Below, piece after piece: positions 1 to 30,562 of a stretch of DNA of 30,562 bases. The translations under genes were made by a program, and so were the position numbers. Position 1 is the stretch's first letter, and each line of letters begins with the position of its first letter. Source of the stretch: a virus; IMG/VR virus record IMGVR_UViG_3300031834_000024, positions 1 to 30,562 of that record; one strand, written 5' to 3'. Below the pieces are notes generated by a model. It worked only from the letters and a program-made list of their open reading frames with translations, was not told where the DNA came from and made no database searches.

Positions 1-159
1 TTCAATCCATGATATACTTTTCTTGGTATTAGTATAATGTTTAGTTTTAGCGTCAAGACCCCAATTATATAAGAAACGTGTAGAACCAAAGTGTTTAGCT
101 AAAAACACTTTCTGTTCTTTGTTGGGGTAAATGCGATATTTATAACCTTTCTGTATCAT
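1..159 (-). CDS. tnpB: TnpB N-terminus (IS200/IS605 family), cut by the window edge
   Basis: The minus strand from an ATG at 159 encodes 53 residues that run off the left edge. They carry the typical TnpB start, YKYRIYPNKEQ followed by FGSTRFLYNWGL. TnpB is the RNA-guided nuclease of IS200/IS605 elements, the ancestor of Cas12. The catalytic RuvC residues lie beyond the edge, so activity cannot be judged. It lies downstream of the pentapeptide gene and a 23-aa ORF on the same strand. No tnpA is visible. The family call is secure; completeness of the element is unknown. Confidence 0.85.
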   Translation of the reverse strand, partial: MIQKGYKYRIYPNKEQKVFLAKHFGSTRFLYNWGLDAKTKHYTNTKKSISWIE

Positions 160-259
160 ATTTATATATTAACCAATTATTTATAAAAATAAACAAATTT
201 TTCTTAAATTTTAACATTTTTTTAAAAAAACTTAAATTACTTCGCCTTATATACACACC

Positions 260-295
260 TCTAAAGAGGGTGTATTTTTATGGCAGTTTTATAAA
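260..295. repeat. 36-nt repeat, copy 1 (hairpin plus T-run)
   Basis: This segment matches 4012-4047 at 35 of 36 positions. It contains a small hairpin (ACACCTC, loop TAAA, GAGGGTGT, with one bulge; the left arm starts near 254) followed on the plus strand by ATTTTTA. Read on the minus strand it is the end of a 23-aa ORF, so it may be coding there. The second copy shows no complete ORF. It may be an end of an IS605-type element or a terminator. Confidence 0.6.
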
Positions 296-332
296 GTTCT
301 AATCTTTCCTCAATTTCTTTTATGGTTTTCAT
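261..332 (-). CDS. Small ORF, 23 aa, function unknown
   Basis: The ATG at 332 is preceded on the minus strand by AAAAGGAG at good spacing. The ORF reads MKTIKEIEERLELYKTAIKI and ends HPL-stop. It begins 12 nt past the stop of the pentapeptide gene, so the two are probably cotranscribed. Its last third is the 36-nt repeat also found at 4012-4047, where the reverse strand would read YKTAVKIHPL-stop. It has no recognisable domain. It could be a real short peptide or a chance ORF across an element end. Confidence 0.4.
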   Translation of the reverse strand: MKTIKEIEERLELYKTAIKIHPL

Positions 333-344
333 TTTTTTCTCCTT

Positions 345-1079
345 TTAATAATTTTCTGCTTCTAATTTAGTTATAAAAAAATGTATTCCAGAAGAACACT
401 TTTCCCATCTATTTTCATCAAACTTATCTACAGTAATAAATTCACCAACTCTATATACAATAGAAGAATTGTGTTGAGATCTTGCTTCTTTTGCTTCATA
501 TATTTCTAATACTTCTACAAATTCTGCTCTACATTTTCTACTAGTAGAATTACTTCTTTTAGATTCAGCATGAATTTTTAATTTAACTATAATATCATCT
601 CTACATTTCTTATAACCTATTATATCTCCTTCTGCACATATAGAAGTATGAGATATTAATAATTCATTTAATTTTTGATCAGCTTCAGAAAAATTTGCTT
701 CAGAAAAATTTGCTCCAAAAAGATTTGTTCTAAAAAAATTCACTCCAGAAAGATTTGCTTCAGAAAAATTTGCTCCAAAAAGATTTGCTCCAGAAAGATT
801 CGCTCCAAAAAGATTTGCTCTAAAAAAATTCACTCCAGAAAGATTTGCTCTAGAAAGATTTGCTTCAGAAAAATTTGCTCCAAAAAGATTTGCTCTAAAA
901 AAATTTGCTCCAAAAAGATTTGCTCCAGAAAAATCTACTTCAAAAAAATCTACTCCAGAAAAATCTACTCCAGAAAGATCTACTCCAGAAAGATCTACTC
1001 CAGAAAGATTTGCTTTTATTCCACCTATTTCATTTTTACTCCATTTTAAATGATTTTCCAATATTAATTTTAAATCCAT
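345..1079 (-). CDS. Pentapeptide-repeat protein with DUF5758-like C-terminus
   Basis: The 244-aa product has about 22 tandem pentapeptides (residues 22-134) of the A(N/D)(L/F)xx type, which fold as a right-handed beta-helix. The C-terminal part (about 148-244) contains EGDIIGYKKC, SRKCRAEFVEV and the ending ENRWEKCSSGIHFF. These match the domain known as DUF5758, often fused to pentapeptides in phages. Function is unknown. DNA-mimic activity is known for some pentapeptide proteins, but nothing here shows it. The start follows AAAAGGAGGAG on the minus strand. The repeat DNA is itself strongly periodic at 15 nt. Confidence 0.85.
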   Translation of the reverse strand: MDLKLILENHLKWSKNEIGGIKANLSGVDLSGVDLSGVDFSGVDFFEVDFSGANLFGANFFRANLFGANFSEANLSRANLSGVNFFRANLFGANLSGANLFGANFSEANLSGVNFFRTNLFGANFSEANFSEADQKLNELLISHTSICAEGDIIGYKKCRDDIIVKLKIHAESKRSNSTSRKCRAEFVEVLEIYEAKEARSQHNSSIVYRVGEFITVDKFDENRWEKCSSGIHFFITKLEAENY

Positions 1080-1130
1080 TTTTATTTTCTCCTCCTTTTA
1101 ATTTTCTTATTTATAATATATAAAAAATTA

Positions 1131-1163
1131 AACTTCCATTCTTAAAGTTTAAGAATGGAAGTT
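1131..1163 (-). terminator. Rho-independent terminator of the 1179-2681 gene
   Basis: A perfect 16-bp inverted repeat (arms 1131-1146 and 1148-1163) lies 15 nt past the stop of the minus-strand gene. On the minus strand it is followed by TAATTTTTTAT, a typical U-tract. Confidence 0.85.
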
Positions 1164-1178
1164 ATAGTTAATTAAATC

Positions 1179-2681
1179 TTAGCTTAAAAATTTACCACAT
1201 ACTGGACAAGTATTAACTTCAACTGGTACCATTGTTACAATATGGGTATTTTTAAAGAAGCAACTTTCATCTGAACATCCAAGAGGAGTACTATCTTTAT
1301 AAGAAGGTATAGTTCCCTCAAATTTAGTAATAAATCCTACCATGAAATTTTTATCTTCATCTGAAAGTTTTTCCCAATTTAGAAAATTAATTTTACATAA
1401 AGATTCAATATCAGAATTTACTGATTCTGTTTTTACTTCTCTTCTTTTTGCTTCTGTCTTTTGTTCTTCTACTGGAGGAATAAATGTATTAGATTGTTTA
1501 GCTACAAAAATATCATAACCACCTTTACTTACTTCTTTGATATTTGTATCACTTTCTATAAGTTCATGAAGATCCTCTTTAGAAGTAATACCGTGAGAAT
1601 TATCAACTTCATTAATGTAATAGTATTCTTGATCTTTTGCTGATTCAACCTCTTCAATTTTACAAAGTTCCTCAAGTTCTTTTTCAAATGAAGTTCCAAG
1701 TTCTACATCACAAAGTTTGAATAAAGGAGTAAGATGTTTTTTAAGTTTTCTATAAGAAGACACTCTATACAACTTATCTAAATCATAAAGAGTATATTGT
1801 TTTTCTTCTTCCGATATTCTTGTTTTTACTCCAATACTATTAGAAGCTTCTAATATATATTTAGGATAATCAGTAATGTCGAAAACTTTATAATCTTTCT
1901 CAATTTTTGTAATAACAAGATCAATGTCCATAGTTCCTATAGCAGAACAATGTTCAAAAATTTTATCATATAGCGTTGAAGGAATTCCAGTATCTGTAAA
2001 ATAAATTACTTTTTTAGATCCATCAACTTGAAGAATCTCAAATGGGGCTTTTTTAGCAGAAAGTATTTTTGCATGTTTATTTTCTTTACACCAAGTATCA
2101 TGTCTATCAATCCAATTACATACTACTCTTTTAGATGGATAAAAAGATTTAGGATATTTTTCTCCTATTTTACAGTTTGTTTCCACTTCTTCAAATATTT
2201 TTGTACGAATATTAGATTTGACCCATTCTCCATTTTTTCCTTTAATATTAAGATGATCTACTGGATATATATTTCCTTTTTCATCTTTAAGAATACCATC
2301 AGAAAATTTAATCCATTTACCTTCATTTATTTTATCATAAAATTTTGTAAGAATCCAATTTGGATCTGGTAAATATTTACCATTTTTTTCAACTATTGGC
2401 CAATTAACTTTAATATAACCTTTTTTATCTGGTTTTACAATAGAAGATTGAAGAACTAACTTAGGATCAGTTGAAAGTTTACGTTGTTCAATAGGATTAC
2501 CTATTATTCTTCCTACAATTTCTTGATGAGCAATAAGACCAGTTATTTCAATATCTTCATATTCTACCCCAGCCCAATTACTATTAGTTTTTACTGCTTC
2601 TTGTTCTGCTGCTTGTACTTTTCTTTTTGCGAGCGCTTGTGCAAATACATCATCGATTTGAGTCATGTTTTGTTCAGTCAT
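1179..2681 (-). CDS. 500-aa protein, possibly a gp32-like ssDNA-binding protein
   Basis: The start follows AGAGGT at 6-nt spacing. Residues about 85-300 look like a single compact domain rich in Trp, Lys and Tyr, with RVVCNWIDRHDTWCKENKH and then GIPSTLYDKIFEHC. From memory, similar segments occur in gp32-like single-strand binding proteins of large phages; I could not check this. The middle is charged and probably flexible. The end has a likely zinc site, CSDESC then CPVCGK (about 468-497). T4 gp32 also binds zinc, but in its core rather than at the C-terminus, so the match is imperfect. A virion protein is an alternative. It is a single gene with its own terminator. Confidence 0.4.
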   Translation of the reverse strand: MTEQNMTQIDDVFAQALAKRKVQAAEQEAVKTNSNWAGVEYEDIEITGLIAHQEIVGRIIGNPIEQRKLSTDPKLVLQSSIVKPDKKGYIKVNWPIVEKNGKYLPDPNWILTKFYDKINEGKWIKFSDGILKDEKGNIYPVDHLNIKGKNGEWVKSNIRTKIFEEVETNCKIGEKYPKSFYPSKRVVCNWIDRHDTWCKENKHAKILSAKKAPFEILQVDGSKKVIYFTDTGIPSTLYDKIFEHCSAIGTMDIDLVITKIEKDYKVFDITDYPKYILEASNSIGVKTRISEEEKQYTLYDLDKLYRVSSYRKLKKHLTPLFKLCDVELGTSFEKELEELCKIEEVESAKDQEYYYINEVDNSHGITSKEDLHELIESDTNIKEVSKGGYDIFVAKQSNTFIPPVEEQKTEAKRREVKTESVNSDIESLCKINFLNWEKLSDEDKNFMVGFITKFEGTIPSYKDSTPLGCSDESCFFKNTHIVTMVPVEVNTCPVCGKFLS

Positions 2682-2774
2682 CTTTTTACCTCTTTTTTTT
2701 AATGTCTCAATTTGAGACTAAATCTTATAGATGTTACACATGGTAACTTTTCTATTAGTAGATCTTAATTTTTT

Positions 2775-3269
2775 TTATAACTTTCTATCATCACATATTA
2801 TACCCCCTTTTTCTCCTATAAATTTTTCTACTTCTAATATTTGATCAACTAAAGAATTACATTCTGCAACACAATAATCTAAATTACAAATATCTTTAGT
2901 ATCTCCAGCATGAGCACAATCAAATCCAAACCACCAAAGATTGGATTCTATAGGATAGTTTAGTTTATCACCACCATCAGAAAAAGTTAATGATCCATGA
3001 ACATTAAATAATATTTGTAATTGTATTTTCTCACCTTCCCAAAAAGCATAGGATAGTATTCCTCTTTTATCTGGAGTAGATTTTTTTAATGTTTCTAATA
3101 ATATTGGATTTTGTAAGATTTCTGCTTCTTCATCATACTTAATTCCATATAGTATTAAATCTTTAGAAACTCCTACATATCCACAATGATGTTTTTGTCC
3201 CCAATCAACAGAAATAATTACACATCTTAATCCATTGTAAATATAATCTTTATCTACAATATAACTCAT
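2775..3269 (-). CDS. Hypothetical phage protein with WWFGFDCAHAGD motif
   Basis: The open frame reaches 3296, but GGAGG lies 6 nt before the ATG at 3269. The product is then 164 aa, starting MSYIVDKDYIYNG. The reading WWFGFDCAHAGDTKD near the C-terminus is a recurring motif in uncharacterised phage and plasmid proteins, from memory. There are several Cys and His residues (HHC, DCAH, CNLDYC) but no recognised enzyme. The gene is divergent from the nucleotidyltransferase gene at 3433. Function is not known. Confidence 0.6.
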   Translation of the reverse strand: MSYIVDKDYIYNGLRCVIISVDWGQKHHCGYVGVSKDLILYGIKYDEEAEILQNPILLETLKKSTPDKRGILSYAFWEGEKIQLQILFNVHGSLTFSDGGDKLNYPIESNLWWFGFDCAHAGDTKDICNLDYCVAECNSLVDQILEVEKFIGEKGGIICDDRKL

Positions 3270-3344
3270 ATGCATCCTCCACAACAAACAGAACAACTAG
3301 TATAATCCCAATCATAATATATGAATATTATATAAAACAGTTAA

Positions 3345-3393
3345 AAAAAATTAAACTATAAATTATAATTTTTAAAAAATAGTTTAATTTTTT
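3345..3393. promoter_or_regulatory. 14-bp inverted repeat in the divergent intergenic region
   Basis: Arms at 3345-3358 and 3380-3393 are perfect complements (A-tract, TTAAACTA, 21-nt loop, TAGTTTAA, T-tract). It lies between two divergent genes. It could be a bidirectional terminator-like element or an operator. Its right arm belongs to a 22-nt sequence (3374-3395) repeated exactly at 17807-17828, also just upstream of a nucleotidyltransferase gene. Confidence 0.5.
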
Positions 3394-3395
3394 AA
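3374..3395 (+). repeat. 22-nt repeat upstream of nucleotidyltransferase gene 1
   Basis: These 22 bases (A6, TAGTTTAA, T6 core) recur exactly at 17807-17828. Both copies lie 36-58 nt before the ATG of a tagged nucleotidyltransferase gene. This suggests shared control or descent from one duplicated cassette. Confidence 0.6.
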
Positions 3396-3413
3396 TTTAT
3401 TTTTATATTTTAT

Positions 3414-3439
3414 TTATTAAAAGGAGAACTTAATGAAAA
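3414..3439 (+). repeat. 26-nt repeat over RBS and start codon, copy 1
   Basis: The stretch from TTATTAAAAGGAG through AACTTAATGAAAA is identical to 4213-4238. It carries the ribosome binding site and first codons of two genes whose products are otherwise unrelated. It shows recent duplication or conversion of a translation-start cassette. Confidence 0.65.
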
Positions 3440-3999
3440 GATATAAATCACAATTTATGGAAACTTTTGTAAATAATCAAGAAGATACAATGAAGATTAT
3501 TACTAAAGTTTTAAAACAAAATAAAATAGATTTTTGTTTTATAGGTGGGGCGATACTTCCAGAATATGGATATAATAGAACTACAGAGGATATCGATATT
3601 CTCATATCAAAAAAAGATAAAGAAAAATTTTTAATGCTAACTGGAACTTATTTAAAAAGAAAATTTAAAGATGCTCAAAAATCTTTTTATTGGAACAACC
3701 CAAAAACACAAATAGATGTAATATATAGTGGTGATCGAGCAGGAGATATGACTAAAGGAATTGAGTATAAAGAACCTTATGAAATAGATAAGATAAAAAA
3801 TACTATTCCTAAACTTACTTTAGAAAATTTAATTCAATATAAATTATGTTCTGGTACTTATGGTAAAGGAAGAATGAAAGATTTTGGAGACATTCAGGAA
3901 CTTATTGTTATAAATAATCTTCCAAAAAATTATGCAGATTTATTTAGAAAAGATCTAAAAAATAAATATATCGAAATTTGGATTGACGCAATGGAGTGA
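3433..3999 (+). CDS. Tagged nucleotidyltransferase-fold protein (NTase 1)
   Basis: The 188-aa product has FIGGAILPEYG (Gly-Gly at 38-39), then TTEDIDILI (Asp 53 and 55), and later TQIDVIY (Asp 95). This is the Gly-Gly, Asp-x-Asp and third Asp pattern of minimal nucleotidyltransferases of the AbiEii/MNT type. Such enzymes transfer nucleotides to proteins, RNA or small molecules; the substrate here is unknown. The N-terminus MKRYKSQFMETF is the shared tag found on many genes in this window, with F-M-E as a possible protease cleavage triplet. That suggests packaging in the head. The RBS is AAAAGGAG. A second, frameshifted NTase lies at 17864. Confidence 0.7.
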   Translation: MKRYKSQFMETFVNNQEDTMKIITKVLKQNKIDFCFIGGAILPEYGYNRTTEDIDILISKKDKEKFLMLTGTYLKRKFKDAQKSFYWNNPKTQIDVIYSGDRAGDMTKGIEYKEPYEIDKIKNTIPKLTLENLIQYKLCSGTYGKGRMKDFGDIQELIVINNLPKNYADLFRKDLKNKYIEIWIDAME

Positions 4000-4011
4000 A
4001 CTTAACACAAT

Positions 4012-4047
4012 TCTAAAGAGGGTGTATTTTTACGGCAGTTTTATAAA
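4012..4047. repeat. 36-nt repeat, copy 2
   Basis: Identical to 260-295 except for one base. Here the left hairpin arm is degraded (ACACAATTC), but GAGGGTGT plus ATTTTTA remains, so it may end transcription of the NTase gene whose stop is at 3999. On the minus strand the segment runs on to GTTAAGTTCAC, which resembles the end of an IS605-type right end. Confidence 0.55.
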
Positions 4048-4065
4048 TAATTTTTAATAAAAGTT

Positions 4066-4105
4066 GCAAGAAATCTACAAAATTTTTAGCTTCGTAATAA
4101 CTTAC
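4066..4105 (+). mobile_element. Degenerate IS200/IS605-type right end, copy A
   Basis: This 40-nt block aligns without gaps to 7423-7462 and 22946-22985. The pattern is GCAAGAAATC, stem, TTTTAG loop, complementary stem, then a TTCAC-like end (here TTAC). From memory this is the usual form of the right end of IS200/IS605 elements next to tnpB. No tnpB lies beside it, so it is a relic or a non-autonomous mini-element. The nearby 36-nt repeat at 4012 may be the other end. Confidence 0.5.
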
Positions 4106-4122
4106 TAATATTTAATTATATT

Positions 4123-4155
4123 AATAAACTAATTGTATTTATAAATTAGTTTATT
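4123..4155. promoter_or_regulatory. 12-bp perfect inverted repeat, intergenic
   Basis: Arms AATAAACTAATT (4123-4134) and AATTAGTTTATT (4144-4155) enclose a 9-nt loop, with one more A:T pair outside. There is no clear T-run, so it may be a weak terminator or an operator ahead of the gene at 4232. Confidence 0.4.
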
Positions 4156-4212
4156 ATTTATATAAAAAAAAATAAAAAATATTAAATAATTCTTAATTTT
4201 GAAATGTTAAAA

Positions 4213-4238
4213 TTATTAAAAGGAGAACTTAATGAAAA
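4213..4238 (+). repeat. 26-nt repeat over RBS and start codon, copy 2
   Basis: Exact copy of 3414-3439, again placing AAAAGGAG and ATGAAAA at the start of a gene, here the 118-aa ORF. Confidence 0.65.
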
Positions 4239-4588
4239 CAATAAAAAATAATAAAAAACAAAAAAATCGTTTACAAATACGATCTAAAAAAGAGTATGAT
4301 AAACAAATACAAAATCTTTCACATGAAACACAAAATTTTGGAGCTTATCTTTATTATAGAGATATTGATGAATTCTTCACAGAACAAAATAAACCATTTT
4401 ATGATAAAGTAAATGCATATAGACTATTCCTATTATTTGGTTTTATCTATATTAAAGAAATCAAAAAATGGAGAACAGAAAGAGAAGATCTACCAGAAAA
4501 TGAAATGATGAAAATGTTAAAAAGCATCATAGAAGAATCTTTTCTTGTTTTTAACTATAAAAAGGAAGAAAAAAGTGAAATTTTATAA
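4232..4588 (+). CDS. Hypothetical protein, 118 aa
   Basis: The gene has a strong AAAAGGAG site. The N-terminal 25 residues are very basic (KNNKKQKNRLQIRSKK). The rest is predicted mainly helical, with aromatic clusters (AYLYYRDIDEFF, YRLFLLFGFIYIKEIKKW). No signal peptide and no known domain were recognised. It could be a small nucleic-acid-associated protein, given its basic start, but that is a guess. It shares its start cassette with NTase 1, though the protein does not carry the MKRYK tag. Confidence 0.6.
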   Translation: MKTIKNNKKQKNRLQIRSKKEYDKQIQNLSHETQNFGAYLYYRDIDEFFTEQNKPFYDKVNAYRLFLLFGFIYIKEIKKWRTEREDLPENEMMKMLKSIIEESFLVFNYKKEEKSEIL

Positions 4589-4633
4589 AAAAAGTTGTAA
4601 AATAATAGATAAAAATATATAAAAACAATAAAA

Positions 4634-4663
4634 GTGTCATTTTTTTTAAAAATCACTTATACT
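4634..4663 (+). promoter_or_regulatory. Probable sigma-A-type promoter for the structured leader
   Basis: GTGTCA at 4634-4639 (4 of 6 to TTGACA) and TATACT at 4658-4663 (5 of 6 to TATAAT) are separated by 18 nt. Transcription would begin near 4670, exactly where the folded RNA begins. Confidence 0.55.
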
Positions 4664-4669
4664 AATAAA

Positions 4670-4861
4670 TAATCAGAGGATATAATTTTCTCTGTTTACA
4701 CAGAATCTAAACGCCTTGGAACGTGAGATTAGCAATAGATTACTAATTTAAAAAGAATATTTATTCTATTGTAAAAAACAAGTTTCTCCAAGGCTACTTG
4801 CTGTGTAGGCAATAGAATATTATATAACAAAAACCTCTGAATAACATCGGAGGTTTTTGTG
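4670..4861 (+). ncRNA. Structured, riboswitch-like leader RNA (no known class recognised)
   Basis: The stretch between 4588 and 4859 has no ORF but many nested helices. They are: ACACAG (4698-4703) with CTGTGT (4801-4806); GCCTTGGA (4713-4720) with TCCAAGGC (4787-4794); ATTAG (4728-4732) with CTAAT (4743-4747); and a local hairpin, CAGAG (4674-4678) with CTCTG (4690-4694). TTCTATTG (4764-4771) is fully complementary to CAATAGAA (4810-4817), which would form a pseudoknot across the other helices. It can also pair 7 bp with CAATAGA at 4733-4739. CAGAGG at 4674-4679 can pair with CCTCTG at 4834-4839, closing the whole domain. That same CCTC otherwise masks the ribosome binding site of the next gene. 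I do not recognise a known riboswitch or ribozyme motif. Confidence 0.6.
4827..4860 (+). promoter_or_regulatory. Hairpin covering SD and GTG start; terminator or translation switch
   Basis: ACAAAAACCTC (4827-4837) is perfectly complementary to GAGGTTTTTGT (4850-4860). The right arm holds the Shine-Dalgarno GGAGG (4849-4853) and the first two bases of the GTG start (4859). The A-tract, short GC stem and U-run also look like an intrinsic terminator. Either way it can shut off the gene at 4859. Confidence 0.65.
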
Positions 4862-5233
4862 TCTAATGAATTATTACAAAATCTAATAAATGAATTATCT
4901 AAAATGTCTTTAGAAGAAATAGCTCTTTTTTTATTAAGAGTTAATCAACCCGAAGCAGAAAAATTAATATCTAAAATCTCTATAGAAAAAAAGGACACTA
5001 AATTTTTTGGTGATTTAAACTTATTAAAACCATTTCTTACAAAAAAAGGATTAACTGGTTCATGGAGAAAATCCAATGATGGATTATTTAATCAAATAAT
5101 TTTTAAATTTGGTGGGAATATAAATTTCTATAAAAACGGGACTATTTTAATTCAAGGATCTTCCAATATAAAACCGATTCTTAAATATAAACTTGAGAAT
5201 GCATTAAAAAAATATTTTGCAACTTTTATTTAA
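4859..5233 (+). CDS. Hypothetical protein, 124 aa, possible TBP-like fold
   Basis: GTG start with GGAGG 5 nt upstream; the next in-frame ATG is 15 codons later and has no ribosome site. The N-terminus is a short helical segment. Residues about 80-120 read NQIIFKFGGNINFYKNGTIL then IQGSS. This recalls the N-terminal TBP-like substrate-binding domain of RNase HIII (pattern FYxSGKLxxQG). The likeness is weak and from memory. The stop overlaps the ATG of the primase-like gene (TAATG), so the two are translationally coupled. It may bind the template or assist the primase, which is inference. Confidence 0.55.
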   Translation: MSNELLQNLINELSKMSLEEIALFLLRVNQPEAEKLISKISIEKKDTKFFGDLNLLKPFLTKKGLTGSWRKSNDGLFNQIIFKFGGNINFYKNGTILIQGSSNIKPILKYKLENALKKYFATFI

Positions 5234-6966
5234 TGAATCAAAGATTATATTTTACAACAAATAGAAGTAAAGATATTGAAATATCTAATATACTAAAAGA
5301 TATACAAAAAGATATTTTTTTAAATTATCAATTTACTAAACAATTTGAAAATATCTTCAATATTTTAGGTTATGATCTTAATGGAGAATTTATCTATTCA
5401 ACTATAAATAGAGATATTTTATTATGGCAAACTACTATAAATAAACAATATACTACTCAAATATGGAATTATAAATTAAAACTATATGAATCAATTAATA
5501 GTGAATATAAATTATCTGAACATATAATACGACATTGTTTTCCTCTTGAAAGTAAAAAAGCTTTTCCTAAAAAATCTAATTGGATATCCTCTAAAGAAAA
5601 TAAAATAGGAGCTCATTATATAGAAAAAGACATGTGTGGTTCTTATATTAAAAATATTTCTGATATAATAATTATAGATATAGATTGTCATAAAAAAAAC
5701 ACATTACAAACATATAATGAACTTTTAATCTTATTAAAACATTTTAATGATTATTTGTATCTTGAAATATCCCATGAAGGAAGTTTTCATCTTTATATTA
5801 AATTAGATAAAAAATATTCTTATATAGAACGTAAAGAATATTTAAATAAATTAAAAAAAGAAAAAAATTTATCTTGTATTGATTTACATCTCAAAATGAG
5901 ATTTCCTTTTAGTTATCACTATGAACCATGTACAGAAGAAATAGAAATATTATCTATTCAAGATTCTATCAAAAATATAAATAAAAAATATAAAGAACAA
6001 ATTGGATTTAATTTAAATACCAAACAAAATGAAAAAATTATATCTATTACTTCTACTCTTTATGGAAGAAAGAAAAAATCTAAAATTAAACACATCACTT
6101 CAGAAGAATTTCTAGCTACAACAAATATATATATATCATATAAAAATAGACATAATCCTATGTTAGAAATCTGTAGAATTGGAAAATTTAATAATTGGAA
6201 TTATGATGAAATTCTTCATATTATTAGAACATTAGATCAAGGGAGTGATGATTTAAAAAAATGGAATGATAAAATACTTTTAAAAAATATAGAAAATATA
6301 TATAATAAAAGTACTATTTATTATCAAGAATCAATCACAACTAAACCAGAAAAATTTATATCAAATATAAATAAATTACCTCTTAATATAAAAAATGTAT
6401 TAGAAGATGAATCATTTATAAATAAAATTATTTTAAATTGTGAAAAAAAAATAACAAAACTTAATCAACAAAAATTTAAAATAATTTTATTAGAATTATT
6501 TGGAGCTATATTATATGATACTCAAAATAATAGAATAACTCTTAATAATAAAAAAAATAAGTATCTTATAGGAAAACAATTTTCAAGTTATTTTGCTAAT
6601 AAATTAAAAGAACATTACTTAGAAATACAATCATTTGATTGTTATGGAATAATTAAAGATATACTTAATAAAAGTAATTTATTTACTCAATTTAAATCAA
6701 ATACTAGAGGTTGGTATTTTAATACTTTAAATTCAGAAAATAATTTTTGTAAACAATTTGATTTATTTAATAATAAAAATCATATATTATATAATAATTA
6801 TAATACTATATGTTATTTAATGATAAACTTACTTAATTCATTCTACATATTAAATAAATTAAAATTACTTATTATACAGAATTTTTTTAATGATAAAGAT
6901 GATGAATTTTTAATTATAAAAGATAAATATCTAACAAATGGATGGAATGTAGCTGATGGATTTTGA
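5233..6966 (+). CDS. AEP-like primase (PrimPol-type), 577 aa
   Basis: Three motifs of archaeo-eukaryotic primases are visible in order. IIIIDIDCH (Asp 149 and 151) is the metal site. ISHEGSFHLYIKL (179-191) is the Ser/Gly-x-His nucleotide motif. IDLHLKMRFPFSYHYEP (216-232) matches the third Asp plus R-x-P region. Residues about 305-360 (NRHNPMLEICRIGKFNNWNY...) look like a PriCT linker domain seen after such primases. The C-terminal 200 residues are unassigned; no Walker A motif was seen, so no helicase is fused. It would prime phage DNA replication. The gene follows the riboswitch-like leader and a coupled small gene. A second primase of DnaG type is at 21778. Confidence 0.6.
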   Translation: MNQRLYFTTNRSKDIEISNILKDIQKDIFLNYQFTKQFENIFNILGYDLNGEFIYSTINRDILLWQTTINKQYTTQIWNYKLKLYESINSEYKLSEHIIRHCFPLESKKAFPKKSNWISSKENKIGAHYIEKDMCGSYIKNISDIIIIDIDCHKKNTLQTYNELLILLKHFNDYLYLEISHEGSFHLYIKLDKKYSYIERKEYLNKLKKEKNLSCIDLHLKMRFPFSYHYEPCTEEIEILSIQDSIKNINKKYKEQIGFNLNTKQNEKIISITSTLYGRKKKSKIKHITSEEFLATTNIYISYKNRHNPMLEICRIGKFNNWNYDEILHIIRTLDQGSDDLKKWNDKILLKNIENIYNKSTIYYQESITTKPEKFISNINKLPLNIKNVLEDESFINKIILNCEKKITKLNQQKFKIILLELFGAILYDTQNNRITLNNKKNKYLIGKQFSSYFANKLKEHYLEIQSFDCYGIIKDILNKSNLFTQFKSNTRGWYFNTLNSENNFCKQFDLFNNKNHILYNNYNTICYLMINLLNSFYILNKLKLLIIQNFFNDKDDEFLIIKDKYLTNGWNVADGF

Positions 6967-7129
6967 GTATTTTCACAATTACACTAACAAATAATAGAAA
7001 ATATTGAAAAAAAACATTGAAAGAAATTCAGGTAGATAATAGATTTGGACTAGTTTACAAAAAAAATGAAAAAATTGTTTACATTTTTAATACAGATTAA
7101 AAAATAATTTTTAATTAAGGATTTATAAG
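6967..7129 (+). other. AT-rich intergenic stretch, nothing firm
   Basis: No ORF or strong hairpin. GTTTACA occurs twice (7053-7059 and 7077-7083) with A/T-runs between, possibly promoter or operator parts for the gene at 7130. Confidence 0.3.
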
Positions 7130-7396
7130 ATGAGAGATACAATATGTGATAATTATGCACTTAAAAATTCTAAAATAGGTGCTAGAGAATATTGGATGAT
7201 TCATAAAGGAGATGCAACTAAAGGAAAAAGAAGCTCTTCTAAAAAAGTATATCTTGATTATAATAGGGCAAAACAAGATGTAATTGAATTATGTTTTTTA
7301 ACTCCTGATGAATCGTTCTATATTTTGAAATGTATTGAAGTTTTTAAAAATGTAGATGGAGCATTAAAAGCTGAAATTATTGAAAAAATAAAATAG
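7130..7396 (+). CDS. Hypothetical protein, 88 aa
   Basis: The ATG is preceded by AAGGATTTATAAG, a reasonable ribosome site. The product is a small basic protein. The first half (AREYWMIHKGDATKGKRSSSKK) looks nucleic-acid friendly; the second half is helical (YNRAKQDVIELCFLTPDESF). No known family was recognised. It is followed by a short imperfect hairpin at 7400-7420 that may terminate it and then by a degenerate IS605-type end. Confidence 0.55.
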   Translation: MRDTICDNYALKNSKIGAREYWMIHKGDATKGKRSSSKKVYLDYNRAKQDVIELCFLTPDESFYILKCIEVFKNVDGALKAEIIEKIK

Positions 7397-7422
7397 ATTG
7401 CTATCTTTTTTAAAAGAAGATT

Positions 7423-7462
7423 GCAAAAAATCCATGAAGTTTTTAGCTTCATGGTAGTTCAC
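7423..7462 (+). mobile_element. IS200/IS605-type right end, copy B (best preserved)
   Basis: Forty nucleotides with a perfect 8-bp hairpin, CCATGAAG, loop TTTTTAG, CTTCATGG-type arm, ending GTAGTTCAC. This is the clearest of three copies (others at 4066 and 22946). No tnpA or tnpB is attached, so it is a solo end. Confidence 0.55.
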
Positions 7463-7622
7463 AACTAAATTATTAATTTTATTAATAATTAAATAGGAGA
7501 AAATAGAAGAAAATTCATCACTAAAAATAATATTTTTTAAAAATTTAAAAATTTAAGTATAGGAGTTTTTACATAGGTAAATAATAGTTAATAGTTAAAA
7601 AAAAAGAACGGGGGAAAAGAGA

Positions 7623-7955
7623 ATGAATTGGTGGGAAGCAAGTAATTTGTTATTAGTTACAGTAAATATAAGTTTAGGGGTTTATTGTTTTTTTAGATTA
7701 AAAAAATTATCAAATATTATTAAAATTGGAAAGTTTTATTACCAATGTAGAATTATATTACAAGGTATTTTGTTAGTTGAACTTTATTTTATTTTAGTTT
7801 TATTTTCATGGGTAACATACAATATTTATGATCTTGTTTTAGAAAAATCATCTTTAGTTACTTTTTTATATGTTACTGCTTTTTTTACAAAAAGTTTTTT
7901 ATTTTTCATAATTATTTTAAATTCAATTTTTTGGACAAATAAAAAATTAAAATAA
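7623..7955 (+). CDS. Small membrane protein, three predicted TM helices
   Basis: Start preceded by ACGGGGGAAAAGAG, an unusually G-rich ribosome site for this genome. The 110 residues contain three hydrophobic segments (about 8-24, 45-66 and 82-104) with Lys-rich loops and a Lys-rich end. The size and topology fit a holin-like or accessory membrane protein. No signature motif was recognised. The next gene starts 13 nt after the stop and also has a membrane anchor, so the two may work together, perhaps at lysis; that is inference. Confidence 0.5.
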   Translation: MNWWEASNLLLVTVNISLGVYCFFRLKKLSNIIKIGKFYYQCRIILQGILLVELYFILVLFSWVTYNIYDLVLEKSSLVTFLYVTAFFTKSFLFFIIILNSIFWTNKKLK

Positions 7956-7968
7956 GGATTCAATTAAA

Positions 7969-8751
7969 ATGGAAAAGAGTACCCTTGAATTAGTTGGCCA
8001 GTGGAGTGCCTATTTAGTCGTAATTATTGTTGCATTTGTAAAAGTAGTTTATACAGTTTATCAATATTTTAAAAATTTTAAAAATATTATTAAAGATAAA
8101 GATAAAAATAAAGATAAGGATAGTTTTACAGTAAATGTAAATACTCCAATTTCTTCTTCAAATTTAATAGTTGATAAAAATGAGTTAGATCATCCTTTTT
8201 ATTTTCTCTTAGAACAAGGGAAAATACTTACTGCAATAGAAGAATTACAGTCTTCTATTCTTAAAGAACAATTAGATTATTTTTCAAAATATATTAAAAC
8301 TATAGAAGTAATTGCAATAAAAAATATGATAGGTATTCTTTCTTCAGCAAATCTTGATGACAATCTTTATATAACTTATTTTTCTAACTTTGAAAATTTT
8401 TTAACTATATGCAGTTATGAAATTATTTCAGAATTTCGACATATGTGTAAAACCAATCATTTTTCTGAATATTCTGTAGAAGGATTTAGAGAATTATCAA
8501 AAAGAAATATAATTATTATTGAAGGAACAATAATTGAATTATTAAGAACAAAATATCCACAGCATGAAAATATTGAAAATTTTAAAAAATTATATGAAAT
8601 GAAATATATGATTAGAGATGCACTTAAAGATTGTTTTCAATATTCTAGAAATATATCAATTGAAAAAATACAGAAAATAAATGAAACTATTAATTGTTTT
8701 GAAACTAAAGTATTTACTTCTTTTGGATCAAAATATGTAGTAAGAATTTAA
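7969..8751 (+). CDS. Membrane-anchored helical protein, 260 aa, unknown
   Basis: One hydrophobic helix (residues about 12-33, AYLVVIIVAFVKVVYTVYQY) is followed by a Lys/Asp-rich linker (KDKDKNKDKD) and a Ser/Asn-rich spacer. A helical domain of about 190 residues follows. This looks like an inner-membrane anchor with a soluble domain. It has no enzyme motif. It is cotranscribed with the three-helix membrane protein before it. It might be a lysis regulator, a superinfection-exclusion protein or a virion-membrane factor; I cannot choose. Confidence 0.5.
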   Translation: MEKSTLELVGQWSAYLVVIIVAFVKVVYTVYQYFKNFKNIIKDKDKNKDKDSFTVNVNTPISSSNLIVDKNELDHPFYFLLEQGKILTAIEELQSSILKEQLDYFSKYIKTIEVIAIKNMIGILSSANLDDNLYITYFSNFENFLTICSYEIISEFRHMCKTNHFSEYSVEGFRELSKRNIIIIEGTIIELLRTKYPQHENIENFKKLYEMKYMIRDALKDCFQYSRNISIEKIQKINETINCFETKVFTSFGSKYVVRI

Positions 8752-8801
8752 AAAAATTTTAGTTCACACTAATAAAATAATTTAAAAACAGGAGATACTT
8801 A

Positions 8802-9260
8802 ATGGCTAGAATGATACATCAATATAAAATAATAGATTCAAGTAAAGATAATTTTATGCAAATAGCAAATATAAATTTAAGAAAAGAATGGACACCTTTT
8901 ACTACAATTCAACAGGCATTGATTCCTTTTATTAAAACCATATCAAATCCTAATGGTTTATTAGATTATAATAAAAAAAATATGGAAAGTAATGAGGTAG
9001 TATATAGATCTATCCCAGATATAGAAAATCTTTCTATATATTCTAAACAAGATTTATTTATTATGACTAGACAAGAACTTTGTGAGATATGTAAAGCCTA
9101 TACAATTATTACTCAAAATAAAAGAAATGAAAGATTAATAAAAGAAATATTAGAATCTCAAGCAAAATATTCAACTAATAAACAAATACAAAAGGAACTA
9201 AGTCAAACAGAAATTAAAACAAAAATTAATATTTTGTTAGATACTAATAAAACAATATAA
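8802..9260 (+). CDS. Hypothetical protein, 152 aa
   Basis: Start follows ACAGGAGATACTT. The segment around 80-120 (SKQDLFIMTRQELCEICKAY, then Arg/Asn/Glu-rich helices) has the look of a SAP/LEM-like helix-extended-helix, but this is weak. The C-terminal third is a charged helix. No family recognised. It is the first gene of a run leading into virion proteins. Confidence 0.5.
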   Translation: MARMIHQYKIIDSSKDNFMQIANINLRKEWTPFTTIQQALIPFIKTISNPNGLLDYNKKNMESNEVVYRSIPDIENLSIYSKQDLFIMTRQELCEICKAYTIITQNKRNERLIKEILESQAKYSTNKQIQKELSQTEIKTKINILLDTNKTI

Positions 9261-9314
9261 ATAATAAAAAGTAAAAGAAAATTTTTTATTATTTTAAAAA
9301 ATTGGAGTTATAAT

Positions 9315-9707
9315 GTGAAAAATTTTATAGAATTATTTATACTTGAAAATGGATTTCCTGCATCAATAGTTAAAAAAACATACATAACTGCATATAAAGA
9401 AAGTAAACAATTAGCTAAAGAAAATGATCTAAATTTTATTAAAGAAACAATGGAAATTCTTCTTGAAATTAATAATAATAATTGTGCTTATAGATTTTTA
9501 GAAAGTAATTTTTTAAATTTTAATGAATTTATAAATAGTCTTTTTGATGAAGATACAATTATTACAAAAGAAGAACTATTAAGTACAAATTTTACTCCAG
9601 ATCAAAAACCACAAAATGGTGGAGAAAAAAATAATCATAAATTTAAAGTATCTATGTTAGGTTTTGATAATTCAGATGAAGAAGAAAATAAAGAGGCGTT
9701 AGTCTAA
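9315..9707 (+). CDS. Hypothetical protein, 130 aa, possible tagged core protein
   Basis: GTG start; an overlapping ATG at 9313 gives an immediate stop, so it is not used. TTGGAG is upstream. The N-terminus MKNFIELFILENGF has the length and pattern of a T4 capsid targeting peptide (hydrophobic, ending I-L-E), although it differs from the MKRYK form of its neighbours. The C-terminus is acidic (NSDEEENKEA). It may be a small internal head or scaffold-associated protein; this is inference. It abuts the 25-aa tagged ORF. Confidence 0.5.
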   Translation: MKNFIELFILENGFPASIVKKTYITAYKESKQLAKENDLNFIKETMEILLEINNNNCAYRFLESNFLNFNEFINSLFDEDTIITKEELLSTNFTPDQKPQNGGEKNNHKFKVSMLGFDNSDEEENKEALV

Positions 9708-9785
9708 TTGAAAAGATATAAACGTCAATTTGATATTTATAATCATTCTATTGATTCTGTAAGATATGATTTAAAGGTGGTATAA
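9708..9785 (+). CDS. 25-aa tagged mini-ORF (MKRYKRQF...)
   Basis: A TTG codon directly follows the TAA of the previous gene, and the frame reads (M)KRYKRQFDIYNHSIDSVRYD and then LKVV-stop. Its stop is directly followed by the GTG of the next gene. The first eight residues match the tag on NTase 1 and zincin 3. Tight packing between two genes argues that it is translated by coupling. It may be a free tag peptide or the remnant of a lost cargo gene. Confidence 0.5.
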   Translation: MKRYKRQFDIYNHSIDSVRYDLKVV

Positions 9786-10832
9786 GTGAGTGAAAGGTAC
9801 TATCAGGACTCAGTAAATTATCCTTATGCAATAAGAAGTGTATTAGAGAGAGTTATACTTTATTTTGCTCAAATGATATATCCAACTGAAACTTTAATCA
9901 ATGCAAAAAAAAGAATAATTATGGCAGATGTTTCTGATGATGGAAATTCTATTAGACGCTCAATAGATATATTTAAAACTACTGGAGGTTCTTTTCCTTC
10001 AACTTTCTACGCTATTTCTGATGATGCTCCATTAGGATATAAATCTCATTTACAATGTAATGGAAACTATTATAGTGAACTTATTGGAGCATATATATCT
10101 TTTGTTCCTATGACTTTAACAATACCCTTTACAACCATTTTTACAACACCTTATGACTTCTGGAAGGGAATGGCACTTTTTTCCTTGGACGAAGCATGTC
10201 TAACTAGATTAGATGTGCCTGTTACTTTAAATGGTGTATTATGTTCTATGGTAATAGATCTTAATTACACTACAGAAAGAGGACAAATGGCATTTGATTA
10301 TGAACAACAATTAAATATGGGAAAACTCTATCCTGTAATCCACACGGTTGATATAAAATGCAGTTATATAATATTAAATATGCAAAATAGTCCTAATCAA
10401 GATACAACAGGCGGAATAAATACACCTAAAGTTGTTTATCATGTTGATGATTTGATACTTAAGCTTTCAGAATTACAAAATGCAGTTAATCTTGATCAAA
10501 ATCCATTATTAGATACTTTACATTCTCCATCTATTCCAACAATTACATCAGTACCATTAAATAATGCAATTGGAGTTTCTAAATCAAATAATATTGTATT
10601 AACTTTTAATGTAGCTATGAATGAAAACAGTGTACTAAGTAATCTTGATATGGTTCCTTATTGTGATAAAGATATGAGTTTTGATATAACTTCTAAAATA
10701 CTTACTATAAATCCTAGGAGTAATTTAACAGGTTTAACCCAATATGAAATACTAATAAACACAAATGCTAAATCAGGTGATGGAATATATTTGGAAGATG
10801 ATTACAGTTTAACTTTTACAACGGTAATATAA
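9786..10832 (+). CDS. Virion structural protein with Ig-like (Big_5) domain
   Basis: GTG start with AAGGTGG upstream. Residues 1-200 form a beta-rich domain (SERYYQDSVNYPYAIRSVLE, ... IPFTTIFTTPYDFWKGM) without a family I can name; it resembles tail or neck proteins of large phages. From about 255 to 348 there is a bacterial Ig-like domain of the Big_5 type: SVPLNNAIGVSKSNNIVLTF, NVAMNENSV, and LTFTTVI at the end. Such domains decorate phage surfaces or help bind cell carbohydrates. It lies just before the zincin cluster and within the structural region. Confidence 0.6.
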   Translation: MSERYYQDSVNYPYAIRSVLERVILYFAQMIYPTETLINAKKRIIMADVSDDGNSIRRSIDIFKTTGGSFPSTFYAISDDAPLGYKSHLQCNGNYYSELIGAYISFVPMTLTIPFTTIFTTPYDFWKGMALFSLDEACLTRLDVPVTLNGVLCSMVIDLNYTTERGQMAFDYEQQLNMGKLYPVIHTVDIKCSYIILNMQNSPNQDTTGGINTPKVVYHVDDLILKLSELQNAVNLDQNPLLDTLHSPSIPTITSVPLNNAIGVSKSNNIVLTFNVAMNENSVLSNLDMVPYCDKDMSFDITSKILTINPRSNLTGLTQYEILINTNAKSGDGIYLEDDYSLTFTTVI

Positions 10833-10833
10833 T

Positions 10834-11574
10834 ATGAAAAAATATATACCATATAAGGATAATGAAAAATTCCATAGTAGTAAAAAAAGTCATTTCTTTA
10901 ATGAAGCAGTTTTTAGACCAGATAATTATGCTAAAGAATTATATAATATAATGGTTAATATTATAGAGGAATATAAAAATTCTAATTTGAAATATGATTA
11001 TCAAATATGTAAGGTATTAACTGATATTTTTTCAAAATATAATATTGTATTTATTCCAAAAGGTACTTATTATAATAATGGATATTTTTCTGGAATTAAT
11101 GAGATGGAATCTGGAGAAAAATCTTTATTAATTAGAATTCTTTGTAGTTTATCTATAGGGGATTTATTTAAAAGTGATAATTTAAAACGAGATTTTTTAA
11201 AAGATTTTAAACAATTAATATTACATGAATTAGTTCATAGGGGACAATATATATCATTTAATAGAAATAAAATACAAAATGAATTAATTCAATTTTCAAA
11301 AAATAAAATTGATTTAGCATATTATTCATTAAAACCTGAAATTATGGCTTATGCTTGTTTAATTGTTGAAGAATTAAGATTTCAAGATTTAGAAGATTCA
11401 GAAATCTTAAAATTTATTAATAATAGAGATAAGTTTAAAAGATATGAAAGTAAAACTTATGATTTATATAAAGAAATTTATGGTAAATCTAATGTATTTA
11501 CAAGATTACTTAAATATATTTATGAGTATATTAAAGGAGATTTAACTAAAAATATAATTGAAATAGGAAGTTAA
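10834..11574 (+). CDS. Tagged zincin metalloprotease-like protein 1
   Basis: The 246-aa product contains HELVH at 131-135, the HExxH zinc site with its catalytic Glu. A conserved KPEIMAYA at 167-174 supplies a candidate third ligand (Glu 169). The N-terminus MKKYIPYKDNEKF is the shared tag, also seen on NTase 2 (MKKYIPYKIEE). After it comes NEAVFRPDNY, which is conserved in the two paralogs at 12135 and 13075. Family: gluzincin-like; exact family not assigned. It is probably a head-internal enzyme delivered with DNA, or a virion-processing protease. It starts 1 nt after the preceding stop. Confidence 0.65.
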   Translation: MKKYIPYKDNEKFHSSKKSHFFNEAVFRPDNYAKELYNIMVNIIEEYKNSNLKYDYQICKVLTDIFSKYNIVFIPKGTYYNNGYFSGINEMESGEKSLLIRILCSLSIGDLFKSDNLKRDFLKDFKQLILHELVHRGQYISFNRNKIQNELIQFSKNKIDLAYYSLKPEIMAYACLIVEELRFQDLEDSEILKFINNRDKFKRYESKTYDLYKEIYGKSNVFTRLLKYIYEYIKGDLTKNIIEIGS

Positions 11575-12117
11575 ATGACATATTCAATCGTTGATACCAT
11601 TTCAGAAAAGCTTGCACCAATGTATAGAAAATTAAATGATTTTACTATCTCTACTCTATTAGGTACTGAATGTAAAGTTTTAAGAATAACTAAAACTATT
11701 GCTGATGTAATGGGAGAAACTCAAGAATCAGTTGTTAGTTATGTGATAGATAATGTAATTATAAAGCATCCATATGCAGCAAATGTTCAAATGTTTGAAA
11801 CTTACAATCAAATACAACAACAAATAACTACCGGCGCGATTGATTTGTGGGACATACTTCCGATTGAGTTAAAAGTCCCCTTAAATGATGGTAATATAGA
11901 AACTGATGCAATAGCTATAAAAAGAGGTGATATAATAGTAGAAATACTTAAAGATGAAAATCAAAATAAAATTCCTCTTATCATGGAATGTACTAAGTTA
12001 TTTGGTAGCTTATTTGTAAAACAAGTCATAAATAAAAAATATGAATTGACTCTTTATAGAGGAATTTTAAGCAGTTCTATAAGAGAAGCGGTAAACACAT
12101 TTGTAAATGAAAATTAG
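11575..12117 (+). CDS. Putative virion connector or completion protein, 180 aa
   Basis: The ATG immediately follows the TAA of zincin 1. The protein is mixed alpha/beta (SEKLAPMYRKLNDFTISTLL, later DIIVEILKDENQNKIPLIME). It is untagged and lies inside the zincin cluster, in a position where large myoviruses carry neck or head-completion genes. I do not recognise the family. The base composition around 11830-11885 (ACTACCGGCGCGAT) is higher in GC than nearby, as in other virion genes here. It ends with TAG followed by TAA. Confidence 0.45.
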   Translation: MTYSIVDTISEKLAPMYRKLNDFTISTLLGTECKVLRITKTIADVMGETQESVVSYVIDNVIIKHPYAANVQMFETYNQIQQQITTGAIDLWDILPIELKVPLNDGNIETDAIAIKRGDIIVEILKDENQNKIPLIMECTKLFGSLFVKQVINKKYELTLYRGILSSSIREAVNTFVNEN

Positions 12118-12134
12118 TAATGAAAGAATTAAAA

Positions 12135-12908
12135 ATGAAAAGATATAAATCAGTATTTGACAGATTAAATGAACCTGTTAATACTTTTTATAATGGGGAA
12201 TATCATACTCCTCCCAGTAGAACAAGTGAATTTTTAGTTGAAGCTGTATATAGACCGGATAAATATGTTAATATAGTTTATAATCATCTTAAAAGTATTT
12301 TAAAAATTTATAATAAATCTTTTAAATATGGAGAATTAGTTTGTGAATTTTTAACAGATAAGTTTAAAGAATTTAATATTATATTTAATTATGAAGGAAG
12401 TTTTAATTCTGATGGAAGAAAATATGCTATAAATTCAATGGATACGGGAGTCAATTCTTTAACTATCACTATTCAGTGCAGTCCTATTATTGATCAATTA
12501 TTTTTAAGTATTGATTTACAAAAATTATTTTTACAATATTTTAAGGAACTTATAGGGCATGAGTTAATACATAGAAGTCAATCTATATCAATAAAAAACT
12601 ATACATTACAAAAATATATAAATAAATATATTAATATTGCGCAAGGAGTGGGTTATTATGCAGATAAAGCCGAACTTATGTCCTATGCCTGGCAAATAAT
12701 TGAGGAGTTGAGATTTCAAGGAGCTTATGATATGGATATTTTAGAATATATAAAAGATATTGGTAAACATCCTGGATATTCTTGTTTAATATATGAAGAA
12801 GTATACTTAAAATATTATAGAAATACTATGATAATAAATAGGTTAATAAAGTATATCTATGAATATCTAAAAGGTAATATAAATATTAATGAAATATATT
12901 TAAAATAA
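12135..12908 (+). CDS. Tagged zincin metalloprotease-like protein 2
   Basis: The open frame begins at an ATG at 12120, but the ATG at 12135 gives MKRYKSVFDRLNEP, matching the tag position in its sisters, so I prefer it. HELIH lies at 132-136 and DKAELMSYA about 35 residues later supplies the third-ligand Glu. VEAVYRPDKY near residue 38 matches zincins 1 and 3. L-N-E at 16-18 fits a gp21-type cleavage triplet. It is a paralog of 10834-11574 (similar length, motif order and ending YIYEYLKG). Confidence 0.65.
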   Translation: MKRYKSVFDRLNEPVNTFYNGEYHTPPSRTSEFLVEAVYRPDKYVNIVYNHLKSILKIYNKSFKYGELVCEFLTDKFKEFNIIFNYEGSFNSDGRKYAINSMDTGVNSLTITIQCSPIIDQLFLSIDLQKLFLQYFKELIGHELIHRSQSISIKNYTLQKYINKYINIAQGVGYYADKAELMSYAWQIIEELRFQGAYDMDILEYIKDIGKHPGYSCLIYEEVYLKYYRNTMIINRLIKYIYEYLKGNININEIYLK

Positions 12909-12923
12909 AAGGAGAATTAAAAA

Positions 12924-13049
12924 ATGAATAAAGAAGATTTTATTAAAAATTTTAAATAGAGTTTTGGTAATCTAAAATTACCTAAAATGACATTAAAAAG
13001 ATTTCTGAAGACAGAAAAAGCAATAGAAAATTTTATAAATAAAAAATAA
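12924..13049 (+). pseudogene. Short ORF interrupted by an in-frame amber codon
   Basis: AAAAGGAG precedes an ATG that encodes MNKEDFIKNFK and then TAG (12957-12959). The same frame continues as coding-like sequence (SFGNLKLPKMTLKRFLKTEK, then AIENFINKK) to TAA at 13047. Strong initiation with an early stop suggests a decayed small gene or amber readthrough. Other genes here use TAG as a normal stop, so general recoding is unlikely. Confidence 0.45.
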
Positions 13050-13074
13050 TTTTAAAAAATGAAAAAATGAAAAA

Positions 13075-13776
13075 ATGAAAAGATATAAAAGAAAATTTAC
13101 AAATGATTTTATGGGATATACATTACCATTGATAGAAATGGTTCAGAGACCAGAAAATTATATAAATATATTAATAGAAAAGATAAAAAATTTCTATGAG
13201 AAAAATGAATTTTTAAATTTAAATGATTTAATAGTATCTATAAATTCTTATTTTATAAATGAAAAAATAGAATTTATAGAAAGAGAAAAAAGTTCAAAGT
13301 TTGATAGTGGTTTATTTTCTGCTGGATATAAACCCAAAACAGATACAATAATTTTATTTTATACTACTGATATTTCTAATGCTTTTAAAATTAAAAATAA
13401 AAAGCATGATTATACAGATTTTAAATGGTTTTTAGATGATTTTATTGATTTTATAGGACATGAAATAATTCATAGAATGCAATCTGTAAATGATAAAGTT
13501 AATAATATCAAAGCAATGTCAAATGAAAATGAAAAACTTCATTATTCTCAACCCAAAGAAATTATGGCTTATGCTTGGTTAATAGTACAAACATTTAAAA
13601 TGAATGGTAAAGATAATGATTATATTAAATTCGTTTTATCAAATAAAAGAGATGATCATAATATAAAAATAATAAACTATATACCAGCATTTAAAAAGTA
13701 TTATAATTTTTTTGATAAAGATTCTAATGTAATGAAATTACTATATAAATATATTTATCAATATATTAATAATTAA
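13075..13776 (+). CDS. Tagged zincin metalloprotease-like protein 3
   Basis: The 233-aa product begins MKRYKRKFTNDFMG. HEIIH lies at 129-133 and QPKEIMAYA about 37 residues later. IEMVQRPENY near residue 20 matches the RP(D/E)xY segment of zincins 1 and 2. It lacks an obvious hydrophobic-x-Glu triplet soon after the tag, unlike its sisters. It is the most diverged of the three. The start is one of three closely spaced ATGs in repeated AAAAAATG units; the others are out of frame or shorter. Confidence 0.65.
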   Translation: MKRYKRKFTNDFMGYTLPLIEMVQRPENYINILIEKIKNFYEKNEFLNLNDLIVSINSYFINEKIEFIEREKSSKFDSGLFSAGYKPKTDTIILFYTTDISNAFKIKNKKHDYTDFKWFLDDFIDFIGHEIIHRMQSVNDKVNNIKAMSNENEKLHYSQPKEIMAYAWLIVQTFKMNGKDNDYIKFVLSNKRDDHNIKIINYIPAFKKYYNFFDKDSNVMKLLYKYIYQYINN

Positions 13777-13836
13777 TTTTAAAAAATAATATTACTAATA
13801 AAAAAGTTAAAATAATAAAAAAGAGGTTATATCAAT

Positions 13837-14226
13837 ATGTCAAGTAAAAAATTTGTTCCCTATACGAGTTATTTTGGAGAAAGTAAAGAAGTTAGTAAAA
13901 AATCTAAATCTTCAAGAATTCTTGAAAGAGCTATTAAAGAGCTTTATTCAATTAAAAGAAGTTTAAATAAACTTAAAGAAGATGAAGAAATAAGTGCTGA
14001 AGATATTGCTGATGCAGTAGATTCTGTTAATGAAGTTATACAAGATATTATACCTATAGTTGGTGCGGCAGATCCTGCAATTGCTGAACTTATTGATGCA
14101 GCTAAAGAACTTGAAGATTTTAATGAAGAAGATTTCATAATGGAAGCTGAAGAAGATGAAAAAGATTCTGAAGATGATGAAGATGATGAAGAAGAGAAAA
14201 AAGAAGCTTGCAAAAAAAAGAAATAA
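13837..14226 (+). CDS. Small acidic prohead core protein (gp67-like), 129 aa
   Basis: Start follows AAAGAGGT. After the N-terminus MSSKKFVPYTSYFGESKEV, which echoes the KKYIPY tag, come two helical stretches and an Ala-rich segment. The C-terminus is almost all Asp/Glu (EAEEDEKDSEDDEDDEEEKK). T4 gp67 is a small core protein with the same kind of acidic tail, cleaved by the prohead protease. F-G-E at 13-15 could be a cleavage site. A head scaffold or core role is therefore likely. A strong hairpin follows. Confidence 0.55.
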   Translation: MSSKKFVPYTSYFGESKEVSKKSKSSRILERAIKELYSIKRSLNKLKEDEEISAEDIADAVDSVNEVIQDIIPIVGAADPAIAELIDAAKELEDFNEEDFIMEAEEDEKDSEDDEDDEEEKKEACKKKK

Positions 14227-14243
14227 TTCCTCCTAATTGTTAA

Positions 14244-14290
14244 AGAGGGCACAAAAAACTTATAAAATAAATTTATACATTGTGCCCTCT
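14244..14290 (+). terminator. Probable terminator after the acidic core gene
   Basis: AGAGGGCACA (14244-14253) is complementary to TGTGCCCTCT (14281-14290), with a 27-nt loop and TATTT after it. It closes the 9.3-14.2 kb plus-strand operon and faces the convergent minus-strand gene ending at 14402. Confidence 0.65.
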
Positions 14291-14401
14291 TATTTAAAAA
14301 TGATGATAGTAAAATTTAAATTAGGATTTAAACCTATACAAATAATAGAAAATTTTTATACTGATTGTATTTTTATTTATTTTTTTTCAATATAAATAAT
14401 T

Positions 14402-15034
14402 TCACTCATTTTTATATAAACTAGTTTTTAATTTTCCTCCATCTGTTCCTAATAATTTAATAAGTATGTTTTTGACAATCCACCAGGACGTTTTATCGAA
14501 AAATATCATGCCTTTTGGATTTGTTTTATTTGGTGGATAACTTGCATAACATCTACCAAATAATAAATTATGTTTTTTAAGAATAAATTCTAAAAAAAAG
14601 AAAAAATTCATTTGAATTCCATTTCGTATATTTCTTTCTCCTATTTGTTGAGAAGTCATTGAAGGATTTTTTATTATTGGCTTTTTAAACGAGCCCGTTC
14701 TCCATTTGAATGTCGAAAAAATTCCTTTATCAATATTTTCTATTAAGAATATTACTGGATATTTATGTATTTTAATTGTATCAGTCTTCTTATATGATTT
14801 AGGATCTGACATAACAATAAATTCTAATTTAATATTCCTCCCTACCTGTTCCCAACTTTTAGTTGATGGATTATATTTATAATTATTTCTTCTAGTTACT
14901 CTAGCAGATTTTATATCTAATTTAGCTCTTTTATTTTTATCATCTCCATCTTTTGATTTATAATATCTCCAACTTAATTTTATAACATCTGCGATAGTTA
15001 ATCCTTTTGTTGTTAATCTATTTGATTGATCCAC
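14402..15034 (-). CDS. Hypothetical protein, 210 aa, lone minus-strand gene
   Basis: GTG start at 15034 with AAGGA 9 nt upstream. The protein is basic. It includes LTIADVIKLSWRYYKSKDGD, then beta-rich segments (KLEFIVMSDPKSY, YPVIFLIENI), and an aromatic-rich region (MNFFFFLEFILKKHNLLFG, then RCYASYPPNKTNPKG). That pattern suggests a virion or DNA-linked protein, but I cannot place it. It is the only minus-strand gene between 3.3 and 26.7 kb, which may indicate a late insertion. Confidence 0.5.
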   Translation of the reverse strand: MDQSNRLTTKGLTIADVIKLSWRYYKSKDGDDKNKRAKLDIKSARVTRRNNYKYNPSTKSWEQVGRNIKLEFIVMSDPKSYKKTDTIKIHKYPVIFLIENIDKGIFSTFKWRTGSFKKPIIKNPSMTSQQIGERNIRNGIQMNFFFFLEFILKKHNLLFGRCYASYPPNKTNPKGMIFFDKTSWWIVKNILIKLLGTDGGKLKTSLYKNE

Positions 15035-15201
15035 TATTTAACATCCTTAATTATTTATATAGATTTATCTTTAATAGTACATATAAATAATTATTTACAA
15101 ATATTATTATTTCTTTTAATATGAAATTTTTTACTAATTAAAAATAATTTAAATTATTAGTAAAAAAAAATAAATGATAAGATATCTTTAAGGAATGAAT
15201 A

Positions 15202-15801
15202 ATGAAAAAGTATAAAAAATATTATGAAGAAGAAGAAATACCAAAGGAAATGATTAATTGGTTTAAAGAAAGAACTAAAAAACATATTGATCTAGTTAAA
15301 AAATATGGAGGTCTTATTTTAAATAATATTGATCTAAAAAGTTCTATCAATATACCTAAATTTTTACATGATATTCATGAACATGATCAATCTAAATTTT
15401 TAGAACCAGAAAAAACACCTTATATTTATATATCATGGGATTATCACTGTAAAGATTTACAAATACCTTTTCAAATTCCAAAAGAAATAATTGAACAAAC
15501 TAATAAAGCTTCAAATATACATGTATGTAATAACAAACATCATCCAGAATATTGGATGAAAAATAAAACATTAGATGTTATAAACAGGTCAGATAGAGAT
15601 CAACCAAATGATTTTTTAATTGATTGTACATTGATGCCATTAACTTATATAGCAAGTATGTGTACAGACTGGATGGCAATGTCAGACGAAAAGGGAACGT
15701 CTCCTCAAGAATGGGCTAAAAAAAATATAAACATTAGATGGAGATTTACAAAAGAACAAGAAAATTTTATTTATAAAATTTTAGATACAATATGGAAGTA
15801 A
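15202..15801 (+). CDS. Tagged DUF5662-like HD-type protein, 199 aa
   Basis: The N-terminus MKKYKKYYEEEEIPKE is a form of the shared tag. The body matches DUF5662 from memory: HDIHEHDQSKFLEPE, then NIHVCNNKHHPEYW, then LMPLTYIASMCTDWMAMSDE with GTSPQEW. The HD, HH and Asp residues have the order of an HD-domain metal site, so a phosphohydrolase acting on a nucleotide is likely; the substrate is unknown. The gene precedes the portal by 45 nt. The tag suggests that it is packaged. Confidence 0.65.
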   Translation: MKKYKKYYEEEEIPKEMINWFKERTKKHIDLVKKYGGLILNNIDLKSSINIPKFLHDIHEHDQSKFLEPEKTPYIYISWDYHCKDLQIPFQIPKEIIEQTNKASNIHVCNNKHHPEYWMKNKTLDVINRSDRDQPNDFLIDCTLMPLTYIASMCTDWMAMSDEKGTSPQEWAKKNINIRWRFTKEQENFIYKILDTIWK

Positions 15802-15846
15802 TGTCGTACTAATAAATAATAAAATTATTATTAGAGAGATATTATA

Positions 15847-17799
15847 ATGGCGGATAAATTACATAAAGATAAAACTGTTTCTGACAGGTTAAAGAAGTTT
15901 TTTGGTTTTGGAATTACACCAACTGCTAATCAAATTCAAGATAAAATCCAATTATATAAAACTGTAAAAGGAATAGATAATAAAGGTAAATCTTATACTA
16001 CATTAGAGAGAGAAAAATTAAGTCCTGATACGGATATGTTATTTAAGTATTGGGTTACAGGATGTCATGATAATGCTCAAGAGTCTTGGGCTAATATGCA
16101 AAATGTTTACGATGATATGGACCTTTTATATTTTAATGCGGCTCAAATTAGTAAATCGACAGAAATTTGGATAGATGAAATTTTGCAAGCGGACAGTAAC
16201 AACCAAACAATGTTTGTTGAAGCTAAACAGAAAGTAAAAAAATATATTGAAAAATTTTTTGATGATATAAATCTTAATGAATTATTAAGACCAACAGTAG
16301 CAGATATTGTTCAATATGGTAATGCAGGATGGGTACTTGGATTTGATAATAAAGGGATAAATGAAGTTAAGAGAATAAATATAAGATATCTTAAAGAAAG
16401 AATGGAATTTTCTCCTATTGACCTTCATGCTGCTTTAAAAGATGGAACAAATAAAATACATGCCTATCGAAATTCTATAAATAGTATTAATGATTTAATT
16501 GATATGATACAAAATAAAGAAAATGAAGCTTCATATTTTAAAGAATATTTATTAGGATTTATTGTTGAAGATAAAATATTACCTCCTTGGAAATTTTTAC
16601 ATTTTAGAAATTTAACAAATAAAAGTCCATTTGCTCCATTTGGTATTCCTACTTTTATACATGCAATGGCTCCATATAGACAATATGATGCAGCGATGGC
16701 ATTACAAATGGTAGCTCGAGGAGCAATGTTTCCTAAATCTGTATATAAATTAAAATTACCCAATATTGTAAGCCCAACAGAGAAGTTTGCTAAAGCAGCA
16801 GAATTTATGAATGAGATGTTAAATTCAGGGTTTGGATCTGCAAAGAAAGAACTTCCTGGTATTGGAGACGTAATTGTGACCATAGATGATTTATTTGATT
16901 ATGAACAAATCTCTGCTGATATAGAACTTAAAGGAATAGATGATATTAAATTACTTAAAGATGATATATATGATGCATGCTTACTTCCTAGAAAACTTAT
17001 AGATCCTAGTGATTCAGGATTTGGAGATTCAGGAGTAGCATATATAGAACAATTTAAACCCTTTGCAAGAATGATTTATCGATTTCAATCCATACTTTTA
17101 AATAATATTTCTCAACTTATTAAAATACATTTAATGCATACAGGGGATTTTGAGTTAGATGAAATAGAATTTTCTTTATCTATGCCTTATCCAGAAGCTC
17201 AAACAAACAATGATTTAATTTCTGCTCAAAGTTCATTACTTGATCTTGCTAATAATATTATAGGAGCAATAGAGGATAGAGTTACTGGTGGAGAAAAATT
17301 ACCACCTGAACTTATTAAAACTATATATCATAAATTTCTACCTTATGACGCTTCTACTGTAGATTTTTGGGTAGATGAAGCAGTAAAAGCTAAAGATAAT
17401 GGAGAAACTATTTCAGATGAATCTGATGATTTTGATACAGAATTAAATAATATTAATATAGATTCTGAAGAACCTGAAATAAATGAAGAAGGTAAATATA
17501 ATTTAAAAGAAAGAAATATAAGATCAAGAAAAAGTTGGAGATTGTTAGAAAGTAAAATTGGTAAGAAGAAACTTAAAGAAACTATTGAAGATATTTCATT
17601 TGAATGTTTTGTTAATTCATCGTTAAGAGATGGATCTTTAAAAGGTAGACATTATTATACAAGTAAAAATAAATATACTGATTTTAATCTTAAAGAATTT
17701 GCAGAAATTAGAAAAAAAGGATTAAATAAATTAAAAGAAAAAAATAAATCTTATGTTAATAGATTCGATGAATATAAAATAAATGTAGAAGAAGATTAA
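15847..17799 (+). CDS. Portal protein (T4 gp20-like), 650 aa
   Basis: The protein has the size and the conserved core of myovirus portals. It has SADIELKGIDDIKLLKDDIY followed by DACLLPRKLIDPSDSGFG with YIEQFKPFARMIYRFQSILL, and an earlier IVEDKILPPWKFLHFRN with APFGIPTFIHAMAPYRQYD. The portal is the dodecameric ring at the head vertex where assembly starts, DNA enters and the tail joins. The last 120 residues are a basic/acidic extension with NLKERNIRSRKSW that is not in the core fold. The RBS is AGAGAT at good spacing. Unlike capsid and protease, it is on the plus strand. Confidence 0.85.
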   Translation: MADKLHKDKTVSDRLKKFFGFGITPTANQIQDKIQLYKTVKGIDNKGKSYTTLEREKLSPDTDMLFKYWVTGCHDNAQESWANMQNVYDDMDLLYFNAAQISKSTEIWIDEILQADSNNQTMFVEAKQKVKKYIEKFFDDINLNELLRPTVADIVQYGNAGWVLGFDNKGINEVKRINIRYLKERMEFSPIDLHAALKDGTNKIHAYRNSINSINDLIDMIQNKENEASYFKEYLLGFIVEDKILPPWKFLHFRNLTNKSPFAPFGIPTFIHAMAPYRQYDAAMALQMVARGAMFPKSVYKLKLPNIVSPTEKFAKAAEFMNEMLNSGFGSAKKELPGIGDVIVTIDDLFDYEQISADIELKGIDDIKLLKDDIYDACLLPRKLIDPSDSGFGDSGVAYIEQFKPFARMIYRFQSILLNNISQLIKIHLMHTGDFELDEIEFSLSMPYPEAQTNNDLISAQSSLLDLANNIIGAIEDRVTGGEKLPPELIKTIYHKFLPYDASTVDFWVDEAVKAKDNGETISDESDDFDTELNNINIDSEEPEINEEGKYNLKERNIRSRKSWRLLESKIGKKKLKETIEDISFECFVNSSLRDGSLKGRHYYTSKNKYTDFNLKEFAEIRKKGLNKLKEKNKSYVNRFDEYKINVEED

Positions 17800-17806
17800 A
17801 ATATAT

Positions 17807-17828
17807 AAAAAATAGTTTAATTTTTTAA
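17807..17828 (+). repeat. 22-nt repeat upstream of nucleotidyltransferase gene 2
   Basis: Exact copy of 3374-3395, in the same position relative to a tagged NTase gene. Confidence 0.6.
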
Positions 17829-17863
17829 ATATTTTTTATATATTATATATAGGTAATTAAAAT

Positions 17864-18512
17864 ATGAAAAAATATATACCATATAAAATTGAAGAATCTA
17901 AAAATATCTATCAAAAAAAATTATTAAATAGTTCTTATATTATCAAATTTAATGCATTAATTCGATTACAAGAAAAAGCATTATTTTTCAATAAAATTAG
18001 ATATAAATTTTCTGAAACATTTCAAATGCCAGAAATTATAGATATGCTTAATGATTTAGAAAAAAATAATATAATAGAAGATTATGTAATTGGAGGAACT
18101 ACAGCTCTTTTATATTATTCTACTCCTCATCTAACAGATGATATTGATGTTTTTATTAAAAAGAAACAAAAAGGAATTTTTTGATCTATATGAATTTTTA
18201 AAAAATAAATATAAGGCAAAAGAAGAGGGTGAATTTTTAATTATAAAAGGTAATCCAATACAATTTTTAGTTCCTGGAGATAAACTTACTCAAGAAGCTT
18301 TTAATTATCCTAATAATGTACAGATAAGAGGTAAAAAATTTAAGATATTTTCGTTAGAATATCTAATAGCTATTATGTTATTTTTAGGTAAATCTAAATA
18401 TAGAGAAAGATTAAGAATTATAAAAGATGAAAATAGATATAATGTGAATATATTAAATAATATTTTACATAATTATAGTTTATTAGAAAAATGGATTAAA
18501 ATAGAAATATAA
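17864..18512 (+). CDS. Tagged nucleotidyltransferase (NTase 2) split by a +1 frameshift
   Basis: The first frame (17864-18184) begins MKKYIPYKIEES, the shared tag, and has VIGGTTALLYY (Gly-Gly 77-78) and TDDIDVFI (Asp 93 and 95), a nucleotidyltransferase metal site. It stops at TGA (18182). The +1 frame continues with no gap in sense: DLYEFLKNKYKAKEEGEFLI, PIQFLVPGDKLT (third Asp region), and EYLIAIMLFLGKSKYRERL to TAA at 18512. Joined at TTT-T-GAT the product is about 215 aa with the normal family layout. The join may be programmed, a decay mutation, or a sequence error. Confidence 0.65.
18170..18184 (+). promoter_or_regulatory. Candidate programmed +1 frameshift site
   Basis: The order is AAAGGA (SD-like), 3 nt (ATT), TTT, TGA, T. 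Escherichia coli RF2 (prfB) has AGGGGG, 3 nt, CTT, TGA, C. Phe-tRNA on TTT can re-pair with TTT in +1, and the new frame then reads GAT CTA TAT. Confidence 0.5.
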
Positions 18513-18527
18513 TTAAGAGGAATATAG

Positions 18528-18662
18528 ATGGAACAATTAGTTGAAGTAGATGGACAACAAATAACAAAAGAACAATTAGAAGAAATGTTAAAAGATTCTA
18601 ATATACGACTTAAAGAAATAGAACCTGGTAAATATAAAAAATTAGAAAAATTATTAGGGTAA
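18528..18662 (+). CDS. Small acidic/helical protein, 44 aa
   Basis: AAGAGG lies before the ATG. The product, MEQLVEVDGQQITKEQLEEM and on to KYKKLEKLLG, is mostly helical with balanced charge. It lies between NTase 2 and the 120-aa gene at short spacing, so it is part of that operon. No family recognised. Confidence 0.55.
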   Translation: MEQLVEVDGQQITKEQLEEMLKDSNIRLKEIEPGKYKKLEKLLG

Positions 18663-18680
18663 AAATATAAGGAGTAATAC

Positions 18681-19043
18681 ATGATTTTTTCTGAACAAGA
18701 AAAACAAGCATTTTCTAAAATAGTAGCTTTATCATCTAAGGATCAAGGGACAGTCCGTGATGTGCTCTTCGCTATATTAACTTATGCAACAATAGACGCT
18801 TTTAATCAAGAAGAAAATGAAATTATTATTCCATATTTGTGTTCTTTAAAACTAAAATATATAGAACAAGTAAATGAAAAAGGAATAGAATCTAATATTA
18901 ATATAACTGCAGAACCTTCTGTAATACTTCTTAGAGAATTTGTATCTATAAAAAACAACGAAGAACATACTACTAAAAAATATTATAAACGACAAATTAG
19001 ATTATATTTTAAAAATTTATTAAAAATAGATATTGAAGAATAA
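18681..19043 (+). CDS. Hypothetical protein, 120 aa
   Basis: AAGGAG precedes the ATG. The segment SKDQGTVRDVLFAILTYATI with ENEIIIPYLCSLKLKY looks like a compact alpha/beta domain; the last third is basic (TTKKYYKRQIRLYFKNLL). The GTVRDVLxAxL stretch recalls helix-turn segments of IHF/HU-like proteins, but the match is too weak to call. It may be a structural or DNA-binding phage protein. Confidence 0.5.
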   Translation: MIFSEQEKQAFSKIVALSSKDQGTVRDVLFAILTYATIDAFNQEENEIIIPYLCSLKLKYIEQVNEKGIESNINITAEPSVILLREFVSIKNNEEHTTKKYYKRQIRLYFKNLLKIDIEE

Positions 19044-19073
19044 ATAGAATTATTAAATAGAAATAGAATTTTT

Positions 19074-19205
19074 ATGAAATATTATTATTATCAAGACATC
19101 TCATTAGAAGATATTTATATAATTTGGAATAAATTTTTTAATCATTATACTTTTGCATTTTATGTGGCAATTATAAAATTTAAATTTTTTGTAAGGATTA
19201 TTTAA
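19074..19205 (+). CDS. Small aromatic-rich protein, 43 aa
   Basis: The ATG at 19074 starts MKYYYYQDISLEDIYIIWNK and ends FKFFVRII-stop. The stop TAA overlaps the ATG of the next gene (TAATG), which suggests translational coupling. The ribosome site is weak. The last half is hydrophobic (FYVAIIKFKFFVRII) and could be membrane-linked. It may be real; no family known. Confidence 0.4.
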   Translation: MKYYYYQDISLEDIYIIWNKFFNHYTFAFYVAIIKFKFFVRII

Positions 19206-19609
19206 TGGATTGGATAATTTTATTTCAAAATAAAAATGATAGAGTTATATTTGTTTCTTCTTTAAATCCTAATGAAAGAGATTCATTATCTTATTATCAA
19301 TTTTTTGAATTTATAAATAAAGAATTCAATATACATAATTTTTTAGAATTTAAAAATCAACTTGATAGATTTAAAGTTATATACTTATTACGAAGTGGTT
19401 TATGGGAAATAATACAACTTGAAGAACAAGAAGCAACTTTTGAAGAATTATATAAAATAAATGGAGATAGTAAAGAACAAGAAGAAAAATCAATTACTAA
19501 AAAAACTGTTGATAAATCTAAAATATTTTTAAATAAAATTTTTGATTTTAGAAAAAAGGAGTTTAATTATGGTATTAGGAAAAATAATTCTTTTATTAAT
19601 AAAAAATAA
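19205..19609 (+). CDS. Hypothetical protein, 134 aa
   Basis: Start is coupled to the preceding stop and has AAGGATTATTTA upstream. Residues 1-85 form a folded domain (MDWIILFQNKNDRVIFVSSL, FKVIYLLRSGLWEIIQLEEQ); the rest is charged and Lys-rich (ITKKTVDKSKIF). No family recognised. A strong ribosome site and a nested 20-aa ORF lie in its last 40 bases. Confidence 0.5.
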   Translation: MDWIILFQNKNDRVIFVSSLNPNERDSLSYYQFFEFINKEFNIHNFLEFKNQLDRFKVIYLLRSGLWEIIQLEEQEATFEELYKINGDSKEQEEKSITKKTVDKSKIFLNKIFDFRKKEFNYGIRKNNSFINKK

Positions 19610-19631
19610 AATTGGAGAAATAATTATATGA
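19569..19631 (+). CDS. 20-aa hydrophobic ORF nested at a gene end
   Basis: AAAAAAGGAG followed 7 nt later by ATG gives MVLGKIILLLIKNKIGEIII. The stop overlaps the next ATG (ATGA). The strong ribosome site would be unexplained otherwise, since neither flanking gene starts there. It could be a tiny membrane peptide or a coupling leader for the 81-aa gene. Confidence 0.4.
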   Translation: MVLGKIILLLIKNKIGEIII

Positions 19632-19873
19632 GTTTAACTTTAGAAATTGATGATACTTTTGAACAAGTATTTGAATTTGAAACTTTTGAAATTGTACTAT
19701 CAAAAAATGGTAATTATCTTTTATGCGATGCAGGTTTTTTTCCAATAGAGGGATTAGAAAGTTTTAAATTAATTAGTGAACAATATATAATTTTAAATAC
19801 TGATGGTGATACTTTTTTTATTTCTGAGGAAGAGTTTGAAAAAATAAAAGAAATATATATTAAACATATGTAG
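19628..19873 (+). CDS. Hypothetical protein, 81 aa
   Basis: Start overlaps the stop of the nested ORF, with TTGGAGAAATAATT upstream. The product is acidic and beta-rich (MSLTLEIDDTFEQVFEFETF, GFFPIEGLESFKLISEQYII). It looks like a small globular protein. No family recognised; nothing suggests secretion or membrane location. Confidence 0.5.
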   Translation: MSLTLEIDDTFEQVFEFETFEIVLSKNGNYLLCDAGFFPIEGLESFKLISEQYIILNTDGDTFFISEEEFEKIKEIYIKHM

Positions 19874-19934
19874 TTTATCATTAATAATTTTATCTATAAG
19901 GATAAAAAAATTTTAAATAAGGAGAAAAATATAA

Positions 19935-21023
19935 ATGAAAAAAATTAAAAAATTAACTAAAAAACAAGAAGTACAATTAGAAGTCTACAAAAATAAATGG
20001 TTAGAAATTGGTCTATCGACTAAACAACCCTCTTTTGATAGAACAAAAGAAATTATTGATAATGTTTATATTCATCTATTAGAAAAACCAGTAGTTCCTG
20101 TAGTAGTATTGGATAATCCTTATGATACTTGGGTAGCAGTATGCATTTATGTGTTAGAACAAAATCAAGTTGAAAATCAAGTTGAAAATCAAGTTGAAAA
20201 TCAAGTTGAAAATCAAATTAGAAATCAAGTTGAAAAACAAGTTTGGGATCAAGTTATGAATCAAATTGGAAATCAAGTTAGAAATCAAGTTAGAAATCAA
20301 GTTGAAAATCAAGTTGAAAATCAAGTTATGAATCAAGTTATGAATCAAGTTATGAATCAAGTTTGGGATCAAAAAGAACTATTAAATTTTGTTTATTCTT
20401 ACTTAGATGGAAATTTAATATCAGGGTATTTTTCGTTCTATGATTTTTGTTTGACGGAATTAAATATAGATTTAGATATTAAATTTAAAAATAATTTCAA
20501 TGTTTATAAAGATACTTCTGAGTTATCTTTAATCTATCCTTTTGATGATATTTGTTTTATATGTTCTAAGCCAATAGAAATACATTTTAATGAAAATAAA
20601 GTTTTGCATAATTCTAATGGAGCAAGTATTAAATATAAAAATGGATTTGAATTATATCATCTTAATGGAGTAAAAGTAACAAAAGAAATTATAAAATTTA
20701 AACCAGAAAAAATTACAGTTAATATGATTCTACAAGAACAAAATGTAGAAGTACGGCGAGAGCTTTTAAGAAAATTAGGTATAGATAGATTTATTAAAAA
20801 ACTTAAAACTAAGCCAACTAATATTTCAAAAGATGGAGTATATAAACTTTACAAGATTAAAATTGGAAATGATGTTGATGCTACTTATCTTAAAATGTTA
20901 AATCCTTCATTAAAAGATACTTATCATTTTGAAGGAGTAGTCAATAGTTGTAATACAGTAGAAGAAGCACTTGCTTGGAGAGACTCAGAAGATGAATATA
21001 TTAAACCAGTGAAGTTAACATAA
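19935..21023 (+). CDS. DUF6745-family protein with expanded NQVx repeat
   Basis: The C-terminal half (about 190-362) matches DUF6745 from memory: DICFICSKPIEIHFNENKVL, LHNSNGASIKYKNGFELYHL, then RRELLRKLGIDRFI and DTYHFEGVVNS with EALAWRD. Residues 77-146 are about 17 tetrapeptides, NQVE, NQVM, NQVR or NQVW, replacing a region that in family members is an imperfect AV-W/R-D repeat. The function of the family is unknown. It is followed by a small zinc ribbon and a QGD protein; that QGD protein is often next to DUF6745 in bacteria. The unit looks like an acquired host cassette. AAGGAGAAAAATATAA precedes the start. Confidence 0.65.
   Translation: MKKIKKLTKKQEVQLEVYKNKWLEIGLSTKQPSFDRTKEIIDNVYIHLLEKPVVPVVVLDNPYDTWVAVCIYVLEQNQVENQVENQVENQVENQIRNQVEKQVWDQVMNQIGNQVRNQVRNQVENQVENQVMNQVMNQVMNQVWDQKELLNFVYSYLDGNLISGYFSFYDFCLTELNIDLDIKFKNNFNVYKDTSELSLIYPFDDICFICSKPIEIHFNENKVLHNSNGASIKYKNGFELYHLNGVKVTKEIIKFKPEKITVNMILQEQNVEVRRELLRKLGIDRFIKKLKTKPTNISKDGVYKLYKIKIGNDVDATYLKMLNPSLKDTYHFEGVVNSCNTVEEALAWRDSEDEYIKPVKLT
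20163..20372 (+). repeat. 12-bp tandem repeat (about 17.5 units) inside the DUF6745 gene
   Basis: Units of the form AATCAAGTTGAA, with ATG, AGA or TGG variants at the last codon, run in frame without interruption. Near-identical adjacent units point to recent slippage or unequal exchange. Copy number probably varies between isolates. Confidence 0.9.
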
Positions 21024-21035
21024 AGGAGCATAATT

Positions 21036-21173
21036 ATGGGAATTGTACCACCTAAAATACCTAAAATACTAAGAATTATAGAATTTAATGAATATACTGA
21101 TACTGAGGTTTGTGAATATTGTTCAACTATTAAATTACAAAATAAGATTTGTAAAAATTGTGGTAGTAAATAA
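21036..21173 (+). CDS. Small zinc-ribbon protein, 45 aa
   Basis: AAAGGAG precedes the ATG. The product MGIVPPKIPKILRIIEFNEY and onward has two Cys pairs, CEYC and CKNC, at about 26-29 and 39-42, forming a zinc ribbon. It is in the DUF6745 operon. It may bind nucleic acid or a partner protein; the target is unknown. Confidence 0.6.
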   Translation: MGIVPPKIPKILRIIEFNEYTDTEVCEYCSTIKLQNKICKNCGSK

Positions 21174-21188
21174 AAAGGGAGAAGAAAA

Positions 21189-21503
21189 ATGAAAAAATAT
21201 CAGCAGGGTGATTTAATCTTAAAAGAAAGTAAAGTTGCTAAAAAAGATTATGGTAAAAAACTTAATCATTTACTATTACAGCAATCAAATGTAAGTAATC
21301 ATAAACATCAAATAATTAAAGGGACTGCTATACTTTATTCAACACAGAAAGCGGATGAATTTTATCTTGACATTACTTCAGAGAAAGCCGTACTGGTGCA
21401 TGAAGAACATACTTCTATAAATATACCTAAAGGAAAATATTTTGTATATGGAGTAAGAGAATTTGATCCATTTAAAGATGTTATAAGAAGAGTAAGAGAT
21501 TAG
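21189..21503 (+). CDS. QGD-type small protein linked to DUF6745, 104 aa
   Basis: The order is KYQQGDLIL, HKHQIIKGTAILYS, VLVHEEHTSINIPKGKYFVY and a final REFDPF...RRVRD. This matches, from memory, a small beta-rich family (GEVTGHxHxI, HEEHxxI, RREYxP) that often neighbours DUF6745 in bacteria. His residues at the two motifs could bind metal, as in cupins. The start MKKYQQGD is only superficially like the packaging tag, since QGD belongs to the family itself. It ends in TAG with ATG directly after. Confidence 0.6.
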   Translation: MKKYQQGDLILKESKVAKKDYGKKLNHLLLQQSNVSNHKHQIIKGTAILYSTQKADEFYLDITSEKAVLVHEEHTSINIPKGKYFVYGVREFDPFKDVIRRVRD

Positions 21504-21785
21504 ATGGAAAACTGGAATTGTGTAGATATTATATATTCTGAAATACCAGGAACTGAAGTAACAATTAACGGAGTTGAATTAAAATTTATAAGTTTTGACA
21601 TACCTATAGAAGATATATATGAAAAAATAACTATAAATCCTGTAGATTTTTCTGGAGAGTTTAGATGTACTTCCGATAATACTAAGTTATTAAAAAAATT
21701 ATTTTTAAAGCTTCCAAGAAAATTAAAGAAAAAATTACATGGAACAAGAGATTCAAGGAGAAGAAATAAAATAAATTATGTTTGA
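21504..21785 (+). CDS. Hypothetical protein, 93 aa, basic C-terminus
   Basis: The ATG follows the preceding stop with no gap, and the end overlaps the primase start by 8 nt, so translation is coupled on both sides. The first 65 residues are beta-rich (VDIIYSEIPGTEVTINGVEL); the tail is very basic (LPRKLKKKLHGTRDSRRRNK). The tail suggests nucleic-acid contact, which would fit a primase partner. No family recognised. Confidence 0.5.
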   Translation: MENWNCVDIIYSEIPGTEVTINGVELKFISFDIPIEDIYEKITINPVDFSGEFRCTSDNTKLLKKLFLKLPRKLKKKLHGTRDSRRRNKINYV

Positions 21786-22857
21786 TAATTTCAATAAAAA
21801 TATTGATATAATTTCTGCATTAAATACTTTAAATATAAAACATCAAAATAAACCAAATTCTAAAGGATGGATTGATATTATCTGTCCTTTACATAATGAT
21901 CATTCTTTTGGTAATGCTTCTATTAATATTAATAGTGGTGTTATTTCTTGTTTTAAATGTGGTCAATCAAAAAATATATCTTCTTTATTAAAAGAAAGAA
22001 ATAGTAATTATATTTATACTCCTCAAATTTTAATACAACCAAAAATAAAAAAACAAATACAAAATTCTAGTATAAATAAAGATCTAATTTATAACTTTAT
22101 ACATAAAGAAATAGATAAACCAGAAGATTTTTATTATTTAAAACAAAGGGGATTTACAAAAGAATTTTGTAAAGAATTTAAAATTGTTAGAAGTTTTACT
22201 GATCCATATTGTGATTATTTTGCTTTTCCTATTATAGATTCTAATAAAAGCATATGTCTTACAGAGTTTAGAAAACTTATGCAAATAGAATATTTACAAA
22301 CTTATTATAATTCTTGTTCTTTATCTTATGAACAATTAAATGAAGATTTTAAACAGCATTGTAAAGATAATAATATTCATATTACCAATTATAAACTATA
22401 TAAAGGAAATGAGATAATAATAGATAAAGTATTATTTTATCTTTTAGATAAGAAAGTTAAATATGAATCAGGATCAAGAATAAAAGAAACAATTTTTAAT
22501 ATAGATAATTTAAATTATAATGAAATTTTGTGGCTTGTAGAAGGGATAGGTTCAATTCCAAAAATTTGGAATAATATTTCTAAAAATGTAACATGTACTT
22601 TTGGTTCACAAATAAGTTTGGATCAAATTATTTATTTAAAAAAATTCAAACAAGTAAATTTAGTTGTTGATCAAGATGAAGCCGGAGTAAAGATGGTAAT
22701 AAAATTGAGAGGTGAATTAAAAAAATTTTTCATAATTGATATTTTATATGAAGATACAGATGAAGAATATGTTAATGCTATTAAAAACTGTAAATTAAAA
22801 CTACAAGAGGAATTTTTAGCAAAAAGTATTTTAAAATATGGTAAAACTTTATTTTAG
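21778..22857 (+). CDS. DnaG-type primase with zinc finger and Toprim, 359 aa
   Basis: The N-terminus has a zinc site of the CHC2 type, CPLHND (Cys 36, His 39) and CFKC (Cys 58, Cys 61). The C-terminal half has Toprim motifs, ILWLVEGIGSIPK (catalytic Glu) and VNLVVDQDEAGVKM (Asp-x-Asp). It is shorter than cellular DnaG (about 580-600 aa) and lacks the helicase-binding domain. It would make RNA primers for phage replication, recognising template via the zinc site. A second, AEP-like primase lies at 5233; why both are kept is not clear. Confidence 0.8.
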   Translation: MFDNFNKNIDIISALNTLNIKHQNKPNSKGWIDIICPLHNDHSFGNASININSGVISCFKCGQSKNISSLLKERNSNYIYTPQILIQPKIKKQIQNSSINKDLIYNFIHKEIDKPEDFYYLKQRGFTKEFCKEFKIVRSFTDPYCDYFAFPIIDSNKSICLTEFRKLMQIEYLQTYYNSCSLSYEQLNEDFKQHCKDNNIHITNYKLYKGNEIIIDKVLFYLLDKKVKYESGSRIKETIFNIDNLNYNEILWLVEGIGSIPKIWNNISKNVTCTFGSQISLDQIIYLKKFKQVNLVVDQDEAGVKMVIKLRGELKKFFIIDILYEDTDEEYVNAIKNCKLKLQEEFLAKSILKYGKTLF

Positions 22858-22945
22858 CCCATAGTATCTTTTTCTAAAAAATTCTAAAATTTTATAGTTC
22901 CCTATTAGTAATAAAAAAAACAATCAATATTCATAATAAAACAAA

Positions 22946-22985
22946 GCAAGAAATCCATAAAGTCTTCAGTTTCATAGCAATTCAC
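22946..22985 (+). mobile_element. Degenerate IS200/IS605-type right end, copy C
   Basis: Forty nucleotides aligned with copies A and B, GCAAGAAATCCATAAAG ... TTCATAGCAATTCAC. The stem has two mismatches. It lies in the 190-nt gap after the DnaG-type primase, which otherwise holds only AT-rich sequence and a small CTAATAA / TTATTAG hairpin near 23010-23035. Confidence 0.5.
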
Positions 22986-23048
22986 TAAGAAAGAATATTA
23001 AAAAATAAATTACTAATAATTAAAATAAGTTATTAGGCATATAAATAA

Positions 23049-23501
23049 ATGAAATTTATAGAAGTAGAAACATCATCTTATTCATTTAATCCCATTCACG
23101 ATTATGGGTTTGATACTCCTTTTTTAACTGCTGGTAAAATATTAATAAGAGATTTGGGTCTTGAAAAATTTGGTAAAAATATTTTTATACAAAAAGTTAT
23201 TGGTAGTGCTCTTCCTATTTATATAATTACTTATAATAGTAAATATCCTAATGTAGCTTTATCAGCCTCAAAAGTAAAAAAATTAAAATTTACTTGGATT
23301 GGTAAAATAAAAAGAAAAGCAATACATACATATGTTAAACCAGTTAAACTTACACCCCCTTTATATTTAGATTCTGCTATGGTTACTATGACATCAGGAA
23401 GTCTAGTAATTTTTCGTGACCTCGCTGGAGAATATTTAAGAAATTATAAAATGTTTTCATATACAGATACAATCTTAGACCATAAAGTGAATGGAATATA
23501 A
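23049..23501 (+). CDS. Hypothetical protein, 150 aa
   Basis: Start is preceded by ATATAAATAA without a strong ribosome site. The product is beta-rich and basic (MKFIEVETSSYSFNPIHDYG, KIKRKAIHTYVKPVKLTPPL, DSAMVTMTSGSLVIFRDLAG). No family recognised. It could be a virion or DNA-linked protein. It is the first gene after the primase and a likely new transcription unit. Confidence 0.45.
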   Translation: MKFIEVETSSYSFNPIHDYGFDTPFLTAGKILIRDLGLEKFGKNIFIQKVIGSALPIYIITYNSKYPNVALSASKVKKLKFTWIGKIKRKAIHTYVKPVKLTPPLYLDSAMVTMTSGSLVIFRDLAGEYLRNYKMFSYTDTILDHKVNGI

Positions 23502-23525
23502 AAAATAAATAAGAGGTATATAATT

Positions 23526-23642
23526 ATGATATGTAAAAGATGTAAAAATGGAATATATCTAAAAGAGAATTATTTTTACAAGGATAGATATATAATTATA
23601 TATAAATGTAGTGTATGTGAAAATATAATTAAACTTAAATAA
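23526..23642 (+). CDS. Small zinc-ribbon protein, 38 aa
   Basis: GAGGTATATAATT precedes the ATG. The product MICKRCKNGIYLKENYFYKD and onward has CKRC (3-6) and CSVC (28-31), a minimal zinc ribbon. It is short but clearly coding, with stop 9 nt before the STAS gene. Role unknown. Confidence 0.55.
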   Translation: MICKRCKNGIYLKENYFYKDRYIIIYKCSVCENIIKLK

Positions 23643-23651
23643 AGGATAAAA

Positions 23652-23990
23652 ATGGAATCAAAAAAAATAGATACTACATTAATCTTATATTTAAAAGGAA
23701 GATTAGATGCTTATTTATCTAAAACAGTAGAAAAAGAAATTAATGAATTTATTAATATAGAAACATCCTGTAATTTTATATTTAATTTAAAAGATGTTGA
23801 ATACTTAAGTAGTTCAGGTCTTAGAATTTTTGTTTCAACAACAAGAATTCTTAAAGAAAATAAAAGAATATTAGTTCTTTGTAATATGAATAAGGCAGTT
23901 CATAATATATTTAGAATAGTTGAATTATTAGATATGTTTAATATTTTTAATACTGAAAAAGAAGCAATAGATTTTTTAAGAAAAAAATAG
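23652..23990 (+). CDS. STAS-domain anti-sigma factor antagonist (SpoIIAA/RsbV-like)
   Basis: The 112-aa length and layout are typical: LYLKGRLDAYLSKTVEKEI, FNLKDVEYLSSSGLRIFVST, then a last helix EKEAIDFL. In SpoIIAA the phosphorylated Ser is in D-S-S-G-L; here the sequence is S-S-S-G-L (53-57), so the acceptor Ser 54 is kept but the preceding Asp is Ser. Such proteins release sigma factors by binding an anti-sigma kinase. A phage copy could free or redirect a host sigma factor (sporulation or stress), or act within phage gene control. No kinase or sigma factor is visible in this window. The RBS is AAAGGATAAA. Confidence 0.8.
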   Translation: MESKKIDTTLILYLKGRLDAYLSKTVEKEINEFINIETSCNFIFNLKDVEYLSSSGLRIFVSTTRILKENKRILVLCNMNKAVHNIFRIVELLDMFNIFNTEKEAIDFLRKK

Positions 23991-24006
23991 AGAGAGAATA
24001 AATAAG

Positions 24007-24441
24007 ATGAAATTATATGAAAGTGCTTTTAGTAGAACAGATAAAATATTAAATTGTGCAATTGGATCAAAAAAATATGAAGTAGATTTAACTGAAAATA
24101 TAAAAGAGTATACTCATTTATTTGGGCCAAAACTTATAAATATAGAAAAAGTATTTGGAAAACAACTTAAATTAAAAGGTGGACCTAATCATGCTGAGTA
24201 TTCTTTTAAGGGGGTTATACCTATAACCCCAGAAGGACTTTTAGCAACTGCTTATCAATTAACAGGAGATAAAATATTTAAATCTTTAAATTCTGTAATA
24301 ATTACAATATTTGGAAAAGTACAAGGTTCTTTTGATTATTGGGTAGAAGTTCCAGATTATAATCATACAGATATAGAAATAGATTTTACTTATTTATACC
24401 CCGATACTCTTGAGATTCAAATTGATATAGTGGCAGATTAA
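24007..24441 (+). CDS. Tagged hypothetical protein, 144 aa
   Basis: The N-terminus MKLYESAFSRTDKI is a relaxed version of the shared tag, with L-Y-E as a possible protease triplet. The body is beta-rich (KKYEVDLTENIKEYTHLFGP, PNHAEYSFKGVIPI, FDYWVEVPDYNHTDIEIDFT). It might be a head-internal or decoration protein. No enzyme motif was seen. GAGAGAGAATAA lies upstream. Confidence 0.5.
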   Translation: MKLYESAFSRTDKILNCAIGSKKYEVDLTENIKEYTHLFGPKLINIEKVFGKQLKLKGGPNHAEYSFKGVIPITPEGLLATAYQLTGDKIFKSLNSVIITIFGKVQGSFDYWVEVPDYNHTDIEIDFTYLYPDTLEIQIDIVAD

Positions 24442-24442
24442 G

Positions 24443-24516
24443 ATGAAAAGATATAATTCTATAAAATTACAAAAAGAAAAGTACAATTAAAAAATATTTC
24501 AGATAAAGGTAAATAA
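24443..24516 (+). pseudogene. Broken tagged mini-ORF (MKRYNS...)
   Basis: An ATG one base after the preceding stop reads MKRYNSIKLQKEKYN and then TAA (24488). A second frame, shifted by -1 within the A-rich stretch, reads ITKRKVQLKNISDKGK and stops at 24514. Together they look like one 24-aa tagged peptide broken by an indel. It parallels the intact 25-aa tagged ORF at 9708. Confidence 0.4.
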
Positions 24517-24518
24517 TT

Positions 24519-24674
24519 ATGCCTGCTGCTAGTCATAAACAACAAAAATACATTTATTTTCTTAGAGGAAAATATAAAACTAAAACAGATACTCCAGAAA
24601 AATTTAAATGGATATGGGATGAGGGGTATTCAAAAATAAAAGAAAGATATACTCCTTTTAATTTTAAAAAATAA
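24519..24674 (+). CDS. Small DUF3008-like phage protein, 51 aa
   Basis: AAAGGTAAATAATT lies before the ATG. The start MPAASHKQQKYIYFLRGKYK recalls phage proteins of the DUF3008 type (MPAVSKAQQRFF...), small basic proteins often near head genes. The rest (EKFKWIWDEGYSKIKERY) is helical. Role unknown. Confidence 0.5.
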   Translation: MPAASHKQQKYIYFLRGKYKTKTDTPEKFKWIWDEGYSKIKERYTPFNFKK

Positions 24675-24675
24675 T

Positions 24676-24879
24676 GTGAATCTAAGTTCTAATACTCAGT
24701 ATATAATTCGTAAATATATTAAAAATAATAAATATAGCATAATTCTTAAAACATTTAAAATTTCTTTCACAGATACTATAGATATAATTATATTATTACA
24801 AGAAGAATATACAAAGACTACAGATGAAAATATTAAAAAAGCTATAGATGAATTAAGAAAAGAAAGGTTCAAGAAATGA
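24676..24879 (+). CDS. Hypothetical protein, 67 aa
   Basis: GTG start 1 nt after the preceding stop; the overlapping ATG at 24674 meets a stop at once. The product is helical and basic (MNLSSNTQYIIRKYIKNNKY, KKAIDELRKERFKK). It ends by overlapping the next ATG (ATGA), so it is coupled to the 471-aa gene. No family recognised. Confidence 0.5.
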   Translation: MNLSSNTQYIIRKYIKNNKYSIILKTFKISFTDTIDIIILLQEEYTKTTDENIKKAIDELRKERFKK

Positions 24880-26291
24880 AAAGATATAAAGTTTATTTTA
24901 AAGAGAATTCGCATCCTATTATATTTCATCCTTTTAAAGCTTGGTATTTTCCAGATAAAGATGAATTTGTTAAATTTAATGCAAATAAAGATTATCTTAA
25001 TTATGTTAAATCTATGTATCAAGCATACAATGAAGGTGCTATTAGATTTTATATAAGTCCTATTGAAGTAGTTATAGAAACACTTCAACAACCTGATAAT
25101 AATTTATATTTTAAAGTTATAAAATTATTATCAAAAAATATGGAAGATTTTAATAAAGTTAAAACTATCATATGGGATTCAATTAAAGACAGAAAAACAA
25201 AAATATTTAAAATAAAAAAATCTATTGAAATTCCTCTTGAAAAAGGTAATCATTTTAAATATGGAAAATTTAAAAATAAAGATGCTATATATGATAGTAA
25301 TTATATAAATGAAAAAGGAGATCTTATCATAATTACTGATACAGGTAAGGAAATCCCCGCTTGTAAAATAAGAGTAATACAAGAATCAAAAGTAATAATG
25401 AATCGTCCTTTTAAAGCTTGGATTACGCCTACCAATGATATAATAAATTTTGATTATTTTGAAACACACTTTTTTTATTTAAAGAAAAAAAGTAATAATG
25501 CATTAAAAGAAGGCTATATTAGAGTTGTTGCAGATACAGATTTATATTTTGAAGTATGGAAATTAGATAATATAGTATTTAAAAGAATACACAATTTTTT
25601 TATAAAAAATTTAAAAAATGATACAAGAGAGATTTTTATTCAAGATGCATCTCTTAATAAAATTAAACAATATAAACCTCAATTTAAAGAATCTCAACTA
25701 GAAGAAGATTTACGATTATCTGATCTTACTAAGCATGCTGGAGTATCTGATCTTACTAGAATTTTTATGAAAGATAGACAAAAAATAAAAGGTGCTGGTA
25801 ATATATCTGCAAAATTAGTCAAAATGAAAGTTAACAAAAAGAAAGGCTGGGTAACATTTGTATTCTTATCTGAGCCTACTTATACATTTGATACTCAGAT
25901 AGTAAAACTAAAAACTTCTGATAAGAGTATGAGGAAAGATAATCTATATACACAAGAAATTAGAATTTTGGATATATTTTCTTTATTAAAATCAAATCCA
26001 GAATTTAAATCATTTAAAGATGTAACTATTGAGGAGATAAAAAAAGTTTTAAAGAATGCTGATGTTCAAGTAAGTTGTGATGATCCTAGTTTTTGGTGGC
26101 AAGGGGATGCATGGACACTTACCCAATTTGATGCTTCTATAATTCCTTGTGAAATTGAACCTAAACACTGGGGGAAATTTCATAATTATGGGGATAATTT
26201 TTTATGTAAGCATTTGAGTTTAATTTTTAATTCCATAGATTTTTACATTCCTATTATGGCAGGAATGATTTATAAATATTTAAATAGATAA
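24876..26291 (+). CDS. Tagged virion/cargo protein with SWIM-like Cys/His motif, 471 aa
   Basis: Begins MKRYKVYFKENSHP, the shared tag with F-K-E as a possible cleavage triplet. Residues about 16-115 and 170-270 are an internal duplication, each starting PFKAW. A middle region (about 280-330, LTKHAGVSDLTRIFMKDRQK) leads to a C-terminal domain with VQVSCDDPSFWWQGDAW and NFLCKHLSLIFN, a C...CxH pattern like SWIM zinc fingers in phage virion proteins. The frame ends in TAA inside an inverted-repeat element, and coding-like sequence resumes in the same frame beyond it. Confidence 0.6.
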   Translation: MKRYKVYFKENSHPIIFHPFKAWYFPDKDEFVKFNANKDYLNYVKSMYQAYNEGAIRFYISPIEVVIETLQQPDNNLYFKVIKLLSKNMEDFNKVKTIIWDSIKDRKTKIFKIKKSIEIPLEKGNHFKYGKFKNKDAIYDSNYINEKGDLIIITDTGKEIPACKIRVIQESKVIMNRPFKAWITPTNDIINFDYFETHFFYLKKKSNNALKEGYIRVVADTDLYFEVWKLDNIVFKRIHNFFIKNLKNDTREIFIQDASLNKIKQYKPQFKESQLEEDLRLSDLTKHAGVSDLTRIFMKDRQKIKGAGNISAKLVKMKVNKKKGWVTFVFLSEPTYTFDTQIVKLKTSDKSMRKDNLYTQEIRILDIFSLLKSNPEFKSFKDVTIEEIKKVLKNADVQVSCDDPSFWWQGDAWTLTQFDASIIPCEIEPKHWGKFHNYGDNFLCKHLSLIFNSIDFYIPIMAGMIYKYLNR

Positions 26292-26369
26292 TTTTAAAAC
26301 ATAGATAGGATTGCACTCCGAAAAGTAAATAGATATCACCTTTATTTATCTTCTATGTTTTAAAATTAT
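26288..26369 (+). repeat. 82-nt inverted-repeat element interrupting a reading frame
   Basis: Perfect 17-bp arms (26288-26304 and 26353-26369) flank 48 nt. The inside is richer in GC in part (GGATTGCACTCCG) and can fold further: AAATA (from 26328) pairs with TATTT (near 26344). The left arm contains the TAA that ends the upstream ORF; the right arm contains ATG TTT TAA. Upstream and downstream frames are in register. No U-tract follows, so it is not a normal terminator. It may be a MITE-like insertion or an RNA element. Confidence 0.75.
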
Positions 26370-26666
26370 TCTATACCATTATTATTTTCAGAAAATATTG
26401 TTCAAAAATATCAATTAGAAAATAAAATAAAAACTAAATATAAAAATGGATTTTGGGATAAAAAAATTGTTTATCCTGCAGATTTTAATTCTTTTGGATG
26501 GACTTTATTTTGGAAATTATATAAAAATTATATTAATAAAGATTTTTCTCTTATTTCAAAAGAAATTTTTGAATCTCTTAAAACAATCTTACCAGAAATA
26601 GCGTTAGGTATTAATTATATTAAAAACGAGGAAAAGAAAATATTTATAGAAAATTATCCAACATAA
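26364..26666 (+). pseudogene. Start-less C-terminal ORF in frame with the 24876 gene
   Basis: After TAA at 26361 the frame is open for 100 codons, NYSIPLLFSENIVQKYQLEN and onward to GINYIKNEEKKIFIENYPT-stop, with phage-like codon use and Trp/Tyr content (FNSFGWTLFWKLYKNY). It contains no ATG, GTG or TTG start. Because it is in phase with the 471-aa gene 81 nt upstream, it is probably that gene's original C-terminus, cut off by the inverted-repeat element. Confidence 0.55.
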
Positions 26667-26692
26667 AAATACTATAATTATTTAACAAAATA

Positions 26693-26720
26693 GAAAACCA
26701 CTCAATTAAGAGTGGTTTTC
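26693..26720. terminator. Bidirectional terminator between convergent genes
   Basis: GAAAACCACTC (26693-26703), loop AATTAA, GAGTGGTTTTC (26710-26720): a perfect 11-bp stem with a T-run on the plus strand (TTTTCTTTT) and A/T-rich sequence on the other. It separates the plus-strand cargo gene from the minus-strand capsid gene. Confidence 0.85.
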
Positions 26721-26742
26721 TTTTGTCTAAATTTATTCTAAA

Positions 26743-28209
26743 TTAAATAAGTGAATCAAGTGTCATAAGTCTTACAAACTTGGAATTTACAACTTTTGTG
26801 TCCTCGATGACTGCTGAATTCCCCTCGGTTACGAAGTTAGGGTATCTTAAACTGGAATCTATCTCTGTTAATGTGCCAAAAATTATTGAACAATCCATGG
26901 CTTCTTGAGGATTTTTGTAAACAAGTAACATTTCGTTAGTTGCAACAAGTGAAGCATCTGCTGGACAAGTATAAACATCCATATCAGAAAGTGTACCTGA
27001 TTGATATACGCCATTTTTAACATCACCCATAACATCTTTCCAAAGATCATGGTTTTTCATATATTCAGTTGCTTTAGAACCAGCAACAATCTTATTGATA
27101 CCACCTCTTTTGATGTCATCATAAATTACAGCACCAACTCTTCCAATTTCTGTAAGAAGTCTTTGTGCATGAGATTTATAACTGATTTCACCAGCTGCTG
27201 CAAAGTCTGTATCAAAAGTAGCAACTGCATTACTTAAAGCTACGCGCCTTGCTTGAGCTACTGATCTATAGTCTTTTGCTCTTGCATGTTCTTGACCAAC
27301 AGCCATAGCCATATAGTCTTTAGCATCTCCAAGACCAGTAGTTTCAAACATAATTTGTGTCATATCTGAAATTCTATATCCAAGAGGCATAGGACGTGCA
27401 TTAAAACGAGTTTTAACAAGTTCAAGACTCATTGTACCATAATTAGTATAATTAGTTGATTGTTCTGAGTTCCAATTATATACTGCAGTAATTGCTACGC
27501 CCGCTAAAGGACCAGCACCAGCATAGAAATTTAGAGTAATAACTCCAGTTGCATAAACAACAGTATTAGTTGCTGCTGGATCAAGAAGCGTTCCAACAAG
27601 AGTACCAGAACCATTATCAACAGCTATAATAGCGCCATCTAACAAAATTTGTGTTTTAAATGGGATAAGTGGAATATAAGTCATTGCACCAGATACGAAT
27701 GTTATAGTACCAACACCAGCACCTGTTCCAACTGATCCATAAAATTCTTCACCAGAGTAATATGGTTTTAAATTTTCATAAGATCTTGTATTTGCAGTTG
27801 TTCCTCTAAGAGCTTGCTCATATGTTGCTTGAATATAGAACAGTGCATCATCTGTAGATGTAAGAGGATATTCTGTAAATATATCACCACGTTTAGAGTT
27901 AGCTGAACCTAGAAAAACTGCTTTAAGCATATGTTCTGGTTTTACTGATGTTCCAAAAGTAGTTGAATATAGATTTTCTTTAATAATCTGTTTGAGAACT
28001 TTTTCTTGATTTTCAAGCATAATGGCTGCTTTACGAATTTTAGCAGGATTAGATGCATATTTATCTAGCATTTCTTTTCCAACTAAATCTGTTTTAGACC
28101 ATTTAGATACGCAAGCTTCACCAAGTTTGGATTTAGAACTCCATTCTTTATTGATAACTTCTTGCATTTGACCTTCACTTAGTTTTTCTGTTTGTCTTCC
28201 ATGTTTCAT
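26743..28209 (-). CDS. Major capsid protein (T4 gp23-like), 488 aa
   Basis: The size is close to gp23 (521 aa) and the layout fits: a charged N-terminal region, a central HK97-type fold with DALFYIQATYEQALRGTTAN early and YGTMSLELVKTRFNARPMPL, then the C-terminal capsid segment RLLTEIGRVGAVIYDDIKRG, NKIVAGSKATEYMK and a CPADASLVATNEMLLVYK stretch. L-S-E at 10-12 may be a protease site. Insertion-like glycine-rich loops (TGAGVGTITF) lie at about 165-240. The gene has clearly higher GC and optimal codons, as expected for the most abundant protein. GAGG is 13 nt from the ATG, a long spacing. It is transcribed against the portal gene. Confidence 0.85.
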   Translation of the reverse strand: MKHGRQTEKLSEGQMQEVINKEWSSKSKLGEACVSKWSKTDLVGKEMLDKYASNPAKIRKAAIMLENQEKVLKQIIKENLYSTTFGTSVKPEHMLKAVFLGSANSKRGDIFTEYPLTSTDDALFYIQATYEQALRGTTANTRSYENLKPYYSGEEFYGSVGTGAGVGTITFVSGAMTYIPLIPFKTQILLDGAIIAVDNGSGTLVGTLLDPAATNTVVYATGVITLNFYAGAGPLAGVAITAVYNWNSEQSTNYTNYGTMSLELVKTRFNARPMPLGYRISDMTQIMFETTGLGDAKDYMAMAVGQEHARAKDYRSVAQARRVALSNAVATFDTDFAAAGEISYKSHAQRLLTEIGRVGAVIYDDIKRGGINKIVAGSKATEYMKNHDLWKDVMGDVKNGVYQSGTLSDMDVYTCPADASLVATNEMLLVYKNPQEAMDCSIIFGTLTEIDSSLRYPNFVTEGNSAVIEDTKVVNSKFVRLMTLDSLI

Positions 28210-28466
28210 AACTATTATTATACCTCAATTTGTATAAATTTTAATTTTATAAGTTTCTTCTTTTAAAAATTACTTTATAAAGTGTTCTTTAAATCATATA
28301 TAAAATTGTTTATTTTCAAACTCAAGTGGATATTTTGAATGGCTGTTATTAGCTTACTTATTTAATTTATAAATTAGCTTTTTTGCTTCCTATAATAATC
28401 TTTTTTATTATTTATTAGTAAAAAATAATTTAATAACTTCTTACACTTTTTGATAATTATAAACTA
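28210..28466 (-). promoter_or_regulatory. AT-rich leader of the capsid gene; promoter not defined
   Basis: There is no ORF in this stretch. It lies between the protease-scaffold terminator and the capsid start and should hold the capsid promoter on the minus strand. Several TATAAAT-like words occur, including a palindromic AATTTATAAATT near 28365. In sequence this AT-rich I cannot name one as the promoter. Confidence 0.35.
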
Positions 28467-28498
28467 AAAAACCTCTTTTATTTCTAAAAGAGGTTTTT
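28467..28498 (-). terminator. Terminator after the protease-scaffold gene
   Basis: A perfect 14-bp stem (28467-28480 and 28485-28498) with a TTTC loop and T5/A5 flanks, 19 nt past the stop codon. It can work in both directions and isolates protease-scaffold transcription from the capsid gene. Confidence 0.85.
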
Positions 28499-28516
28499 CA
28501 TATTTAAAAAAAGGAG

Positions 28517-29740
28517 TTATATCTTAAATTCGTATTTTTGAAATTTTTGATCTTTATTATCTTTTACTGATTCTCTGAGTTTATGAATATCATTACCAAA
28601 TTTATTCTCAAACATAGAAACTTTTTTAACTGCTTCTAATAAAGATCTTGATTTAAGAATTTGTTTTTGAATGTCTCTTACAGCCGGTTTATTTCTTACA
28701 ACTGCTTTATAATATTCAATAACTTCTTTTACTGGAGCTTTTGATTCTTTAACTTCAATTCTTTTTTTCTGAGTAATTGCTTCTTTTTTAGCAGCTCTTA
28801 CTGCTGCCATTTTATCTTCATCTGATTCTTTTTCATCTTCTTCATCATCTTCTGATTCTTCTAATTCATCATCATCATCATCATCTGAATCATCTTCTTC
28901 TGCTTCTTCCATTTCTTCTTCTTCAGAATCGTCTTCATCAGTTTCTTTTACTAATTTTTTCTTTTTAGAGGTAATTGATTCTTTTTTTTCTTCTTTATCA
29001 TCTTCCTCTTCTTCTGCTTCATACAAATCTTCATCATCTTCAAAGCCAAATGCATCATCTATAATATCATTTCCAGTATCTATAAAAGAATCTTCTTCAT
29101 CATCAAATTCATATCCATATTCTTCTTCAAGAATTTTTTCAAGTTTAGATATTGTTTTTTCTGCAAGTTGAAGTGCTATTTTTGTTTTATTAATCTTTTT
29201 ACTCATATTTTTTCTTTCCTCTTTAAACTTAGTAATATCTTGTTCTCTAAGTTGAGTATCTTCTTCATATATTTTTAAATCTGCATTTCTTTTTTCTATT
29301 TCTTCTATAAATAGTTTAATATCTTCTTCCATTTTTACTCTATCAGTAGAAAAGAGTTCAATATCTTCTTTCATTTTTTCTATTGATTTTTGAGTATCTT
29401 TATTAACAGCTTTTTCAACAATTACTTGCGCTTTTTGAAGGTTTTCTTTAAGAGTATTAATTGTTTCACAAGCTACTTGATACTTTTCAGTAAGAGTTTC
29501 TAAAGTTTCCTTAGATTCCTTAAGTTCTTTTTGAGCTAGTTCTTTTTGCTCAGCAAGTTTAGTTTGAATTGACATAATTGCAGTTTCAACTTGCGCTTTT
29601 TGTTCTGCCATTTCTGGAATAATTGTATCAGAAACTTCTTTTAGCTCTTTTATAGCTTCAACGTAGTTTTCTTTAGCAATTGCTTCCTTTATGGTAGATT
29701 TAATTTGGTTTTTAATTGAGAGTTCCAAATATTTATCCAT
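28517..29740 (-). CDS. Likely free scaffold from an internal in-frame start, 407 aa
   Basis: Inside the protease-scaffold frame, an ATG at 29740 (Met 216, MDKYLELSIKNQIK) is preceded by AGAGGT at 7-nt spacing, as good as the site of the full gene. It lies exactly at the boundary between protease and scaffold. Nested in-frame scaffolds are known, as lambda Nu3 within gene C. A weaker site (AGAGG, 11 nt) precedes a second Met at 29206. Expression is not shown by sequence alone. Confidence 0.5.
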   Translation of the reverse strand: MDKYLELSIKNQIKSTIKEAIAKENYVEAIKELKEVSDTIIPEMAEQKAQVETAIMSIQTKLAEQKELAQKELKESKETLETLTEKYQVACETINTLKENLQKAQVIVEKAVNKDTQKSIEKMKEDIELFSTDRVKMEEDIKLFIEEIEKRNADLKIYEEDTQLREQDITKFKEERKNMSKKINKTKIALQLAEKTISKLEKILEEEYGYEFDDEEDSFIDTGNDIIDDAFGFEDDEDLYEAEEEEDDKEEKKESITSKKKKLVKETDEDDSEEEEMEEAEEDDSDDDDDDELEESEDDEEDEKESDEDKMAAVRAAKKEAITQKKRIEVKESKAPVKEVIEYYKAVVRNKPAVRDIQKQILKSRSLLEAVKKVSMFENKFGNDIHKLRESVKDNKDQKFQKYEFKI

Positions 29741-30385
29741 GTTTTTTACCTCTACCGTTTTTTCTTTTAATTTATTAGTAATATCTTTTTCAATAATTTT
29801 TATTTCTTCTTTTATACTTTCTTCTAAATTCTCTTGAGTAGCATATACATTTTGAGATGGTTTTCTTACCCAATCGCAGTTTTCAAACTCGAAATCTTCA
29901 GTCATAACCGTTTTTCCGTCAGATTCAGATAAAGTCCCAAAGGCTACTGTACTAAAACCAACTTTACCACCGGCTTTTGCTTTTTCAAGTAATAATGATC
30001 CTATTGCACCAATACAATATAAATCTGCTGTTGCTATATTTTCACCAACTTTAAAATTTTTCCAGACCCCGGCAGTATCTAAAACACTACCATCTCCCTC
30101 TGCTGCATGGTCCGCCAAACAATCGGCCCCTTCAAATGTTTTTTTCTTTTCTACTTCAGTCCATAATTCTTTTGGGTAAATTCTTGAATTTGCATTTTCA
30201 ATAAATCTAGTAACTGGTACATTTTTAAGTACACCACGACATTCATATTGTTTACCTGCTACAGCTTCAATAAATTTAGTTTCTATTTTAATATCATCTA
30301 TATTAGGTAAATAAGAAATACTTTCAATAAGTAATATCTTATTTTTTTGTTTTGCTCTTTCTTCTAATGAAATCTTTGTACTCAT
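28517..30385 (-). CDS. Prohead protease (gp21-like) fused to head scaffold, 622 aa
   Basis: Residues about 45-190 are a T4 gp21-type serine protease: ECRGVLKNVPVTRFIENANS with RIYP, LADHAAEGDGS (His 93), and GGKVGFSTVAFGT (Ser 145). After a hinge, residues about 216-430 are long charged coiled coil. An extremely acidic stretch (about 440-540, with EEEEDDKEEKKES) follows, and then a basic C-terminal helix that would bind the shell, as in scaffolds. Most T4-like phages encode protease and scaffold (gp22) as separate genes. The RBS is AGAGGT at 6 nt. It should cleave capsid, core and the tagged proteins; that substrate set is inferred. Confidence 0.8.
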   Translation of the reverse strand: MSTKISLEERAKQKNKILLIESISYLPNIDDIKIETKFIEAVAGKQYECRGVLKNVPVTRFIENANSRIYPKELWTEVEKKKTFEGADCLADHAAEGDGSVLDTAGVWKNFKVGENIATADLYCIGAIGSLLLEKAKAGGKVGFSTVAFGTLSESDGKTVMTEDFEFENCDWVRKPSQNVYATQENLEESIKEEIKIIEKDITNKLKEKTVEVKNMDKYLELSIKNQIKSTIKEAIAKENYVEAIKELKEVSDTIIPEMAEQKAQVETAIMSIQTKLAEQKELAQKELKESKETLETLTEKYQVACETINTLKENLQKAQVIVEKAVNKDTQKSIEKMKEDIELFSTDRVKMEEDIKLFIEEIEKRNADLKIYEEDTQLREQDITKFKEERKNMSKKINKTKIALQLAEKTISKLEKILEEEYGYEFDDEEDSFIDTGNDIIDDAFGFEDDEDLYEAEEEEDDKEEKKESITSKKKKLVKETDEDDSEEEEMEEAEEDDSDDDDDDELEESEDDEEDEKESDEDKMAAVRAAKKEAITQKKRIEVKESKAPVKEVIEYYKAVVRNKPAVRDIQKQILKSRSLLEAVKKVSMFENKFGNDIHKLRESVKDNKDQKFQKYEFKI

Positions 30386-30519
30386 ATATTAACCTCTAAA
30401 TGAAAATCTTCTTTTCCTTTATAATTATTAGTAATAATAAAATTGAAATTTTTAAATTCATCTAAAACTAAATTTAAATATTCTAACATATCTTTTTGTT
30501 CCCAATATTTTTCTATCAA
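30382..30519 (-). CDS. Small helical protein, 45 aa, coupled to protease gene
   Basis: A TTG at 30519 directly follows the stop of the preceding gene and has GAAGGA 6 nt upstream. The product is (M)IEKYWEQKDMLEYLNLVLDE and so on to FHLEVNI. The stop TGA overlaps the protease ATG (ATGA), so the two are coupled. The acidic, helical nature would suit a small core protein. No family recognised. Confidence 0.5.
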   Translation of the reverse strand: MIEKYWEQKDMLEYLNLVLDEFKNFNFIITNNYKGKEDFHLEVNI

Positions 30520-30562
30520 TTAAATTCCTTCAACTTTTTCTTGTAATGTTTTATATCTATTC
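30520..30562 (-). CDS. C-terminal end of a gene cut by the right edge
   Basis: The minus-strand frame reads NRYKTLQEKVEGI and then TAA at 30522-30520, directly before the TTG of the next ORF. Only 13 residues are visible. It is upstream of the protease operon, so it is probably another head gene; that is position-based only. Confidence 0.4.
   Translation of the reverse strand, partial: NRYKTLQEKVEGI

Follow-up and report, generated by a model that had tools for sequence, protein, structure and literature searches.

Translational riboswitches with pseudoknots, such as the preQ1 classes, combine a pseudoknotted domain with a masked Shine-Dalgarno sequence and alternative pairing. In bacteriophage T4, gp32 binds a leader pseudoknot together with UUAA(A) repeats, and gp43 binds a leader hairpin (PMC3014915). 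A 2010 review described the T4 gene 32 element as possibly the only viral pseudoknot in translational autoregulation (PMC3014915). Translation-regulating pseudoknots are thus rare in phages, and the leader described here, from a lineage of AT-rich phages that lacks close relatives in culture, would be a second and larger type beside the T4 gene 32 element and would connect RNA structure with the control of phage replication in a way that can be tested.

The leader lies in the IMG/VR record of an uncultivated phage, 30,562 bases long with a G+C content of 24% (the window, i.e., the whole stretch of DNA analysed). It is flanked by a gene for a 118-aa protein on one side and on the other by a gene for a 124-aa protein (GTG at 4859), which in turn abuts a 577-aa gene. 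The structured RNA spans 4673..4861, from helix P1/A through the start codon; all leader features are given for the + strand. The earlier observation of this leader is confirmed, on stronger evidence than first claimed: CAGAGG (4674-4679), CCTCTG (4834-4839), GGAGG (4849-4853) and GTG (4859) are all where they had been placed. Judged by sequence comparison, the leader is a real, conserved and undescribed structured RNA in which both the pseudoknot and the hairpin at the ribosome-binding site (RBS) covary.

The promoter that the initial annotation had placed before the RNA corresponds to a phage promoter box, TACTAATAAATA (4660..4671, +). The window and its relatives together contain 26 copies of it, 22 of them between genes, compared with just 8-14% of the sequence being intergenic, and the copies sit 5' of same-strand genes, the major capsid gene among them. 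The box is promoter-like across the phage (window 4660, 15807 and 28409 (-), and L060-L079), preceding capsid and portal-like genes too. Recognition by a phage-specific (late-type) sigma factor is possible and would place the primase-like operon in one class with the capsid. At 72-100% identity, the capsid gene (26743-28209, -) matches six further IMG/VR contigs. Its own leader of ~200 nt (28210-28409, -) shows partial sequence conservation across five relatives, for which RNAalifold returned no consensus structure.

RNA 4634-4880 folds at -64.2 kcal/mol, compared with -36.4 ± 4.3 kcal/mol for dinucleotide shuffles (z -6.4). Across 608 windows of 200 nt taken from both strands of the whole stretch, the leader region ranked with the strongest at z -4.4, and others reached -5.3. 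Since several regions fold as strongly, folding energy alone would not settle the case; comparison with a related phage does. This relative, IMGVR_UViG_3300032397_000003 (155 kb; G006), contains a 71% DNA match to the leader (E 1e-8), located directly 5' of a 114-aa homolog of the 124-aa protein (42% identical), followed by a 621-aa primase-like homolog (~35%). The gene preceding the RNA differs between the window and G006; the constant neighbours of the RNA are thus the TBP-like and primase-like genes.

At its 5' end the RNA forms hairpin A (4674..4694, 4674-4680/4688-4694; 7 bp), which is identical in both phages and shows no covariation, competes with P1, and is an MFE helix in G006. Two further helices, P2 (4695..4809, 4695-4703/4801-4809; 9 bp) and S1 (4713..4794, 4713-4720/4787-4794; 8 bp), are crossed by the pseudoknot PK (4763..4818, 4763-4771/4810-4818; 9 bp). 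PK is most likely the pseudoknot meant by the initial annotation, which gave no coordinates, and compensatory changes in the relative support it. Its stacking would contribute about -7 to -9 kcal/mol before any pseudoknot penalty. A rival to PK is hairpin P4 (4733-4739/4765-4771), which the nested fold prefers and which also shows double changes when its strand may slip. A conserved AU-rich segment (4740..4762), comprising UUACUAAUUUAA (4740-4751) and GAAUAUUU (4755-4762), is unpaired in the pseudoknot model; both stretches are identical in the window and G006, while the RNAs overall are ~70% identical. A possible second pseudoknot, S2 (4779..4800, CAAGU 4779-4783/ACUUG 4796-4800), is likewise identical in both phages, without covariation, and the strand 4796-4818, ACUUG-CUGUGUAGG-CAAUAGAAU, can pair unbroken with the partners of S2, P2 and PK. 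Hairpin C (4828..4859; 11 bp in both phages) pairs across the Shine-Dalgarno GGAGG in both phages and, in the window, also includes the first base of GTG. The claim of a hairpin masking this site is supported by compensatory changes in the relative.

With the window as its sole source (core 4680-4827), a covariance model found the G006 leader with 49 bits (E 1.9e-9); with default cmsearch filters and 398 kb searched together G006 was missed, and it was found with less sequence and with model R2. In the resulting alignment, which is fitted to the structure, 97% of cells are paired and 10 double changes occur, compared with at most 3 for slid partners; permutation of partners within classes gave P 2e-5. 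Substitutions in the window/G006 alignment affect 41% of paired and 24% of unpaired columns, and paired columns changing more than unpaired ones is the pattern expected of a functional RNA. With alignments based purely on sequence, S1 was recovered whatever the parameter set and hairpin C under most of them; each showed 2 double changes, compared with averages of 0.05-0.09 in permuted-column controls.

An all-helix search of a hand-placed structural alignment found covariation in just four helices of at least 8 pairs: P2 (4 double changes), PK (3), C (2) and S1 (2). Together they hold 11 double changes, compared with a mean of 1.6 and a maximum of 7 in the column-permuted control, in an alignment whose gaps were placed by hand and two inserted G006 bases omitted as an unaligned insertion, a weakness that spares the covariance-model search and the sequence-based alignments. 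Permuted columns yielded a helix with at least 3 double changes in 1.4% of trials. The comparison comprises only two sequences, the window and G006, between which P1, A and S2 are invariant. The initial annotation had proposed a covariance search and had regarded a lack of covariation in homologs as evidence against the RNA; four helices covary in G006. As in riboswitches, a conserved structured domain is present in the 5' leader, covarying in G006 ahead of the same gene. At the level of comparison, the fold, PK, C and the synteny can be considered established.

Several of these helices are mutually exclusive: PK with P4 and part of a lower helix D, A with P1 and part of D, and C with P1. P1, a putative RBS-opening helix (4673..4840, UCAGAGG 4673-4679/CCUCUGA 4834-4840; 7 bp), is identical in both phages, and D extends P2 (about 4680-4691 with 4814-4825) in the alternative set with P1. 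Two self-consistent helix sets result, A+PK+C with the site closed and D+P1 with the site open. In nested energies, which leave the pseudoknot out, the closed set comes out ahead by 7.0 kcal/mol (window) and 2.8 kcal/mol (G006). The mean unpaired probability of the Shine-Dalgarno sequence and start codon is 0.10 and 0.22 by default and 0.35 and 0.57 with P1 forced. These models predict a ribosome site masked by default, and with the closed state 7 kcal/mol better in the window, formation of P1 may be rare.

The initial annotation had read the two pairings of CCTCTG as the logic of a riboswitch or attenuator. The mutually exclusive pairing itself is present and conserved in both phages, and C covaries, but the opening helix P1 is invariant; switching through the CAGAGG/CCTCTG helix is plausible from these sequences. 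Likewise, the structured leader and the masked site hold, but nothing points to a metabolite, and a terminator scan recognised at hairpin C, in either phage, no intrinsic terminator of the kind that a transcription attenuator has in its alternative fold. Because C pairs across GGAGG and no intrinsic terminator was recognised, translational control is the simplest reading, and the downstream genes are probably controlled in this way.

Consistent with the view that no known class is represented, a search of Rfam (4227 families) yielded no match at the gathering cut-off in the window, and the leaders of both phages gave matches only far below the cut-offs. Known Rfam riboswitches, tRNA/tmRNA and a leader peptide were also considered, none of which was supported in both phages. 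The exact 16-mer AACGCCTTGGAACGTG had 24 matches in GC-rich contigs, attributed to chance. A strict gapped RNA pattern matched G006 only, and its relaxed form matched 24 further loci, all chance as judged by context and model. Among genome contigs, neither the RNA pattern nor the capsid alignment gave a hit; cultured phages matched neither the DNA nor either of the downstream proteins (primase-like and TBP-like); and scans of viral contigs with alignments of these two proteins returned G006 only. Seven related contigs contained no further copy of the leader, but most are fragments and one (G002) starts inside the primase-like gene, so its absence there means little. Two members were found in total, the window and G006.

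The first downstream gene (4859..5233, +) encodes the 124-aa protein, whose C-terminal half resembles the N-domain of RNase H3 (TBP-like). Its top Foldseek match in the PDB is RNase H3 4py5 (prob 0.96, E 0.11), and both homologs show weak, below cut-off Pfam matches to DUF3378, the RNase HIII N-terminal domain. A helix, four strands and a helix are predicted for this half (pLDDT about 76-90). The TBP-like assignment is weak, and a library search found no SSB match. The invariant Tyr91 and Gly100 are spaced like Tyr43 and Gly52 of RNase H3 and, from this spacing only, may correspond to them. In RNase H3, Tyr43 and Gly52 contact DNA and RNA, and the N-domain bound an RNA/DNA hybrid but not dsRNA in EMSA (PMC4132731). 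Holding a primer-template hybrid as the partner of a primase would be a fitting role for a domain of this kind.

The 577-aa protein (5233..6966, +) is a probable primase of the archaeo-eukaryotic type. The designation of a primase operon gains from the motifs IIDIDCH and H-YIKL being conserved with G006, but the library search gave no match, and the LigD polymerase-domain matches are weak and derive from a structure model too poor to use (pLDDT 36.5). The phage also encodes a DnaG-type primase (CHC2 zinc finger/Toprim; window 21778-22857), so the primase role of the 5233-6966 gene is not certain. Elsewhere in the window, three similar genes (10834-11574, 12120-12908 and 13075-13776) carry the HExxH motifs HELVH, HELIH and HEIIH and are possible tandem metalloprotease paralogs. 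By eye, two overlapping frames (17864-18184 and 18138-18512) look like one frameshift-split nucleotidyltransferase-type gene, and the protein at 23652-23990 resembles STAS-domain anti-sigma factor antagonists; the protein at 19935-21023 contains a long NQVENQV-type repeat run.

On balance, we lean towards a cis-acting translational control element whose effector is most likely a phage protein, not a metabolite, a reading supported by the fixed position of the leader directly 5' of the TBP-like gene in both phages. The transcript would start at or just before CAGAGG and fold into a pseudoknotted domain of P2, S1, PK and perhaps S2, with the AU-rich loop exposed. By default, hairpin C, in the closed set with hairpin A and PK, would cover the Shine-Dalgarno sequence and start codon and hold down translation of both the TBP-like protein and the primase-like gene that overlaps it; in the open set, the D/P1 extension of P2 would break C. 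The two helix sets would interchange, the pseudoknotted one presumably being the repressed one. The effector could be the nucleic-acid-binding product of the operon or its primase; we prefer such autogenous binding of the leader because of the precedent of T4 gp32 and gp43, and the TBP-like first gene product suggests repression in the style of T4 gene 32. The dsRNA result for the RNase H3 N-domain argues against the TBP-like protein simply binding the leader, so we hold this part tentatively.

The TBP-like and probable primase genes fit protein-mediated autogenous control at least as well as a true riboswitch, in which a small molecule (e.g., a nucleotide) would shift the leader between PK/A/C and D/P1 and gate translation of the replication genes. 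The riboswitch is a doubtful reading: unpaired segments conserved inside covarying helices, the pseudoknotted fold, the mutual exclusion of P1 and C seen in each phage and the missing Rfam class agree with it, but no metabolic gene lies downstream, P1 does not vary, and searches of other phage and bacterial genomes did not find the RNA, its conservation being known from a single lineage. A metabolite as ligand is unsupported, and it seems improbable that the leader represents a novel class of phage RNA switch, pseudoknotted and ligand-sensing; such a switch would tie the translation of both a hybrid-binding protein and a primase, and with it the start of phage DNA replication, to a signal from host or phage.

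A static 5' UTR, in which C sets a low, constant initiation and the pseudoknotted domain merely shields the mRNA from nucleases, would account for the preference for the closed state in the window and for the lack of covariation in P1. We consider it unlikely, as the loop UGA of CCUCUGA and the entire 5' UCAGAGG are exactly kept although C needs neither (hairpin A partly explains the latter), and the conservation of the AU-rich loop hints at a partner that binds there. The separate promoter box, the compact fold and a short T run after C would also suit a trans-acting small non-coding RNA ending at C, its position before the operon being incidental. This is very improbable given that, in both phages, C lacks a recognisable terminator, contains the Shine-Dalgarno sequence and lies at the start codon of the gene that follows.

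Regarded as a cis-acting control element, the leader shares the pseudoknotted domain, masked Shine-Dalgarno sequence and alternative pairing of translational riboswitches such as the preQ1 classes, but it is larger and AU-rich and has no Rfam match, ligand or metabolic gene. With the autogenous rpsO (S15) leader it has in common a pseudoknot in a translational operator (PMC3014915), whereas sequence and gene are unrelated and the mechanism here is only proposed. The T4 gene 43 operator likewise places a leader hairpin close to the ribosome site of a replication enzyme gene (PMC3014915), but is a single small polymerase-bound hairpin without a pseudoknot. Compared with the T4/RB69 gene 32 operator, the fold is larger, with an RBS hairpin and alternative helices, and the product of the gene it precedes has no SSB match: this protein is TBP-like, not a T4-type ssDNA-binding protein. 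In common with that operator, it has a leader pseudoknot (PK, with its 3 compensatory changes), an AU-rich unpaired sequence, a phage replication gene downstream and probable translational control (PMC3014915).
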